From NCBI RefSeq assembly GCF_000011185.1, contig NC_002689.2, positions 1,116,001 to 1,180,000 of the forward strand: DNA of 64,000 bases. Reading direction: 5' to 3'. Below the pieces are notes generated by a model. It searched no databases. It was not told where the DNA came from and worked only from the letters and a program-made list of their open reading frames with translations. The first letter of the stretch is position 1; every line of letters begins with the position of its first letter. Of this stretch, positions 1 through 64,000 are shown one piece after another. The position numbers and the translations under genes were made by a program. The DNA comes from Thermoplasma volcanium GSS1 (GTDB taxonomy: Archaea; Thermoplasmatota; Thermoplasmata; Thermoplasmatales; Thermoplasmataceae).

Positions 1-39
1 CATACATAATATCTATATTCTCCAGCGTTCTGAATTTTC

Positions 40-741
40 ATGGCAACAGAGAGAGTATTAATAGCAGGTACTGGTGAAAACCTAGGCTACTTTACTGCAC
101 TAAACTTACTTAAGTCTGGGTTCAAAGTTAGTATTATTGCTAGAAATAAAGAGAAGCTTGAAAATATGGGTTCTGAACTCAGAAAATACGGTGACATCGA
201 GTATTTCGCAGTGGATTTATCTAAAAGAGAAGGACTTGCATCACTTAAGAAGCATTTTTCATCCTTAAATTACCAAATAAAAGGCGTAGTAGTTGAAGTT
301 GGTGGTTATGCTTCGGATTCCTTAGATTCTATAACTGCATTTGACCAAATGATCGAGGCAAATCTCAAAATTCCCATACTTGTGCTTAGTGCTATCAGTG
401 GAATGTTGGATAAAGGATCCTCAATTGTTTTCATCACCAGCGTTTTTGCTTCTAGGAAGATCGCAGAATCTTCAGTTTCGTATAGCCTTTCGAAAGCTGG
501 ATTAAATAGGCTAGTTGAAATTTCAGCGAAAATATTGAGGCAGAAAGGCATCAGGGTTAACGGTATTTCTACCTCAATCATATCCCAGAAGCCTCACGAT
601 AAAGATAAGATAGAATGGCAACCTGGAACACAAAATGTGGATCCGGAGCTTATTTCAAACGTGGTAGTATTCCTCATGAGCGATCTATCTCTTGGAGTAA
701 CAGGCAACATAATATACGTTGACAAGGGTTCATCCCTTTAA
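40..741 (+). CDS. short-chain dehydrogenase/reductase (SDR) family oxidoreductase
   Basis: A 233-residue single-domain Rossmann protein of normal SDR length. The cofactor loop GTGENLG is at residues 10-16, and the catalytic Ser-Tyr-Lys set is at S134, Y148 and K152 (YSLSK). This identifies an NAD(P)-dependent oxidoreductase of the 3-oxoacyl-ACP-reductase/enoyl-reductase-like branch. The substrate cannot be read from sequence. The start is the first ATG, with an A/T-rich TATA-like run about 25 nt upstream, as expected for a leaderless message. It converges on an MFS transporter with a 34-bp gap. The family call is firm; the reaction is open. Confidence 0.85.
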   Translation: MATERVLIAGTGENLGYFTALNLLKSGFKVSIIARNKEKLENMGSELRKYGDIEYFAVDLSKREGLASLKKHFSSLNYQIKGVVVEVGGYASDSLDSITAFDQMIEANLKIPILVLSAISGMLDKGSSIVFITSVFASRKIAESSVSYSLSKAGLNRLVEISAKILRQKGIRVNGISTSIISQKPHDKDKIEWQPGTQNVDPELISNVVVFLMSDLSLGVTGNIIYVDKGSSL

Positions 742-775
742 GATCGTATTTCGTTTTTCCATCGAATTTCGAAGA

Positions 776-1951
776 TCATGATGGCTTGTATTTGAGAGTA
801 AAAGCAAGGACTGCCGATACGAATTCCATAGCCAAAACGATAGAGACGCCCAGAATTAAAGTTGACTGCCTGAGAAAAGCAGTACCCAAAAATACTGGGA
901 TTACGGCAACGCCAGCGTTGCTTGCAACACTAAACATAGCAGTTGAAAGACCTGCCTTATCCGGACTACTTGCATAATACGTAACGGATGTCATGGCCAT
1001 TGACCAGTATGCATTTCCGAAGAACCCAAAAATGAAGTACGAAACGGCTATTGCCGAAAGTAATCTTGTTAGCGATATCAATATTGCAAGGATAGATATG
1101 GAAAAGAAGGAAAGAAGACCAGAAACTATCAAACCAATTTTCAAACCTCCGTATTTACCAAAAATAAGGGGGAGAAGAACGGCTCCAAACGCTGATCCAA
1201 CGAACGCAAGTCCGCCGAAGATGCCTGCATAGTTCAGGGCCTGCAAATGGTTTATATTGTGCATTATTAGCACCGATGCGGCTATGCTTGAGAACATAAC
1301 CGACATAGAAGCTATGCTAAGTCCAACGTACCAGTTCTTCACCATCCCAACACTGAAAGATCCTTTAAGGCTCCTGGCCCTATAGTACCTAGGGAACGAA
1401 GAGTGCATGGAAGCGATCAATACAAGGGATATGGCGGACAAAATAGCTGGAACTATCAAAGTAAACTTTAGACCAAAATGTTCCTCAAGCCCTGGTGCGG
1501 TGAATGATCCCACCGCCATACCGAAGAACAATAATCCGACACTGATCCCTATCACAGTATGTGCACTTTTTGGAGATATAGAATCAGCAACGCTGCCAAC
1601 GGGAGCCATAGCAAGGGGATAGCCAACAGCAGCAATGACTGAAAAAGAGAAGAAAAGATCGAATCTGTTGACAAATGCACGTACTGTTAAGCCCACAAAA
1701 GTTAGAATTGCAGAAGCTAATAAAGAATTGTAAACATTTCGAACTGCTGATATGTATCCTGCAACAAGACCGAATATAACCATCGCATATCCATAGAGCG
1801 TAATTATAAATATTACGAGAGATGTCTGGACATTAAGGGATTGTACAATTGATGGGACGAGTGGAGAAAGAATAAACCAGCCCATACCTATTGCAAATAG
1901 CATAATCCAGTATGAGACAAGTGGAGCATAGGCCTTTGTCGAGGATGCCAT
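776..1951 (-). CDS. major facilitator superfamily transporter
   Basis: A 391-residue, very hydrophobic protein with about twelve membrane spans and a longer polar loop near the middle (around residues 185-200), which is the usual 6+6 MFS layout. An A motif is only weakly recognisable after span 2 (GYISAVRN). No signal peptide or extra domain is visible. The ATG start lies about 25 nt downstream of a TATA-like TATAAATATA element, fitting a leaderless transcript. The gene stands alone, convergent with the SDR gene and upstream of tRNA-Leu on the other strand. The transported compound is unknown. Confidence 0.82.
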   Translation of the reverse strand: MASSTKAYAPLVSYWIMLFAIGMGWFILSPLVPSIVQSLNVQTSLVIFIITLYGYAMVIFGLVAGYISAVRNVYNSLLASAILTFVGLTVRAFVNRFDLFFSFSVIAAVGYPLAMAPVGSVADSISPKSAHTVIGISVGLLFFGMAVGSFTAPGLEEHFGLKFTLIVPAILSAISLVLIASMHSSFPRYYRARSLKGSFSVGMVKNWYVGLSIASMSVMFSSIAASVLIMHNINHLQALNYAGIFGGLAFVGSAFGAVLLPLIFGKYGGLKIGLIVSGLLSFFSISILAILISLTRLLSAIAVSYFIFGFFGNAYWSMAMTSVTYYASSPDKAGLSTAMFSVASNAGVAVIPVFLGTAFLRQSTLILGVSIVLAMEFVSAVLAFTLKYKPS

Positions 1952-2191
1952 TCTTTCATAATCGTCTCATTGTATATTTATAGATTGTGACGTATATTGT
2001 TCTGCCCGAAAAATAAATAATTCACCTCATTCTTTGGCAAATCATATGAAAAATATCCAATGATTTTGCCTGTGTATCCAACTTTATTTTCATTTCCAAA
2101 GTTAATGTATTCGTATCGTCTCTAAAATATCTTGTTCAATCCGTCTACGTCAATGTAAAAAATTCTTATGCTTTGACACGATGCGGTGGAT

Positions 2192-2276
<85 letters not shown>

Positions 2277-2430
2277 TTGCTAAATTTTGGTTATTCTTTG
2301 TTAAAATAACACCTAAAGCTTTGGGACAATTGCAATAGTTCTCAGCAAACTGATCTTAGTAACAGTTTATCGAAGCTGATTCACTTCAAAAATCTAGGAA
2401 CATTAATATCGCATAAGAGTATGCAGACAC

Positions 2431-2709
2431 ATGGCATTCCCTGGTGGTAATTTTCCCCCTGACGGAGAACTAATAGAGTTTGAAACTGAAGAAGAACCTA
2501 AATGGATAACGGTTAAGCTGAAGGACGGATCAATACTCCAAATAAAAATGGAGATTGTCTCTATATTAAGGAATGGTAACGATCCTAATACTGGCATACC
2601 AAACTACATGATACAGGCGACAAACATAATCAGGCTTGTTAAAGTACCGAAAGAACTTATAGTTAAGCCAAAAAAGAGTAATGAAGGCGGACAACCACTT
2701 TATAGATAA
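2431..2709 (+). CDS. small uncharacterised protein (92 aa)
   Basis: I do not recognise this family. The 92-residue product is mostly beta-strand-like, with an acidic patch at residues 15-22 (ELIEFETEEEP) and an Lys-rich tail, and has no membrane segment. It looks like a small soluble beta-barrel or binding protein. A TATA-like ATTAATATC lies about 25 nt before the ATG, a good leaderless promoter, so I believe it is expressed. It converges on the PCNA gene, with a 14-bp gap. Confidence 0.7.
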   Translation: MAFPGGNFPPDGELIEFETEEEPKWITVKLKDGSILQIKMEIVSILRNGNDPNTGIPNYMIQATNIIRLVKVPKELIVKPKKSNEGGQPLYR

Positions 2710-2723
2710 AATTTTAGCCTGTG

Positions 2724-3464
2724 TTATTGCTCCATTCTCGGAGCAAGCAGGAACAACCCTTTAATTTTAGCTGATGGGTTTTGATCAAGGTAAAACTCTA
2801 TAGAAAGCGGATAATCATCTCTGAAGCTTATTTTTAAGCTATCGGCTGAAGATACTGCTTTGATGAACTTCAATAGGTACTCGAGCGGATAGGAGCTCTT
2901 TATAGTATCGGAGCAGGATAAATCTGAAAGCATATCCTTTGGAAGTACCATTTCTGATTCTTCGGATTCGGAGTGAGAGGTTGCTCTGAATCCCTCGGAG
3001 GAGAGTACAAATCTTATGGAATCAGAGATGTCCTCAGCCGCCCTCAACCCACGTTCAAAATCAGATCTCTTTATTATTGCATAATACTCAGAGGCAATAT
3101 TTGGTATCTTTGGCGTTACGATAGTAGATGGATCCAACAGTGAGACGCTTTTACTTATATTTCCAAGGTCGAACTTGAGTTTCTCTTTGTCTTTCGTTAT
3201 ACCCACATTTTCAGAAGAGTTCGCGAGTCTTATCACAGACTTTAGCCTGTCTATGTCCAATGCTATTTCTTCTGTACCATCTGATCGAAATTCGCTGAAT
3301 ACTTCTTTTGGAACTTCAAGCCTTATCATCGCGACGTGAGCTGGATCGACCGCAGTAACGCTCATGCCGTTCTCGTCCACTTTGAATTTAGCCTCTGACA
3401 CTATAGTACTGAGCAGATCCGTAATCTCCTTAAGGTTTCTAACCGAAATATTCATTCTAATCAT
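2724..3464 (-). CDS. pcn: DNA polymerase sliding clamp PCNA
   Basis: The product has the two-domain clamp fold of archaeal PCNA at about 246 residues. It has the central VDPAHVAMIRLEV segment in domain 1, the interdomain region around PSTIVTPKIPNI, and a C-terminal LAPRMEQ tail that contacts PIP-box partners. It encircles DNA as a trimer and tethers polymerases, FEN1, ligase and RFC-loaded factors. The frame is open from an ATG at 3494, but PCNA similarity starts at the ATG at 3464 (MIRMNISV) or 3455. A weak GGTG motif sits just upstream of 3464, so I chose that one. Confidence 0.93.
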   Translation of the reverse strand: MIRMNISVRNLKEITDLLSTIVSEAKFKVDENGMSVTAVDPAHVAMIRLEVPKEVFSEFRSDGTEEIALDIDRLKSVIRLANSSENVGITKDKEKLKFDLGNISKSVSLLDPSTIVTPKIPNIASEYYAIIKRSDFERGLRAAEDISDSIRFVLSSEGFRATSHSESEESEMVLPKDMLSDLSCSDTIKSSYPLEYLLKFIKAVSSADSLKISFRDDYPLSIEFYLDQNPSAKIKGLFLLAPRMEQ

Positions 3465-3627
3465 ATCTAACACCACAGTAACAACTGCCTGCAATCAAAG
3501 CAGCACAATTCACCATTCAACTCGAAGAGATACATTGTATCTTATTAATTTTTGCTGAATTATCTATGCACAACATTTATATGTAATCACAATGTCTGGA
3601 GGTTATTGTTTGAAAAGAATTAGCGTC

Positions 3628-4467
3628 TCAACCGCTGTTTCGATCCTTCTTCTTTATAGGCTTCGACGTCTTAATGACGAAGTATACCATAAGCAAAATA
3701 ATAACCGATATCAAAAGAAACTGAAGATTGAAGGATTCAGAAACGTTGACCACGTAGACTGCTGCGACACCAATTATCGATCCGTAGAATATGGAGAACG
3801 CGAATGAACGTATCCTGTCTATCGATCGATTTCCGTTCATATAGGATCTTACTATTATGGAGGCTAAAGAAATGATGAAGGCTGCAATCAACTCACTATT
3901 TATGGGCACTGCAAAGGTTGCGAGCGGTAAGCTATACTCATACCCATAAAATACAAGGGTGAATAGGGCCTCGTATTCCATAAGCTCAACATAGAAGAAG
4001 GATGTAAAAAATGGGTATCCGGTAATGGACTGCACCGTGAGTGCCGCAAGCAGATCAAGCGTACTGAGTGTAGAAAAAGCCATAAGTGTTATTACTGAGT
4101 ATAGCTTAGTAGCGAATATTCCCTCTACCAAAGTTATAACAGCAACTGCAAGTGATATCGAAACCATAAATGGTTCGTTTAGCTGCGTTGCAAGTACGTA
4201 ATATTTATTTTTAACAAGGCCTTCACGAAGGAGCAGCCCTATAATAATGGAAGCCGAGACGACAAGTACAGCTATTGGGTATACTAGATCCATAAACGGT
4301 TTCCGAAGTATTCTCCTTATAAAAGGAGCAGCTGAAAATATGAGGAATACCGCAATATTAGCGTAAATGTACGTCCTTGGCATCACGTAAAGAAGAATTG
4401 CCAGTGGTGGTGCCATTACTCCAATGTTTACAACAATGGCCCATTTTCCATAGTCAGCGTACGCCAT
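3628..4467 (-). CDS. polytopic membrane protein, last gene of the MoxR operon
   Basis: A 279-residue protein with roughly eight hydrophobic spans and a basic C-terminal tail (KPIKKKDRNSG). It has no recognisable catalytic domain. It starts directly after the DUF58 stop codon (4468), so it is almost certainly translated from the same message. In many MoxR-DUF58 loci this position is taken by a membrane protein with a transglutaminase or DUF4129 domain. I see neither here, so it is better described as an uncharacterised membrane partner. Confidence 0.75.
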   Translation of the reverse strand: MAYADYGKWAIVVNIGVMAPPLAILLYVMPRTYIYANIAVFLIFSAAPFIRRILRKPFMDLVYPIAVLVVSASIIIGLLLREGLVKNKYYVLATQLNEPFMVSISLAVAVITLVEGIFATKLYSVITLMAFSTLSTLDLLAALTVQSITGYPFFTSFFYVELMEYEALFTLVFYGYEYSLPLATFAVPINSELIAAFIISLASIIVRSYMNGNRSIDRIRSFAFSIFYGSIIGVAAVYVVNVSESFNLQFLLISVIILLMVYFVIKTSKPIKKKDRNSG

Positions 4468-5769
4468 TCACTCACCCATGTTAGTCATCTTAGCATAAAT
4501 GTAAGCTGAAACTAGCTTTCTGTAAAGATCCTTCCTGCCGCAAACATCTGAACGAAAACCCCTTGACTTGATAACTGAGGCAATAGCTTTTGAAATAGCG
4601 TATTGTCTTGTAAATAGCGTATACCTTAATGTCATGTTCTCCGTGCCATCAACTATGAATTCGTACGGATTCAGGACAAAAAACATCGCCTTGTAGCCTT
4701 TTAGGTCCTCTAAGCCTCTCATAATGTTGTCGGTCGAAGAAAAAGAAGATATGATCATTATCAAGGTGCTTTTCTTGACCTTTTTCTTTGTATCTTGTAC
4801 TATGTTGACAAAGTCGAACTTCCCAGCAGGCCTTATCCCGGATACTACTTTCTCAAGATCCTCCACAGGCCTTGCAGTCCTTGAGGGCTTTATGTAATAC
4901 TCAAAAGCGCTCGAAGAAATCATAAATCCAACTCCATCTTGGTTTTTCCTTATTTTGTAAGAGGTCTTTAGAACATCAGATATTACGGTATCAAACATCC
5001 TTATACCATCGTGGCCATGATTCATTCCAATACCGTAATCCACCACAAATAACACGTCTATGATCCTTTCTTCTTCCATTTGCTTGACGTAAAGATCGTC
5101 TCCCCTCGTCCTCCCGAACCTGGACCATGCTACGTATCTTATTTCATCACCTGGGTAATATTCACGCAACGAAAGAAAGTCGTAGCCTTCGCCAGCCTTT
5201 TTATTATAATGCACTCCAGTATAGTACAGCATGTTGCTGAGCCTTTCGCTCCTTGCTGCCATAGTCTCAGAGAGAGAAGGAGCTACTTTGAGATCAACGC
5301 TCTTCGAAACTTCTAAACGCTCTATAGCTAGTTTCATCCCATCTTCAGTATATATTGAAACTGGACCCAACACATAGTTCCCTATCGTAGTTGGTTCTAT
5401 TACAAACGACTTTTCAACGCGTTCATACGGCCCAAGTGTTAGAAAATTTTCGTAATCCCCTGTAAGCTTAAATGTATCTGAGGTATAAACATAGTAGTGA
5501 AATGACACTACACCATTGTTTTTATTGAGAAATGATACAAAAACGTTGTGCTTGGAATACTTCCTAACTTTTTCAGATCCTACTCGTAAATCGACCTCTA
5601 CGTTGGGAAGATACCTGCGGGACGAAAGATTGAATATAAGTATATCCGATGTAAATACGAAGAAAAGTATAAAAGAGAATATTATATAATATTTATAGCC
5701 TAATATAATTGATTCGAAAATGTTGTAGATCGTAGCGCTGATTATCAAATACCCTATTTTCCTTATCAT
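4468..5769 (-). CDS. DUF58 domain protein (MoxR-associated, vWA-like)
   Basis: A 433-residue protein. Two hydrophobic spans occupy residues 5-45. A beta-rich region follows, and then the DUF58 hallmark REYYPGDEIRYVAW at about 202-215 and DLYVKQMEEER at 225-235. Next comes a vWA-like strand ending in D244; its metal-binding motif (DYGIG) is degenerate. DUF58 proteins are the usual partners of MoxR ATPases and are thought to dock the ATPase on client proteins. The start overlaps the moxR stop by 4 nt (ATGA), indicating translational coupling. The family call is firm; the client is inferred to be the surface protein encoded at the head of the operon. Confidence 0.88.
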   Translation of the reverse strand: MIRKIGYLIISATIYNIFESIILGYKYYIIFSFILFFVFTSDILIFNLSSRRYLPNVEVDLRVGSEKVRKYSKHNVFVSFLNKNNGVVSFHYYVYTSDTFKLTGDYENFLTLGPYERVEKSFVIEPTTIGNYVLGPVSIYTEDGMKLAIERLEVSKSVDLKVAPSLSETMAARSERLSNMLYYTGVHYNKKAGEGYDFLSLREYYPGDEIRYVAWSRFGRTRGDDLYVKQMEEERIIDVLFVVDYGIGMNHGHDGIRMFDTVISDVLKTSYKIRKNQDGVGFMISSSAFEYYIKPSRTARPVEDLEKVVSGIRPAGKFDFVNIVQDTKKKVKKSTLIMIISSFSSTDNIMRGLEDLKGYKAMFFVLNPYEFIVDGTENMTLRYTLFTRQYAISKAIASVIKSRGFRSDVCGRKDLYRKLVSAYIYAKMTNMGE

Positions 5770-6734
5770 TTTGGATACGGCGTTTCAGATACTACTTTAT
5801 CTACGATTCTCTTGACGATATTTTTGATGTCATCTGTTTCATCAACCACTGCTTCCGGCTTTAGTATGAGCCTATGATTTAGTATTTCGAATGCCATATA
5901 CAGTATATCCTCTGGAATAACATAGCTTCTACCGCTTATGAGGGCATTTGCCCTTGCAGCCTTTATGTATTTAGAGGTTGTTCTCGGGCTTGCACCCAGA
6001 TATACAAGTTCGTCTTCTCTCGTCTTTCTCATAAGATCAACGATGTATTCTTTGATCTCATCAGATACGTACACATTATCAACTTCTGACCTGAAGTGCA
6101 TTATTTCGTCCGGTAGAAGGACTATTGATGGATCCTCCGAATTTCCCATTGAATTCAATATGTTGATCTCGTCTTCACGGCTTGGGTAATCAAGATAATA
6201 TCTGAAAAGGAACCTATCCATAAGGGCCTCCGCTAGCGGAAAAGTACCTTCCTGCTCTACTGGATTCTGAGTCGCAATGACAAAGAAAGGCTTAGGGAGA
6301 GAATGTGTTTCACCACCTACAGTTACGTGAACTTCCTCCATGGCCTCCAGAAGGGCAGACTGCACCTTCGGAGGTGTTCTGTTAATTTCGTCTGCCAAAA
6401 CAACGTTGGCAAAGAGGGGACCTTCCTTGAATTCCATCTTCCTAGACTCTATGTTGAACATTATGGTACCGGTAATATCAGAAGGAAGCATATCCGGAGT
6501 GAACTGTATCCTCTTGAATTCCATTTTTGTATGCCTTGCAAACTCGTTTGCAAGCATGGTCTTTGCTAGGCCCGGTACCCCTTCAAGAAGTATGTGGTTG
6601 CCTGTGAGGAGGGCTATAAACATAAACCTAACGATTCTTCTAGATCCAATAACTCTTTTTCCTATACTTTCTTCTATGCTTACTACAGTATTTCTAAGAT
6701 CCTCAAGCTCACTAGTACTTTCCACCCACACCAC
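5766..6734 (-). CDS. moxR: MoxR family AAA+ ATPase
   Basis: A 322-residue AAA+ ATPase. Walker A is EGVPGLAKTM at 51-60 (Lys58). Walker B is VVLADE at 111-116, followed by the MoxR-typical NRTPPKVQSALLEAMEE. Sensor 1 lies in ATQNPVEQEG (154-163), with the lid domain behind it. MoxR proteins act as chaperones that mature or insert cofactors into envelope protein complexes. The start is one of three closely spaced GTG codons (6734, 6731, 6725) inside the end of the upstream gene. The DUF58 partner follows with a 4-nt overlap. Confidence 0.93.
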   Translation of the reverse strand: MVWVESTSELEDLRNTVVSIEESIGKRVIGSRRIVRFMFIALLTGNHILLEGVPGLAKTMLANEFARHTKMEFKRIQFTPDMLPSDITGTIMFNIESRKMEFKEGPLFANVVLADEINRTPPKVQSALLEAMEEVHVTVGGETHSLPKPFFVIATQNPVEQEGTFPLAEALMDRFLFRYYLDYPSREDEINILNSMGNSEDPSIVLLPDEIMHFRSEVDNVYVSDEIKEYIVDLMRKTREDELVYLGASPRTTSKYIKAARANALISGRSYVIPEDILYMAFEILNHRLILKPEAVVDETDDIKNIVKRIVDKVVSETPYPK

Positions 6735-7224
6735 CAGCTACTACAATATCATACTTTAGTTTCCCCAACCTAGCGTATATTCTTACTATTTCCTCAAAGA
6801 GTTCCTCCTTTTTTACAGCGGCTCTTTTCCTGCGCCTAGTAATTGAAGAATGGGACATGGCATCGTACTTCCGATACATCTTAAGGAGGTGCTTGTAAGA
6901 AGATAATATGTTATCCGCGTAATCGAGTTCCCTCTCTATTAACCTGAGGTAGTAGTCTATATCATTATTCTTTACATGGGGATATTCAGTACTTATATAA
7001 TCATTCGGCGTTTGGAAACTCTCCCTCTTCTGTTGTTCAGATGGATAGTCATCCGGTACAGCTTTTTTAGAATATCTTTTAACCAGAAAAACCATAATGA
7101 ATAGTAGAACTACAGGTATCAAAAATCTAAAAATCAGCAAGGGGTATGCAATAAGATTAGAAAAAAATAAATTAAGTATTGACGTTCTCAGACCCCTCCT
7201 TCTCGAAGTATAACTTCGCAACAT
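6712..7224 (-). CDS. single-span membrane protein of the MoxR operon
   Basis: I do not recognise a family. One strong membrane span (about residues 25-50) is followed by a cytoplasmic-looking basic segment (VKRYSKK), a polar linker, and a C-terminal helical region rich in Lys/Arg/Glu (about 85-165). It overlaps moxR by 23 nt. The nominal ATG at 7224 lies 53 nt inside the preceding gene, so the true start may be a TTG or another codon nearer the membrane span. DUF4129-like proteins occupy a similar position in other MoxR loci, but I cannot confirm that domain. Confidence 0.68.
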   Translation of the reverse strand: MLRSYTSRRRGLRTSILNLFFSNLIAYPLLIFRFLIPVVLLFIMVFLVKRYSKKAVPDDYPSEQQKRESFQTPNDYISTEYPHVKNNDIDYYLRLIERELDYADNILSSYKHLLKMYRKYDAMSHSSITRRRKRAAVKKEELFEEIVRIYARLGKLKYDIVVAGGVGGKY

Positions 7225-7753
7225 CCATATAGTTGTATATTCCCATCAGGTCCTCCAGTATTTTTTCAGTATTCTCAATGTCCTTATCTGAATACTTTGC
7301 AACTTCGTAGAAATCCAAATAAAATTCTGAGAGCTTTGCAAAACATGCTAATCTTGGTTCTGAATTTCCCAAATCCAAGCTGTCTAATCTCTGCCTTATC
7401 AATTTTCCATCAACGTAAGCCTCTTCCGAAAGCTTAATACCAAGGCTCGAAAGCACATTAATTATAAAATCTCTGTTTCCTTTGTAGTTCACGGATAGAC
7501 CGAAATATTTGACATAATCATCCTTCACACTGTTGTAACTGTCAATAATCGCAGATTTTATGTCGCCTTCTGTTATTTTTTTCCTTGCCTTTACTATGAC
7601 AGGGACATCACCAACAGTTTTAACTTTAATTACAGTCTTGACCTCTTCTTTAGGCTTCTTCTTTATAAACGAAAAGACTGATCTCTTCTTTTTTGGTACT
7701 GAATCAAAATTTATCTGATCTTTTTTAGTATCTGATTTCTCCTCCTCAGCCAC
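7172..7753 (-). CDS. uncharacterised soluble protein of the MoxR operon (193 aa)
   Basis: A Lys/Glu-rich 193-residue protein with no signal peptide or membrane span. The N-terminal ~45 residues are low-complexity and basic (KKKRSVFSFIKKKPKEE). The rest is predicted helical, with repeated acidic/hydrophobic patterning that could form a helical bundle or TPR-like fold. Its ATG overlaps the stop of the 913-residue surface-protein gene by one base, so the two are coupled. Function is unknown. From position it is likely a cytoplasmic adaptor between the MoxR ATPase and its membrane partners. Confidence 0.7.
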   Translation of the reverse strand: MAEEEKSDTKKDQINFDSVPKKKRSVFSFIKKKPKEEVKTVIKVKTVGDVPVIVKARKKITEGDIKSAIIDSYNSVKDDYVKYFGLSVNYKGNRDFIINVLSSLGIKLSEEAYVDGKLIRQRLDSLDLGNSEPRLACFAKLSEFYLDFYEVAKYSDKDIENTEKILEDLMGIYNYMDVAKLYFEKEGSENVNT

Positions 7754-10494
7754 TATATCACCTCTATCTCTGTGGTATAGTACTGAACGGTGATGTTAAG
7801 CGAGGATATTGGAACTGCCCCTTCATAGGAATTGAAATCGTATTCGAACTCTATTGATGTTCCATTCTCAAAGTCGATTATGGGCAAATTAGCATAGCCA
7901 TTAGACGAGTTATAGAAGTAGGATCCCCATGGAGCAGTAATGTTCGTTAACATATACGATGCATTTATCTTGATGTTGGTAAAAGAAATATTGTGTATGT
8001 ATTCAGGTACAGAACCAGATGTATCATTCCAATAGAAAACCTCAACAATATAGGGTATAGGAGAATGCGACTTGTATTCGTAATCTGTCAATGATATTTG
8101 TTTAACTTCATTCGTTACATTAAACGTTATGTTCTCCTGAGGATTCGTAGTGTTAAGGACGAAGTCTTTCTTGTACAAGGGAGTGTTATTTTCATCGTAA
8201 TAATTTATGAATGGGCTAAAAGTGTACGAAGAAGCGAAGGCACCTAAGACAATAAGAGTATTTTTTACTTTCATTGAATGAAGAGCTGGTAAAAGTGAAA
8301 AACTCCATCCTATGGCTGATTCGTTTTTGATTATTATGAGATAGGGCGTCAGTGCGTTCATAGATGATGAATTTGAGTGCAAATGCACGGTCATATTGAA
8401 AGTAACGAAGCTCTTGTTCTGATACGTAAAGGTATAATTGTACTCAGGCAAACTGAAGGCGAACGATACACTTGTTGCGTTTTCAGATGATTTTGTAGGC
8501 TCGATCTGGAATGAATCATTGTTTACCGACAATGTTCTATTTGAAATAGTTTCGTTGCTTAATTTAAAATAATTAGAATAGTTATAAAGAGTAAGTCCGT
8601 AATTATATACTACTCTTTGAGAGGCATTAACACTTGTGTTCGTATTTCCGGTAATGTTAAGGCTTAAGTTCGCATAATAATCAAGAAATAGGAAGTACAG
8701 GTTGTAATATCCAGTATAACCAAAATTTATAAGCGCAGTACCAGAACTATTGGTATATCCAAGCATTCTGTAATTTTTTCCTGAAAAATTCATAAACATC
8801 TCGTATTCCAGATCTCTAAGCGGCCCGGAATTTTTAGATTTGAACAATATCCCAACTTTCACCTGTTTTTGGGCAGACAAAGTCGAAGATGATACCTGAG
8901 GGTACGATGTTAACGGAACTTCCACAGGCACATTTTCATTAATGTCGTTTCCTAACGAATTAACTGGTTTAAGATTGACAGAGAAAGTTTCATTTGAAGT
9001 TAAACTCACATTAAATTGCTGAGAATAGTATCCTACCTTGCTAATTGTTATATTATAAGTGCCTTCTGGGAGTGTTAGGTTTTCGTAGTTATTTGCGCTC
9101 ATATTTTTTTCATAATAATGCCCTTCTGCAACAGTAATATTGAATGATGCAGGACCGTAGTAATCACTTACGCTTATGTTCAGGTATCTGCTCGAAACAG
9201 GGCTGAATAACAAGTTTTTGTGCGTTTGACTCTGCTTTACATATATGCTAAGGTTTAGTGGATAATATCCTGATGTAAGTATGTAAAAAACATATAATCC
9301 GGGATATTTTACTGAAACGGCATAATGACCTTCATCGTTTGTTGTGTTAACGACATAAAACTCATCACCCTCTGATTTCATAACAAATTCTATCTCTTTG
9401 TTTGATAGGGGAAACTTGAGACCACTTGAATTAAAATAGGCATAGCCCTCAATTGTATAGTTTCCGTTAGAAGAATAGTTTAAGTTGCTGGAATTTAACT
9501 GATAATTTTGGCTTGTTGCCTTACCGCCTACAAGTGGACTCTCAGGGGGCAAAGTTATGTTAACATTGCTCATATTGCTCTTAACGTAGACGTCTCTGGA
9601 TCCAGCACCATATCCTGGGGCTGTGGCTATAAGGATATCGTAACCGGCGCTGACAGCTATTGAATAGTGGCCAGTCGAATTGGAAGTAACATCGAATCCA
9701 GAAAATGATACTGTAGCGTAGGGCACTGGAATGCCTATTTGATTAACTACAAACCCAGAAACGTTAAAAGCCCTCTGGCCGGATGAGGTAAGTGATATGT
9801 TCACGGCCATATTTTCCCCGGAAACAGTTACTTGTTGAGGGGACGCAATACTGGAAAACCCTGGTTTTTCAACTGCCACAGTATAAGTCCCGTTATAAAG
9901 AAGAGCTGAGTAGTATCCATCTGAATTCGAAAATGTATAAACAGAGTTCATCGAATAAAACGTTAGACCAACATGGGGGATAGATGTATTCCCATATAAA
10001 GTAAAACCACTAATTACGTATTTGCTAGATGGTTGGAAAGCAACAGAAATGTTTAGAGAACCGGATGACAAAAAATCGAAGTTATGGTATTCTACGTTAT
10101 ATCCTGGTACAAAAAACGCGAGTTTGGCATTTCCGGTTTTAAGTACGGTGAAGTGAAATTCCCCTTTCATATTTGTATTCGTTTGTGTAGCTAACCCATA
10201 AGCTGCGACAACGATAGGGAAATTTTCCAGAGGCTTTGATGAAGTTGCATTGTAAGCGTATCCGTTTACTTTTATCGTCGCATTTCCAGACGGAACGAAA
10301 TAGGTATTGCTTATCCCGACGCTGTATTTATTTAAAGTTTGATTAGCAAAAAGCGTTATGTTTTGCTGTTCTTTCTTAATTTTTACGTGGACAGGATTGC
10401 CTGTAGGATAACCAATATTTGCGATCGAGAATAGAGACGAAAATATCACTACACCTACAATAATTAACGCAACGTACCTTGGTGACAATGTCAT
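7753..10494 (-). CDS. large secreted or surface protein with carboxypeptidase-regulatory-like beta repeats
   Basis: A 913-residue protein and the first gene of the MoxR operon. A hydrophobic signal/anchor helix occupies residues 8-26. The rest is beta-rich, with several repeats of the transthyretin/carboxypeptidase-regulatory type: segments such as GYATVSFSG-like, TNSNGHY- and NDEGHYAVSVKYPG-like, each about 70-90 residues, within residues ~60-500. It is unusually rich in Asn, Ser and Tyr and carries dozens of N-x-S/T sequons, so heavy N-glycosylation outside the membrane is likely. A TATA-like TATTTAAAT lies about 20 nt before the ATG. It has no catalytic motif. I infer it to be the envelope client of the MoxR/DUF58 machinery. 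Confidence 0.82.
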   Translation of the reverse strand: MTLSPRYVALIIVGVVIFSSLFSIANIGYPTGNPVHVKIKKEQQNITLFANQTLNKYSVGISNTYFVPSGNATIKVNGYAYNATSSKPLENFPIVVAAYGLATQTNTNMKGEFHFTVLKTGNAKLAFFVPGYNVEYHNFDFLSSGSLNISVAFQPSSKYVISGFTLYGNTSIPHVGLTFYSMNSVYTFSNSDGYYSALLYNGTYTVAVEKPGFSSIASPQQVTVSGENMAVNISLTSSGQRAFNVSGFVVNQIGIPVPYATVSFSGFDVTSNSTGHYSIAVSAGYDILIATAPGYGAGSRDVYVKSNMSNVNITLPPESPLVGGKATSQNYQLNSSNLNYSSNGNYTIEGYAYFNSSGLKFPLSNKEIEFVMKSEGDEFYVVNTTNDEGHYAVSVKYPGLYVFYILTSGYYPLNLSIYVKQSQTHKNLLFSPVSSRYLNISVSDYYGPASFNITVAEGHYYEKNMSANNYENLTLPEGTYNITISKVGYYSQQFNVSLTSNETFSVNLKPVNSLGNDINENVPVEVPLTSYPQVSSSTLSAQKQVKVGILFKSKNSGPLRDLEYEMFMNFSGKNYRMLGYTNSSGTALINFGYTGYYNLYFLFLDYYANLSLNITGNTNTSVNASQRVVYNYGLTLYNYSNYFKLSNETISNRTLSVNNDSFQIEPTKSSENATSVSFAFSLPEYNYTFTYQNKSFVTFNMTVHLHSNSSSMNALTPYLIIIKNESAIGWSFSLLPALHSMKVKNTLIVLGAFASSYTFSPFINYYDENNTPLYKKDFVLNTTNPQENITFNVTNEVKQISLTDYEYKSHSPIPYIVEVFYWNDTSGSVPEYIHNISFTNIKINASYMLTNITAPWGSYFYNSSNGYANLPIIDFENGTSIEFEYDFNSYEGAVPISSLNITVQYYTTEIEVI

Positions 10495-10726
10495 ATTAAC
10501 TCATAAGCTATATTTAAATTTTTACACGAATAATTGATTTCTGATTTTATATTAGTTCATTTTTGTCAATTTAGTAATAATTTCCATGCGTCAGACAAAA
10601 TCTTGAAAAATAGATAGTATTCAGCAAAGGGGAAAAGATAGAATCTTCTAAAATAGTGGTAAGAACAAGAAGACAGATGATAACTTCCAAAGGTGGCTGT
10701 TAACATTGTTAACAGAAATCGTAACC

Positions 10727-12259
10727 TTACCTAACCTTAACGGCAATACCCTTTTTAAGTTCCATCATTGCCCTAGCATTCATCTTTGCTATCCCAACAC
10801 CCCTTATCTCACCAGAGTGTACAAGGACTACTTCGTCCTCCTGCCTAATATCATCAGTAGCATCTCTTACACCCATAGCATAGACATTTGACGTGGGCTT
10901 GAAATCATCTATCTCAACCAGGAATCGCCCATTTTTAACGAACATCTCGGCAGATGCTTTGTTTATGGTGAATTTACCAAGCCGTTCGTTATAGACGAAG
11001 AGTATTTTCCCATCCTTTACTATCATATCCTGATTATAGTTCCTTCTTAAGCTGTATCCATTTATCAATGGAAGGATCCAAGACCCAAACTGATACTTTA
11101 GTACGGATTCATACTTAGCCTTCTTCTGATCTATTGATTTGGATGCAAATTTCTCTTTTTCAACTGTTTGCCTTAGCTTTGAGAGGTTAGATGATTTAAA
11201 TTCAATGAACTCAGTATCATAGGGTATTGAATCCGTTATAAACTCCAAGTCATCCGGCACGAAAGCTATCACTTTACGATACTTATTCCTCGACATATAG
11301 GATCTCAACATCCTTTTCATCATAACTTTCTCATCTTCATACCAGAGACCGATAACTGGAATGTCGTAGAACATTGCTGGATAAGTTTCTTCTAAATCCC
11401 TTGGCACCACGCCAAGGGGTGAGGTTACGATGATCTCATGTATGTATTTACGCAAGTCGGATAAAGAATTTATTACTTTTTGGTGACTCTTTGATTTTGA
11501 GTATGGTTTCTTAGCAGAACATGGGAGTATGACAGCAACATCAAGGTCTGGTTTCTCATAGAGATTGGCTACGTATTCCCTATATCGCACTATGTCCGGT
11601 CTATAAAGATCCTCGATTGTGTTTGCTTTTATATAAGGAGTCCTTGACGGGAATATCTTTTCGTACTCTTCATAGTAAGAATAATCTGCAATCCTTATCA
11701 TTTCAGCTGCTTTACTTGATACCAAGTTTTTCTCCACGATGTCTCTCAAAGTACCATTCATAATACTGTCCTTAATTACGTTGAGCATAGATCTGACAAA
11801 ATTCATATTGTTCTCAGTTTGATCTTCATTTGTGCGCCTTATCCCATACTGAGTGAACTGCAAACCATTTATGCCTTCTATTCGAAAATACGCATCGTCA
11901 AAGAACGACACCCCAAGATATACAAGTGCCGGTATTGAATATGGGTCAGGGAGGCCAGATAGATATATGAGCTTTGAAAAGCCATATTTTTCGTGGACAT
12001 TCATTATGATGCTGACTAGATTCTTTGGCCTCCTGATCAATTCTGCGCCATTTGGAATAATAACAAAAGATTCAGTTTCTACTATCTCCTGTTTTATTTG
12101 GGATGGGTATATGAGCATTCTATCAATTTCTTCCCCCATAAAATTTAATTTTCCATCATTTTCCACGAAGTCTGTCTTTACGTTGATAACGTATGGATAC
12201 TCTATACCATTAATACTGCCAGCTCTGGAGTAGCCGAATATTCCTGTATCCTCTATCAT
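10727..12259 (-). CDS. arcS: archaeosine synthase ArcS (TGT-like, PUA domain)
   Basis: A 510-residue protein from the ATG at 12259. A TGT-like alpha/beta domain forms the N-terminal half. The ArcS signature PC-x3-KPY-x2-S-x2-H is at residues 246-259 (P246, C247, K251-Y253, S256, H259). A PUA RNA-binding domain is at the C-terminus (about 435-510, ending KGIAVKVR). ArcS acts on preQ0 at position 15 of tRNA on the way to archaeosine. The frame stays open upstream to 12394, but that extension is A/T-rich junk-like sequence containing the promoter: a TATA-like AATATTATAATAATAT lies about 12-28 nt before 12259. queD and queC, which make the preQ0 precursor, are 22 kb away in this window. Confidence 0.9.
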   Translation of the reverse strand: MIEDTGIFGYSRAGSINGIEYPYVINVKTDFVENDGKLNFMGEEIDRMLIYPSQIKQEIVETESFVIIPNGAELIRRPKNLVSIIMNVHEKYGFSKLIYLSGLPDPYSIPALVYLGVSFFDDAYFRIEGINGLQFTQYGIRRTNEDQTENNMNFVRSMLNVIKDSIMNGTLRDIVEKNLVSSKAAEMIRIADYSYYEEYEKIFPSRTPYIKANTIEDLYRPDIVRYREYVANLYEKPDLDVAVILPCSAKKPYSKSKSHQKVINSLSDLRKYIHEIIVTSPLGVVPRDLEETYPAMFYDIPVIGLWYEDEKVMMKRMLRSYMSRNKYRKVIAFVPDDLEFITDSIPYDTEFIEFKSSNLSKLRQTVEKEKFASKSIDQKKAKYESVLKYQFGSWILPLINGYSLRRNYNQDMIVKDGKILFVYNERLGKFTINKASAEMFVKNGRFLVEIDDFKPTSNVYAMGVRDATDDIRQEDEVVLVHSGEIRGVGIAKMNARAMMELKKGIAVKVR

Positions 12260-12770
12260 TTTAAACCATATTATTATAATATTATTTAACCTTCCTTTTA
12301 TTTTGCTAATTGTAAATTTTGGATTCCAATTGACAATGATCTTAAAAAATAGAACTTTGCCCCCTAAGAGATATGACTTAAGGGGGAGGTCCATTTGTTA
12401 TATCTCTTTGCCTTCATTGCGATAATCTATGTGGGGCTTAGAAATATATTGAAATATTGTTTTTGCTGCCTTAATTTATGGATTATGGAAGTCAATCTTT
12501 TGAGCCTTCTTTCTATGATGTGTTGACAATAACGATGAAATCTTCCAGTTCGAAATTGCATTTCGCGATTGTTCAATGCCGGAAAAATTATTGTTCGTAG
12601 ACGGAGAATCTTACGGAGTATCATCAACAGCTAAAGAGTAATGTTATGAACGATTACGACTCCTACAATACATAACGTGTTCCTAAATAGCCTTTCTGAT
12701 CGTTAAGATTATGTCGTGAAGAGAAGAGGCAAGAACCGACAAAACTTATGCTAGTGGAGTATCACCATTT
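12260..12770. other. 511-bp gap between arcS and truA
   Basis: The arcS promoter occupies the first ~40 bp. An imperfect G/C-rich inverted repeat at 12360-12386 (CCCCCTAAG ... CTTAAGGGGG, one bulged A) stands out from the A/T-rich surroundings. A 66-codon minus-strand frame (12427-12627) and short plus-strand frames are open, but none has a credible start or composition. I see no RNA gene and no recognisable mobile-element remnant. Confidence 0.5.
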
Positions 12771-15027
<2,257 letters not shown>

Positions 15028-15041
15028 AATATTTGGGATAT

Positions 15042-15069
15042 GTTAAAAAAAGATTTAACCTTTTTTAAC
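15042..15069. promoter_or_regulatory. inverted repeat in the promoter of the HTH-aTrm56-truA operon
   Basis: Perfect 9-bp arms, GTTAAAAAA (15042-15050) and TTTTTTAAC (15061-15069), are separated by 10 bp. They lie 15-42 nt upstream of the ATG at 15027, which is where BRE/TATA would sit in a leaderless promoter. This is a candidate operator for the HTH protein. The A/T-rich arms make chance a real alternative. Confidence 0.45.
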
Positions 15070-15284
15070 TTTTATTTTGTTCTCGAAACATTCTAAACCC
15101 TATAAACTCTTGAAAAAGATCCAAATTCTGCAGATGCCCATAATTAATTTCCTAAGTTAAATTAAATAATTCATAAGAATGGCTTGTGAAAATAACTCAC
15201 AACTTCATTAAATTACATATGCCAAATTATTTAGATCACTAACGAAATTCTCAATATCACTTATATCAAAGTACTATCGTTCAG

Positions 15285-15366
15285 CGCGGGGAGTGGGATT
15301 CGAACCCACGCTCTCATACGAGAAACAGCTTAGCAGGCTGCCGCCTTACCACTGGGCCATCCCCGC
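15285..15366 (-). tRNA. tRNA-Ser (anticodon GCU)
   Basis: Read on the minus strand, the acceptor GCGGGGA pairs with TCCCCGC, with discriminator G (15285), as expected for serine. The anticodon stem GCAGC/GCTGT holds loop CTGCTAA, giving anticodon GCT. The long variable arm (around TTCTCGTATGAGAGC) and the GTGGGTTCGAATCCCAC T arm complete a type II tRNA. No intron and no encoded CCA. Its 5' end lies 4 nt after the stop codon of a 53-residue gene on the same strand. Confidence 0.96.
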
Positions 15367-15370
15367 TCAC

Positions 15371-15532
15371 TCATTGGCTGAATCTTTCCTGGAGGTCATT
15401 GGCTATCTGCTCTAGCATCTCTTCAAAGTCTTCGTTTTCAAACGTGTATATTTCTCCATTTGGAAGTATTATCTTTGCATAATATGTATCTCCATCCTTA
15501 GAAACTTCGACCTGAGCCAATTCATCCGTCAT
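15371..15532 (-). CDS. small acidic protein (53 aa) directly upstream of tRNA-Ser
   Basis: A 53-residue frame read on the minus strand, starting MTDELAQVEVSKDGDTYYAK and ending in QERFSQ. It is acidic, with a beta hairpin-like start and a C-terminal amphipathic helix (ENEDFEEMLEQIANDLQERF). This regular pattern is unlikely by chance. The stop codon is 4 nt from the 5' end of tRNA-Ser, so both probably come from one transcript. I do not recognise a family. Confidence 0.65.
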   Translation of the reverse strand: MTDELAQVEVSKDGDTYYAKIILPNGEIYTFENEDFEEMLEQIANDLQERFSQ

Positions 15533-15794
15533 ACTCTCGCTGTGTTAATGTTACAGGTATATTATACTTTTACGCATGTGAGTTGTTATTTTAAGTTTCT
15601 TTCCTTGGCTTGCAGATAAATTTAAATGTGATAAATTCCATGAAATGTCTATACTTTTAAGGCAATAAAACAATAATTTCTTACAAAGGAATATAGCAAG
15701 AAAGATCCGACCTTCAGCGAGGAGAGTATGTCAGACAACTCTCGTTAAATTTTAATTTATAGGAAAACATCTTGGATCGCTGAAGTGATAATAA

Positions 15795-16799
15795 GTGCCA
15801 ACATCGCTTGCATGCGTGATAGAAGCGCCAATGGCCAATGAGATCATAAGAAGGCTGATGATCGAGGATTTAATTAGAAAAGACTTAAAGATAAAAAAAA
15901 TTGAAAATGAAATATTCATACCAGTCAAGGATGGCACAAATCTACAACAGTGCCGCATAGTATACTCCGATTTCGATGAACGCCATTACGAAAATATAAA
16001 ACAAACTATGGCAAGTTTTATAAAAAGAAATGGTGGTGATGAAAGATCGCTTCCTGATAAGTGGATAAAGCTAGGGGACGCGATTTTCGTTAAGGAATTA
16101 ATTGATCAAACTACCTTCGAAGCATTCGAAAGATTTATGGGTGTTAGGCGTGCTTATCTGTACGAATCAGTAAGAGGGGTTGAGAGAATACCAGTAGTGA
16201 GGCATCTTTATGGATTGAGAGGAGAAATTAGACATGTAGAAGATGGCCTGACTTACTTCTTCGATCCTGAGAAGATAATGTTCTCGGCAGGCAATACTAA
16301 CGAGAGAACTAGAATAAGGGAGATGAAACTAGATGGCATGACTGTCCTAGATATGTTTGCTGGCATAGGATATTTTACCCTTCCAGCTGTTAAATATGGC
16401 CACGCAGAACACACTGATGCATGCGATATAAATCCAGAAGCCATAAAATTTCTCAAGAAAAACCTCAGCGCAAATGGAATTTCTAAAAGTGTAAAGCCTA
16501 TTTGTGGAGATGCTAGAATTGCATGCCCAATTAAAGCTTACGATCTTATTATAATGGGAAATTTTAAATCTATAGAGTATTTGCCAGCGGCGCTGATAAG
16601 ATCGAAGGCAGGAACCAAAATAATACTACACCACCTAGTTTCACAGGAAAGGCTATCTAAATTTATTTATGATCTGGAAAACTATTGTATTTCCCTTGGA
16701 TACTTCACATCAATACAAGAGTGGCACATTGTCAAGTCTTATTCACCGAAAATGTTTCATGTCGCAACAACACTTGAAATTTTGAAAGTGCAGGAATAA
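15795..16799 (+). CDS. taw2: Taw2-like tRNA-Phe wyosine aminocarboxypropyl transferase (Trm5/TYW2 family)
   Basis: A 334-residue Trm5/TYW2-family protein. An N-terminal domain (to ~residue 75) is followed by a Rossmann methyltransferase-like domain with the SAM loop LDMFAGIGYF and the NPEA motif. In Trm5 the catalytic segment after motif IV is N-L-P. Here it is MGNF (in DLIIMGNFKS), as in TYW2/Taw2 proteins, which transfer the aminocarboxypropyl group of SAM to 4-demethylwyosine at G37. The start is a GTG: family-like sequence (ACVIEAPMANEIIRRLMIED) begins within five residues of it, upstream of the first ATG. A nested inverted-repeat structure precedes it. Confidence 0.8.
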   Translation: MPTSLACVIEAPMANEIIRRLMIEDLIRKDLKIKKIENEIFIPVKDGTNLQQCRIVYSDFDERHYENIKQTMASFIKRNGGDERSLPDKWIKLGDAIFVKELIDQTTFEAFERFMGVRRAYLYESVRGVERIPVVRHLYGLRGEIRHVEDGLTYFFDPEKIMFSAGNTNERTRIREMKLDGMTVLDMFAGIGYFTLPAVKYGHAEHTDACDINPEAIKFLKKNLSANGISKSVKPICGDARIACPIKAYDLIIMGNFKSIEYLPAALIRSKAGTKIILHHLVSQERLSKFIYDLENYCISLGYFTSIQEWHIVKSYSPKMFHVATTLEILKVQE

Positions 16800-17060
16800 G
16801 ACCTAAAAAATGTATCTAATTTATTCAAAATAGACAATTAATTTTATATAAAAATACATATAAATAACAATTATACATATACGGCTGAACAAAATAGAGT
16901 CTTTCTAATAGTTTGGTAAAGTAATTATCCTGACTATTATCGAATTATTTGAAGTTTTAATACATCTAGCCCAAACCATAATTCAAAACCTCTCATGAAT
17001 TGAACGAGGTTTACAAGCGAAATTTAAGTTAACACGTCCGAAGCTTAACCTTAAAGTATC

Positions 17061-17285
17061 TTATTTTGGAACTATCCTTACTACGTTGCTGCCCCTGATT
17101 ACCACAGTTCCAAGCTTTCTGGAAACGTTTTCGCTGTTCTCGTCTACGTCATCGAGAACCATGTTCATATAATCGTCATATCCTGTCAGTGTTCCCTCCA
17201 AAACCCTATTGTCCTTTAGTAGCAGCGATACTCTTTTATTCACACTCTCTTCCAGTAATTTCATTGGCATTATCATTTTTACCAC
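17061..17285 (-). CDS. archaeal Lsm (Sm-like) RNA-binding protein
   Basis: A 74-residue Sm fold. Sm1 includes KRVSLLLKDNRVLEGTLTGYDDYMNMVLDDV and Sm2 contains GTVVIRGSNVVRIVPK, with the RNA-binding IRG-type motif. It would form a heptameric ring that binds U-rich RNA. The frame opens with GTG at 17285, but a GAGGTG ribosome site ends 8 nt before the ATG at 17276 (MIMPMKLLEE), which is the more likely start. It lies at the end of a Csl4 / 53-aa protein / Lsm cluster. Confidence 0.93.
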   Translation of the reverse strand: MVKMIMPMKLLEESVNKRVSLLLKDNRVLEGTLTGYDDYMNMVLDDVDENSENVSRKLGTVVIRGSNVVRIVPK

Positions 17286-17288
17286 ACC

Positions 17289-17450
17289 TCAATTGTATTC
17301 ATCATCATCAAAGTTATCATCACGACTCATTATAACTTGAATAAGGCCTCTTAAGACTTCCTTTACATCATCAAGCTCTTTTCTCATAGATTTTACTTCA
17401 CGGTTGAGAGCCTCGACTTCCTTTATCTTTTCTTCATTATTGTACTTCAT
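17289..17450 (-). CDS. small coiled-coil protein (53 aa) between csl4 and lsm
   Basis: A 53-codon frame read on the minus strand, starting MKYNNEEKIKEVEALNREVK. It forms one long heptad-patterned helix (residues 5-42) and ends in an acidic tail (SRDDNFDDDEYN). Spacing of 16 bp to csl4 and 3 bp to the lsm frame places it inside the same operon. Its stop codon overlaps the GAGGTG ribosome site of lsm. I do not know a family. A small partner of RNA-processing proteins is plausible from context only. Confidence 0.65.
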   Translation of the reverse strand: MKYNNEEKIKEVEALNREVKSMRKELDDVKEVLRGLIQVIMSRDDNFDDDEYN

Positions 17451-17466
17451 CCTCTAACACCTTCTT

Positions 17467-18075
17467 TTATCTTCTCTTTCCATTGGCCTTAACCTGATTC
17501 TGTATCCTGTTTTCGTAATTGAATATGTCGACGTTTCCGTAGTCATCCGCCATCTTCCTTATTTCGGTTCTTTGACAGTTTTCGCAGTATAGCGTTATAC
17601 CTCTCTTTACTAACGGCTGTCTGCATCTTAAGCAGACCGCGCTAATTACACCATAGTGATTGCCGTTAATAGATATCTCCGGGAAATCTCCGGTTCGAAT
17701 GACATAACCCCTTATCAGATCCCCTATTGCAATAAAGTCGCTCTGCGGTCTTCTGGCAATGCCTAGGGAAAGCTGCATCTCTTCATCAATTTCCCTTAGT
17801 CCCAGACCTTTCTGGAAAGCACCAACTATCCTCACTATATATCTGTGTTGTTCACCCTTTACAACCTGCCCATATACTATATCTCCTTTTTTCAAGGTGA
17901 ACTCCTTTTTTTGTGTATCTACAGATATCAACAGATTTATATCATCCCTAATTATCTGGCCAAATTTTACGGCTATGATTTCGCCGTTTTTTTCTTCCGT
18001 ATTTTTTCCTGGCAGGTATTCCTCTGTTGTTGCAATCATATCCCCCGGAAAAGCTACTTTTTTGTCGTCTTGCAT
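17467..18075 (-). CDS. csl4: exosome subunit Csl4
   Basis: A 202-residue protein. The N-terminal Csl4 domain begins AFPGDMIATTEEYLPG. A central S1-type RNA-binding domain spans about residues 60-135 (KKGDIVYGQVV ... IGDLIRGYVI). The C-terminal zinc ribbon has C148-x2-C151 and C164-x2-C167. Csl4 forms part of the RNA-binding cap of the archaeal exosome. The gene heads a cluster with a coiled-coil protein and Lsm, all RNA-related. No Rrp4, Rrp41 or Rrp42 gene is in this window. Confidence 0.93.
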   Translation of the reverse strand: MQDDKKVAFPGDMIATTEEYLPGKNTEEKNGEIIAVKFGQIIRDDINLLISVDTQKKEFTLKKGDIVYGQVVKGEQHRYIVRIVGAFQKGLGLREIDEEMQLSLGIARRPQSDFIAIGDLIRGYVIRTGDFPEISINGNHYGVISAVCLRCRQPLVKRGITLYCENCQRTEIRKMADDYGNVDIFNYENRIQNQVKANGKRR

Positions 18076-18246
18076 GCTGATTCCTTTGTATTAGTTTTAG
18101 CCAGGTACTGGCTATATCCACATATAATTGTACATATTTAACCTTTTTCACCTCTAAAACAACGCGTAGAATAACTGAGGGATTTAGTCTATTTACCGCC
18201 ACAGGGATCGGAATTAATATATCAGCACATAATATGCACCATCAAG

Positions 18247-18384
18247 ATGATATTTGTGCTTCCGATCCGTTTTAGCGCGAGAATAGCCTCGAAAGGAATT
18301 GAAATGCATAGGCCAGGCCTAAATTCCCGATCCCCATTCTTTTGTGGTGAAGAGGTAATGTACAGTTGGTCGGTTATCGCTTAA
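18247..18384 (+). CDS. possible 45-codon ORF ahead of the MFS gene
   Basis: A 45-codon frame, starting MIFVLPIRFSARIASK, has a TATA-like TTAATATAT about 30 nt before its ATG, the right distance for a leaderless message. It runs 19 nt into the MFS gene, whose TTG start and GAGGT site lie within it. It may be a real small gene or an upstream ORF that couples translation to the transporter. Composition gives no firm support and I recognise no family. Confidence 0.3.
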   Translation: MIFVLPIRFSARIASKGIEMHRPGLNSRSPFFCGEEVMYSWSVIA

Positions 18385-19520
18385 AGTCCTATACCATAAT
18401 ATCATCGAGGGCGTTCTATGCACTAAATTGGTTTGATATTGCTCCAGCTTTAAAATATATAAATACAGCACTTGATCTTGGTCTCATAAGAATTGGACTT
18501 GTGACCACTTCATTCTACATCGGCCTAGCTTTGTTCCAGCTGGTGGGTGGATCTCTAGCCCATAGGATAGGTAATTTGAAGGTATCATTTATAGGACTCA
18601 CAATACTCGGCACTTTTGGTATCACGTCTGGGCTTTCAAGCAACTTCCTTGAGCTGGCCATTTCAAGATTTATGGCTGGTGTTGGTTCTGCATTGTTCTT
18701 TTCTCCTGCACTTGGAATAATTTCCGATATAGTACCACCAGAGAAATACGGTTCATATGTCAGCATATATAATGGTGCGTTCAGTTTTGGTGCTGGAGCA
18801 GGGATATTTGCATTCGGTTATTTTGACACAATTATTGGATGGAGATTATCTCTAATAATAGGAGGCCTTCTCCTTTATGCATCAGATATTGCCATGGTTA
18901 TTGCACTGCATGGAGAAGAGCACAGGGCCAGAGGACCCCTTAAAGACCTGGCAGTAGTTGCTAAAAACCCAGTAGTATGGATACTTCCAGTCCTTACAAT
19001 AGGAAGCGCAATTTCTGAAACTATAATGGGCCAGCTCTTTGTTTATTACCTTGAAAGGTTTAGATATGTTCCTGTTGTGACAGCGTCAGCAATAGGTTCT
19101 TTCTTCCTTTTTTTCGGATTGCCGGGCGGTTTTATATCAGGGATGATGATAAGAAAATACCAAAGCAAATACGCTGTTACAGGATTTTTTATCATTCTGG
19201 CTTCCATCTTTTTCATGATACCTTACGAGTATAATTTTGCAGAAATACTAGCCAGCGTAGCTTTGTTCAGCGTTCTATCAATCTACGGCTTCTCGTATTT
19301 GTACACTGTTACAAGTTTAGTAAGTAAAAAAGCAGTATCGTTTTCACTTTCAATAGTTAATTTTGTACAGATGATTATAAGCGCAGCCGTTCCTTACGTT
19401 TATACTTACACCATCGATTCAAGTTCCATTTACTATGCGTGGTATGTTATGGGGATAATATCCCTCATTCCCTCATTATTCATACTTTATCTCAAAATAA
19501 ATATTTCGAATAATAAATAA
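18366..19520 (+). CDS. major facilitator superfamily transporter
   Basis: A 384-residue protein with about twelve membrane spans in the 6+6 MFS layout. The loop after span 2 (GSLAHRIGNLKVS) resembles the MFS A motif, and ISDIVPPEKYGSYVS lies after span 4. I read the start as TTG at 18366 because GAGGT at 18352-18356 lies 9 nt upstream and no in-frame ATG fits the first span. It differs clearly from the MFS protein at 776-1951. The substrate is unknown. It converges on the M20 peptidase gene. Confidence 0.82.
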   Translation: MVGYRLKSYTIISSRAFYALNWFDIAPALKYINTALDLGLIRIGLVTTSFYIGLALFQLVGGSLAHRIGNLKVSFIGLTILGTFGITSGLSSNFLELAISRFMAGVGSALFFSPALGIISDIVPPEKYGSYVSIYNGAFSFGAGAGIFAFGYFDTIIGWRLSLIIGGLLLYASDIAMVIALHGEEHRARGPLKDLAVVAKNPVVWILPVLTIGSAISETIMGQLFVYYLERFRYVPVVTASAIGSFFLFFGLPGGFISGMMIRKYQSKYAVTGFFIILASIFFMIPYEYNFAEILASVALFSVLSIYGFSYLYTVTSLVSKKAVSFSLSIVNFVQMIISAAVPYVYTYTIDSSSIYYAWYVMGIISLIPSLFILYLKINISNNK

Positions 19521-19543
19521 TGTTATGATTCGTAAACTAAGTT

Positions 19544-20737
19544 CTAGGACGATAGCATATCCTCTATAACATCCCTGTCCATAAGTATATGCGATATCAA
19601 GCAGAACTCATCTGGTTTATGTGCATTTTCTTCAATTGTAGTATACCAAACAACGGCTGGAAGGCCCAGTTGCCTGAAAAAAGCTGCACACGTTCCGCCG
19701 CCAATGCCTAACACATTAGGTTCTTTCTTTCGAAGTTTTCTTATCGATGACACTAATTTCTTTACGACCTCCGAATCTTCTGGAGTTTTGGGTGGAGACT
19801 GTTCTTTTTGCATTACGCTATACTCAATCTTAGCATTGCTTTCCTTCTGGAAATCTGAGATCTCGGCTTCTACTGTAGATATGACATCGTCCAATGAATA
19901 TTGGGGTAGAACGCGGCAGTCGTAGTAAAAAACGTCGGTTCCTGGTATGGTGTTGATGTTATCGACGTTCTTTTCGTGCTTAGTCGGCTCAAATGTTGAG
20001 TAAGGAACGTTGTAAAGTTTATCTATGGCAGAGTATTTAGCGTGCAGCGTTTTGTCCAATTTTAGAATAAACTTGGCAGATTCCCTAAATGAATTTATGG
20101 CATTTGGAGGCATGCTAGCGTGGTACTGCTTTCCTATAACCCTAAACTTCAGCCAAAGTATACTTTTTTCGGATATCTCGATATTAAGACCATCCTCACT
20201 CCCGGCATCAGGCACGATTATAAGATCGTCTTTTCCAAATACGTCTTTTGTCAATAGATATTGTATGCCGTACTTGCTCCCAACTTCCTCATCTGCCACA
20301 AAAGCAATACCGAAGTTATAATTCATCCGGATTTTCTTCAGATCCCTCAAGATCAACAGTGCAGTAAATACGGCCTGACCATCATCTTCAGTACCTCTGC
20401 CATACATCTTGTCTCCTTCAACCGTCAATTCGAAGGGTGGCTTTGTCCACAGCGAGGGATCACCAACTGGCACAGTATCGATGTGGGCTATAAGCCACAG
20501 TGTTTTTGAGTTGTTTCCGATCTTCAAGACTATATTTGATCTAACAGTACCTGTGTCGTCCTTCGTATCATACCTCTTAAAATCTGTGTAGCCAAGTTCT
20601 GAAAGTATTCTACCTATTTCGTCTGCCCTTTTAGATTCGCCCTCGCCACCAGAAGCTGGCGATATGGAAGGTATCCTTATTATTCTCCTGGCTACCTCTA
20701 TTATAAAATCCCTATCTTCCATTTGATATAGATCCAT
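19544..20737 (-). CDS. M20-family metallopeptidase / deacylase (ArgE-DapE type)
   Basis: A 397-residue co-catalytic zinc enzyme. The metal and catalytic motifs are in order: LIAHIDTVPVGD (His, catalytic Asp), YGRGTEDDGQ (bridging Asp), VADEEVGS (catalytic Glu and ligand), VPDAGSEDG, and the C-terminal AHKPDEF His. A dimerisation domain sits between them (about residues 185-290). Members cleave amide bonds in peptides, acyl-ornithine or succinyl-diaminopimelate. An archaeon without murein more likely uses it as a dipeptidase or deacylase. A TATA-like AATTTAATGG is about 26 nt before the ATG. Confidence 0.85.
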   Translation of the reverse strand: MDLYQMEDRDFIIEVARRIIRIPSISPASGGEGESKRADEIGRILSELGYTDFKRYDTKDDTGTVRSNIVLKIGNNSKTLWLIAHIDTVPVGDPSLWTKPPFELTVEGDKMYGRGTEDDGQAVFTALLILRDLKKIRMNYNFGIAFVADEEVGSKYGIQYLLTKDVFGKDDLIIVPDAGSEDGLNIEISEKSILWLKFRVIGKQYHASMPPNAINSFRESAKFILKLDKTLHAKYSAIDKLYNVPYSTFEPTKHEKNVDNINTIPGTDVFYYDCRVLPQYSLDDVISTVEAEISDFQKESNAKIEYSVMQKEQSPPKTPEDSEVVKKLVSSIRKLRKKEPNVLGIGGGTCAAFFRQLGLPAVVWYTTIEENAHKPDEFCLISHILMDRDVIEDMLSS

Positions 20738-20822
20738 AAAATAGTATCGCAGTGAACCATTAAATTTTTCTTTGAAAAAATTAATGCATCTAATTTTTAT
20801 CTTGGGATATCATTCTGACACG

Positions 20823-21407
20823 ATGGATCAGGAGAGGCTCTTTATCTACCAGGCATCCCTCTACGTATTGGGATTCTGGATTATAGAGCTAATGGCCTCT
20901 CGTCTTCTCGCCACCTTCCGATTCTATTATCACATATCGTTCTTGCTGGACTATTTAGATTATCTACTTTACGCACTCCTATTCGCGCTGCTGCTATCCT
21001 CTAGTTTTCTGCTAAAATCAAAGGGCTTGCGTGCATCGGCTATATTGATTTTAGTCTACTTCATGCTCCTAACCTTAAAATCAATTATAATATCTTTCTT
21101 TCCTGATCCTGAAAAGTTGCCCTTATTGTTGTACGGATTCATCGGCCTAATTGCGCTTGTTCTTAGCCGTTTTTTTGCCATCTTCTATTACAAGGGAAGC
21201 GCCTCAATAATCCTAATTTCATTATCAGGTCTAATTGCCTTATCTTACAAGTGTGCAGAGCTCTTTTCGTTTAATTTTCACCACATTAGACCTGAGCTAG
21301 GGCTAGCCGTATTCTATATCTATAACGTACTTGCAATTATAGCCGTAATCCTAGCTATAATGAAAGTTCGATCAGATTCATTAAAAAGAGATGGGCAGGA
21401 GATTTAG
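20823..21407 (+). CDS. polytopic membrane protein, unknown function
   Basis: From the ATG at 20823, a 194-residue protein with about six membrane spans and a short basic C-terminal tail (MKVRSDSLKRDGQEI). The frame is open from an ATG at 20772, but the TATA-like TCTAATTTTTATC lies about 25 nt before 20823, so I prefer the shorter form. No known domain is recognised. It is divergent from the M20 peptidase gene and ends 65 bp before proS. Confidence 0.65.
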   Translation: MDQERLFIYQASLYVLGFWIIELMASRLLATFRFYYHISFLLDYLDYLLYALLFALLLSSSFLLKSKGLRASAILILVYFMLLTLKSIIISFFPDPEKLPLLLYGFIGLIALVLSRFFAIFYYKGSASIILISLSGLIALSYKCAELFSFNFHHIRPELGLAVFYIYNVLAIIAVILAIMKVRSDSLKRDGQEI

Positions 21408-21472
21408 AGATCAAGAATGCCAAGTAAAGCGTTCTCGAAGGAATTATATATTGATATTAAATCCAACTGAAA

Positions 21473-22861
21473 ATGGAAAACAAAAAGGAAAACTTTAGCG
21501 AATGGTACAATGAGATAGTGACCATTAGCGACCTCAGCGACAAGAGGTATCCGATTAAGGGTATGAACGTGTGGCGTCCATACGGATGGAAAATAATGAA
21601 GCTTATAGACAACATAATAAGAAATGCCGTGGATAAACATTCTTTTGATGAGGTCAATTTTCCAGTTTTGATAAGTAGGGGCATGCTCGAGGTGGAGTTT
21701 GAGCATATAAGAGGATTTGAAAATGAAATTTATTGGGTAACTAAGGGAGGCAAGGAAAAGCTCGAGGAAGAGCTGGCTTTACGCCCCACTAGCGAATCTG
21801 CTATGTATCCAATGTTTTCACTCTGGGTAAGATCCCATGCCGATTTACCATTGAAGATTTACCAGATAGTAAGCGTGTACAGGTATGAGACAAAACATAC
21901 CAGATCATTCATCAGAATAAGAGAAATCCACTTTTTCGAGGCCCATACCGCTCACGAGAGTTATGAAGATGCTGAAAAACAAATGGATGAATACAGGATC
22001 ATATGGACGGAAATAGCAGATGCCCTTTGCTTACCGTTTTTGTATGATCAAAGACCAGAGTGGGACAAGTTTCCTGGAGCTATGTACACTATAGCCTTCG
22101 ATACAGTCATGCCGTCTGGTAGATCTTTGCAGATCGGTACAATTCACCAATACGGAACTAATTTTTCCAAAAATTATGACATAAAGTATCTGAAAGAAGA
22201 CGGTACCTTCGAATACGTACATCAGACAACGTTTGGCATGAGCGAAAGACTTCTTGCGGCAATAATAGGAATACATGGTGATGATAAGGGATTAATACTG
22301 CCCCCTGCAATAGCCCCAATACAAGTTGTTATAGTTCCCATACCAGGAGAAGGTGTAGAGAGGTATGCGAAGGACATCGAAACTACATTGAACGGTATCG
22401 GGATTCGATGCCACGTCGATAATAGAGATAACTACACTCCTGGCTATAAATACAATGACTGGGAGATGCGGGGAGTGCCTTTGAGGATTGAGGTTGGAGA
22501 AAGAGAGCTGAAGGAAAAAACAGTTACATTAGCTGCAAGAAATATAAGAGGAAAGAAAACAGTTCAACGGGAAAAATTAGTATATGAAGTACCGGACATG
22601 CTTGACTTGGTAAAGGAAAAAATTACGGAAGACGCTAAGAAAACGTTTAATTCGCTAGTTGTAAGCGCAAGTTCACTGGATGACTTCAAAAAGGAGGGTC
22701 TTATTAAGGCCTTCTGGTGTGGATCAAAGGAATGTTCCGATAAGATAGAAAACGAAACTGAAAAATCTGCCCTCGGCTTCAATTTAAACAACGATGAAAC
22801 AGGAAAATGTATCGTTTGCGGTAAAGCGGGAAAATTAGCTATATTTTCTAGGTCGTACTGA
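21473..22861 (+). CDS. proS: prolyl-tRNA synthetase (archaeal/eukaryotic type)
   Basis: A 462-residue class II synthetase. Motif 2 lies in RYETKHTRSFIRIREIHFFEAHTAH and motif 3 in GMSERLLAAIIGIHGDDKG. An anticodon-binding domain follows (about 270-375). The C-terminal zinc-binding domain has Cys residues in CGSKECSDK and CIVCG, ending in the short FSRSY tail typical of this type. It lacks the bacterial editing insertion. The TATA-like ATTATATATTG is about 27 nt before the ATG. The HAD phosphatase gene starts in its stop codon. Confidence 0.95.
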   Translation: MENKKENFSEWYNEIVTISDLSDKRYPIKGMNVWRPYGWKIMKLIDNIIRNAVDKHSFDEVNFPVLISRGMLEVEFEHIRGFENEIYWVTKGGKEKLEEELALRPTSESAMYPMFSLWVRSHADLPLKIYQIVSVYRYETKHTRSFIRIREIHFFEAHTAHESYEDAEKQMDEYRIIWTEIADALCLPFLYDQRPEWDKFPGAMYTIAFDTVMPSGRSLQIGTIHQYGTNFSKNYDIKYLKEDGTFEYVHQTTFGMSERLLAAIIGIHGDDKGLILPPAIAPIQVVIVPIPGEGVERYAKDIETTLNGIGIRCHVDNRDNYTPGYKYNDWEMRGVPLRIEVGERELKEKTVTLAARNIRGKKTVQREKLVYEVPDMLDLVKEKITEDAKKTFNSLVVSASSLDDFKKEGLIKAFWCGSKECSDKIENETEKSALGFNLNNDETGKCIVCGKAGKLAIFSRSY

Positions 22862-23499
22862 TGATAATCGATGAAATATCTCTATTTATTTTAGACATGG
22901 ACGGTACGCTTACCCTGGAACCAAGCAGCTGGGACTATGTTCATAGAAGGCTTGGGATTAACAACCATTCAGTTACCAGGTTATATCGAAACAGATACAT
23001 AAACTATTATTGCTTTTTTCAGAGTGACATCAAAGCCTGGCTTCACAAATATCCTAACTTAAAGAAAGAGAAGGTAGTTGAATTCCTCAGGGAAGTTCCG
23101 ATCCGGCATGGTGCGGATGAGCTAATAAATGTGCTTAGGAAAAATGGCATAAGGACGGCTGTAATTTCAGGCGGTATATCATGGCTCTTCGATATTATCT
23201 CGGAGAGATCCAAGATCGATTACAACTTTTCAAACGAGATCTTCACTGACGAATACGGGTATATTGTTCCAGAGGGGAAAGTAAGAGTTATACCCGAAGA
23301 AAAGGATTTGGTTGTCAGGAAAATACAAGAAGAACTCGGCATAGGTAAAGATCAGACTGCTTCCGTTGGAGACGAAATGGAAAACGATCGAATCCACAGG
23401 TATTCAAAATACAGGTTTATAATCTCAAAAAAAGCAAGGGATAATTTAATCCCTATTCCTTCAGGGGATCTAGAGGATTTATTAAGAATTCTAGAATAG
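22861..23499 (+). CDS. HAD-superfamily phosphatase (phosphoserine-phosphatase-like)
   Basis: A 212-residue HAD hydrolase. Motif I is LDMDGT at 11-16 (nucleophile and acid/base Asp). Motif II Ser is in TAVISGGISW, Lys in the PEGKVRVI region, and motif IV is SVGDEMENDR. The alpha-helical C1 cap resembles SerB-like phosphatases. The start codon overlaps the proS stop by one base (TGATG), so the two are cotranscribed and coupled. The substrate cannot be told from sequence; phosphoserine is one option. Confidence 0.85.
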   Translation: MIIDEISLFILDMDGTLTLEPSSWDYVHRRLGINNHSVTRLYRNRYINYYCFFQSDIKAWLHKYPNLKKEKVVEFLREVPIRHGADELINVLRKNGIRTAVISGGISWLFDIISERSKIDYNFSNEIFTDEYGYIVPEGKVRVIPEEKDLVVRKIQEELGIGKDQTASVGDEMENDRIHRYSKYRFIISKKARDNLIPIPSGDLEDLLRILE

Positions 23500-23565
23500 T
23501 TAAATCAATCAAGAACTTAAAGTTGAGGAAAATTAAAGAACCATATTTCAATGACAGTCAAGAGT

Positions 23566-23650
23566 GCAGAGGTTGCCGAGTCAGGTCAAAGGCGGCAGAC
23601 TCAAGATCTGCTTCCGTAGGGATTCGCCGGTTCGAATCCGGCCCTCTGCA
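23566..23650 (+). tRNA. tRNA-Leu (anticodon CAA)
   Basis: A type II tRNA. GCAGAGG (23566-23572) pairs with CCTCTGC (23643-23649), with discriminator A at 23650. The anticodon stem GCAGA/TCTGC holds CTCAAGA, giving anticodon CAA. The T arm is GCCGG-TTCGAAT-CCGGC, with a long variable arm. No CCA, no intron. A TATA-like CATATTT lies about 20 nt upstream. The Pcc1-like gene begins 39 nt after it on the same strand. Confidence 0.96.
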
Positions 23651-23689
23651 TCCAATAGGATTTAATAAATTAGGATAAGTGTTAATGCA

Positions 23690-23902
23690 ATGAAAGCTGT
23701 ACTAAACTTAGATGTTCCAAATTGCAAAAAATTTATGGAAGTGTTAACTCCCGACAACTATGGATCCATATCCATGGATTGTATAGATCACAAAATAAGC
23801 ATTACCGTAGAAGAAAAACCTTCTACTCTTTTCAACGTGCTTATAGATATTGTAACTTCTTATGAAATATATATAAAAATATCTTCACTGTTCGACGTTT
23901 AG
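23690..23902 (+). CDS. pcc1: KEOPS complex subunit Pcc1-like protein
   Basis: A 70-residue protein with the Pcc1 pattern: a first strand ([10 protein letters not shown]), a helix, the family's L-x-PDN motif (LTPDNYGS), paired strands ([16 protein letters not shown]), and a C-terminal helix that packs in the dimer. Pcc1 is the dimerising subunit of KEOPS, which makes t6A37 in ANN-decoding tRNAs. It is short for the family (about 75-90). It follows tRNA-Leu by 39 nt and overlaps the convergent TFB gene by 18 nt. The assignment rests on pattern, not on an alignment. Confidence 0.68.
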
Positions 23903-24823
23903 CTTAAGTTTTTCGGTGAGTTCCTTGTACCGATTTCTTATTGTAACCTCGGTTACTCCAGCAACCTCAGCAACAGCTCTCTGTGTTCTCCTTTCACCCG
24001 TTATCAATGAAGCTATGTATATTGCAGCAGCAGCAACACCAGTAGGGCCTTTGCCCGATGTTAATCCGACATTTTCAGCATCCCTCAATATCTCTAGCGC
24101 CTTATTGCGTGTATCCATAGATAGCTTTAGCTTTGAACAGAACCTGCTGATATAGTCCTCGGCCTTAGACGGCATTATGTTAAGCTTCAGGTATCTGCTC
24201 ATTATTCTGTAAGTTCTGCCTATTTCCTTCTTTTTGACTCTAGTAACTGAGGCGATCTCACCTAGGGTCCTTGGCACATTTGTTATTCTGCAAGCTGCAT
24301 ACAAAGCACCAGCGACCACACCTTCTATACTCCTTCCGCGTATCATATTTTGTTTGACGGCCTTTCTGTAAATTACAGCTGCAGTTTCCCTAACATCATT
24401 CGGTATACTCAGATTAAAAGCCATCCTCTCTAATTCCTGCAAAGCTTGGGATAAATTCCTCTCAGCAGCGTTGGAAACCTTTATCCTCTTCTGCCACTTC
24501 CTTAATCTATAGAGCTGTGCCCTGTTCCTTGTTGGTATAGATCTCCCATATGAATCTTTGTTTTTCCACGAAATATCTGTAGAAAGTCCTTTATCGTGTA
24601 TCGTAAAGGTCATTGGAGAACCGGCCCTAGCCCTGCTCTCATTCTGCTCTGAATCGAAGGCCCTCCATTCCGGACCCTGATCGATGTAAGAATCCTCAAT
24701 AACTGCACCACATTCGCCGCATACAAGTTCCCCGTGCTCGTAATCTCTTATCAGATTTGTTGAACCACATTCTGGGCATCTTTCAATCTCTTCTATCTTC
24801 TTTTTCTTTTGATTCTCAACCAT
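23885..24823 (-). CDS. tfb: transcription initiation factor B (TFB), copy 1
   Basis: A 312-residue TFB. The N-terminal zinc ribbon has C16-x2-C19 and C35-x2-C38. The B-reader/linker contains [13 protein letters not shown]. Two cyclin folds follow, with the BRE-contacting HTH at the end ([23 protein letters not shown]). It recruits RNA polymerase to TBP-TATA. The GAGGTG site 6 nt before the ATG and the 9-bp gap to gar1 put it second in a gar1-tfb operon. A second TFB, similar along its full length, lies 4.9 kb away. Confidence 0.96.
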
Positions 24824-24832
24824 ATTGCCACC

Positions 24833-25039
24833 TCAATTAATGTATATTTCGTCCTCCTGCAAATCAGGCTTATCAAGGCTGACTAGACCGTACGACTCAT
24901 CAACTGGGCCCATTACCTTAATAAGATAGCCTATCTTCTGGCCTTTCGAGTCATAAACTTTCGTATGAATATTCATCAGCCCGTCTAATTTAACTACCAT
25001 TTCTCTACCTTTTACGCTTACTACTTTACAGGAGTGCAT
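24833..25039 (-). CDS. gar1: H/ACA RNP protein Gar1
   Basis: A 68-residue Gar1 core beta-barrel. The markers are the VYDSKGQKIGYLIKVMGPVDESYGLV segment, with the G-x-I-x-D/G-P-V pattern typical of the family. Gar1 binds Cbf5 in the H/ACA pseudouridylation particle. Archaeal Gar1 lacks the glycine/arginine tails of eukaryotes, as here. It is the first gene of a two-gene operon with TFB, and a strongly A/T TATA-like AATATTTAAATATT lies upstream. Confidence 0.88.
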   Translation of the reverse strand: MHSCKVVSVKGREMVVKLDGLMNIHTKVYDSKGQKIGYLIKVMGPVDESYGLVSLDKPDLQEDEIYIN

Positions 25040-25284
25040 TCTAAATGATGTAATACAAATAAATATTTAAATATTACGAAATTTTTTTAAGATATCTTAT
25101 TTTCATATTAAAGTATTCATATCAGATTTTGTCCGTCGATTTTACGATATCGGATTAGATATTCTTAAATTTTTCCTAATAGTATTTCCTTAGTCCTCTT
25201 GATGCTGTAGTTAGCGGAAATAATAATGCATCGTCGACCTTTAAGCGATGGAAAAAGTCTTATTCAGACTGCTATTGGTGGTTA

Positions 25285-26262
25285 ATGACAATGCAGTTTA
25301 AAATACCTACTGTGCTGAGAAGCCAGGAAATAATTGATAAATCATTTTCAAGGGCAAGCAAGATCGAAGAACCTTATTTTCCAGATAAAGTAGAAAGAAT
25401 AAAAAAAGAGGTGCAGGATCGGATATCCGCTATAGAAAGTATTTCTTGTTCCCATCTCGATAAATTGGTTAAAAGATTTCCATCAATAGAGAGAATGCAT
25501 CCATTCTACAGAAGTCTTATAGACCTTATGTTTGACGTCGATCAGTATAAAATTGCGCTATCGAAGGTAGATGCCACTTCTGCAAATATAAAGAGAATTA
25601 GCACAGAATATATTAGAAAGTTAAGGCCGGTTAAAGACGTAGGAAACGCTAATCAAATAATGCGTGCCTACTATGGCAGGTTTGCCTCTTTAATCGAGGA
25701 TTTAAACGAAACGCTACTATTTCTTGGAAGATGCCGTGACTACATAAGGAAACTGCCAGAAGTTAGAACCGATCTCAAGACCTACATTATAGCGGGAATG
25801 CCTAATGTTGGGAAAAGCTCGCTCCTCGCATCGTTGACTACAGCAAAGCCAAAGATCGCATCCTACCCTTTTACAACAAAGAACGTAATTATAGGCTATA
25901 ACGAATCTGGTTCCGAAAGGATTCAGTTTATTGATACTCCAGGTATACTTGATAGAGATTTTTCAGAAATGAATGAAATTGAAAAAAATGCCATTCTTGC
26001 CATTCGTTTTATAGAAGGTAAGATCATATTCCTGTTCGATTATAGTACAGAATCCCTATACACAAGAGAACAACAAGAACATCTGTACGAACAGATAAAG
26101 AACAATATTAATCCGAATATCATTAGGGTACAGACTAAGCTGGATATAAGTACAGAAAAGGTTGAAAATATTGCGATTTCCGTAAACATTGAAAGTGGTC
26201 TGGAACCATTGAGGAAAATAATATTCGATGGAGGTGTCATAGATGTACGAGGAAGAAATTAA
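25285..26262 (+). CDS. NOG1-type GTP-binding protein (Obg superfamily)
   Basis: A 325-residue GTPase. The N-terminal ~165 residues are the helical NOG1 domain, ending GRCRDYIRKLP. The G domain follows, with the P loop GMPNVGKSS at 171-179, the switch I threonine region YPFTTKN, G3 DTPG at 217-220 and a G4 of TKLD in place of NKxD. NOG1 proteins function in large ribosomal subunit assembly. The start may be the ATG at 25285 or 25291. gltX begins 20 nt before its stop codon. Confidence 0.9.
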   Translation: MTMQFKIPTVLRSQEIIDKSFSRASKIEEPYFPDKVERIKKEVQDRISAIESISCSHLDKLVKRFPSIERMHPFYRSLIDLMFDVDQYKIALSKVDATSANIKRISTEYIRKLRPVKDVGNANQIMRAYYGRFASLIEDLNETLLFLGRCRDYIRKLPEVRTDLKTYIIAGMPNVGKSSLLASLTTAKPKIASYPFTTKNVIIGYNESGSERIQFIDTPGILDRDFSEMNEIEKNAILAIRFIEGKIIFLFDYSTESLYTREQQEHLYEQIKNNINPNIIRVQTKLDISTEKVENIAISVNIESGLEPLRKIIFDGGVIDVRGRN

Positions 26263-27889
26263 GAAAATTGCACTCTTAAATGCATATCAGCACAATGGTA
26301 AGGCGGAACTTAAATCTGTTATCGGTAAAGTAATGGCAGAAATAGCAGATTTACGAAAAAACCCTAAACTTGTTTCAGAACTTGCTAAAGCCGCAGTAGA
26401 CAGTGTAAATTCAATGAGCAAGGATGATATAGTTAACATAGTTGAAAAACAGTTCCCTGAGGCATTAAAAAAGGACAAGAAACCTGAAGAACACAGGCTG
26501 CCAGATCTCCAGGGCGTCAACGGACATGTGGTTATGAGGCTTGCACCGTCTCCATCAGGGCCTCTCCACATAGGCCATACCAGGATGGCTATTCTTAACG
26601 ACGAATATGTCAAAAGATATGGTGGGGACCTTATACTTCGTATAGAAGACACAAATCCAACAAATATTGATCCAGAAGCTTATGCTATGATTCCAGAGGA
26701 TCTAGAGTGGCTAGGGGTAAACGTAACGAAAACAGTAATACAGAGTGAAAGATTCGATCTATACTATTCTGTAGCAAAGAAACTTATAGAAAATGGGCAC
26801 TTGTACATTTGTACATGCGATAGGGAAGAATTTAAAAGGAAAAAACTGGCCTCTATTCCATGTAAAGACAGAGATAACCCTCCTGAAACTAACCTGTATC
26901 TCTTCGAGAAGATGCTTGATGGGGAAATAAAGGCTGGAGCTGCAGTCGCCGTTATGAAAACAGATTTGAATCATCCTAACCCATCTGTTAGAGACTGGAT
27001 CGCTTTCAGGATAATTGATGCAAAGCATCCTAGGACAGGAGATAAGTATAGAGTTTTCCCAATGATGAGTTTCAGCGTGGCAGTTGATGATCATTACCTT
27101 GGCCTTACGCATGTACTCAGGGGCAAGGATCAGTTGACGAACACTGAAAAGCAGAGGTATGTCTTCGAATACAATGGCTGGAATAAGCCATATTATTACC
27201 ATTATGGCATGATAAGGTTCCCAGGAACCAGACTTAAAACCTCCTTAATGAAAAAAGGAATTCAGGCCGGACAATATGATGGGTGGTCTGACGTCCGACT
27301 TGGAACTGTGCGTGCAATGGCTCGCAGGGGCTATCAGCCTGAGACCTTTAGAAGGTACTGGATTAACTCTGGTCTACGGGAAATTGATGCAGTATTTTCA
27401 TGGGAGATCTTTAATTCTTTGAATAGGGAATTCGTCGATCCTAAGGCGTACCGTTTTTCCTTTACAAAGGACCCAGTAGAAATAAAAATGGAAGGTTCTA
27501 ATGGTCTTACTGCAAGGCTACCATATCACCCAAGCCATCCAGAGTATGGTGTAAGGAAATACGAAATTGGCGATACAGTTTATATATCAAAAGGAGACGC
27601 AGATAAGATCGCAGACGGAGAAAGATTCAGGCTAAAGGACTTATGCTACGTTGTAAGGAAAGGGGATAGGTTTCTGTTCGATGGCACTGAGATGAAAGAA
27701 AAGACAAAGATAATAAACTGGTGTCCACCAAACTCAAGGGAGTTCCAAGTCCTAAAACCTGATGGGTCTATTGACAAAGGACTCATAGAACCTGCTTCTA
27801 AGGGCTATAGAGGCATATCGCAACTAGAACGCTATGGATACGTTAACTTCTACGATTCTGATGAAAAAGCCTACTTCACCCATGACTGA
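26243..27889 (+). CDS. gltX: glutamyl-tRNA synthetase (archaeal type, non-discriminating)
   Basis: A 548-residue class I synthetase. An N-terminal helical region (~95 residues) typical of archaeal enzymes precedes the catalytic core, with APSPSGPLHIGHTR (HIGH at 109-112) and a KMSKS-equivalent in LKTSLMKKG. A beta-barrel anticodon domain of the GlnRS-like archaeal kind follows. With GatDE also in the window, it would charge tRNA-Gln with Glu for later amidation. It overlaps the NOG1 gene by 20 nt and abuts the convergent PRC-barrel gene. Confidence 0.96.
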   Translation: MYEEEIKKIALLNAYQHNGKAELKSVIGKVMAEIADLRKNPKLVSELAKAAVDSVNSMSKDDIVNIVEKQFPEALKKDKKPEEHRLPDLQGVNGHVVMRLAPSPSGPLHIGHTRMAILNDEYVKRYGGDLILRIEDTNPTNIDPEAYAMIPEDLEWLGVNVTKTVIQSERFDLYYSVAKKLIENGHLYICTCDREEFKRKKLASIPCKDRDNPPETNLYLFEKMLDGEIKAGAAVAVMKTDLNHPNPSVRDWIAFRIIDAKHPRTGDKYRVFPMMSFSVAVDDHYLGLTHVLRGKDQLTNTEKQRYVFEYNGWNKPYYYHYGMIRFPGTRLKTSLMKKGIQAGQYDGWSDVRLGTVRAMARRGYQPETFRRYWINSGLREIDAVFSWEIFNSLNREFVDPKAYRFSFTKDPVEIKMEGSNGLTARLPYHPSHPEYGVRKYEIGDTVYISKGDADKIADGERFRLKDLCYVVRKGDRFLFDGTEMKEKTKIINWCPPNSREFQVLKPDGSIDKGLIEPASKGYRGISQLERYGYVNFYDSDEKAYFTHD

Positions 27890-28144
27890 TCAAATATGCA
27901 TCAGATCTGGAAAAGACTTTAATATTATTATATCCCCTATTGATCTTACGTAATTATAAGGTATAGATATTGGATCACCGTCCTTTACCAATTTTTCATT
28001 TGTTTTGGCGATAAAAAGACCGTGAACAACGTTATTATCAAAGTCAAGGATCACGTCTGATACCTGACCAACGAATATGCCTTTATTCGTATAAACATAC
28101 TTTCCCCGCAGGTTCTCTATGGTATAAGCTTCAAATGAACTCAT
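27890..28144 (-). CDS. PRC-barrel domain protein
   Basis: An 84-residue protein consisting of one PRC-barrel: LRGKYVYTNKGIFVGQVSDVILDFDNNVVHGLFIA, then a second strand pair (DPISIPYNYVRSIGDIIIL). Small archaeal PRC-barrel proteins occur as single domains and may interact with RNA-processing or cell-division proteins. It lies 3 bp after the GMP synthase glutaminase gene in a TFB/guaAA/PRC cluster, so is likely cotranscribed. Confidence 0.85.
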   Translation of the reverse strand: MSSFEAYTIENLRGKYVYTNKGIFVGQVSDVILDFDNNVVHGLFIAKTNEKLVKDGDPISIPYNYVRSIGDIIILKSFPDLMHI

Positions 28145-28147
28145 AAA

Positions 28148-28756
28148 TTATTTATTGTTTACGTTATTAATTAATTTTTCTTTATGCTGCTGGCAAATTG
28201 CAATAAAATTTTTGAAAATCTCCCGGCCAAATTGAGTGTGCTCTACCTCGGGATGAAATTGAACGGCGTAGAGAGGTTTATGCTTATGATAAAATGCCTG
28301 CACTTCGCATGTTTCAGAAGAGGCTGTGAGTACAAAATCAGAGGTAAGGTTCTTGATTTCGTCGTTGTGATTCTCCCACGCTATTATATTCTCAGGCAAG
28401 CCAGCTAACACATTTGCAGGTTCGGATATTTTAACAAGGGTTTTTCCGAATTCCGGATGTTTGGCTTTGACGACCTGTGCACCGTAATGAAGGGCTATAA
28501 ACTGAGCACCTACGCAAATACCGAATACTGGGTAATCGTGATCCTCTATGTACTCGCCGATACTACCGAGCTTATCCATCTCTTCGTCAATGTTTGGGGC
28601 GCCACCGGACAAAACCAGACCGTCAAGGCCATCCAATTTGCGGGACTCTATGTCATTCGGTACTATCTCAGTTTCAACTCCTAGTTCACGTAGTACTCTC
28701 CATTCCCTGTGAGTCCATTGGCCGCCGTTGTCAACCACGTATATCTTCATAATCAT
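28148..28756 (-). CDS. guaAA: GMP synthase glutamine amidotransferase subunit
   Basis: A 202-residue class I (triad) glutaminase. It has GGAPN after strand 3, the nucleophile Cys81 in FGICVGAQ, and the His-Glu pair in QFHPEVEH. Archaea split GMP synthase into this subunit and a separate ATP-pyrophosphatase subunit, which I do not see in the window. It supplies ammonia to convert XMP to GMP. Its start overlaps the stop of the second TFB by 4 nt. Either of two nearby ATGs (28756, 28750) could be used. Confidence 0.93.
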
Positions 28757-29694
28757 TCCGATATTGAGATGTTTAAAGCCTTGCTGATCTCTTTATACCT
28801 ATTTCGTATAGTGACCTCTGTAACACCAGATATTCTAGCTATTTCCTTCTGCGTCCTAGGCTTTCCGACCTTGACGGATGCGATGTAAATTGCAGCTGCG
28901 GCTATTCCTGTGGGCCCTTTTCCAGACGAGATTCCCATCGACATGGCCTGCCTTACAATATCTTCGCTAATGACAATAGCTTGTTTATCCAGATCGAGCT
29001 TATTGCAGAATTGAGCTATATATGAGAAGGGTGTTGTCGGCCTTAAGTTTAGATCGAGTTCCTTTGCTAGATGTCTATACGCCTTTCCTATTTTCTTCTT
29101 ATTTACTTCCGATGCCTTCGCTATTTCATCTAGAGTCCTCGGAATGTTAACCTTTCTGCAGGCTGCGTAAATAGAAGCGCAAACTATGCTTTCGATACTC
29201 CTTCCCCTAATTAAATTCTTCTCTACAGCTTTTCTATAAATCAGAGCTGAGGTCTCCTTAATATCCTTAGGAATACCAAGCTTAGCACCGATGTCGTTAA
29301 GAAGCTGCAATGCAAGTGAAAGGTTCCTCTCTGCTGCATTGGACACCCTTATCCTTTGATGCCATTTCCTTACCCTGTAGATCTGAGCTCGATTCTTATG
29401 TGGTATTCTCTTCCCATAGTAGTCCTTGTTAGACCAGGAAATTTCAGTGGCTAAGCCTTTATCATGGCTCAAGTACGTCATCGGTGAGCCTGTTCTGGCA
29501 CGCCTCTCATCCTGATCAGAATCAAACGCTCTCCACTCAGGGCCCTGATCTATAAAAGAATCCTCAATCACAGCCCCGCAATCTGCACAAATCAGTTCAC
29601 CATGCTCATAATCCCTTATCAGGTGTTCCGAATGGCATTCGGGACACCGCTTCGGTGCTTCGCTTTCTATAGCCATTTTATCACTATAAGGCAT
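28753..29694 (-). CDS. tfb: transcription initiation factor B (TFB), copy 2
   Basis: A 313-residue TFB. The zinc ribbon has C17-x2-C20 and C36-x2-C39, the linker contains [13 protein letters not shown], and two cyclin folds end in [23 protein letters not shown]. It is clearly paralogous to the TFB at 23885-24823, including the linker and HTH. The main differences are in the first cyclin fold. A TATA-like TTTAAATA lies about 20 nt before the ATG. It is the first gene of a TFB/guaAA/PRC-barrel operon. Confidence 0.96.
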
Positions 29695-30078
29695 CTACAT
29701 TCTAAGCTGTATTTAAACTTTTTTTATTTTTAATTATTCGTTGATAATATACATCTTTTCATTTCAACCTATTATATTGTGAGTCTGTATTAACAATTGT
29801 ATAAGTAATCTGATTTTATTAACCATGTATAACTTTATTAATAAGTTCCAGACATTTGTGCCTCGATACATTTTAACTTTTCACTATACGATCAATCCGA
29901 TATAAAAATAACTTGTTTTTCTCAAATTTCTATACTAATAATTGCATATTTTAAAAGAGTTACTAAGACAAATTTCGGAAATTTGATTCGAAATTCAAAG
30001 TAGTTACGATGAATTACATTTTACGGCATCCAAGATATGAGCTGCGATATTTTAATAACAGTCTTGCCATCGGGATTT
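29695..30078. other. 384-bp A/T-rich divergent intergenic region (tfb2 / aspS)
   Basis: It contains the tfb2 promoter (TTTAAATA around 29712-29719, read on minus) and the aspS promoter (GATATTTTAATAAC around 30045-30060). Between them is very A/T-rich sequence without an open frame, RNA gene or strong repeat that I can identify. Confidence 0.55.
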
Positions 30079-31365
30079 ATGCCCAGAGTCTACATAGGTT
30101 CTTTAAGAGAACTTAACCATAATGATAATGTTGAGATATATGGCTGGCTGCAGGACCTAAAACTCTTAAAAAACGTATCTTTCCTTATAATGAGGGATAG
30201 AACAGGTACCGTTCAAGTAACCTTCAAGAATACTCCAGATATTGTAAATTTATTAAAGGAACTTCCCAGAGAAAGCGTCCTAAAGATATCTGGAAAGATA
30301 AATAAGAAAAGCGTCAGCAAATCAGGACTCGAAGTATCAGGAGAAAGCGTTGAGGTATTGAATAGATCAGAACGTCCACTTCCACTTCCTGTTATAGATC
30401 CTGTACAGGCAGATTTAGAGACTAGGTTGAACAACAGGTTTATAGACCTGCGGAAAAGAGATGTTAGTTCAATATTCAACGCAGAGAGTTCCATTCTCTG
30501 GGGTATAAGGGAATTCCTACATTCACAGGGCTTCATAGAGGTCCACACCCCAAAAATAGTTGCAGCAGCAACAGAAGGAGGAGCAGATCTATTTCCGGTA
30601 AAATACTTTGAAAATGACGCCTACCTTAATCAAAGCCCACAACTATACAAAGAAATACTTATGTCATCTGGCTTCGAGAAGGTGTTCGAAGTTGGCCCGG
30701 CATTTAGGGCCGAAGAACATAACACAACTAGACATTTAAACGAATTCACATCTATTGATATAGAGATGAGCTTTGCTGATCATAACGACGCAATGCGTAT
30801 TCTAGAAAACGCTGTCAAATCCGGGATAGAAAACATGATTAATGAAAACGGCAAAGATCTCCAGGAGAACGGCATAAATATAAGTATACCTGAGATACCG
30901 TTCCCAAGAATTACTTACAAAGAATGCATAAAGCTTCTTGAGAAGGAAGGCCTTGAATTTCAGTTCGGCAATGACTTTTCTCCCGAGGAACTTAGGATAA
31001 TAGGGAGGAACTTTAAGGATTTCTACTTTATAACAGAGTGGCCATCATCACTTAGGCCTTTTTACACTATGCCAAATAGAGACGATCCAACAATAACAAA
31101 TTCATTCGATCTGCAGTACAGAGAAGTAGAAGTTACTTCAGGCGCGCAAAGGGTACACGATCCAGACTTATTATTAAAAAGATTTAACGAAAAAAAATTG
31201 AATATTGATTCATTTAAATTCTACATTCAAGCTTTTAAATACGGTATGCCCCCACATGCTGGCTGGGGGCTCGGCCTTGAAAGACTCACCATGATTGTTC
31301 TTGGCTTAAACAATATAAGGGAAACCACCTTATTTCCTAGGGATAGAACCCGCATTATTCCTTGA
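30079..31365 (+). CDS. aspS: aspartyl-tRNA synthetase (archaeal type)
   Basis: A 428-residue class IIb synthetase. An OB-fold anticodon domain comes first ([27 protein letters not shown]). The catalytic domain follows, with motif 2 [19 protein letters not shown] and motif 3 [19 protein letters not shown]. The frame is open from an ATG at 30037, but a TATA-like box lies about 26 nt before the ATG at 30079, and the family's N-terminus begins there, so the shorter form is chosen. It may be non-discriminating, as in many archaea. Confidence 0.94.
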
Positions 31366-31464
31366 TCTCCTATCTTTCCTATCTTCGTCAAAGACTAACC
31401 TATCCATGTCATCGGACGAGCCAATTTCGTCCTTTAAGATGTCGTTCAGCTTCTTTGAGCTCAT
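31330..31464 (-). CDS. possible small charged protein (44 aa)
   Basis: A short frame from the ATG at 31464 (MSSKKLNDILKDEIGSSDD), extendable upstream to 31542. It is highly charged with an Arg/Lys-rich C-terminus and overlaps the convergent aspS 3' end by 36 nt. The N-terminal half has helical, acidic patterning that looks coding, but there is no clear promoter or family. Treat as tentative. Confidence 0.35.
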   Translation of the reverse strand: MSSKKLNDILKDEIGSSDDMDRLVFDEDRKDRRSRNNAGSIPRK

Positions 31465-31652
31465 CGCTAGCCAATAATTATTACTAAATACTCCTATATT
31501 AATTTTTCTTATGACAGAAATTACTTTTCGTCTTATGCACAAATAATGTCTATATACTTCTTAAATAGCTAGATACTTCATTAAGAAACTTGTAGATATG
31601 GGTATATTTTGCCTTCTGCACAAATATTAATTTTCTGAAGCAATACCAGAAT

Positions 31653-32597
31653 ATGAGCATAAAGAAAGTTGGTATTGTAGGCGCTGGCACCATGGGTTCT
31701 GCCATAGCCGAAGTCTTTGCATATAATGGATACAATGTCATCCTCAAGGACCAAACTATTGAATTGGCTGAAAGGGGAAGGGAAAACGCCAAAAGGATCA
31801 TAGAAGGATATGAAAAAATTTCCAATGAAAAGGTTAAAAAAGAAATCACAAAAATAGAAGGATATGGAATTAAACTTACCGAAGAACAAAAGTCCTCTAT
31901 AACAAAATCACTTTCCGTTAATGTTCCTGTAAAGGAAGTTGAAGAGAGGATCATCGTCACATCTAAAAACGACGAAATGTCGGATTGTGATCTTATAATA
32001 GAAGCTGCATTTGAAGACCAGGCAGTTAAAAACCAAATATTCAGGGAATTAAGTGATTTTTCAAATAATGCGATAATTGCATCAAATACCTCTTCATTAA
32101 GCATAACAGAGATGTCTAAAAACCTCAAAAAACCTGAAAATGGCATCATCATGCATTTTTTCAACCCACCCTATCTGCTCCCCTTAGTGGAGGTTGTACC
32201 TTCCCTTTTCACCAGCAACGAAACCCTAACCGCTGTTATGGATCTGCTCCACGGAATGAAGAATCATAGAGAAAATATGGTTCCTGTGCTTGCAAAGGAG
32301 AGAGAAGGCTTCATAGTTAATAGACTACTGATTCCATTTATAAATGAGGCTTCAAAAATGCTGGATTATGGCATAGCCACAGAGAAGGATATTGATATTG
32401 CTATGAAGAAGGGAGCTGGCTTCCCAATGGGACCGTTCGAACTAGCCGATATGATAGGCATTGACGTTGTAAAAGACGTTATGAACGTGTTCGAAAAAAC
32501 TTATGGAGATCAGTATAAGACAAGCCAACTGATAAGAAGAATGTCGGAAGCAGGCAAACTAGGAAGGAAAACAAAGGAAGGCTTTTATAAATATTAA
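31653..32597 (+). CDS. 3-hydroxyacyl-CoA dehydrogenase
   Basis: A 314-residue protein. The NAD-binding loop GAGTMGSAIAE is at 10-20, the catalytic His lies in MHFFNPP, and the C-terminal dimerisation domain contains GFIVNRLLIPFINEA and GPFELADMIGID. It oxidises 3-hydroxyacyl-CoA to 3-ketoacyl-CoA in beta-oxidation or the reverse. It is a little longer than stand-alone family members because of a charged helical insert at about 50-95. It has no enoyl-CoA hydratase domain. An acyl-CoA dehydrogenase is encoded at 54798. Confidence 0.92.
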   Translation: MSIKKVGIVGAGTMGSAIAEVFAYNGYNVILKDQTIELAERGRENAKRIIEGYEKISNEKVKKEITKIEGYGIKLTEEQKSSITKSLSVNVPVKEVEERIIVTSKNDEMSDCDLIIEAAFEDQAVKNQIFRELSDFSNNAIIASNTSSLSITEMSKNLKKPENGIIMHFFNPPYLLPLVEVVPSLFTSNETLTAVMDLLHGMKNHRENMVPVLAKEREGFIVNRLLIPFINEASKMLDYGIATEKDIDIAMKKGAGFPMGPFELADMIGIDVVKDVMNVFEKTYGDQYKTSQLIRRMSEAGKLGRKTKEGFYKY

Positions 32598-32601
32598 AAA
32601 A

Positions 32602-32889
32602 TTATTTTATTGGGGTGAGATCGGTACGCTGCCTGTTGAGCACGACAACGGTCGGTTCAACCACGTACTTTGACTTCGAGATTCTTGTAATAGAAACTAG
32701 GGCAGACTTTCTATTATTGTTGTTAAACATCTTCCGTATCTCGGAGATAAGGGTCTTATTAACAAACAGCTCCACATAGATTGGTACACCCCTGTTGTAC
32801 CATACGGCTATTATAGAGCCCCTTGAGACTCGCTCTACATCCTCCCTATCTACTTCAACGTCTATTCGTTGCCCTATTTCTATTTTCAA
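32602..32889 (-). CDS. small uncharacterised protein (95 aa)
   Basis: A soluble, mixed alpha/beta protein with a TTG start (32889). A TATA-like TTTTATTAG about 20-28 nt upstream supports it as a leaderless start. The N-terminal half is beta-rich (IGQRIDVEVDREDVERVSRGSII), followed by a helix and a basic C-terminal half. I recognise no family. It converges on the 3-hydroxyacyl-CoA dehydrogenase gene, with a 4-bp gap. Confidence 0.65.
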   Translation of the reverse strand: MKIEIGQRIDVEVDREDVERVSRGSIIAVWYNRGVPIYVELFVNKTLISEIRKMFNNNNRKSALVSITRISKSKYVVEPTVVVLNRQRTDLTPIK

Positions 32890-33033
32890 GTTGCTTACCC
32901 AATTTCTAATAAAAAAGACAGTTATATAAGCTTTTCCTGCATACTAAGTTAAAATCGTTTGATGTAAATAATAACATATTGGAAAGGCTCTTGCAAGAGC
33001 CAGACATGCATATGTAGCAATTTTAGTTTATTC

Positions 33034-33465
33034 TTATGCTTTTTCGAGTAGTGTAATTCCCAGTATTTTCTCAAGCTTTCTTGCGGTCTTTATGTCTGGG
33101 AGCAAATCACCCCGCTCAATACTCGCTATTACATTTTTTCGTTCAAAGATCCTAGCCGCAAGGTCTGCCTGAGACATTCCTAGCTTTTCTCTGGCATTCT
33201 TGACTATTTCTGGATAATCTTCTACAATATCCAAGTCTTCTTCACTTATCTTTTTCTTAACCGCATTCTTAGCTGGATGTGTATCTGGCACTCTTGTAGC
33301 TGGTTCTGGCAATGTTACTTTTACTGACTCCACACGCTTAAAATTATTGTGTTCGATAACTGGAGTGCCAAATTTAGCACAATCATCACAAACATTCAAA
33401 ATTGCACCGTCTATCATGACCTTTGTAGTATGCTGGGTCTTCTTACCGCACATTTCACATTCCAT
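33034..33465 (-). CDS. mbf1: multiprotein bridging factor 1 (MBF1)
   Basis: A 143-residue archaeal MBF1. The N-terminal zinc ribbon has C3-x2-C6 and C26-x2-C29. A flexible basic linker (~50-80) is followed by a C-terminal Cro/C1-type HTH (REKLGMSQADLAARIFERKNVIASIERGDLLPD). In eukaryotes MBF1 bridges TBP and activators; the archaeal role is less clear and may be at the ribosome. A strong TATATG/TTTTTATATG stretch abuts the start. Confidence 0.93.
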   Translation of the reverse strand: MECEMCGKKTQHTTKVMIDGAILNVCDDCAKFGTPVIEHNNFKRVESVKVTLPEPATRVPDTHPAKNAVKKKISEEDLDIVEDYPEIVKNAREKLGMSQADLAARIFERKNVIASIERGDLLPDIKTARKLEKILGITLLEKA

Positions 33466-33536
33466 ATAAAAACATATACCAATTCGATAGATAATCTTTA
33501 TCTGCGTTTCTGCTTTAAGTTAGTAGAGAATCATAT

Positions 33537-34205
33537 ATGTCAAAAGGAGATAGACCGGGCCTATTGCTCCCCTTTGAAAACAAGCGCATAATTAGAATTC
33601 GGAATTCAGTGTATACAGAGACGGAAACCCCGCAAAGGGTATATGGAGAAGAGATTACAAAAATTAACAATCGGACTTACAGAGAGTGGGACCCAAGGAG
33701 AAGCAAGCCCGCAGCGGCCATACTAAATGGCCTGAGGAGATTCCCAATTAGGGAAAATGATTCTGTGCTCTATCTTGGAGCTTCTACTGGTACGACAATA
33801 AGCCACATATCTGATATATGCCCAGCAGGCACAATTTACGGAGTAGAAGTCTCCTATGAACCTTTTTCAAAACTGCTAGATCTTGCAAAGAAGAGGAATA
33901 ATCTATACCCAATACTTGAAGATGCCAACTCCCCCGAAAAATACTCGTTCTTTATTGAGCACGTTGATGTAATGTACCAGGACATATCCCAGAGAAACCA
34001 AATCCAAATATTCAAAAATAATGTCAATACGTTTAATCCAAAACGTGGTTTCCTAGTGCTCAAAATAAGATCCGTGAAGTCGACTGAAGACTCTAGGAGC
34101 ATACTAAACACGGCTATGGATCAATTGAGTGTATACCACCTTAAAGAAGTTATTAATCTTAAGCCGTACGATACGGATCATTACCTTATAACTCTCGATA
34201 CATAA
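33537..34205 (+). CDS. flpA: fibrillarin-like rRNA/tRNA 2'-O-methyltransferase
   Basis: A 222-residue fibrillarin. A short N-terminal domain (RIRNSVYTETETPQRVYGEE) is followed by the SAM fold: LYLGASTGTTISHISDI, then GVEVSYEPFSKLLDLAKKRNN, and VDVMYQDISQRNQ as the catalytic acidic strand. It is the methyltransferase of C/D box RNPs. Nop5 is usually next to it in archaea, but is absent from both flanks here. The queD gene follows 46 bp downstream. Confidence 0.94.
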   Translation: MSKGDRPGLLLPFENKRIIRIRNSVYTETETPQRVYGEEITKINNRTYREWDPRRSKPAAAILNGLRRFPIRENDSVLYLGASTGTTISHISDICPAGTIYGVEVSYEPFSKLLDLAKKRNNLYPILEDANSPEKYSFFIEHVDVMYQDISQRNQIQIFKNNVNTFNPKRGFLVLKIRSVKSTEDSRSILNTAMDQLSVYHLKEVINLKPYDTDHYLITLDT

Positions 34206-34251
34206 TGCTAAACAAAGGTTAAGTAATAATATTCCCAAGTTATTAGGCACT

Positions 34252-34731
34252 ATGAAGCTCACTGTAAACGGTTGGTATACCAATATGAGGTTTTCAGCAG
34301 CCCATTTCATCCCATCGCACTACAAGTGTTCAAGGTTGCATGGCCACGACTACGGGATAATAATTAACGTTGACGGAGAAATGCAGGACGGCATGCTAAT
34401 AGACTTTATAGAGCTCAAAAACGCAATAAGATCCGTAATAAACGAGATGGATCACAAGCTCCTAGTGCCGGGCAAAGCTAACATTGCTAAATATAATGAG
34501 AGCACAAATGAATACGAAATTTCATACAACGATAAAAGGATGATAATACCAGCCGAATATGTTTATATCTGCGATGTATATAATACTACCAGTGAAGAAT
34601 TATCTAGATTTGTTGCAGAAAAGGTTGGGGCAAAGATCGGAAAGAGGAAAAACCTTAGAAGCATTGAGGTATCTGTTGAGGAGGGGCCTGGCCAAGGTGT
34701 TTTTTACAGCGTAGACATGAGGAGGGATTGA
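34252..34731 (+). CDS. queD: 6-carboxy-tetrahydropterin synthase (QueD)
   Basis: A 159-residue T-fold protein. Zinc ligands H18, H30 and H32 and catalytic Cys26 lie in FSAAHFIPSHYKCSRLHGHDYG, and the substrate-binding Glu is in SVEEGPGQG. It converts dihydroneopterin triphosphate to 6-carboxytetrahydropterin in preQ0 biosynthesis. queC follows with a 1-bp gap, so the two form an operon. No queE or GTP cyclohydrolase is nearby. Confidence 0.92.
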   Translation: MKLTVNGWYTNMRFSAAHFIPSHYKCSRLHGHDYGIIINVDGEMQDGMLIDFIELKNAIRSVINEMDHKLLVPGKANIAKYNESTNEYEISYNDKRMIIPAEYVYICDVYNTTSEELSRFVAEKVGAKIGKRKNLRSIEVSVEEGPGQGVFYSVDMRRD

Positions 34732-34732
34732 A

Positions 34733-35458
34733 ATGCCGAAAAAAGCTGTCGTTTTGTTATCAGGCGGCTTAGATTCATCGACGGTTCTTGCCTATGCCTT
34801 AAATAAGGGCTTTGAGGTGTACGCTATATCATTTGACTATGGCCAGAGGCATTTAAAGGAGATGAAGAGCAGCGAAGCGATATCAAAGTTTTACAACGTG
34901 GATAGGAAGATAGTAAAGGTAGACTTAAGATCAATAGGCAAGAGCGCCTTGACCGACAATATTGAGGTGCCGTCCAGGGACATATCGACCATTGAGGAGG
35001 AAATACCAGTCACGTACGTTCCAGCCAGAAATACAATATTCTTATCCATAGCTGCTGCTTACGCAGAATCCCTAGGAACAAATGAGGTTTTCATAGGTGC
35101 CAATGCTATAGACTATTCAGGATATCCAGACTGCAGGCCAGAGTATTTTAACGCTATGGAAAATGCATTATCATTGGGAACTAAGATAGGGTTGAAAGAA
35201 AAATTTCATATTAACGTTCCACTGCAATACCTAAGCAAAGCAGATATAGTTAAGTTAGGTGTAAAGTTAAATGTACCCTACGAACTTACATGGTCATGTT
35301 ATAAAGGTGAAGAAGAAGCATGCGGCGAATGCGATTCCTGCCAGCTAAGGTTAAAAGGGTTCATGGAAGCTGGATTTGCTGATCCGCTGAAATATTCAAA
35401 ATATCCGGAATTTTACAGCAAAAACTTAGTAAAACTCCGACCCTTAAAGAGAAGATGA
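34733..35458 (+). CDS. queC: 7-cyano-7-deazaguanine synthase (QueC)
   Basis: A 241-residue PP-loop ATPase. SGGLDSST at the N-terminus binds ATP. The zinc-binding cysteines are in CYKGEEEACGECDSC near residues 195-210. It makes preQ0 from 7-carboxy-7-deazaguanine, ammonia and ATP. In archaea preQ0 is inserted at tRNA position 15 and turned into archaeosine by ArcS, which is encoded at 10727. Its start is 1 bp after the queD stop codon. Confidence 0.94.
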   Translation: MPKKAVVLLSGGLDSSTVLAYALNKGFEVYAISFDYGQRHLKEMKSSEAISKFYNVDRKIVKVDLRSIGKSALTDNIEVPSRDISTIEEEIPVTYVPARNTIFLSIAAAYAESLGTNEVFIGANAIDYSGYPDCRPEYFNAMENALSLGTKIGLKEKFHINVPLQYLSKADIVKLGVKLNVPYELTWSCYKGEEEACGECDSCQLRLKGFMEAGFADPLKYSKYPEFYSKNLVKLRPLKRR

Positions 35459-35700
35459 ATCGCATACCAAAATTTGATTCTAAGTTCTCATCTATATTTT
35501 AAACATGATTTAGGCCTTTTATAGCGTATTCGTGTGATCTACTTATACGGAATTAAGATGTATTGGCTAATTTTTATTGCGATGACGCAAAACGAAGTTA
35601 AACTATTCATTTTAGACAGTTAGAATCCGTTGTAATGATTATGAATTTTCTATCAGTAATAGAAAAACAATAAATATATTAAATATAAAAAATTAAACCC

Positions 35701-36678
35701 CTACTGGGGATGCTTCTTCAACCACTCGTCAACATTCTTCGAGCTTGCCTCAACAGAGGCCACACTCTTCTTCCAGAGTTCAAGCTCCTCTGGCAGGAAG
35801 TCTATGTCGTAGATCTCTTCAACTCCTCTTTCACCGATTTTAATTGGAACACCTATGAACTTGTTGTTTATTCCGTAGTGCTCAGCATGTTTTCCCGTTA
35901 TATAGGCTGCGCATGGTATGACTCTCTTCTTATCCTTGATGACGGATTCAACCATAGCCGTTATGGATATCCCAGGCGCATAGTAAGCACTTCCTGCCTT
36001 GAGGTAATTCACTATTTCCCCACCGCCAAACCTGGTCCTCTTTACGATTGCGTCTATCTTTTCTTTGGGAAGCAGCTTCTCTATTGGAATTCCAGCAACG
36101 CTAGAGTACCTTATAAATGGCACCATATCATCTCCGTGGCCTCCAATAACAAAAGCGTTTACGTCTTCTACTGAAACGTCGAGCTCCTTAGCAAGAAATG
36201 TCCTGAACCTGGAACTATCCAATGAACCGCCTAAACCCATTATTCTTTGCGGATCAACACCGGAAATCTTCTGAAGGGCATATGCCATTATGTCGGCAGG
36301 GTTAGAAACAACAACTATTATAGAATCAGGTGAATACTTCTTTATGTTCTTAGATACATCTGCAATTATCTCTACATTTTTGTCAAATAGGTCCTCTCTG
36401 CTCATTCCTGGTTTTCTTGCCATTCCGGCAGTTACTACTATAACGTCTGATCCCTCCATATTTTTGTAATTCGAGGAATCTGATGTACTAAAGCCTACAA
36501 CGTCAAGATCATATCCCCAGTGTGGTGCTCCTTCCTGAATATCTAGAGCTTTTCCTTCTGGAATCCCATCAACAACATCGAATAAGTATACATCGCCAAG
36601 CTCTTTTGTTGCTAAAAACTGGGCAACTGTTGCGCCTACATTGCCGGCGCCTATTACAGAAATCTTTTTTCTTGCCAT
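35701..36678 (-). CDS. mdh: malate dehydrogenase
   Basis: A 325-residue lactate/malate dehydrogenase family member. The NAD loop is GAGNVG (residues 8-13), and an acidic residue at the end of strand 2 (LFDVVDG) indicates NAD. The substrate loop ARKPGMSR carries arginines that bind the dicarboxylate, favouring malate over lactate. The catalytic His is in IGGHGDDMVPF. A TATA-like TTTAATAA is 19-26 nt before the ATG. Confidence 0.94.
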   Translation of the reverse strand: MARKKISVIGAGNVGATVAQFLATKELGDVYLFDVVDGIPEGKALDIQEGAPHWGYDLDVVGFSTSDSSNYKNMEGSDVIVVTAGMARKPGMSREDLFDKNVEIIADVSKNIKKYSPDSIIVVVSNPADIMAYALQKISGVDPQRIMGLGGSLDSSRFRTFLAKELDVSVEDVNAFVIGGHGDDMVPFIRYSSVAGIPIEKLLPKEKIDAIVKRTRFGGGEIVNYLKAGSAYYAPGISITAMVESVIKDKKRVIPCAAYITGKHAEHYGINNKFIGVPIKIGERGVEEIYDIDFLPEELELWKKSVASVEASSKNVDEWLKKHPQ

Positions 36679-36944
36679 ATATGTATATCACTTTGTTATT
36701 AAAAAACTAATCTAAGGTTCACATTTTTAGACAATAGCTATACGAATAATTTTCGACTACCCGCCTATGCTTCCTCTATACTTTCTTGGTCTATAAAAAA
36801 TCTTCCTTAATATACCTTGAATTATTTCTCCGTTAAGAGAGAAACAAAAAGTTTTAATAGAAAACTTTAACCATTCGTAAATAGATTAATATATAGAAAA
36901 AACTTAGCATTATTATAAGCAGAAGATGGGGGGTTGAATCTACG

Positions 36945-38372
36945 GTGGAAACAGATCCGATCATGTACGCATTCGAGAGATTTTTCGATCAGAAATTCGG
37001 CAAATCACTAGTGATAAAGGGAAGACCAGGATCAGGAAAAACCACATTCACCCTCGACTTTCTGAACGCTGTCAGAGATCATCATCCCGTATACTATATA
37101 TCCTCGAGATCCTCAGATGCATCCATTCTAGAAACGTATCCGTGGATTAAGAATGAATATGAAATTAAGGGATCAGTTGAAAAAGTAAAGACATCTGCCC
37201 TTAGGAACTTTGAGAAGATGGTTGAAGAAGGAAAGTTCGGAGATGCCCTTAGAGACGGATTGATCGTTGAGACAAGCAAAATAGTTCCAATAATACAGGC
37301 ATTATATGAATTTGTAGATAATCATTTTGGAGAGAGCCCTATAATAGCTCTAGATTCAATTGATGCTTTGGCTGAAGAGTATGATATTCCAGAAGATTAC
37401 CTATTTCTCATGCTAAAGAACGATCTCGTTGAGGGTTCCGGAGCACATTTAATAACTATACTGGAAGCTCGACAAAACGAACGCCTTGAATATTTTGCGG
37501 ATGGTGTAGTTACCTTAGACTACAATGTTAAGAATGATATGCTTGTCCGGTCTCTCACACTTGAGAAAATGAGGGGGATTTCTGTGGGCCCATCCCCTAC
37601 CTACATGTTTTCTCTAGCAGATGGTAGATTTCGTTCAGTAACTCGAAATACTCTAGTATTTCCGGAGAAGAGAATAGAACTTGATCCAGGCAACGATGAA
37701 TCTATGGAGTTCCAGGTATCAATGGGTGATAGGGAATACGGCAAAATAACCGCAGAAGGTACTGACAGCATCCCAGGTGGCTCTATAGTTTTGCTTCACG
37801 TTAAGGACAGAAGCCCGGCAATAAACGATTTCATAAACCTGTTTAAGACCAACCTAATAATAAATAATATAGTTCACGGCAGAGGAGTCATCGACATGAC
37901 CGCCAGTGGCTATGAAACTTATACAGTTCTGCTAAAAGCACTTGGAGGAAAATATCTAAATAACTATATAACAGCATCAAAATCCGACCTTATCAATCCT
38001 TACGTAATATCGCTAAAGGGAGAAAGGATTAAGGATGACTTAAATAGAGAAATAATCGAGGGGAAGCTCGCACAATCGAAAGGCCCTTACGTGTATTTCT
38101 TCTCCTCGGATTACCTCTTTTTAGTTTATGGATTTAATTTCCTGAACCAAATAGTTGAAGTTGTTGATGACATAAGGACCAGCGGAGTTATATTCTTCGT
38201 AGCAGATGATGATACATACTCTAAGATGTTTACAGCATCACATCTTTCCCTTGATCTGTTTTCAGTTAATGGGTATGCCGCCGTATCATCAAATAAAACT
38301 TCATCATTTCTTGTACAACTAGTTCGTGATCAAAATCAATGGCCAAAAATAAAATTTGTAGAAATCGAATAA
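36945..38372 (+). CDS. KaiC/RecA-superfamily P-loop ATPase, GvpD-like
   Basis: A 475-residue protein. The N-terminal RecA-like domain has Walker A GRPGSGKTT (26-34) and Walker B in PIIALDSID (about 138-146). The C-terminal half (about 260-475) is of mixed structure without a known domain. The combination resembles halophile GvpD and the KaiC-like ATPases of archaea, but gas vesicles are not expected here. The start is GTG; there is no ATG before the P loop except M7. An 8-bp-arm inverted repeat lies at 36848-36868, upstream of a TATA-like TTAATATATAG. Confidence 0.75.
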   Translation: METDPIMYAFERFFDQKFGKSLVIKGRPGSGKTTFTLDFLNAVRDHHPVYYISSRSSDASILETYPWIKNEYEIKGSVEKVKTSALRNFEKMVEEGKFGDALRDGLIVETSKIVPIIQALYEFVDNHFGESPIIALDSIDALAEEYDIPEDYLFLMLKNDLVEGSGAHLITILEARQNERLEYFADGVVTLDYNVKNDMLVRSLTLEKMRGISVGPSPTYMFSLADGRFRSVTRNTLVFPEKRIELDPGNDESMEFQVSMGDREYGKITAEGTDSIPGGSIVLLHVKDRSPAINDFINLFKTNLIINNIVHGRGVIDMTASGYETYTVLLKALGGKYLNNYITASKSDLINPYVISLKGERIKDDLNREIIEGKLAQSKGPYVYFFSSDYLFLVYGFNFLNQIVEVVDDIRTSGVIFFVADDDTYSKMFTASHLSLDLFSVNGYAAVSSNKTSSFLVQLVRDQNQWPKIKFVEIE

Positions 38373-38374
38373 AT

Positions 38375-38986
38375 TTATTTTACAAACTTTAGATACCAGG
38401 TCTTAACTCCCTGCTCATTATCCCTCTTGAAGCTTGAATCTACAGTGGTAGGCGCAGGCTCAATGCCTTCTTGTCCTGGCTGCCAGTTTGCAGGAGTAGC
38501 GAGCTTCCTGTCCCAGTTGAACTGAAGAGCCTTTATGACACGTATTATTTCTTCTATGTTTCTGCCTGTCTCAGCTGGATAATAGATCATCCACCTAACT
38601 ATCTGGTTCGGATCAATGATGAAGACTCCTCTCACAGTTGCACCTGATTTTTCATCTATAAGGTTGTATTCCCTTGCAACCTCCTTATCTATATCTGCAA
38701 TTATTGGAAACGGTATATCGATCCCAAAGTGCTCCTTAATGTCCCTTATCCAAGCTATGTGACTAAAGACACTATCAATACTTAGTCCTATCAATTCAAC
38801 TCCTAGTTTCTGAAAATCTTCATATCTCTCAGTAAACGCAATAAACTCTGTAGTGCATACCGGCGTAAAATCGCCCGGATGCGAAAAGAGCAGAACCCAT
38901 TTCCCCCTGTAGTTAGACAGGGTTATCGGTCCCTTAGAGGTGTTCACTGTAAAGTCTGGAGCTTTTTGTCCCAATACAACTGGCAT
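38375..38986 (-). CDS. peroxiredoxin (1-Cys / Prx6 type)
   Basis: A 203-residue AhpC/TSA protein. The active-site motif HPGDFTPVCTTEF has the peroxidatic Cys44, and TVRGVFIIDP carries the catalytic Arg. It has no second cysteine, so it is a 1-Cys-type enzyme that needs an external thiol. The C-terminal domain (WQPGQEGIEPAPTT) is typical of the Prx6 group. It reduces hydrogen and organic peroxides. It lies 77 bp after hemB on the same strand. Confidence 0.94.
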   Translation of the reverse strand: MPVVLGQKAPDFTVNTSKGPITLSNYRGKWVLLFSHPGDFTPVCTTEFIAFTERYEDFQKLGVELIGLSIDSVFSHIAWIRDIKEHFGIDIPFPIIADIDKEVAREYNLIDEKSGATVRGVFIIDPNQIVRWMIYYPAETGRNIEEIIRVIKALQFNWDRKLATPANWQPGQEGIEPAPTTVDSSFKRDNEQGVKTWYLKFVK

Positions 38987-39063
38987 TTTTAATCACCAAA
39001 TTAAAAATATTAGAGGGATATTTAAGCCTATTGAAATGTGCATCGCTAAACACAGAAAATCTA

Positions 39064-40029
39064 TTACGCCTTTCTCGACTCGGCGAGGCGTTCTGCAAAA
39101 TACGTAATGACAATGTCGGCACCAGCCCTGAATACAGCAGTTAAAGCTTCGTTTACTGAATCTTCGCCTATAAGCCCTTGATTGACAGCGTTCACTATCA
39201 TGCTATACTCCCCACTCACGCTGTAGGCTGCCAGTGGCAAATTAAACCTATCCCTGGCGGACCTTATTATATCTAGATAAAATATAGCAGGCTTTACCAT
39301 CACTATATCTGCACCTTCATCTATGTCTAGCTCTATCTCTCTAATAGCTTCCTTCCCGTTGCGGTAATCCAATTGATAACTCTTTCGATCCCCCACTTTC
39401 GGGGCAGACTCAGCCGCCTCCCTAAACGGACCATAAAGATTAGAAGAGAACTTTGAACTATAAGCCATAATCATTGTGTTGACGTAACCAGAAGAGTCTA
39501 GAGCCTCTCTTATCGCCTTAACTTGGCCATCCATCATCCCGCTGGGGGCAACAATATCGACTCCGGCTTCGGCGTAGCTTACAGCGATCTTCCTGTAGAC
39601 TTCTAGAGTCTTGTCATTATCCACATAATCATTGCTGATCAGGCCGCACTGGCCAGTATCCGTATATTCGCACAAGCACAGATCAGCTATGGTTACTATG
39701 TCAGTTGTCTCCTTTATGAGAGATATTGACCTCTGAATTATGCTGTTCTTATCGTAAGCTGAAGAACCAAAGCTGTCTTTGTACTTCGGTATCCCAAATA
39801 AAAGTACTGATTTTATGCCTATGTCTTCAAGATGCTTTACATAGTCTTCGAGCTGGCTGATTGGGTATCTGAAAATCCCAGGCATCGAACTGATCTGTGT
39901 CTTCTCTTTAATATTCTCATCTATGAATATAGGCATGATAAGCTTATCAATACTTACTCGGATCTCACTAATAAAGTCCCTAAGGTTTTGATCTTTTCTG
40001 TATCGCCTCATTCTGACGATTGGATACAT
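39064..40029 (-). CDS. hemB: delta-aminolevulinic acid dehydratase (HemB)
   Basis: A 321-residue porphobilinogen synthase. The metal site LCLCEYTDTGQCG has three cysteines, marking the zinc-dependent type. The active-site lysines are in AYSSKFSSNLYGPFR and MVKPAIFYLD. It condenses two aminolevulinates for haem, sirohaem or cobamide. No other hem gene is in the window. The next gene downstream on the strand is the peroxiredoxin. Confidence 0.95.
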   Translation of the reverse strand: MYPIVRMRRYRKDQNLRDFISEIRVSIDKLIMPIFIDENIKEKTQISSMPGIFRYPISQLEDYVKHLEDIGIKSVLLFGIPKYKDSFGSSAYDKNSIIQRSISLIKETTDIVTIADLCLCEYTDTGQCGLISNDYVDNDKTLEVYRKIAVSYAEAGVDIVAPSGMMDGQVKAIREALDSSGYVNTMIMAYSSKFSSNLYGPFREAAESAPKVGDRKSYQLDYRNGKEAIREIELDIDEGADIVMVKPAIFYLDIIRSARDRFNLPLAAYSVSGEYSMIVNAVNQGLIGEDSVNEALTAVFRAGADIVITYFAERLAESRKA

Positions 40030-40096
40030 AGACAGTTATTAGCTCGAAGAATAAAGATATGTTGCTCTGCACACATCGTTAAGCAATTATGCGTGT

Positions 40097-40444
40097 TTGT
40101 ATTGTGGAAATATGGAACTATGTGCTATGTATAATATATCCATAGAAAATCTGCATCCGACAACCATATGCGTAGTTATGGACAAATTCCTTGACTCCTT
40201 TGCAGAGCTCTTAGGTGTACTTGAGGATCAAGATCAAGATGAACTGATGGATTTTATATCAAGGTACGCCAGAACTGATGAGATAAGGCCTGAGGATAAA
40301 ACAGTTGGGTTTGTAGTTATTAACTCAGCTAAAAAGATGATGTCAGTATCGTTTTCAGATATAGACGAAAATGTCAAAGAAAAAATAAGGGAGATCATCA
40401 AGCCATATAGGGACTCTGGGTATAGCGTGGAAGCCGATCTCTAA
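40097..40444 (+). CDS. uncharacterised protein (115 aa or shorter)
   Basis: A small acidic protein I cannot place. It has a helical N-terminal half (MDKFLDSFAELLGVLEDQDQDELMDFISRYA) and a C-terminal alpha/beta part (KTVGFVVINSAKKMMSVSFSDID). In-frame ATGs at 40097, 40112, 40127 and further in make the start uncertain; 40127 (MYNISIENLHPTT) looks best by composition. It is divergent from hemB and ends 3 bp before the convergent 81-aa gene. Confidence 0.6.
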   Translation: MYCGNMELCAMYNISIENLHPTTICVVMDKFLDSFAELLGVLEDQDQDELMDFISRYARTDEIRPEDKTVGFVVINSAKKMMSVSFSDIDENVKEKIREIIKPYRDSGYSVEADL

Positions 40445-40447
40445 AGA

Positions 40448-40693
40448 TCAGTACATAGTCAAATTGTATTTTTTGTCAACGTATTCGTAATCTTTCCTGT
40501 TTCTTATGCCAAGTAGTTTAGTCAGATTTTCCATTTGGCCCTTAAAGCGGCCATCGTATATTTCTCTCCCCAGAACCAGCCTGCCATGATCTTCATCGAA
40601 CATTATCTGTTCTCCGTATTTTTTTAAGCAATGAATGCATTCCGCTGCCTCCTCTTCATCCTCTACTTTGTTAAAGCATTCTTCAAAGCTCAT
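40448..40693 (-). CDS. uncharacterised Cys-containing protein at the end of the nuo operon (81 aa)
   Basis: An acidic, soluble protein with Cys6, Cys19 and Cys22, the last two in a CxxC motif (AECIHCLKKYG). A beta-strand pair and a charged helix follow. Its ATG overlaps the stop of the 116-aa gene by 4 nt, so both are coupled and, from spacing, run on from nuoN. The CxxC might bind metal or be redox-active, but three cysteines do not make a ferredoxin or a full zinc ribbon. No family recognised. Confidence 0.68.
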   Translation of the reverse strand: MSFEECFNKVEDEEEAAECIHCLKKYGEQIMFDEDHGRLVLGREIYDGRFKGQMENLTKLLGIRNRKDYEYVDKKYNLTMY

Positions 40694-41040
40694 CTATCAT
40701 CGCACCTCTTTCCATCAAAATACGGGAACCTAACGTTATATCTATCCACGGAATAGAAAAGATAATATGGGAAACTGCTTAGAAAATTACTATCAACGTA
40801 TTTTGAAATGTCTGGATTATCTCTTATGTAATCCGAAATGGACTTCCACCCCTTTTTCCCCTCGAGAACATCCTGCAGCAAGGTGAGAAAATTAAAGTAT
40901 ACATCGTAACGCCTATCTCCTGTCGATCTTCTGTACAGGTCTAACCTTCGAACTGCATTGAACACCACTTTATATGCATCATCGATTTCACCAGCAAGCA
41001 GTGCACTCCTTACAACATCCATGTTAAGATCTCCATTCAA
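40690..41040 (-). CDS. uncharacterised protein following nuoN (116 aa)
   Basis: A soluble, mostly helical protein (SALLAGEIDDAYKVVFNAVRRLDLYRR), rich in Tyr and Arg at the C-terminus. It begins 6 bp after the nuoN stop and overlaps the 81-aa gene by 4 nt. This makes it a plausible eleventh-plus gene of the complex I message, perhaps an assembly factor or accessory subunit. I know no family for it. Confidence 0.68.
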   Translation of the reverse strand: MNGDLNMDVVRSALLAGEIDDAYKVVFNAVRRLDLYRRSTGDRRYDVYFNFLTLLQDVLEGKKGWKSISDYIRDNPDISKYVDSNFLSSFPYYLFYSVDRYNVRFPYFDGKRCDDR

Positions 41041-41046
41041 CTATCA

Positions 41047-42468
41047 TCACCCCACTATTTGGCTGGATATTCCAACTAGAACAGGGAAAAGCACATAAAA
41101 AACACCGAGGAATACAACTATAGCTGCTGAAACTATCACGGCAGCTTTATTTCCCATATCCGTGGAAAATTCTCCCTTAGGTTCCTCCCAGAATAAGTAT
41201 CTCATAACTTTCATGTAATAAAATACCGATATAGCGCTGTTTATTATAGCTATAATAGCTAGCCACCAAAGGCCTGAATCGATTACTGACAGGAACAGGA
41301 AATACTTGGCGAGGAAGCCACCAGTCAATGGAATTCCAGCCAGTGATAGAAGAAGTATAGAGAAGCTAGCGGCTACATATGGTGACTTCTTGCCAAGGCC
41401 GGAAATGTTTTCGAATGTAATATTGTCTTCCTTAACCATGTTCATAGCGATGAAAGAACCGCCCTTCATAAACACGTAAACTAATGCATAAAACATACCA
41501 GCTGCTATAGCAAGACTGACTGACCTAGCAGATCCAAGTCCTACATATGAAACAACAGAAATTACGAGTATCATATAGCCTGCCTGGGCAACGGAAGAGT
41601 AGGCCAGGAGCCTTTTTACATTCATTTGAGAGAGAGCGGCAACATTGGCATAAGTCATCGTTATTATTGCTATTATAGTAAACATGTAATATACTGGTGT
41701 TGGGAAAGACTGGAAACCAACGAGGAATATCTTTAGAACTAGTACAAAGGCCATTATCTTAGTCCCAGTTGACAAATAAGCGGAAACCCCGTTTTCTGTT
41801 CCATCGTAAGCATCAATTGCCCACTGATGCATCGGGAATATTGCAAGCTTGAATCCAAACCCTATGAGAAGGAACAGCAGTGCCAGTAAGAATTCAGGCT
41901 TTGTCCCTGAATAATAGCTTATGCTAGATCCGTTCAAAACAGGGGAAAGAGAAAACGTATGTACTGAAAAGAAGTAGAAGCCTATACCCAATATTATGAA
42001 AGTAGTCGCAATCGTGCCTGTAAAAAAGTATTTTATAGTGGCTTCAAGGTTCCTCTGCTTACCGCCATATGCAGACATTATGTAGGTCATTATACTTACG
42101 GATTCGAAAGCAACGAAGGCTATTACGAGATTCCAGGTCATAGCTACTATGACCATTCCAATTACTGAGAATATTAGTGAAGCGTAGAAGACTTCTGGCC
42201 TCTTTTTAACGTACCTATACATAGGTAAACTGATAAAAAGTGCTGATATTATGAGAACAGCTGAAAAATAAACTGAAAACTTGTTTACAGTGATACCATA
42301 GGAAGAATCGTATGGTATAAAGAATACAGATAATAGTGCAGCTATCAGCGTAATAAATGAGATAGCTGCTGAGGCCTTTCCACTCTGTATGAACATACCA
42401 ACAGCAAGTACGATGAAACCCATAATAACAAGCAGTATCTCTGGTATAAATATAGAAATAAGACTCAT
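41047..42468 (-). CDS. nuoN: complex I / Fpo-like subunit N (antiporter-like)
   Basis: A 473-residue protein with about 14 membrane spans. It has the antiporter-like core: Lys in the LLFLLIGFGFKLAIFPMHQWAIDAYDG helix region, and the conserved VAALSQMNVKRLLAYSSVAQAGY segment. It is one of three proton-translocating subunits. Its start overlaps the nuoM stop by 4 nt. It is the last recognisable nuo gene. Confidence 0.94.
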   Translation of the reverse strand: MSLISIFIPEILLVIMGFIVLAVGMFIQSGKASAAISFITLIAALLSVFFIPYDSSYGITVNKFSVYFSAVLIISALFISLPMYRYVKKRPEVFYASLIFSVIGMVIVAMTWNLVIAFVAFESVSIMTYIMSAYGGKQRNLEATIKYFFTGTIATTFIILGIGFYFFSVHTFSLSPVLNGSSISYYSGTKPEFLLALLFLLIGFGFKLAIFPMHQWAIDAYDGTENGVSAYLSTGTKIMAFVLVLKIFLVGFQSFPTPVYYMFTIIAIITMTYANVAALSQMNVKRLLAYSSVAQAGYMILVISVVSYVGLGSARSVSLAIAAGMFYALVYVFMKGGSFIAMNMVKEDNITFENISGLGKKSPYVAASFSILLLSLAGIPLTGGFLAKYFLFLSVIDSGLWWLAIIAIINSAISVFYYMKVMRYLFWEEPKGEFSTDMGNKAAVIVSAAIVVFLGVFYVLFPVLVGISSQIVG

Positions 42469-44015
42469 TGCATCACCTCAAATACGTGCGCTTCAAGAAA
42501 AGCGACAACATTCGTTCGAAGAGCAGGTTCTACGGATATTGAAAGGGAAGTATTTGTATAATTGACAAGATTAGCAAAGATCAGATTGGGATAAATTCCA
42601 AGAACAAATATAACAAGCACTAAGAAGATAAGAATCATAAACTCCCCACTGTTAATATCCCTTATAAAGCCAAGGTTTTCATTGTATGGCCCATATAAGG
42701 ACCTCTGGGCAGTCCATATGTGGTAGGAAGCTGTAATTATCATCCCGAAGATTATAAGGAAGATATACCAGCTGACAGTCTGAAAGACGCCCACCACTAT
42801 CGAAAATTCTCCAATAAATCCCGCAAAACCTGGCAAGCCAAGCGAGGCAAGTAAGCCTACTAGCGTAAGCGATGCAAGTTTAGGTGCTTCTCTGTAAATG
42901 CCTCCGAGGCCGTAAACCGAGTCAGTCTTAGTATTTCTAGATATATAGTATAGCGCTGAGAATACTAGGGACATTATCAAGCCATGTGCGACTATCTGGA
43001 ACATGCCTCCTGCTGCTTCTAGTGCCCTTACGCTGTAATCTATACCAGAAGTTTCAAGAATAGAGGCGGCAAATGAAATTGTAACGAAACCCATTGCAGA
43101 GGCGCTTGCAAAGGCCATCATCTTCTTTATATTTCTTTGGAACATGGCCGTCAAAGCGAAATATATTAGACTAATTATTCCAAGCGCTATAAGCAGGTAC
43201 AATACATATACGTCAAGAGCTTTGTATGATTCTATCATTATACCGAACAGACCATAGCCCCCCATCATAGATATTGCACCCGCAAGTATCACACTGCCCG
43301 GATATGGAGCAGAATAATAGGAATCCGGAAGCCATGAGTGTATAGGAAATGACGGCATCTTAACCAGGAAACCAAACAAGAAGCCAAATATCACGAAACC
43401 CTTGTAAAATAATGAAAGTTTTGGGAGGATAGACATCAGTGGGCCTATCTCAAATGTAGGAGATGCAAGATAAACATAAGACTGAGAATAAAGGGTAAAT
43501 ATTGACAGCAAGATAAACACTGAACCTATATGTGTGTAGACAAAAAACTTGAGGGATATCGAATTCTTATTCCCAATCCCATACCTTCCTATCATGAAGT
43601 AAACGGGTATCAACACAACTTCCCAGAATATGTAGAAAAAGAGGAAATCCCTCGATATAAGTAAACCTATTAGACCTGCAAGTACGGTCATCTCTAGGCC
43701 AAAAAAGGCGGAACCGTAATTCCTGTCAGTTATTAGGACTGCGATTAATATAACAACGGCGCTAAGGATCAAAAGAGCATCTGTCAGCCCAGAGACAGCG
43801 ATGCTGAATGAGAGGCCTAAACTGCTGGAAATTACAACTGAATACCTGGATATGAAGCCACCAGAGTATGATGAAAATCTCATTATGGAATAGGCGATTA
43901 TTTCTAGTAGAAGTATGCCAGAGAGTACAGCGGATACTTCCTTAGCGTGTTTACCAGTGAAATAAGAAATTATTCCAAATATTATTGCTGAAATTAGAAT
44001 AATCAATGCAAACAT
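42465..44015 (-). CDS. nuoM: complex I / Fpo-like subunit M (antiporter-like)
   Basis: A 516-residue protein with about 14 membrane spans. The family motifs are FYIFWEVVLIPVYFMIG (Glu), KMPSFPIHSWLPDSYYSAPYPGS, and MFQRNIKKMMAFASASAMGF. It is a proton-translocating membrane-arm subunit. It follows nuoL by 1 bp and overlaps nuoN by 4 nt. The length is normal. Confidence 0.95.
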   Translation of the reverse strand: MFALIILISAIIFGIISYFTGKHAKEVSAVLSGILLLEIIAYSIMRFSSYSGGFISRYSVVISSSLGLSFSIAVSGLTDALLILSAVVILIAVLITDRNYGSAFFGLEMTVLAGLIGLLISRDFLFFYIFWEVVLIPVYFMIGRYGIGNKNSISLKFFVYTHIGSVFILLSIFTLYSQSYVYLASPTFEIGPLMSILPKLSLFYKGFVIFGFLFGFLVKMPSFPIHSWLPDSYYSAPYPGSVILAGAISMMGGYGLFGIMIESYKALDVYVLYLLIALGIISLIYFALTAMFQRNIKKMMAFASASAMGFVTISFAASILETSGIDYSVRALEAAGGMFQIVAHGLIMSLVFSALYYISRNTKTDSVYGLGGIYREAPKLASLTLVGLLASLGLPGFAGFIGEFSIVVGVFQTVSWYIFLIIFGMIITASYHIWTAQRSLYGPYNENLGFIRDINSGEFMILIFLVLVIFVLGIYPNLIFANLVNYTNTSLSISVEPALRTNVVAFLEAHVFEVMQ

Positions 44016-44016
44016 C

Positions 44017-45072
44017 TTACATCAGCTCCACAATTTCCACTATAATAAAGATAACTATAGCGGCTAGAATAAGTACAGCCACGTAGTTTTCTAGGACACC
44101 GTTCTGCAAGTTCCTGAAATATGAACCCAGTGTTACAGTATCTGAGCCAAGATCGTTCACAGCACTATTATATTTGTTCTCGAAACCGCTAAAGGCGGCA
44201 GAAAGTGGTAGTATAACCCGCTCTGAGATTATTCTTGTATAGAGCACATCAATATAGAATTTGTTTTTCACTAGTTTATAGTACCAGGTCTTAGATATAT
44301 CCCAGGTCTTCCATTTCTCGAAACCATATATGTAGAGATCTACGAAGAAGCCTATAGCTAAAAGTATTGCTGGCAATGTAGATATGTAAACCGGTGCAGT
44401 TGGAACTCTAATTGCTGCAGCAACGCCATCTAACGTAGGTGCAACAAATTTATAGAACGGAACCTGCCATATACCGAGTATTAGTGCGAACAGAGAAAGG
44501 ATCATGAGCGGTATCGTTGCAAGCACAGGAGGATCTTTTGCCCTTTCGGCAAGAACTGATCTTGGCTTTCCAGTTGCTACAAGAAAGAACATTCTAAAGG
44601 TATATAGGGTAGTTAGCAGTGAGCCAATCATTAGGAAGAGGAATGGCCATATATGGGCAAAAGAGGGAGCAGAAGTGAAGTAATTGTACGATGCGTATAT
44701 GATTGGATCCTTAGAGAAGTAGCCAGATGTACCCGGAAAAGCTACCAAGGCCAATGCACCTATGAAGAATGCGGTGGTAGTTATAGGCATCCTCTTCCAT
44801 AGGCCGCCCATCTGTTTGGCATCCCTCAAATCCATCATGGCTATTAGGAACGCACCGGCACTCATAAAGAGCAATGCCTTGAATATAGCGTGAGACACGA
44901 GATGGAACATTCCAAGAGAAACGGCAACGCTGCCTATTATTGGGCCTAGGCCTATCGCAGCAAGCATATATCCAAGTTGGCTTATAGTGGAATAGGCAAG
45001 GATTCTTTTTACGTCGTTAACCACCAGGCCAAGGATGCCTGCATAAAGTGCAGTAAATGAGCCTATATCCAA
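44017..45072 (-). CDS. nuoL: complex I subunit L, C-terminal fragment (frame broken by tandem duplication)
   Basis: A 351-codon frame with a TTG start inside the duplicated DNA. It repeats GSFTALYAGILGLVVNDVKR from the N-terminal fragment, then continues with the LAAIGLGPIIGSVAVSLGMFHLVSHAIFKALLF helices, further spans and the long lateral helix with a C-terminal span that NuoL uses to brace the membrane arm. On its own it lacks the first eight or so spans. Deleting 97 bp joins it in frame to the upstream fragment. Whether internal initiation occurs is unknown. Confidence 0.85.
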   Translation of the reverse strand: MDIGSFTALYAGILGLVVNDVKRILAYSTISQLGYMLAAIGLGPIIGSVAVSLGMFHLVSHAIFKALLFMSAGAFLIAMMDLRDAKQMGGLWKRMPITTTAFFIGALALVAFPGTSGYFSKDPIIYASYNYFTSAPSFAHIWPFLFLMIGSLLTTLYTFRMFFLVATGKPRSVLAERAKDPPVLATIPLMILSLFALILGIWQVPFYKFVAPTLDGVAAAIRVPTAPVYISTLPAILLAIGFFVDLYIYGFEKWKTWDISKTWYYKLVKNKFYIDVLYTRIISERVILPLSAAFSGFENKYNSAVNDLGSDTVTLGSYFRNLQNGVLENYVAVLILAAIVIFIIVEIVELM

Positions 45073-45163
45073 GTTGGCTTATAGTGGAATAGGCAAGGAT
45101 TCTTTTTACGTCGTTAACCACCAGGCCAAGGATGCCTGCATAAAGTGCAGTAAATGAGCCTAT
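44967..45163. repeat. nuoL: exact 97-bp tandem duplication inside nuoL
   Basis: The sequence at 44967-45066 recurs identically at 45064-45163 (offset 97). The 100-bp match means the copies share a 3-bp TAT at the junction, a typical slippage or microhomology footprint. The unit is not a multiple of three, so it shifts the nuoL frame. Outside the match the copies diverge at once. It could be a natural mutation, a reversible switch, or a sequencing/assembly error. Confidence 0.95.
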
Positions 45164-46024
45164 TATAGCGACAGCGTACATTGCAAAGGGTGCAGCATAA
45201 AGAAACACCTGGTACAAGCGTGCCACTAGGTAAACTCCCGCAGTAACCATCGTCGCAGCATGGATGAGCGCCGATACTGTGGTAGGGCCTTCCATTGCAT
45301 CAGGTATCCATACATGAAGCGGAAACTGGGCAGATTTGCCAATGGCGGCACCAAGGATAAATATAGCAATGATTCCAAGTCTTACCTTTCCTATCTGAGA
45401 TGCGATTAAGCTGGCGTGCGATATTAAATACGGAATGCTAAGAGGATCCCCGGTGACATTAACAAGAGAGTAGTACAGAATAGACATTCCTATTATGAAT
45501 GATAAATCTCCCACTCTTGTGACGATAAAAGCCTTTTTCGCCGCTGCAGTAGCGTTTGGCTTAAAGAACCAGAATCCTATCAGGAGATAGGAACAAAGAC
45601 CTACCAATTCCCAAAATAAGAATAGCAGGACTAAGTTAGAGGATATTACAAGGCCCAGCATCCCTGCTGTAAATAGGGATGTTTCCGCGAAATAAACATG
45701 CTTGTTGGGGTCATCCTTCATGTAGTATATTGCAAAGAGGTGTATCATTAAGGAAACGAAGGAGACCATTATAGCCATTGTTATCGCCAGATTATCGATG
45801 TATATGCCGTAGTCAATATTGTAGAACCAATGATACGAATTATATATAGGGCCCTTCAAAACTTGGAAGTAACTCAAAATGGCGAAAACTAACGCCAAAA
45901 ATATAAAGAATGAGGCAACTGCCCCAGACCACTTCCTATAGAATTTGCCTATCACTAGAGAAAAGACAAAGCCAAGCAATGGGGCGATGAATATCATCCA
46001 TCCATAAACGAACATCTTTACCAC
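45017..46024 (-). CDS. nuoL: complex I subunit L, N-terminal fragment (frame broken by tandem duplication)
   Basis: A 335-codon frame. It has the NuoL N-terminal spans, LLFLFWELVGLCSYLLIGFW (key Glu), KSAQFPLHVWIPDAMEGPTTVSALIHAATMV and the VNDVKRILAYSTISQLGY segment. It then runs out of frame into the second copy of the 97-bp repeat and ends after 14 foreign residues. The start overlaps nuoK by 7 nt. As read, a full-length NuoL cannot be made. Without one repeat unit the gene would encode 636 residues, a normal NuoL length. Confidence 0.88.
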   Translation of the reverse strand: MVKMFVYGWMIFIAPLLGFVFSLVIGKFYRKWSGAVASFFIFLALVFAILSYFQVLKGPIYNSYHWFYNIDYGIYIDNLAITMAIMVSFVSLMIHLFAIYYMKDDPNKHVYFAETSLFTAGMLGLVISSNLVLLFLFWELVGLCSYLLIGFWFFKPNATAAAKKAFIVTRVGDLSFIIGMSILYYSLVNVTGDPLSIPYLISHASLIASQIGKVRLGIIAIFILGAAIGKSAQFPLHVWIPDAMEGPTTVSALIHAATMVTAGVYLVARLYQVFLYAAPFAMYAVAIIGSFTALYAGILGLVVNDVKRILAYSTISQLGYRLIYCTLCRHPWPGG

Positions 46025-46329
46025 CTTATCTCCTTTAGCAAAGATATGTCGATCTTGCCGAACTTTCTATACACGATAACGAGCAATCCAAGACCTACGG
46101 CAGATTCAACAACACCGATAGCTATAGCAAAGAGAGCAAACACATAGGGATCTATTTGTACAGAGCTTGAATAAAAGTACGAACCAATGCCGATTATAGA
46201 TAGGATAGCTGAATTGATCATAATCTCTATAGAAATAAGCATTTTTATACCAACTCTTGACGTCATCACGCCATAAAGGCCAATAGTGAACAACAGAAGC
46301 GCAACAAATGAAACAGCTGCAGCAAACAC
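46018..46329 (-). CDS. nuoK: complex I / Fpo-like subunit K
   Basis: A 103-residue protein with three membrane spans. The conserved Glu residues of the proton channel lie in LISIEIMINSAILSIIG and ALFAIAIGVVESAVGLGLLVIVYR. The normal NuoK length is about 100. It abuts the nuoJ C-terminal gene and overlaps nuoL by 7 nt. Confidence 0.94.
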   Translation of the reverse strand: MFAAAVSFVALLLFTIGLYGVMTSRVGIKMLISIEIMINSAILSIIGIGSYFYSSSVQIDPYVFALFAIAIGVVESAVGLGLLVIVYRKFGKIDISLLKEIRW

Positions 46330-46548
46330 TTATTCCTCACCTCTTGCAACATACATAACACCTATTACAGCGCCAACTATAATTACGGATAGGAGTTCGA
46401 ATGGGACTATGTAAACATTGAAAAACGAAAACCCAATAAGCGATATGTCTTGAGAGACGGGCACGAAAGTTCCCGGCATAACTATAACTGGGATAGCCGT
46501 AGCAATAAAGAATAATGCGGCTGAAACTAAAGCTAGATATTTATTCAA
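46330..46548 (-). CDS. nuoJ: complex I / Fpo-like subunit J, C-terminal half
   Basis: A 72-residue protein with two spans. The C-terminal YIVPFELLSVIIVGAVIGVMYVAR corresponds to the last helix of NuoJ (PFELxSxxxxxAxxGA). The usual NuoJ is one polypeptide of about 165-185 residues. Here the N- and C-terminal halves are separate genes overlapping by 8 nt, as with fpoJ in two parts in methanogens. Confidence 0.85.
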   Translation of the reverse strand: MNKYLALVSAALFFIATAIPVIVMPGTFVPVSQDISLIGFSFFNVYIVPFELLSVIIVGAVIGVMYVARGEE

Positions 46549-46789
46549 TTTCCTTACCTCCTGTTAACATAACTGTAAACACGATCAGCGTCACTACAGC
46601 ACCTATGTATACAAGAATTTCAACTGCAGCCACAAATGAGGCACCTAGAAATAGAAATTCAGCGGCTAAAATAAAGAGAAATAGGAATAAGTATATTGCT
46701 GAATGCGTGATGTTTTTCTCCTTAACCGAAAGAACTGAGAACGCTATCAGAAATACTGCTATTATGGAAAAAATAAGAGTGTATATCAT
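46541..46789 (-). CDS. nuoJ: complex I / Fpo-like subunit J, N-terminal half
   Basis: An 82-residue protein with three spans. HSAIYLFLFLFILAAEFLFLGASFVAAVEILVYIGAVVTLIVF matches the N-terminal half of NuoJ, including the pi-bulge helix region. It ends GGKEIE. It overlaps both nuoI (4 nt) and the second nuoJ gene (8 nt), so the split is tightly coupled. Confidence 0.88.
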   Translation of the reverse strand: MIYTLIFSIIAVFLIAFSVLSVKEKNITHSAIYLFLFLFILAAEFLFLGASFVAAVEILVYIGAVVTLIVFTVMLTGGKEIE

Positions 46790-47217
46790 TTCTTTACCTC
46801 CTCTTCTGTCTTTTCTAGCTCTTGGGGACTATAGAAGAAATTATTCCTAGTTCTTGCAGTTTCCAGTTCGTGTGTCAAGTATATAGCTTCAGTCGGGCAT
46901 ATCTCTTCACAATTCCTGCAAACTGTACAGGTTCCAAAGTTTACCTGTGGATATAAGTTTCTTTTATTGTGAGGATTGTTCCTCTCCACCACTATCATTC
47001 TAATCGACAAATTCGGGCATACCTGTTCACAGAGTGTGCATCCAACACAGTCATCCATGCTAAGGAATATCCTAAATTTGAATCTTGGAGGTGTATATGC
47101 TTTTTCTTCAGGATACTGCACAGTTATTGGCTTTTTAAATAGGTGCTTAAAGACCGTAAACATGCCCTGAAGCATCCCAACAAATGGGATTCTTTTTGGT
47201 TCTTTAACTTCAATCAC
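46786..47217 (-). CDS. nuoI: complex I / Fpo-like subunit I (2x[4Fe-4S] ferredoxin-like)
   Basis: A 143-residue subunit. The N-terminal helix GMLQGMFTVFKHLFKKPITVQYP binds at the membrane. Two cluster motifs follow: CVGCTLCEQVCP and CTVCRNCEEICP. It passes electrons toward NuoB. A frame extends upstream to an ATG at 47289 inside nuoH, but a GTG at 47217 overlaps the nuoH stop by 4 nt (GTGA), has a GGGGTGAT site just before it and starts where family similarity starts. I chose it. Confidence 0.94.
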   Translation of the reverse strand: MIEVKEPKRIPFVGMLQGMFTVFKHLFKKPITVQYPEEKAYTPPRFKFRIFLSMDDCVGCTLCEQVCPNLSIRMIVVERNNPHNKRNLYPQVNFGTCTVCRNCEEICPTEAIYLTHELETARTRNNFFYSPQELEKTEEEVKK

Positions 47218-48254
47218 GATATCACCCCTAATGTTAGGAAGCCTGCCCATATTAGATTTATAATTGCAATGGGCAAAAGTATCTTCCAACCAAAGTTAAC
47301 AAAACGATCAATTCTTATTCTAGGCATTGAAAGCCATATTAAGAAGGAAATAAGAACCATGATGAGCCCTTTTATGAGCAAATAAATAAAGCCAGCGTAG
47401 GATGAATAGGGCCCATTATAGCCACCAAGGTATAAAAGCGAAATCACAAGAGAACCGAGGAATATGCTTCCAAACATTCCCATGTAGAAGAGACCAAATC
47501 TCATCCCTGAATATTCAGTTGAATACCCTGATACTATTTCACTGTCACTTTCTGATAAATCGAACGGGGTGTAAGAAGATCTTGCTATCATGGCCACCAT
47601 AAATACGAAAAGACCTAAGGGCTGAAGAATGCCGAATGGTATGAATTGAGTTGAAACCAGTGAAGAAAATTCTAATGGTGTCTTATTTACAGCTGAATCC
47701 ATCATTACCAGTGCAATAGCACTCAGCATCATCGGCACTTCGAATGAAACGTCCTTAGCAACACCACGCATTGCACCTAGAAGGGCGTATTTGTTGTGTG
47801 AACTTATTCCTGCTAATATTTCACCTATTGGCATCATAGCAATTGCACCAAAGAACAGGATAAGTGAGACATCCGAGTGGGTTATTGTTAATGATCCGAT
47901 CCAGTAAAAATCTCCATACGGTATTAAAATAAAGCCGACTACCAGACCAATAAAAACAATGTATGGAGCGGTCTTATAGGCAAAATCATCTCTTAACTTG
48001 GGAAGTATAGATTCTTTGCCAACTAACTTTATTGCATCAGCTATCAACTGTAAGCTTCCGAACTTACCTACTCTATTGGGCCCATATCTTAGCTGCAACC
48101 TAGCCATGTATTTCCTGAACAAGTATATCATCGCTATTAAGGAGACGAAAACAAATATTAGAAAGAATATCGTTTCGAATATATACGCCAGGAAATACGA
48201 AGCGTAGTGGCCCGTTATTTGAAAGAAGAGCTGCAACCTAAGCAGTATGTTCAT
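47214..48254 (-). CDS. nuoH: complex I / Fpo-like subunit H
   Basis: A 346-residue protein with eight spans. Family motifs are LQLRYGPNRVGKFGSLQLIADAIKL, ALLGAMRGVAKDVSFEVPM (charged residues of the quinone funnel) and YTPFDLSESDSEIVSGYSTEYSGM. It forms the quinone-binding junction with NuoB and NuoD. It overlaps nuoD by 4 nt at its start. Confidence 0.95.
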   Translation of the reverse strand: MNILLRLQLFFQITGHYASYFLAYIFETIFFLIFVFVSLIAMIYLFRKYMARLQLRYGPNRVGKFGSLQLIADAIKLVGKESILPKLRDDFAYKTAPYIVFIGLVVGFILIPYGDFYWIGSLTITHSDVSLILFFGAIAMMPIGEILAGISSHNKYALLGAMRGVAKDVSFEVPMMLSAIALVMMDSAVNKTPLEFSSLVSTQFIPFGILQPLGLFVFMVAMIARSSYTPFDLSESDSEIVSGYSTEYSGMRFGLFYMGMFGSIFLGSLVISLLYLGGYNGPYSSYAGFIYLLIKGLIMVLISFLIWLSMPRIRIDRFVNFGWKILLPIAIINLIWAGFLTLGVIS

Positions 48255-49360
48255 CTATCCACCTCCCCGAAAACGAGATCTATAGAACCGCCTATGGAAA
48301 TAAGATCGGCAATCATCTGTCCTTTAGCAAGTGCTGGTAGGACTGAAAGGTTCTTAAAAGTAGGGCTTCTAACACGCACCCTGTAAGGCCTCAGCGATCC
48401 ATCTCCAACAATATACACCCCGAACTCGCCTTTCGGCGATTCGGTTCTTGCATAAACTTCTCCCTGCCCACGCAACCTGATCATCAAAGGCTTTTTCGCC
48501 TTCTGATTAAAGTAAGGGCCTGCCGGCAGTTTCTGTATCGTTTGATCTATTATTTTAACGGACTGCCTCATCTCCTCTATCCTAACTAAAAACCTGGCTA
48601 GGTTATCACCCTTGAAAGAGACAGGGATATCGAAATTAACTTTATCATATACTAAATAGGGTTCTGCCTTTCTAACATCGTACTCAACGCCAGAAGCCCT
48701 CAGCATAGGACCAGTGACGCCATAATCTATAGCCATCTCCTTTGATAGTATACCTACTCCTTTGGTTCTTGATAAAAATATATCATTCTTTACGAACAGA
48801 TTAGCAATCATGTTCAGCTCCTTTGGAAATTCTGTTATAAACTGTTTTATGTGATCTAGAGCTTCGTCTGTAACGTCTTGGTATACGCCACCTATACTCA
48901 TATAATTTAGCTGCTGCCTTGATCCAGATACCTCTGTGAATATCTTCAGAATCTTCTCCCTCTCTTTGAAGCAGTAGAAGAAAGGTGTCAGCATACCAAG
49001 GTCCAGACCAAAGGCCCCAAGCCAGACAAGATGGCTTGCTATCCTATTTAATTCACCCATCATTACTCTGATCCACTTTGCCCTGCCTGGCGGCTCTACG
49101 TCAAGCAATTTTTCTGCCGCTTCTAAGTATCCAATTTCCATGTTCATAGCAGCAACATAATCCATACGGTCAAAGTAGATCATATTGTCGCAATAAAATT
49201 GCAGCTCACAGATCTTCTCTGCATTCCTGTGCAGGTATCCTATAATTGGTTCAACGTCCTTAACAATTTCACCGTCTAGCTTAACTTTGAGCCTTAATAC
49301 GCCGTGCATTGATGGATGCTGCGGTCCAAAGTTTACCTCTGTCCACTCTTCCATTACCAA
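48251..49360 (-). CDS. nuoD: complex I / Fpo-like subunit D (49-kDa type)
   Basis: A 369-residue subunit. NFGPQHPSMHGVLRL is the conserved N-terminal quinone-site segment. YLHRNAEKICE and the C-terminal SIGGSIDLVFGEVDR are family marks. The [NiFe]-hydrogenase-type cysteines are absent, as in all complex I. It forms the quinone site with NuoB. It overlaps nuoC by 7 nt and nuoH by 4 nt. Confidence 0.95.
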   Translation of the reverse strand: MVMEEWTEVNFGPQHPSMHGVLRLKVKLDGEIVKDVEPIIGYLHRNAEKICELQFYCDNMIYFDRMDYVAAMNMEIGYLEAAEKLLDVEPPGRAKWIRVMMGELNRIASHLVWLGAFGLDLGMLTPFFYCFKEREKILKIFTEVSGSRQQLNYMSIGGVYQDVTDEALDHIKQFITEFPKELNMIANLFVKNDIFLSRTKGVGILSKEMAIDYGVTGPMLRASGVEYDVRKAEPYLVYDKVNFDIPVSFKGDNLARFLVRIEEMRQSVKIIDQTIQKLPAGPYFNQKAKKPLMIRLRGQGEVYARTESPKGEFGVYIVGDGSLRPYRVRVRSPTFKNLSVLPALAKGQMIADLISIGGSIDLVFGEVDR

Positions 49361-49809
49361 CCGCCCTCCGGGTCAAATGTAACGTAATCGTTTCCTTCTT
49401 CGTCCATGTTCACATACTGCGCTTTGCTAAGGTCATAATTTTTCCTGAGTGGATGGCCAACCCAACCCTCGGGAAGAAAGAGCCTCTTAAGATAGGGATG
49501 ACCATCGAATACTATCCCTACCAGATCGTATTCTTCTCTTTCATCCCAGTTCGCGGCATTCCACAATGGAGTTAAGCTAGGTACGTGGTTATCCGTTGTC
49601 TCGGTTTTTACTATTATATACTCGTTCTTCTCGAGATTATATAGATGATAAACAACTTCTATATGGTCTACGTAATCTACCCCCGTAGTAAGGGATAGAT
49701 TATATCCTTGTGCCTTAAGATCCCTCATCAAAGCGAGGAGATTTTCTTTTGCGACTTTGATTATCCTCCTTCCGTCCTTTCCTTTTTCTTCGCCGAGTAT
49801 ATCTACCAT
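49354..49809 (-). CDS. nuoC: complex I / Fpo-like subunit C (30-kDa type)
   Basis: A 151-residue subunit. The C-terminal signature is WDEREEYDLVGIVFDGHPYLKRLFLPEGWVGHPLRK, with the conserved ERE-x-D-x2-G and HP-x-L-x-R. It is separate from NuoD (no CD fusion). One-base overlap with nuoB and 7 nt with nuoD. Confidence 0.95.
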   Translation of the reverse strand: MVDILGEEKGKDGRRIIKVAKENLLALMRDLKAQGYNLSLTTGVDYVDHIEVVYHLYNLEKNEYIIVKTETTDNHVPSLTPLWNAANWDEREEYDLVGIVFDGHPYLKRLFLPEGWVGHPLRKNYDLSKAQYVNMDEEGNDYVTFDPEGGW

Positions 49810-50282
49810 TATCTATCAGCCTCCCCCCTTATCTTCTTTTGAAGTAGTATTATGCCATTTGTAAGCGCTTCTGGTGTAGGTGGGCATCCCGGCACATAAA
49901 CATCGACAGGAACGACCTTATCAACACCCAAAACTACGGAATAACCTTGGTTATACGGGCCGCCTTGTATAACACATACGCCCTGTGCTATGACGTATTT
50001 TGGATATGGCATTTCGTCGTATATTCTTCTTACCCTGGGTGCCATTTTCTTCGTGACAGTTCCAGACACTATCATCAGGTCTGACTGCCTAGGGGAATTT
50101 CTAAATATTTCACTACCGAATCGAGAAATATCCATATCAGAAGCCTGTATTGCCATCATCTCTATGGCGCAGCAGGCTAATCCAAATGTCAATGGCCAGA
50201 GAGAATTGCTCCTAGCCCATTCGTAAGCTTGTTCAACCGTAGTTGTTACAATACCAACATCTCCCGTCTTTATTTCAACCAC
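49809..50282 (-). CDS. nuoB: complex I / Fpo-like subunit B (N2 cluster)
   Basis: A 157-residue subunit. The N2 cluster ligands C37-C38 (FGLACCAIE), C103 (GVCVIQGG) and C133 ([11 protein letters not shown]) are all present. It passes electrons to quinone. It overlaps nuoA by 13 nt. The order A-B-C-D-H-I-J-K-L-M-N lacks E, F and G, as in methanogen Fpo. Confidence 0.95.
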
Positions 50283-50704
50283 CTCATATAACCAAGTTTA
50301 AAGGCGTAATAAACAGCAAACAGTGGCATGGCAAGGAAAATCAAGGTTTCTATGAATGGAATGAGCCCTAGAGATTTAAAGTCATAAGCCCATGGAAATA
50401 AAAGAAGCATATCAACGTCAAAAACTACGAAAAGCAAAACAACGATGTAATATTGGTTTATGGATGGCCTTCCCCATATTTCTCTAGCCACTTCCCCACT
50501 CTCATATGGTTCGAGATACCTTTGATCTTCACCGGGCGGGGTATCCTCATACGCAGCTTTTTTTAGTATATCTTCAGTCCTTAGACTTATCTTGTTATCC
50601 CCGTACCTGTTCGCACCCAAAGCAGGCAGAATCTTGAAGCCGAAAATCAAGGCAAGCGGAAGGACTACAATGATTATAAGCAACGGAATATACCCGTCTA
50701 ACAT
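50270..50704 (-). CDS. nuoA: complex I / Fpo-like subunit A
   Basis: A 144-residue subunit with three spans. The conserved segment [25 protein letters not shown] is present. The frame opens at an ATG at 50725, but the only TATA-like box (TTATATA, around 50727-50735) is too close to it. The box lies about 25 nt upstream of a second ATG at 50704 ([10 protein letters not shown]), which makes that a normal leaderless start. The first gene of the nuo operon. Confidence 0.9.
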
Positions 50705-50726
50705 ATTAAGAGTATCGTTTGACATT

Positions 50727-50735
50727 ATATAAGAT
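50727..50735 (-). promoter_or_regulatory. TATA-like box of the nuo operon
   Basis: On the minus strand the sequence is CTTATATA, directly before the first ATG and about 25-30 nt before the second (50704). In archaea transcription starts about 25 nt after the TATA box, so this box fits a leaderless nuoA message from 50704. Confidence 0.5.
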
Positions 50736-50950
50736 TTCTTTTTAGGAAATACTATCGCACGGCTTATGACGTTTATCGATATATTTTGATTGAGAAATAT
50801 CAGAATGGTTTTACTTCATTTCGTTTAATATTCTTTTTACGTTTACTGTTATGCTATTCTAAACAAGATTAAACGAATTTATGCTTATACAGTTATTTTT
50901 ACGAATGTTGAATTTAAACATACTAATTTAAATGTGGGGAATATAATAAT

Positions 50951-52747
50951 TCAGCCCAAGCACTCAATTGCCATACTTGGATCAAATATCCTATCGGTGT
51001 TCTTTTTCAACACGCTTACTACGTTTGCCTTAGTAATTGTTATACCGGATTTCTTCAATTTATCTATGATCTCGCAGATTTCGTCCTTAGTCAGTTCGAT
51101 CAGCCTCTCATCTGAAACAATCAAGGCGGGGTCTTTATTTTCGCTAAATAATATCTCTAGCGCCTTTTCCACTTGGTATCTATCAAATTTTCTGTCTGAC
51201 ATTAACCTTACAAGAACAAATATTAAATTGTTATCGAATTTTTTGGCATATTTTTTCTCTAGGTACGGTATTATTTGAGTCAATACTCTAGCCGATTCTC
51301 TTGGGTCTAAGTATGTCGACAATTCTTCTAATTCCTGTATCTTCATATCCGAAGCCAACGACTCGGCGACTTGTTTTGAAATGCCGTACTTTGTAATTAT
51401 AGAGCTAACAAGATCCTCAAATCCCACAGACTTTATTTTATCACTCTTCTGCAGAATATCTTTGCTTACGGCAATTACGGGTATGTCTGTTTCAGGATAC
51501 ATCCTGTCCTTTCCAGGCATCGGCCGTAGAAATACAGTTGAATCTTCAGTTGGCCCTCTAGTCTCACTTAGATCCAAAGAAATCAATTTTTCTATTCTGT
51601 TAGCAATTTCCTCCTCAATGATCCCGATTTTCTCTTGCGGAGAAAGGAGAATTATTACGCCATCCAATTCATCCTTTTGTAAACGATCATAGATTGGTTG
51701 AATATCCGATTCCTTAAGACCATATCCGGGTAATTCATCTGAATGCAAGAGTCCTTTTAATCCATAAGCACGAACTAAATCTGCGAGCTCTTTGCCTAGC
51801 CTATATTCTCCAGATTTGAGGGTTCCTGCTAGGTTAGTGCAAAGCGCTGCATAAGCCCGACCCGTTTTTAATCCAGAATTGACCACTTTTGAGCTTGTAT
51901 TCACAAGCAGATCCGTTACATCTATAAAGTAGAATCTTGAACGGTCAAAGCCCCCTCTAAGTTTTATTAGATCTGAAGCTTTTTTGAGCATATCCTGCCT
52001 TTGTATCTCATACTTAAGAACTTCCTTTATTTGTGAAAGTTTAGATACTCCCTTTATTTCAACGCGGCCGAATCCCATGGAAAAGTTTACATCTTGCCTT
52101 ACAGAATCTGGAGCTTTTCTAGATTTTCCAGTAGATATAACGTAGTATCCGATCTTTTTTGCAACCTCAACCGCATGCTCTTCATCAATTATGTCGGGCT
52201 CAGTTGAAATTTCTATAAGAGGAATGCCTAGCCGATCAAGCGAATATACTACCGTTCCTTCCTTTTCTTCTATTTTTCTTGCGGCGTCTTCTTCCAGACA
52301 CACTGTGGAAATTCTGACCTTTCCCTTGCTTGTCTCAATATACCCGTTTATGCCGATTATAGCCGTACGCTGAAAACCCGATGTGTTTGAACCATCGATC
52401 ACTATTTTCCGCATGTAAGTTATATAATCTAGGATATCGCAATTTAAGGCTCGGGCCACAGAAATTGCAGTCGCAATGGCATCTTCGTTAGGCATCTTTG
52501 GCGGATCTTCATCGCATTCAACTAGGCAGGAATTATCTGTTACCACATATTCAAAAGTCCTGGATCTTTCACTTTCATATTTAGCTGCTGCATCTATCCT
52601 TCCCATCTCGCTCTCTGATACATGGAGATGCCTCTCAAATCTGTATTTTTCTGTACCTGATGTTTCAACGGGACATCTACAAAAAAGTTTCCCAGTATTT
52701 AACTGGAAGTGGATTTCGAGCCCGATCTTTATATTTCGATGAGTCAT
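50951..52747 (-). CDS. gatE: glutamyl-tRNA(Gln) amidotransferase subunit E
   Basis: A 598-residue GatB/E family protein. The core kinase-amidotransferase motif starts KIGLEIHFQLNTGKLFCRCP, with CLEEDAARK and GSNTSGFQRT. The AspRS-like insertion (about 250-400) that distinguishes GatE from GatB is present, and a YqeY-like tail ends it. Subunit E phosphorylates Glu-tRNA(Gln) and uses ammonia from GatD. It overlaps gatD by 4 nt. Confidence 0.95.
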   Translation of the reverse strand: MTHRNIKIGLEIHFQLNTGKLFCRCPVETSGTEKYRFERHLHVSESEMGRIDAAAKYESERSRTFEYVVTDNSCLVECDEDPPKMPNEDAIATAISVARALNCDILDYITYMRKIVIDGSNTSGFQRTAIIGINGYIETSKGKVRISTVCLEEDAARKIEEKEGTVVYSLDRLGIPLIEISTEPDIIDEEHAVEVAKKIGYYVISTGKSRKAPDSVRQDVNFSMGFGRVEIKGVSKLSQIKEVLKYEIQRQDMLKKASDLIKLRGGFDRSRFYFIDVTDLLVNTSSKVVNSGLKTGRAYAALCTNLAGTLKSGEYRLGKELADLVRAYGLKGLLHSDELPGYGLKESDIQPIYDRLQKDELDGVIILLSPQEKIGIIEEEIANRIEKLISLDLSETRGPTEDSTVFLRPMPGKDRMYPETDIPVIAVSKDILQKSDKIKSVGFEDLVSSIITKYGISKQVAESLASDMKIQELEELSTYLDPRESARVLTQIIPYLEKKYAKKFDNNLIFVLVRLMSDRKFDRYQVEKALEILFSENKDPALIVSDERLIELTKDEICEIIDKLKKSGITITKANVVSVLKKNTDRIFDPSMAIECLG

Positions 52748-53964
52748 ATATACACCTCTCTTGGAATCAATCTGTTAAGTATTTCTCCCCTTAAATTCCG
52801 GTTGAACACATTTATGAATTCTTCTCTTCCATAGTTCCCAAGTGTAAACATAGCCTTTACATAGGCTACCTCTGGAACCATATCTCCGGCAGATATAACT
52901 CCAGCTGCGATTAATTCTCTTCCAGTAGAATAGACGTTCATATCGACAGAGCCGTATATGCACTGTGAGGTCATTATTGCGAAATTTCCATCTTTCGTGA
53001 AATTTTTGAATACAGGTATTAAGTCCTTTGCAATATGCCCCAATCCAGTTCCCATTATAACTACTGCGTGTTTGCCCTCGATCATATTCTCCACATCGCT
53101 AGCCACCAACCCAGGATGGAAATATATGATTGAAACTTTCTCGTCCAAATGATCGAGCAGTAAGTTTTCTTCCTCTGCTTTTCTGTAATCTGAGAAAAAC
53201 CTTACTGAGGATGTGTACTCAGCAAGATGGACGGTATCTATACTCTCGAACGCATCTCTTCTAGATGTATGCATTTTTCTTGAACGTACAGCTCTATGTA
53301 AAACTATAGAACCATCTGAAATGCCCTTATGCATAGCTATTCCGACTTCGCCAAGGTCTGTTGCCGCAAAATTAATAGCACCCTCCATATTTTCTTTTGT
53401 GTCCGAACTAGGTCTATCCGAGCTCCTCTGCGATCCAACAAATATTATTGGCTGGGCCAGGCGCTCAAACATAAAGGCTAAGGCAGAGGAAGTATAGCTC
53501 ATGGTATCAGTTCCATGCGATACAACAATACCACTAGAATGCTTAGTTTCGTCCATAACCTTTCTTGCAAGATGAATCCAGTCAGCAGGCTTCATGTTCT
53601 CACTTAGTTGATTCATCACGTTCACTACCCTTATGTTAAACTTTGATTCTAGCTCGGTTCCCCCAAATAGAAGCCTAGGATCGGATACAGGCTTTACTGC
53701 TCCAGTCTCATAATCAACCCTACTGGCTATAGTCCCACCTGTAGCGAGTATGCTTATGCTTTTTTCACCAGTCCCAAAACTTTCTACTTCAGTCTTTTTT
53801 TCTTTCTTTTCCTCTATAGTAACTCTTGATAAGATCTCAACTTCAGATCTATCAAAGGTAAGGTTATAACCATTATCTGCCTTTATAGTTATGAGACCAT
53901 TTGCTTCATTAATTAATATACCCCTTACCTTGGCATTTTTATATATGATCTCTACATTCTGCAT
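52744..53964 (-). CDS. gatD: glutamyl-tRNA(Gln) amidotransferase subunit D (asparaginase-like)
   Basis: A 406-residue protein. The N-terminal ~75 residues form a small beta-barrel (NAKVRGILINEANGLITIKADNG). An L-asparaginase I-like domain follows, with catalytic Thr in ILATGGTIASRV, the second Thr and Asp in VSHGTDTMSYT, and a Lys in the next helix. It releases ammonia for GatE. The TATA-like TTATTTAATACG is about 25 nt before the ATG, so the gatD-gatE message is leaderless. Confidence 0.95.
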   Translation of the reverse strand: MQNVEIIYKNAKVRGILINEANGLITIKADNGYNLTFDRSEVEILSRVTIEEKKEKKTEVESFGTGEKSISILATGGTIASRVDYETGAVKPVSDPRLLFGGTELESKFNIRVVNVMNQLSENMKPADWIHLARKVMDETKHSSGIVVSHGTDTMSYTSSALAFMFERLAQPIIFVGSQRSSDRPSSDTKENMEGAINFAATDLGEVGIAMHKGISDGSIVLHRAVRSRKMHTSRRDAFESIDTVHLAEYTSSVRFFSDYRKAEEENLLLDHLDEKVSIIYFHPGLVASDVENMIEGKHAVVIMGTGLGHIAKDLIPVFKNFTKDGNFAIMTSQCIYGSVDMNVYSTGRELIAAGVISAGDMVPEVAYVKAMFTLGNYGREEFINVFNRNLRGEILNRLIPREVYI

Positions 53965-54046
53965 ATCTCGTAATTCATAACGTATTAAATAAGTGTGGTA
54001 TCAGGCTAAATTTAATAAGGTCTTTAACATAATATTCATAGGATCT

Positions 54047-54820
54047 ATGATATTCGTCGGCTGTTCAGGCTGGTCTTATGAGGAATGGAATGGCGTATTC
54101 TATCCAAAAAGTAAAATAAATAAGCTAAAATTCTATTCCACTATGTTCAATACGGTCGAAGTCAATTCAACATTTTACAGAGAAATAAATAATGATATTA
54201 TAAATAGATGGATAGAAACAGTAAGAGGAAAAAATTTCATTTTTTCAATAAAAGTTCCTCAGAATATAACGCATAAGGCCATATTAGAGAAAGATAGCAA
54301 TTCTAAAAGCCTATACGAAACATTCATTGACAAAACTGTTAGGCCGATAAGAAACGCTAGAATGCTTGGGGCTGTCCTTGTACAGCTTCCACCTAGTTTT
54401 AATTCAAATTTACAGACAGAACTTCTTGATACCATATGCTGTGAAAACGAATACAGGACCGCTGTAGAAGTAAGAAATAAAGATCTCTATTCAAATGAGG
54501 AGCTCAGGAAAGAGTTAGAAAAGAGGGGTATCGCAATAGTCGACGTGGATAGCACAGAGCATCCCTTATCCAATCTCAACTCTGGCTTGAAATGGTCTTA
54601 TGTAAGGCTCCATGGAAGGGCTCAGTTGGGATGGAAGTCACAAAACCCATACGATTACCGTTACTCGGAGCAAGAAATTTCAGACCTCTCATCGAAGATT
54701 ATGGCGAAGAATTACGATGAAATATTCGTATATTTTAACAATCACCCAAGAGGAAGCGCACCGATCAACGCATTGAAGATGGCCTCCTGCTTGGGAATTA
54801 GTAATAATTGGTTTTTTTAA
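54047..54820 (+). CDS. DUF72 family protein
   Basis: A 257-residue TIM-barrel-like DUF72 protein. The opening FVGCSGWSYEEWNGVFYP, then FNTVEVNSTFYR, FIFSIKVPQNITH, and VRLHGRAQLGW are the family signatures. The family's activity is not established; structures show a barrel with a polar cavity. The frame is open from an ATG at 53993, but family similarity starts at 54047. It is divergent from gatD, and its end overlaps the acyl-CoA dehydrogenase gene by 23 nt. Confidence 0.88.
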   Translation: MIFVGCSGWSYEEWNGVFYPKSKINKLKFYSTMFNTVEVNSTFYREINNDIINRWIETVRGKNFIFSIKVPQNITHKAILEKDSNSKSLYETFIDKTVRPIRNARMLGAVLVQLPPSFNSNLQTELLDTICCENEYRTAVEVRNKDLYSNEELRKELEKRGIAIVDVDSTEHPLSNLNSGLKWSYVRLHGRAQLGWKSQNPYDYRYSEQEISDLSSKIMAKNYDEIFVYFNNHPRGSAPINALKMASCLGISNNWFF

Positions 54821-55952
54821 GTAGCTCTTTTGCTATTACAAGCCTCTGTATTTGGTTTGTTCCCTCGTATATTTGTGTAATTTTTGAGTCTCTCATATGC
54901 CTTTCGGCGTCCAGATCTACCGTATATCCGTATCCTCCAAACAACTGCAGCGCATCAGTAGTTACACGTACCGCAACGTCAGAGGCTTTTAGCTTTGCCA
55001 TAGCAGATATTTCAATGGTATCTTCTTTATGCTGCCATTTCTCAGCAGCCACATAGGTTAAATATCTCGCTGCCTCTATCTCCGTTGCCATATCGGCTAT
55101 CATAAACTGTATTCCTTCGAAACTAGATATAGTAGTACCAAACTGCTTTCTCTGCTTAATGTAATCCATAGCTTCAGCGAATGCCTCCTCGGCAATACCT
55201 AGTGCCTGAGCAGCTATGCCAATTCTTCCAGCATCAAGCGTCTCCATTATTACCTTGAACCCGCCATTCAGTTCACCTACTATATTTTCGGCTGGAACCT
55301 CCATATCCTCAAAAACAAGCTCAACTGTACTTGATCCCCTTATGCCCATCTTGTGTATATCCCTACTTATTTTTAGGCCAGGCGTATTGGCGTCGACTAC
55401 GAACGCAGTTATTCCTTTATGTCTTTTTCCAGGATCAGTTACGGCATCGAAAACGAAGAAGTCAGAGATTCGCCCGTTGGATATGAATATTTTATCGCCA
55501 TTAATTATATATTTATCTCCTCTCTTCTCAGCAGTAGTTGAGATGCCAGCAGCATCACTACCAGCTCCCGGCTCAGTAATTGCTAGACCGCCAACTGAAC
55601 CAGATGCAACCCTAGTAAGATACCTCTTCTTGAGATCTTCCGAACCAAACATTATTATTGGTTCAGCGAACAATGTTAATGCACCGTCTAAGACAAGAGC
55701 TGTGCTTGGGCAAGCCTTGGAAATTTCCTCTATGGCACGGATCAAAAAGGGAAAACTCATCCCAAGCCCACCATATTCCTTCGGTATGTAAGTCGCAAAA
55801 AACCCAAGCTGTTTCATTCGATCGATTATCTCCCTGGGAACTTCCATCTTAGCGTCAATTTCTTTCGCTCTCGGCTTGAGCTCCTCTTGTGCAAATTTTT
55901 TAACGTAAGTAAGAACCATCTCTTCTTCAGGTGAAACTCCGAAATTTGCCAT
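54798..55952 (-). CDS. acyl-CoA dehydrogenase
   Basis: A 384-residue ACAD. FAD and substrate motifs are LAITEPGAGSDAAGI and the signature-like LFGGYGYTVDLDAERHMRDSKITQIYEGTNQIQ, with the catalytic Glu in YEGT (short-chain type position). It introduces the 2,3-double bond of acyl-CoA and would pass electrons to ETF. The upstream extension to 56042 is rejected because family similarity starts at 55952, and a TATA-like AATTAATAAAG lies about 25-30 nt upstream. Confidence 0.94.
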   Translation of the reverse strand: MANFGVSPEEEMVLTYVKKFAQEELKPRAKEIDAKMEVPREIIDRMKQLGFFATYIPKEYGGLGMSFPFLIRAIEEISKACPSTALVLDGALTLFAEPIIMFGSEDLKKRYLTRVASGSVGGLAITEPGAGSDAAGISTTAEKRGDKYIINGDKIFISNGRISDFFVFDAVTDPGKRHKGITAFVVDANTPGLKISRDIHKMGIRGSSTVELVFEDMEVPAENIVGELNGGFKVIMETLDAGRIGIAAQALGIAEEAFAEAMDYIKQRKQFGTTISSFEGIQFMIADMATEIEAARYLTYVAAEKWQHKEDTIEISAMAKLKASDVAVRVTTDALQLFGGYGYTVDLDAERHMRDSKITQIYEGTNQIQRLVIAKELLKKTNYY

Positions 55953-56229
55953 AGCGTAACAACATTGTTGCTTTATTAATTTTATTTTCGGTATTCTGAG
56001 GTTGCCAATCTGGGCCGATTCTATTCCTCGCTTCCTTGACAAATTTAAATGCGATGGCTATCACAAATTTAGCATTATTGTCAACTTTACCATATACAGC
56101 TAAAATCGTATAGGAATGATACAGTAAAAGACTGGAAAGCGAGGATGTTAATTAGTCAAAAATTGTTAAACGTATTTGATGAAACCCTTATTTCAACTTC
56201 TATTTGTATATGCATTTAAAGAACTATGA

Positions 56230-57228
56230 TCATAAGAAATCGGCCCTCCCAGATGAAACAAGGAATATGGCCACGTATTGAGGGACTCTATTCCTACCTG
56301 GAGGTAGATCTATTTTATAGTCAAGTAAACGTAATTTCCTCGTTTTTTCATGTACGTTTATATCGTAATCACCTTCTAAAAAAATCTTTGGTATTGCATC
56401 TGATAGAGGATCAAAGTCATCAAATTTGTCCAGATCTACCTCTTTTACCATCATTCCGCTCTTTCCGTGGAGACTTTGGGGCATTCTTATCAATCTATGT
56501 ATATCGTAAGTAACGGGAGCGTCAACCATGGTTGCATTATGACTTTTTACTTGATCAATGGCTCTTTCTATTTGCTTTTGTGATATTTTCTCTGCGTTTA
56601 TTCCCAATTCATATAACTTACTGATAACATCCTTAATCCAACCACCAGGTCTCTTTTCCCCCGTTTTCAATGCTTTATCAATTACGGAAATTGAAAGACT
56701 GTTTCCACTTACGTAGTCAGTTATTTCACGTCTTGCGTCCGATCCAAGCGGATAGACATCTTCACTTGAAACATGGACGTGGTATCCTCTGCTTCCAGAA
56801 AAATAAATTCGTATGTCCTTTTCGCTTATACCGAGATCAGAAACTAAAAATTTGTTTACTAGACGTTTAGTCTGTTCTTTTATTGAATTTAGCATCTCTT
56901 CGTACGTCATCTTTTCGGCGCCTGGTAAATGATCTGAATCTAGATCGAAGATTAGGTCTGCGCCTTCCCATATCTTCTCCGGCATCTTCTTCTCGTCCGG
57001 TTTTTTATAATAGGCTGCAGAACTGTAGACGTGCCTTGGTACAGTGGTCCTTAACATATTGTTAAGCTCGAACTTGTTTGAAAGATGCATATGTCTAATG
57101 ATTTCCCCCTCAAACGTCATAAATCCCACTTCTCTTTTTGTTATTAATGCAGGGGGATCGATATCCGTGGATCTGTAATATTTCTCAAACAACAGTTTTA
57201 ACTTCTCTTCAGACACAAAGTCACGCAT
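56230..57228 (-). CDS. priS: DNA primase small (catalytic) subunit PriS
   Basis: A 332-residue archaeo-eukaryotic primase. The catalytic aspartates lie in DLIFDLDSDHLPG, the nucleotide site in YFSGSRGYHVHVSSE, and the third acidic residue region in YDIHRLIRMPQSLHGKSG. It makes RNA/DNA primers with PriL, which I do not find here. A TTG at 57231 precedes the ATG at 57228; the ATG is more likely. The promoter is shared head-to-head with the sedolisin gene. Confidence 0.94.
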   Translation of the reverse strand: MRDFVSEEKLKLLFEKYYRSTDIDPPALITKREVGFMTFEGEIIRHMHLSNKFELNNMLRTTVPRHVYSSAAYYKKPDEKKMPEKIWEGADLIFDLDSDHLPGAEKMTYEEMLNSIKEQTKRLVNKFLVSDLGISEKDIRIYFSGSRGYHVHVSSEDVYPLGSDARREITDYVSGNSLSISVIDKALKTGEKRPGGWIKDVISKLYELGINAEKISQKQIERAIDQVKSHNATMVDAPVTYDIHRLIRMPQSLHGKSGMMVKEVDLDKFDDFDPLSDAIPKIFLEGDYDINVHEKTRKLRLLDYKIDLPPGRNRVPQYVAIFLVSSGRADFL

Positions 57229-57263
57229 CAATATCCGATAACAATATTAATTATATTTGCAAT
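57229..57263. promoter_or_regulatory. compact divergent promoter between priS and the sedolisin gene
   Basis: Only about 35 bp separate the two start codons. A near-symmetric A/T core, AATATTAATTATATTT (57243-57258), lies about 20-25 nt from the priS ATG on one side and from the ATG at 57273 on the other. One TATA region could serve both directions. Confidence 0.45.
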
Positions 57264-60200
57264 ATGCTTGGGATGAATTCAAGGTACTATATTGCCCTTG
57301 GCATAGCTGCATTCCTAATAGTTATATCTTTTAGCGGTATCAGTCTATATCATTTACGGGAAACCCAACAGAATCATAATGTTAATTACATAACAGATTT
57401 AAATAAAAATTATAACGCTGGATATAATGGCATTCTGATATACTCAGATAATGGATTGGCCGAGGAAATACTGAATTCTCTGAATATACTGTATAATAAA
57501 TACGGAAATTTACTAATACCCGAAAATATATCAAATAGATCACTTAGCAACTTGGAATCAGTTCTCAACACCGTAGGGGTTGAATATCAGTCTCTACCAA
57601 CTAATTTGTCTTTTACTCCTTATGTCTATGCTACGCCGCTACAGCAGGGCAACCCTGTTGTATATTATCCAGCTCAGATATATAAGGCATACAGTTACGG
57701 ATGGGATATAGCTCATGGAATAAATGGCAAGGGTGAGACGATAGCTATAATCGATGCATATGGTGATCCGTTTTTAAATTACGATTTAAACGCTTTTGAC
57801 AGTATTACCGGTTTGCCTCCTGCGAATATTAGTGTGATATATTTAGATGGAGCTGGCGCTCAGTATAATGAACACTGGGCCCAAGAAACCAGCCTGGACG
57901 TAGAATGGGCGCACGTTTCAGCTCCATTGGCAAAAATCATACTTGTCGTATCTCCAAATGACAGTGTACTTTCACTTACGGCTGCAGTAGCTTACGTCAT
58001 ACAGAATATCAAGACATCAGTAATTTCTCTGAGTTGGGGCATAGCAGAAAACCAGCTACCAATTAGTCAGATAGAGCTAATGAATTCGATGTATCTTAAT
58101 GCAACAAAAAAAGGCATAACAATTGTTGCAGCCTCCGGGGATTATGGAGCTTACGACAACACTAAGAACTTGACTGTTAACTTTCCAGCATCATCACCAT
58201 ACGTATTGGGTGTTGGTGGTACCTCTTTGTTCCTAAGTAATGGAATTTTTAGGCAAAGCGCTTGGGGTGGTACTTCAAGCCAAGGAAGCTTTGGTAGCGG
58301 TGGCGGATTTAGCTCATTTCCGAGGCCGTACTGGCAAATAGCTCCAGGATACAATTCAACATACAGAGGTGTACCTGATGTTTCGATGATCGCCAATCCA
58401 AATACTGGTGTGTTGATGATATCTGGTGCCAAAGCTTATGATGCGGGCGGCACCAGCCTTGCAGCACCACTATGGGCCGGCGTAATTGCTATGATGGATC
58501 AATACGATAATACAACATTGGGATTGGTGAACCCAATTCTTTATCAGCTTTCAAATACGCCACTTTATAATTCGACGTTCACGCAGATTACAACCGGGTA
58601 CAATGGATATTATTCAGCTGCTCCAGGCTGGAATCCGGTAACTGGTTTGGGAACACCAATAGTAAGTAATTTAATAAATGCATCACGGTCCCTTTTGGAG
58701 CCATTTGGAACGGCAGCGATAATCCATTCCCCTGCGGAGAAGATTATGACTTCGGTCGGGGCAAAAAATACTAATGGAACTTATATCTTCGCTGGCTATT
58801 TACTAAACGATCAAAACTTCATAAAATTTGGTGTATATAGCAATAAGACATCCAGTAGCATCGTATATATGATATCCTACAATGGAAATACTTTTTCAAA
58901 GGTTGAGGCCTCCCTTAAGCCTGTCACCTCTTACTTCAATTTTAGTATAAGCTTGTACTATAACAACGGTTCATTCTATGGAACTTTCAATCAAAATACA
59001 TATGATTTACGTTATTTCCTACCAAACTACGGCTCTATGTTACCTGGAGTAGGCGTTGAAATGATAGGATCTTACGATAATATAACGAATTTATCGGTTG
59101 AATTTAAAAATGTTACGCTCGGAAACTTTCCAATATCTTACTTTAACGTAACACAATATAGATTCTCTGAAATTGGTTCTCAATATGATTCTTTGGGAAT
59201 AGGCATAAGAGGGAATAATTTAACTGTAAGCCGCTTCATTTCCTTCGATCTTTACTTAACTGACGTATCAACTGAGCCCTTCATACAATATACAATAGGT
59301 TATCATTACCCATACGAATTATCGCTTTCGCTATCTAATAACAAAACTACGCAATTCTATTTAAACGGAAAAAAAGTTTCACAAAGTTTACAGCTTTCGA
59401 CGAACGGAACATACGAAGTTAACACTACTTATAATGGTAAAAATTTGAGCACTTATATATTTATACCCAAGATCTTTTTGTTAAGAGTAAATTTAGGTGT
59501 AGTTGACGGCTATAGCCCCAATTATGCGTACGTGCTTATAGACAATATTTATGCGTTCAATGTGACGAACGGAACATACGCATATATTCTTGCTGGAATT
59601 AACACACTTTTAATAAAATCTCCAGAATTCTATGAAAACAACACAAAACTTAATATTAATTCGAACGCATCTATTAGAATAAACTTGATCCCATATTCAG
59701 CAGTTTTATCAGTTTACCTGTTTCCTGCAAATGCAAAGCTTACTTCCAATAAAGGAAATTTTGTCTTTAAAGATGGATATTTTATTGCCAGATTTGAACC
59801 AGGAAACATAACGATAAAAGCTTCTTATCAAGGATTCCAGCCTTACGAAGTTAATATCTCTCTTACACCTGGTTCAAAATCGCAGATACAGATAGTTCTT
59901 GTCCCGAGTGCAAATGAAAGCGAAATAGAGGGAAAGGTCGAGGATGGCGTATTTAAGTTTAACGTTTCAGACGTAGAAGTAAACATAAGTGGAATTAAGG
60001 CTTATACAAATGGCACTGGATATTACTACATATTCACAAATTTATCAAATGGAACGGTCACATTTTATAGGGATATTTATTCACCATATGAATATAATTT
60101 TTCAGTTAGAAAACCATCTATAATATATCTTAATGTCGATCTATTTCCTGCAAACGTATCTATAAGCAGTTTATTCGTACCTAGGATTACAAACATCCTA

Positions 60201-60557
60201 CCATTCCTATTCTCAATAACTTATGTAACTTGGAATCCGTATAAGGGAAATGATTTTGGGGCTTACGAAATACTCGTCTCAAAATCCAGCAACATGTCAG
60301 ACCCTACTGAAATGCTGATAACAGATCAGGATCAAACGAGTGCCTTTATCCTTGGCACTATTCCGGGCCATAACTACTATATTCAAGAGATCCTAAGGCT
60401 AAACAATGGACAGTTTTATCAAAGCAATAAAATAGTTGTATCATACACAAATCCTGTGTATTTAGGGGTAAACCTTGCCATTCTCCTAGGCATACTTATA
60501 TACATCTACCTTGCTATAAAAATAATCTTTAGAAGAAGAAAAAATTATTCGGATTAG
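57264..60557 (+). CDS. membrane-anchored sedolisin (S53) family acid protease
   Basis: A 1097-residue protein from the ATG at 57264 (57273 also possible; it is better spaced from the TATA). A signal/anchor helix lies at 9-28. After only ~110 residues of pro-region comes the S53 catalytic domain (about 130-480). It has Glu208 and Asp212 (QETSLDVEWAH), oxyanion Asp293 (SGDYG) and Ser398 (GGTSLAAP), and the GWNPVTGLGTP end. A ~590-residue beta-rich region with many N-x-S/T sequons follows. A single span near the C-terminus with a basic RRRKN tail anchors it. S53 enzymes work at low pH, fitting an acidophile's surface. Confidence 0.9.
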   Translation: MLGMNSRYYIALGIAAFLIVISFSGISLYHLRETQQNHNVNYITDLNKNYNAGYNGILIYSDNGLAEEILNSLNILYNKYGNLLIPENISNRSLSNLESVLNTVGVEYQSLPTNLSFTPYVYATPLQQGNPVVYYPAQIYKAYSYGWDIAHGINGKGETIAIIDAYGDPFLNYDLNAFDSITGLPPANISVIYLDGAGAQYNEHWAQETSLDVEWAHVSAPLAKIILVVSPNDSVLSLTAAVAYVIQNIKTSVISLSWGIAENQLPISQIELMNSMYLNATKKGITIVAASGDYGAYDNTKNLTVNFPASSPYVLGVGGTSLFLSNGIFRQSAWGGTSSQGSFGSGGGFSSFPRPYWQIAPGYNSTYRGVPDVSMIANPNTGVLMISGAKAYDAGGTSLAAPLWAGVIAMMDQYDNTTLGLVNPILYQLSNTPLYNSTFTQITTGYNGYYSAAPGWNPVTGLGTPIVSNLINASRSLLEPFGTAAIIHSPAEKIMTSVGAKNTNGTYIFAGYLLNDQNFIKFGVYSNKTSSSIVYMISYNGNTFSKVEASLKPVTSYFNFSISLYYNNGSFYGTFNQNTYDLRYFLPNYGSMLPGVGVEMIGSYDNITNLSVEFKNVTLGNFPISYFNVTQYRFSEIGSQYDSLGIGIRGNNLTVSRFISFDLYLTDVSTEPFIQYTIGYHYPYELSLSLSNNKTTQFYLNGKKVSQSLQLSTNGTYEVNTTYNGKNLSTYIFIPKIFLLRVNLGVVDGYSPNYAYVLIDNIYAFNVTNGTYAYILAGINTLLIKSPEFYENNTKLNINSNASIRINLIPYSAVLSVYLFPANAKLTSNKGNFVFKDGYFIARFEPGNITIKASYQGFQPYEVNISLTPGSKSQIQIVLVPSANESEIEGKVEDGVFKFNVSDVEVNISGIKAYTNGTGYYYIFTNLSNGTVTFYRDIYSPYEYNFSVRKPSIIYLNVDLFPANVSISSLFVPRITNILPFLFSITYVTWNPYKGNDFGAYEILVSKSSNMSDPTEMLITDQDQTSAFILGTIPGHNYYIQEILRLNNGQFYQSNKIVVSYTNPVYLGVNLAILLGILIYIYLAIKIIFRRRKNYSD

Positions 60558-61588
60558 CTTATATCCTTCAATACATTATTTTTGGCAATAACCATATTCC
60601 TAAGTTTCTGCTCACCTATCGATCTGCTTCTTGTCCTTAACCCACAGTCAGGATTGAGCTTCACCAATTCTGGATCCTTTATTATGTTGAGAACGTATTT
60701 TATTCTATCCTCTATTAGCTTTACTGGTTCTATAAAGTCAATGTGAACGTCAGTAACCCCTACCCCTATGAACTTCTTTCTCTGAAGGCTTTCATTTACT
60801 TCATTGAAGTACTTTATGTCTTGAAATCCAGGCCTTTTTGCGTCTTCTACGCCAAGATCTGTGGTATCCCTATTTGAGTACTCTAGGTTGTAACCATCTA
60901 TATTCAATTCAGGTATCCTGTCATAAAGTAGCCTATAATCCCTACTATAGCAGACGTGAAGGCTTAACTCGGCATCTATTCCTTCTATGGATTTATTTAC
61001 TGAATCAACGACTATATCCATTTCATCTGGGTGAGTTGTAGTTGCTGGTTCATCTATCTGTATTTCAAGTTTTCTTCCGTTCGATATGTAAGGCCATTTG
61101 CTCTGAATTTCCTTAAGTTCTTCGTTTATTATCCTAGCGAATTCCATCGCAAGCTCATGACGGTCATTGTAATGGTCATTGAATGACCAGTCCATCATCG
61201 TGTACGGTCCGGTGATTGGTATCTTAATCGGCTTTTTAGTGGACTTTGCCACGAATTCAACCTCATCCATATGGAATGATCCACGCCTTTCTATCTTATC
61301 TATGACAGATCCTTTTCTATAGTAACGATTGTCAAATGACCTTACCATCCCGTAAAAAATTAAGCCTTTGATACGCTCTGCTGGATGTTCATACATCTCC
61401 CACCGATACATTTCACCCCCAATACCAACGTTGTCAAGACCAGTATTTTCAAAAATCTTTAGTGTATCGATAGTTGCTCTTTCAGCCAACTCTTTGAATT
61501 TTTCTGTACCTTCTATCTTGTGGAATTCCATCGAGAGATATTCCGGTTTTCTAAAGCTTCCTATTTCCTGAGTTATCAATGCAGCCAT
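60554..61588 (-). CDS. metE: cobalamin-independent methionine synthase, catalytic domain (MetE C-terminal type)
   Basis: A 344-residue protein matching the C-terminal MetE barrel. ITQEIGSFRKPE opens it. The zinc ligands are in LSLHVCYS (His, Cys), a Glu in the middle, and the Cys in LNPDCGLRTRS. It methylates homocysteine. Archaeal enzymes of this short kind use a methyl donor other than free methyltetrahydrofolate. The start is the ATG at 61588: a GGTGGGTGAG site lies just upstream, inside the end of the neighbouring gene. A GTG at 61597 is less likely. Confidence 0.9.
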   Translation of the reverse strand: MAALITQEIGSFRKPEYLSMEFHKIEGTEKFKELAERATIDTLKIFENTGLDNVGIGGEMYRWEMYEHPAERIKGLIFYGMVRSFDNRYYRKGSVIDKIERRGSFHMDEVEFVAKSTKKPIKIPITGPYTMMDWSFNDHYNDRHELAMEFARIINEELKEIQSKWPYISNGRKLEIQIDEPATTTHPDEMDIVVDSVNKSIEGIDAELSLHVCYSRDYRLLYDRIPELNIDGYNLEYSNRDTTDLGVEDAKRPGFQDIKYFNEVNESLQRKKFIGVGVTDVHIDFIEPVKLIEDRIKYVLNIIKDPELVKLNPDCGLRTRSRSIGEQKLRNMVIAKNNVLKDIS

Positions 61589-61589
61589 T

Positions 61590-62471
61590 TTACTCACCCA
61601 CCTTACCTAGAACTTCTACTTTTATATCAGCAATTTCCCTTGGCAGAAAATCAAAATAATCATTGCTAGTTACAATGGCATCTTCATAATTCTCTATACC
61701 GTAGTCGGCGTTAGGATCTTCTACCTTAGTCTTATTAACATCTATAATCTTGAAACCATAATACTTAGCGTAATTCTTTAGAAACTCTGGATGATCGTCA
61801 GAAATAATAGACTCGAATTTGTGTTTGATACCATTGAAGTTTTTCTCGCTTATTTTGCCCTTGGTTAATAAATGTACACTTATTTTCTGATTTAGGCTCT
61901 CGAGGTATGACAAGTTATCGCCATTGTATGGAAAAACTTCATATAAAACAAGACTCCGTGGTTTGAATATATCAATGATATCGGAATAAACATTTACTAA
62001 ATCCTTGTAGAGCTCTTCAGCCCCTATATTGGCCTTTACCGAGGACATTTTATAGAATGATGATGGTGTTGGAAGAAAAATACTAGACCCTTTAGCTAAG
62101 GCAAACAAAGGCAACGGCGGATTCTCTTCTAACAGATCGAATGTGTCTAGTTTTCTTTGTAAAGTGATGTGCCCCGAAATTTCTGGTTCCCTATAGAATG
62201 TATTAGTCTCCAAGTATCTTTTGAGAGGGCCAAGGGTGACCCCAGAAACAGATAGCGCAATAGGCCTAAATATATCATGCCAGTTAAAGAGCGGATCTGT
62301 AAACTCGGATATGCCTACACTTTTAACATATTCATAAAACCTGTCCTTTTCCTCACTGATCGTTCTCCTTATCTCTTCATTTCCTACTAACCCACGTTCC
62401 CATCTGTTGTAAGCTTTCCTAAGCCTCTCGCTTCTCGGATATATGCCGTAAACTAAGCTTTTTACAACCAT
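61590..62471 (-). CDS. MetE N-terminal-domain-like protein
   Basis: A 293-residue protein with the layout of the MetE N-terminal barrel: VYGIYPRSERLRKAYNRWERG, LFNWHDIFRPIALSVSGVTLGPLKRYLETNTFYREP, GSSIFLPTPSSFYKMS. The catalytic zinc set is not here. It is followed within 1 bp by the catalytic metE, so the two together look like a split methionine synthase. The start is the ATG at 62471, with GAGGTG 6 nt before; a TTG precedes it. Confidence 0.82.
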   Translation of the reverse strand: MVVKSLVYGIYPRSERLRKAYNRWERGLVGNEEIRRTISEEKDRFYEYVKSVGISEFTDPLFNWHDIFRPIALSVSGVTLGPLKRYLETNTFYREPEISGHITLQRKLDTFDLLEENPPLPLFALAKGSSIFLPTPSSFYKMSSVKANIGAEELYKDLVNVYSDIIDIFKPRSLVLYEVFPYNGDNLSYLESLNQKISVHLLTKGKISEKNFNGIKHKFESIISDDHPEFLKNYAKYYGFKIIDVNKTKVEDPNADYGIENYEDAIVTSNDYFDFLPREIADIKVEVLGKVGE

Positions 62472-62480
62472 CAAAACACC

Positions 62481-63272
62481 TCATATTGATCCAAGTATGT
62501 CTGCTGCTATGTCGTTATGACCTAGCGGCATTATATGTATACCATCCACAAAATCCTTCACTTCGTCAAAAACGTTGAGTATTATATTTACCGACGTTGA
62601 TCTGATATCTTCTGAATTAAGCAGTTTTTCTTTCACTACCTTTGGTAAAAAAATTCCAAGCTTTTCAGAAAACTCTACCTGATTCTTCCTTATGAGCGGC
62701 AAAAAGCCAGCGATAAGCTTGAAATTTCTTTTCTTAAGCCAATCCATGGAAAGGGCGTCAGAGGAATAGATAGCTTGCGTTATAAAAAAATCTGCTCCAG
62801 CATTCTTCTTGGCCCACGCTATCTCCTCTTCAACGTTTCTATATGGATTTAGTGCAGCTCCCACTGTAGAACCACTATTTGCCTTTATAAGTTTGATAAG
62901 ATCAATTGGATCGATCTCTCTGACCTCGTGAGATTCGTACTTTGGATTTATTGGGTCCCCACCTATAACAAAGAAATTGTTTATCCCGAATTTATTGGCT
63001 GTGTTTATCTGGGAAATTATGTGCACCTTATTTTTATCCCTTGGAGTTATGTGCGGTATTGGGATAATATTGCGATCCTTTGATAGAAAGAAAAGAGTGA
63101 TTATTGGGTCAATACCCGGGCTGCCACGAGGATTTTCTGGTGACGTCAAAGCGTTTGCTTTACCTTCAAGAGAATCCAAAGAGTGAGCTAACTCTTCGAG
63201 CCCTTGATTTCTAGATGGCACTATCTCAACTGATCTGACAAAGCGAAGTTCCTTTAAACTGCTGGAATACAT
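62481..63272 (-). CDS. methylenetetrahydrofolate-reductase-like protein
   Basis: A 263-residue TIM barrel of the MTHFR family. Features are FVRSVEIVPSRNQG, HITPRDKNKVHIISQINTANKFGINNFFVIGGDPINP (the GD-P motif) and ADFFITQAIYS. It would make the methyl group for the methionine synthase encoded next. It lies 9 bp upstream of the MetE-N gene, making a three-gene operon. Start at the ATG at 63272, since similarity starts there; the frame is open to 63368. It may use a folate or a pterin analogue. Confidence 0.85.
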   Translation of the reverse strand: MYSSSLKELRFVRSVEIVPSRNQGLEELAHSLDSLEGKANALTSPENPRGSPGIDPIITLFFLSKDRNIIPIPHITPRDKNKVHIISQINTANKFGINNFFVIGGDPINPKYESHEVREIDPIDLIKLIKANSGSTVGAALNPYRNVEEEIAWAKKNAGADFFITQAIYSSDALSMDWLKKRNFKLIAGFLPLIRKNQVEFSEKLGIFLPKVVKEKLLNSEDIRSTSVNIILNVFDEVKDFVDGIHIMPLGHNDIAADILGSI

Positions 63273-63339
63273 TTTTGGGCTATGTATAAGTGCAAAGCAA
63301 TAAACTTTTCTTATTATTTTATTACCTTGAGTAATCAGT

Positions 63340-63765
63340 ATGAAGATGAAAGCACACACAGATTGCAAAAAGATCAGGGAAAGCGTGCTATTAGTAAAAA
63401 CACAAAATGGGTCTTCTTACAGGATATTTGGTGAGCTGGCGGATAGAATAATCAAAGGCTCCGAAAAAATGCATATGGAGATTACAGACTATATAAAAAG
63501 ATACAACAAATTCAAAGACATAATCGAGGCCCATATAATATGCCGATCAAACAAAAATATGGATATACAAAGCAAGTATCTTACCATAACCATATCCTTT
63601 AAGGAGTATATGGTACTTGGCGCCAAGAATACTTTAACAATTAGGGGCAAAGAAGCGATGAAGATTAAAGAACAGGCAGATAAGTTAAAAATGGGTATAG
63701 ACGAATATCTCAAATCTCCTCTATCACCATATAAGTGGGTAGAATCTATTACTGTAAACGAATGA
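63340..63765 (+). CDS. uncharacterised basic protein (141 aa)
   Basis: A soluble, Lys/Ile-rich alpha/beta protein without a known domain. It has two similar-looking halves: an N-terminal (SVLLVKTQNGSSYRIFGELADRIIKG ... EITDYIKRYN) and a C-terminal (ITISFKEYMVLGAKNTLTIRGKEAMKIKEQ ... GIDEYLKS). This may be an internal duplication. A TATA-like TTATTATTTTATTACC is about 25 nt before the ATG, a good leaderless promoter. It is divergent from the MTHFR-like gene and converges on the RAM-domain gene. Confidence 0.65.
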   Translation: MKMKAHTDCKKIRESVLLVKTQNGSSYRIFGELADRIIKGSEKMHMEITDYIKRYNKFKDIIEAHIICRSNKNMDIQSKYLTITISFKEYMVLGAKNTLTIRGKEAMKIKEQADKLKMGIDEYLKSPLSPYKWVESITVNE

Positions 63766-63988
63766 GAGTATCCGTATCAACAACACCCTCTATTTCCCTT
63801 ATCTGATCAACGATCCTATTCAGGTTATCAGTAGAATCTGTCTTTATTCTTATAGCCACATCAATCCTTCCGGAGAATTCGTAAATTTCGTAGTACCTTG
63901 CCCTAAGCCGCTGAAGTACTTCTTTATACTTCTTATTGTCTATTTTAACTAATATCAATGCATCAATGGTATTATCGCTCGTTTCCAC
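63749..63988 (-). CDS. stand-alone Lrp/AsnC ligand-binding (RAM) domain protein
   Basis: A 79-residue protein consisting of one RAM domain (AsnC ligand-binding fold): IDALILVKIDNKKYKEVLQRLR, IYEFSGRIDVAIRIKTDSTDNLNRIVDQIREIEGVVDTDTLI. It has no HTH. Such proteins bind amino acids and may pair with full-length Lrp regulators. The GTG start at 63988 is close to the window edge, so a longer form upstream cannot be excluded. It overlaps the preceding gene by 17 nt, tail to tail. Confidence 0.82.
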   Translation of the reverse strand: METSDNTIDALILVKIDNKKYKEVLQRLRARYYEIYEFSGRIDVAIRIKTDSTDNLNRIVDQIREIEGVVDTDTLIRLQ

Positions 63989-64000
63989 TGTGAATCTTTT

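Follow-up and report, generated by a model that had tools for sequence, protein, structure and literature searches.

Tandem duplications constitute an ordinary class of mutation, one that is known to arise spontaneously in thermoacidophilic archaea. In the pyrE gene of S. acidocaldarius, 13 of 163 spontaneous mutations are tandem duplications of more than 5 bp (PMC7785828, Table 6). The duplication in the nuoL gene of Thermoplasma volcanium described here is likewise a tandem duplication in a thermoacidophilic archaeon, and in pyrE this class makes up ∼8% of independent loss-of-function mutations (PMC7785828). However, the pyrE alleles come from FOA-selected, living mutants, whereas the nuoL duplication is present in a genome record only. 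A second system for comparison is the ssp1 gene of fission yeast, where microhomology-mediated tandem duplications (MTDs), as in nuoL, have short microhomology at both ends and break the frame of a coding gene (PMC13207564). Reversion is described there for the ssp1 alleles, whereas the nuoL allele is revertible in principle. Long-term culture of Ferroplasma was considered as a further parallel and set aside, since the section on it reports single-base substitutions only (PMC5473848). Among papers retrieved by title or abstract on T. volcanium nuoL, complex I, or pseudogenes, none describes this break.

Related acidophilic archaea carry a complex I with the gene content NuoABCDHIJKLMN and without NuoEFG (PMC3750248), and T. 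volcanium has the same set. The genome of T. volcanium GSS1 is a single contig of 1,584,804 bp, and the window analyzed here is the 64,000-nucleotide stretch at positions 1116001–1180000. The nearest genomes to this window belong to the genus Thermoplasma. In the archaeal complex I of these congeners nuoL is intact, whereas in T. volcanium it is divided between two frames. The features discussed below are as follows, in window coordinates.

41047–50725, minus strand: nuoABCDHIJ1J2KLMN cluster; all genes but nuoL intact
45017–46024, minus strand: nuoL 5′ frame, 335 aa; covers NuoL from residue 1 to ∼322 and ends in a tail that is out of frame
44017–45072, minus strand: nuoL 3′ frame, 351 aa; without a strong start, candidates TTG 45072, GTG 45024, and ATG 44967
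45020–45078, minus strand: stretch in which both nuoL frames are open (stop-to-stop overlap 45017–45078); the sole site for a joining −1 shift
45064–45160, minus strand: high-coordinate copy of the 97-bp unit (5′ copy in the nuoL sense), in the correct nuoL frame; its 31 codons are 97% identical to congeners
44967–45063, minus strand: low-coordinate copy of the 97-bp unit (3′ copy in the nuoL sense)
45161–45163, no strand: TAT microhomology, common to 44967–44969 and 45064–45066

The nuoL gene (44017–46024, minus strand) contains the 97-bp unit twice, head to tail. At an offset of 97, the perfect match extends over 100 bp (44967–45066 versus 45064–45163), a length that rules out coincidence. 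As 97 is not divisible by three, the gene is thrown out of frame. Removal of one unit from the 2008-bp span leaves 1911 bp, or 637 codons including the stop; the congener frame of 644 codons from stop to stop fits a protein of 636 aa preceded by a lead that is not translated. A first-pass annotation had proposed the exact duplication with its 100-bp match and shared TAT, the overlapping frames of 335 and 351 codons, and the restored gene of 637 codons, and recomputation returned the same coordinates, unit length, and arithmetic. The two frames match the TIGR01974 profile (630 positions) at 4–323 and 288–628, identifying the gene as a member of the NuoL family along its length. The Proton_antipo_M domain (PF00361) is split between them, with the break near position 191 of the 294-position profile, and no single unbroken frame of T. 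volcanium nuoL covers it.

The duplication stands alone in the sequence surveyed. Tandem Repeats Finder assigns the 97-bp array a score of 395, and the runner-up array in the window scores 55. Of exact tandem duplications with periods of at least 12 bp, it is the only one in 364 kb of the T. volcanium genome, a sample comprising the window and fifteen 20-kb stretches. The other genes of the nuo cluster are open and align over their full or nearly full length with those of four congeners.

All four congeners have a single copy of the unit, as matches to query positions 1–965 and 962 onward overlap by ∼100 bp in the target, and their frames run through the site for 644–663 codons. Among the relatives scored, one frame of 541–711 codons passes through the site, with the single exception of a frame of 416 codons. 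The two shortest frames, in Thermogymnomonas (L089, 541 codons) and UBA582 (L092, 416 codons), were considered as possible independent nuoL breaks and rejected. The Thermogymnomonas acidicola draft has frame breaks in nuoH, nuoL, and nuoM together, which are probably indel errors, and the UBA582 gene contains unknown bases and reads as a draft error. Exact tandem duplications with periods of 12–1000 bp were absent from 88 stretches (648 kb) of the relatives' DNA. Judged from these comparisons, the duplication is the derived state, as had been supposed from the T. volcanium sequence alone, and the product of a single event.

The favored account is that one spontaneous 97-bp tandem duplication inactivated nuoL in the sequenced lineage, and from the sequence we put the chance of this at about even. 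The repeat ends suggest how such an event might have occurred. Beyond the 100-bp run there is a single mismatch (44966 A versus 45063 C), followed by three more matches (AGC, 44963–44965). The ends therefore read AGCaTAT and AGCcTAT, and both sites lie 97 bp apart in the single-copy parent sequence. The replicating strand would have slipped back or switched template between these look-alike sites, and the segment between them would have been copied twice. NuoL translation would then terminate in the out-of-frame tail, within the proton-antiporter domain and a short way past the junction, leaving the lineage with a complex I allele that has lost its function but could be reverted by loss of one unit. 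The duplication, its derived state, the frame break, and the lack of other damage are directly observed, and the slippage mechanism, the loss of function, and the revertibility are inferred. The repeat combines exact head-to-tail copies, short microhomology, and a single-copy parent state, as is expected of an MTD. A nuoL null allele is somewhat unexpected, given that complex I should matter in a respiring cell.

As evidence for the mechanism, the 3-bp microhomology is weak. Microhomology of at least 3 bp is expected at 5.7% of random 97-bp duplications in the window; the 6-of-7 junction match is expected at 0.9%, a figure to be read with the caveat that this criterion was picked after inspection. 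The junction fits slippage or template switching, whether in the cell or in a PCR tube. At the duplication site there is no strong hairpin (z = 0.70), and hairpin-assisted slippage was accordingly dropped as unsupported. There is also no repeated motif beyond a few base pairs that would predispose the site to duplication.

The mention of the PCR tube leads to a different explanation, in which the duplication is an artefact of the published sequence. It could derive from a 100-bp contig overlap that was left unmerged, from PCR template switching, or from an E. coli clone in which a burdensome membrane-protein gene became disrupted. In that case the living strain would carry one unit and an intact nuoL. 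We consider an artefact nearly as likely as a real mutation, at somewhat less than an even chance. The two copies are exactly identical. The event is the only one of its kind in the 364 kb sampled, and nuoL, which lies amid an otherwise intact operon, is the sole disrupted gene of the 64-kb block. Moreover, the rest of nuoL is fully conserved, as it would be if the cell's own copy were intact. A single local error would look just like this, a lone exact duplicate in a gene otherwise perfectly kept. The record dates from the Sanger era. It has also been revised, having reached version 4 by 2007 (BA000011.4, PMC2222616). However, one Sanger read is longer than the 97-bp unit, such that ordinary assembly should resolve the copies, and the junction microhomology is slightly above the expectation for a blind join (5.7%). 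This last point does not separate mutation from artefact, because PCR template switching yields the same microhomology. A sequencing or assembly error and a laboratory mutation were both among the options listed in the first-pass annotation, and both are upheld.

The quality of the surrounding record can be judged from the syntenic 67 kb of one congener (G001). Of the ORFs there, 83 are matched by a relative in the window, and only nuoL among them is split over two frames; the record is therefore not generally poor or ridden with frame errors. In the reverse direction, none of 74 window ORFs is split when compared with the same congener.

The state of nuoL outside the repeat bears on the age of the break. 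The absence of differences between the two copies (0 in 97 sites) gives an upper bound on divergence of ∼3% (95%), which on its own falls short of proving a laboratory event. Outside the unit, 603 nuoL codons stay open. Relative to congeners, the two nuoL pieces have dN values of 0.07–0.13, and those of nuoM and nuoN are 0.16–0.18. The identity of nuoL to seven outgroups equals that of the congeners' own genes within a few percent. Both halves are thus undecayed, and it follows that the break is recent, that it exists only in the record, or that the gene is still used. For recency, this absence of decay outside the repeat is a better argument than the identity of the copies. The earlier assertion that an exact duplication must be recent is overstated, as exactness alone only bounds divergence at ∼3%.

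If the gene is still used, NuoL might be produced either as two co-assembling polypeptides or by ribosomes that shift by −1 where the frames overlap. The product of such a shift would be a NuoL that contains, in a conserved stretch, an internal repeat of 32 residues. Both halves remain conserved, the frames overlap at 45017–45078, and candidate start codons for the 3′ frame lie at 45072, 45024, and 44967. Recency explains the conservation equally well, however, and the break cuts the antiporter domain PF00361. In addition, the overlap contains no slippery heptamer of the form X XXY YYZ, the hallmark of a programmed −1 frameshift, and inspection by eye reveals no clear ribosome-binding site upstream of these internal start codons. 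Continued production of NuoL by either route is very improbable.

The preferred reading, a spontaneous inactivating duplication, implies an allele that could revert, which raises the question of whether the duplication is a selected on/off switch of complex I. Tandem duplications can revert precisely, and the frame-breaking MTDs of fission yeast ssp1 are described as reversible (PMC13207564). Precise revertibility is generic to any tandem duplication, however, and hence is not a sign of selection. No relative carries a duplicate at the nuoL site, and a second such locus is absent from the 364 kb sampled. The site has neither a predisposing hairpin nor a predisposing repeat beyond a few base pairs, and the relatives' 648 kb, being free of exact tandem duplications, offers no sign of recurrent switching. 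The reversible switch proposed in the first-pass annotation is thus not supported, and we regard phase variation of this kind as highly unlikely. More doubtful still is the specific version in which the duplication is real and is kept as a high-frequency revertible allele that switches off complex I pumping in a fraction of the population. We know of no switch of this kind in any archaeal respiratory complex.

The distinction between mutation and artefact has practical consequences. If the duplication is real, the sequenced strain is without a working NuoL, and physiological accounts and metabolic models would be wrong about its complex I. If it is an artefact, the reference record needs correction.

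No second nuoL was seen in T. volcanium. Two antiporter-like genes outside the nuo cluster were examined as a spare NuoL and rejected, as they sit in a separate hydrogenase-like cluster. This second cluster, with NuoH-, NuoD-, NuoB-, and antiporter-like genes, is located at genome positions 1528548–1535075. By eye, its large subunit is devoid of the nickel-binding cysteines of hydrogenases (INGFHAASH at the first site), and the cluster may encode an energy-converting hydrogenase-related (Ehr) complex.

Within the nuo cluster, nuoJ is represented by two short genes (window positions 46330–46828, minus strand; 95 and 77 codons from stop to stop). The same two-gene nuoJ is found in the congeners; the split therefore predates the genus and is unrelated to the nuoL break. 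Elsewhere in the genome, at positions 121608–122546, direct repeats of ∼28 bp spaced 66–73 bp apart have the appearance of a CRISPR array.
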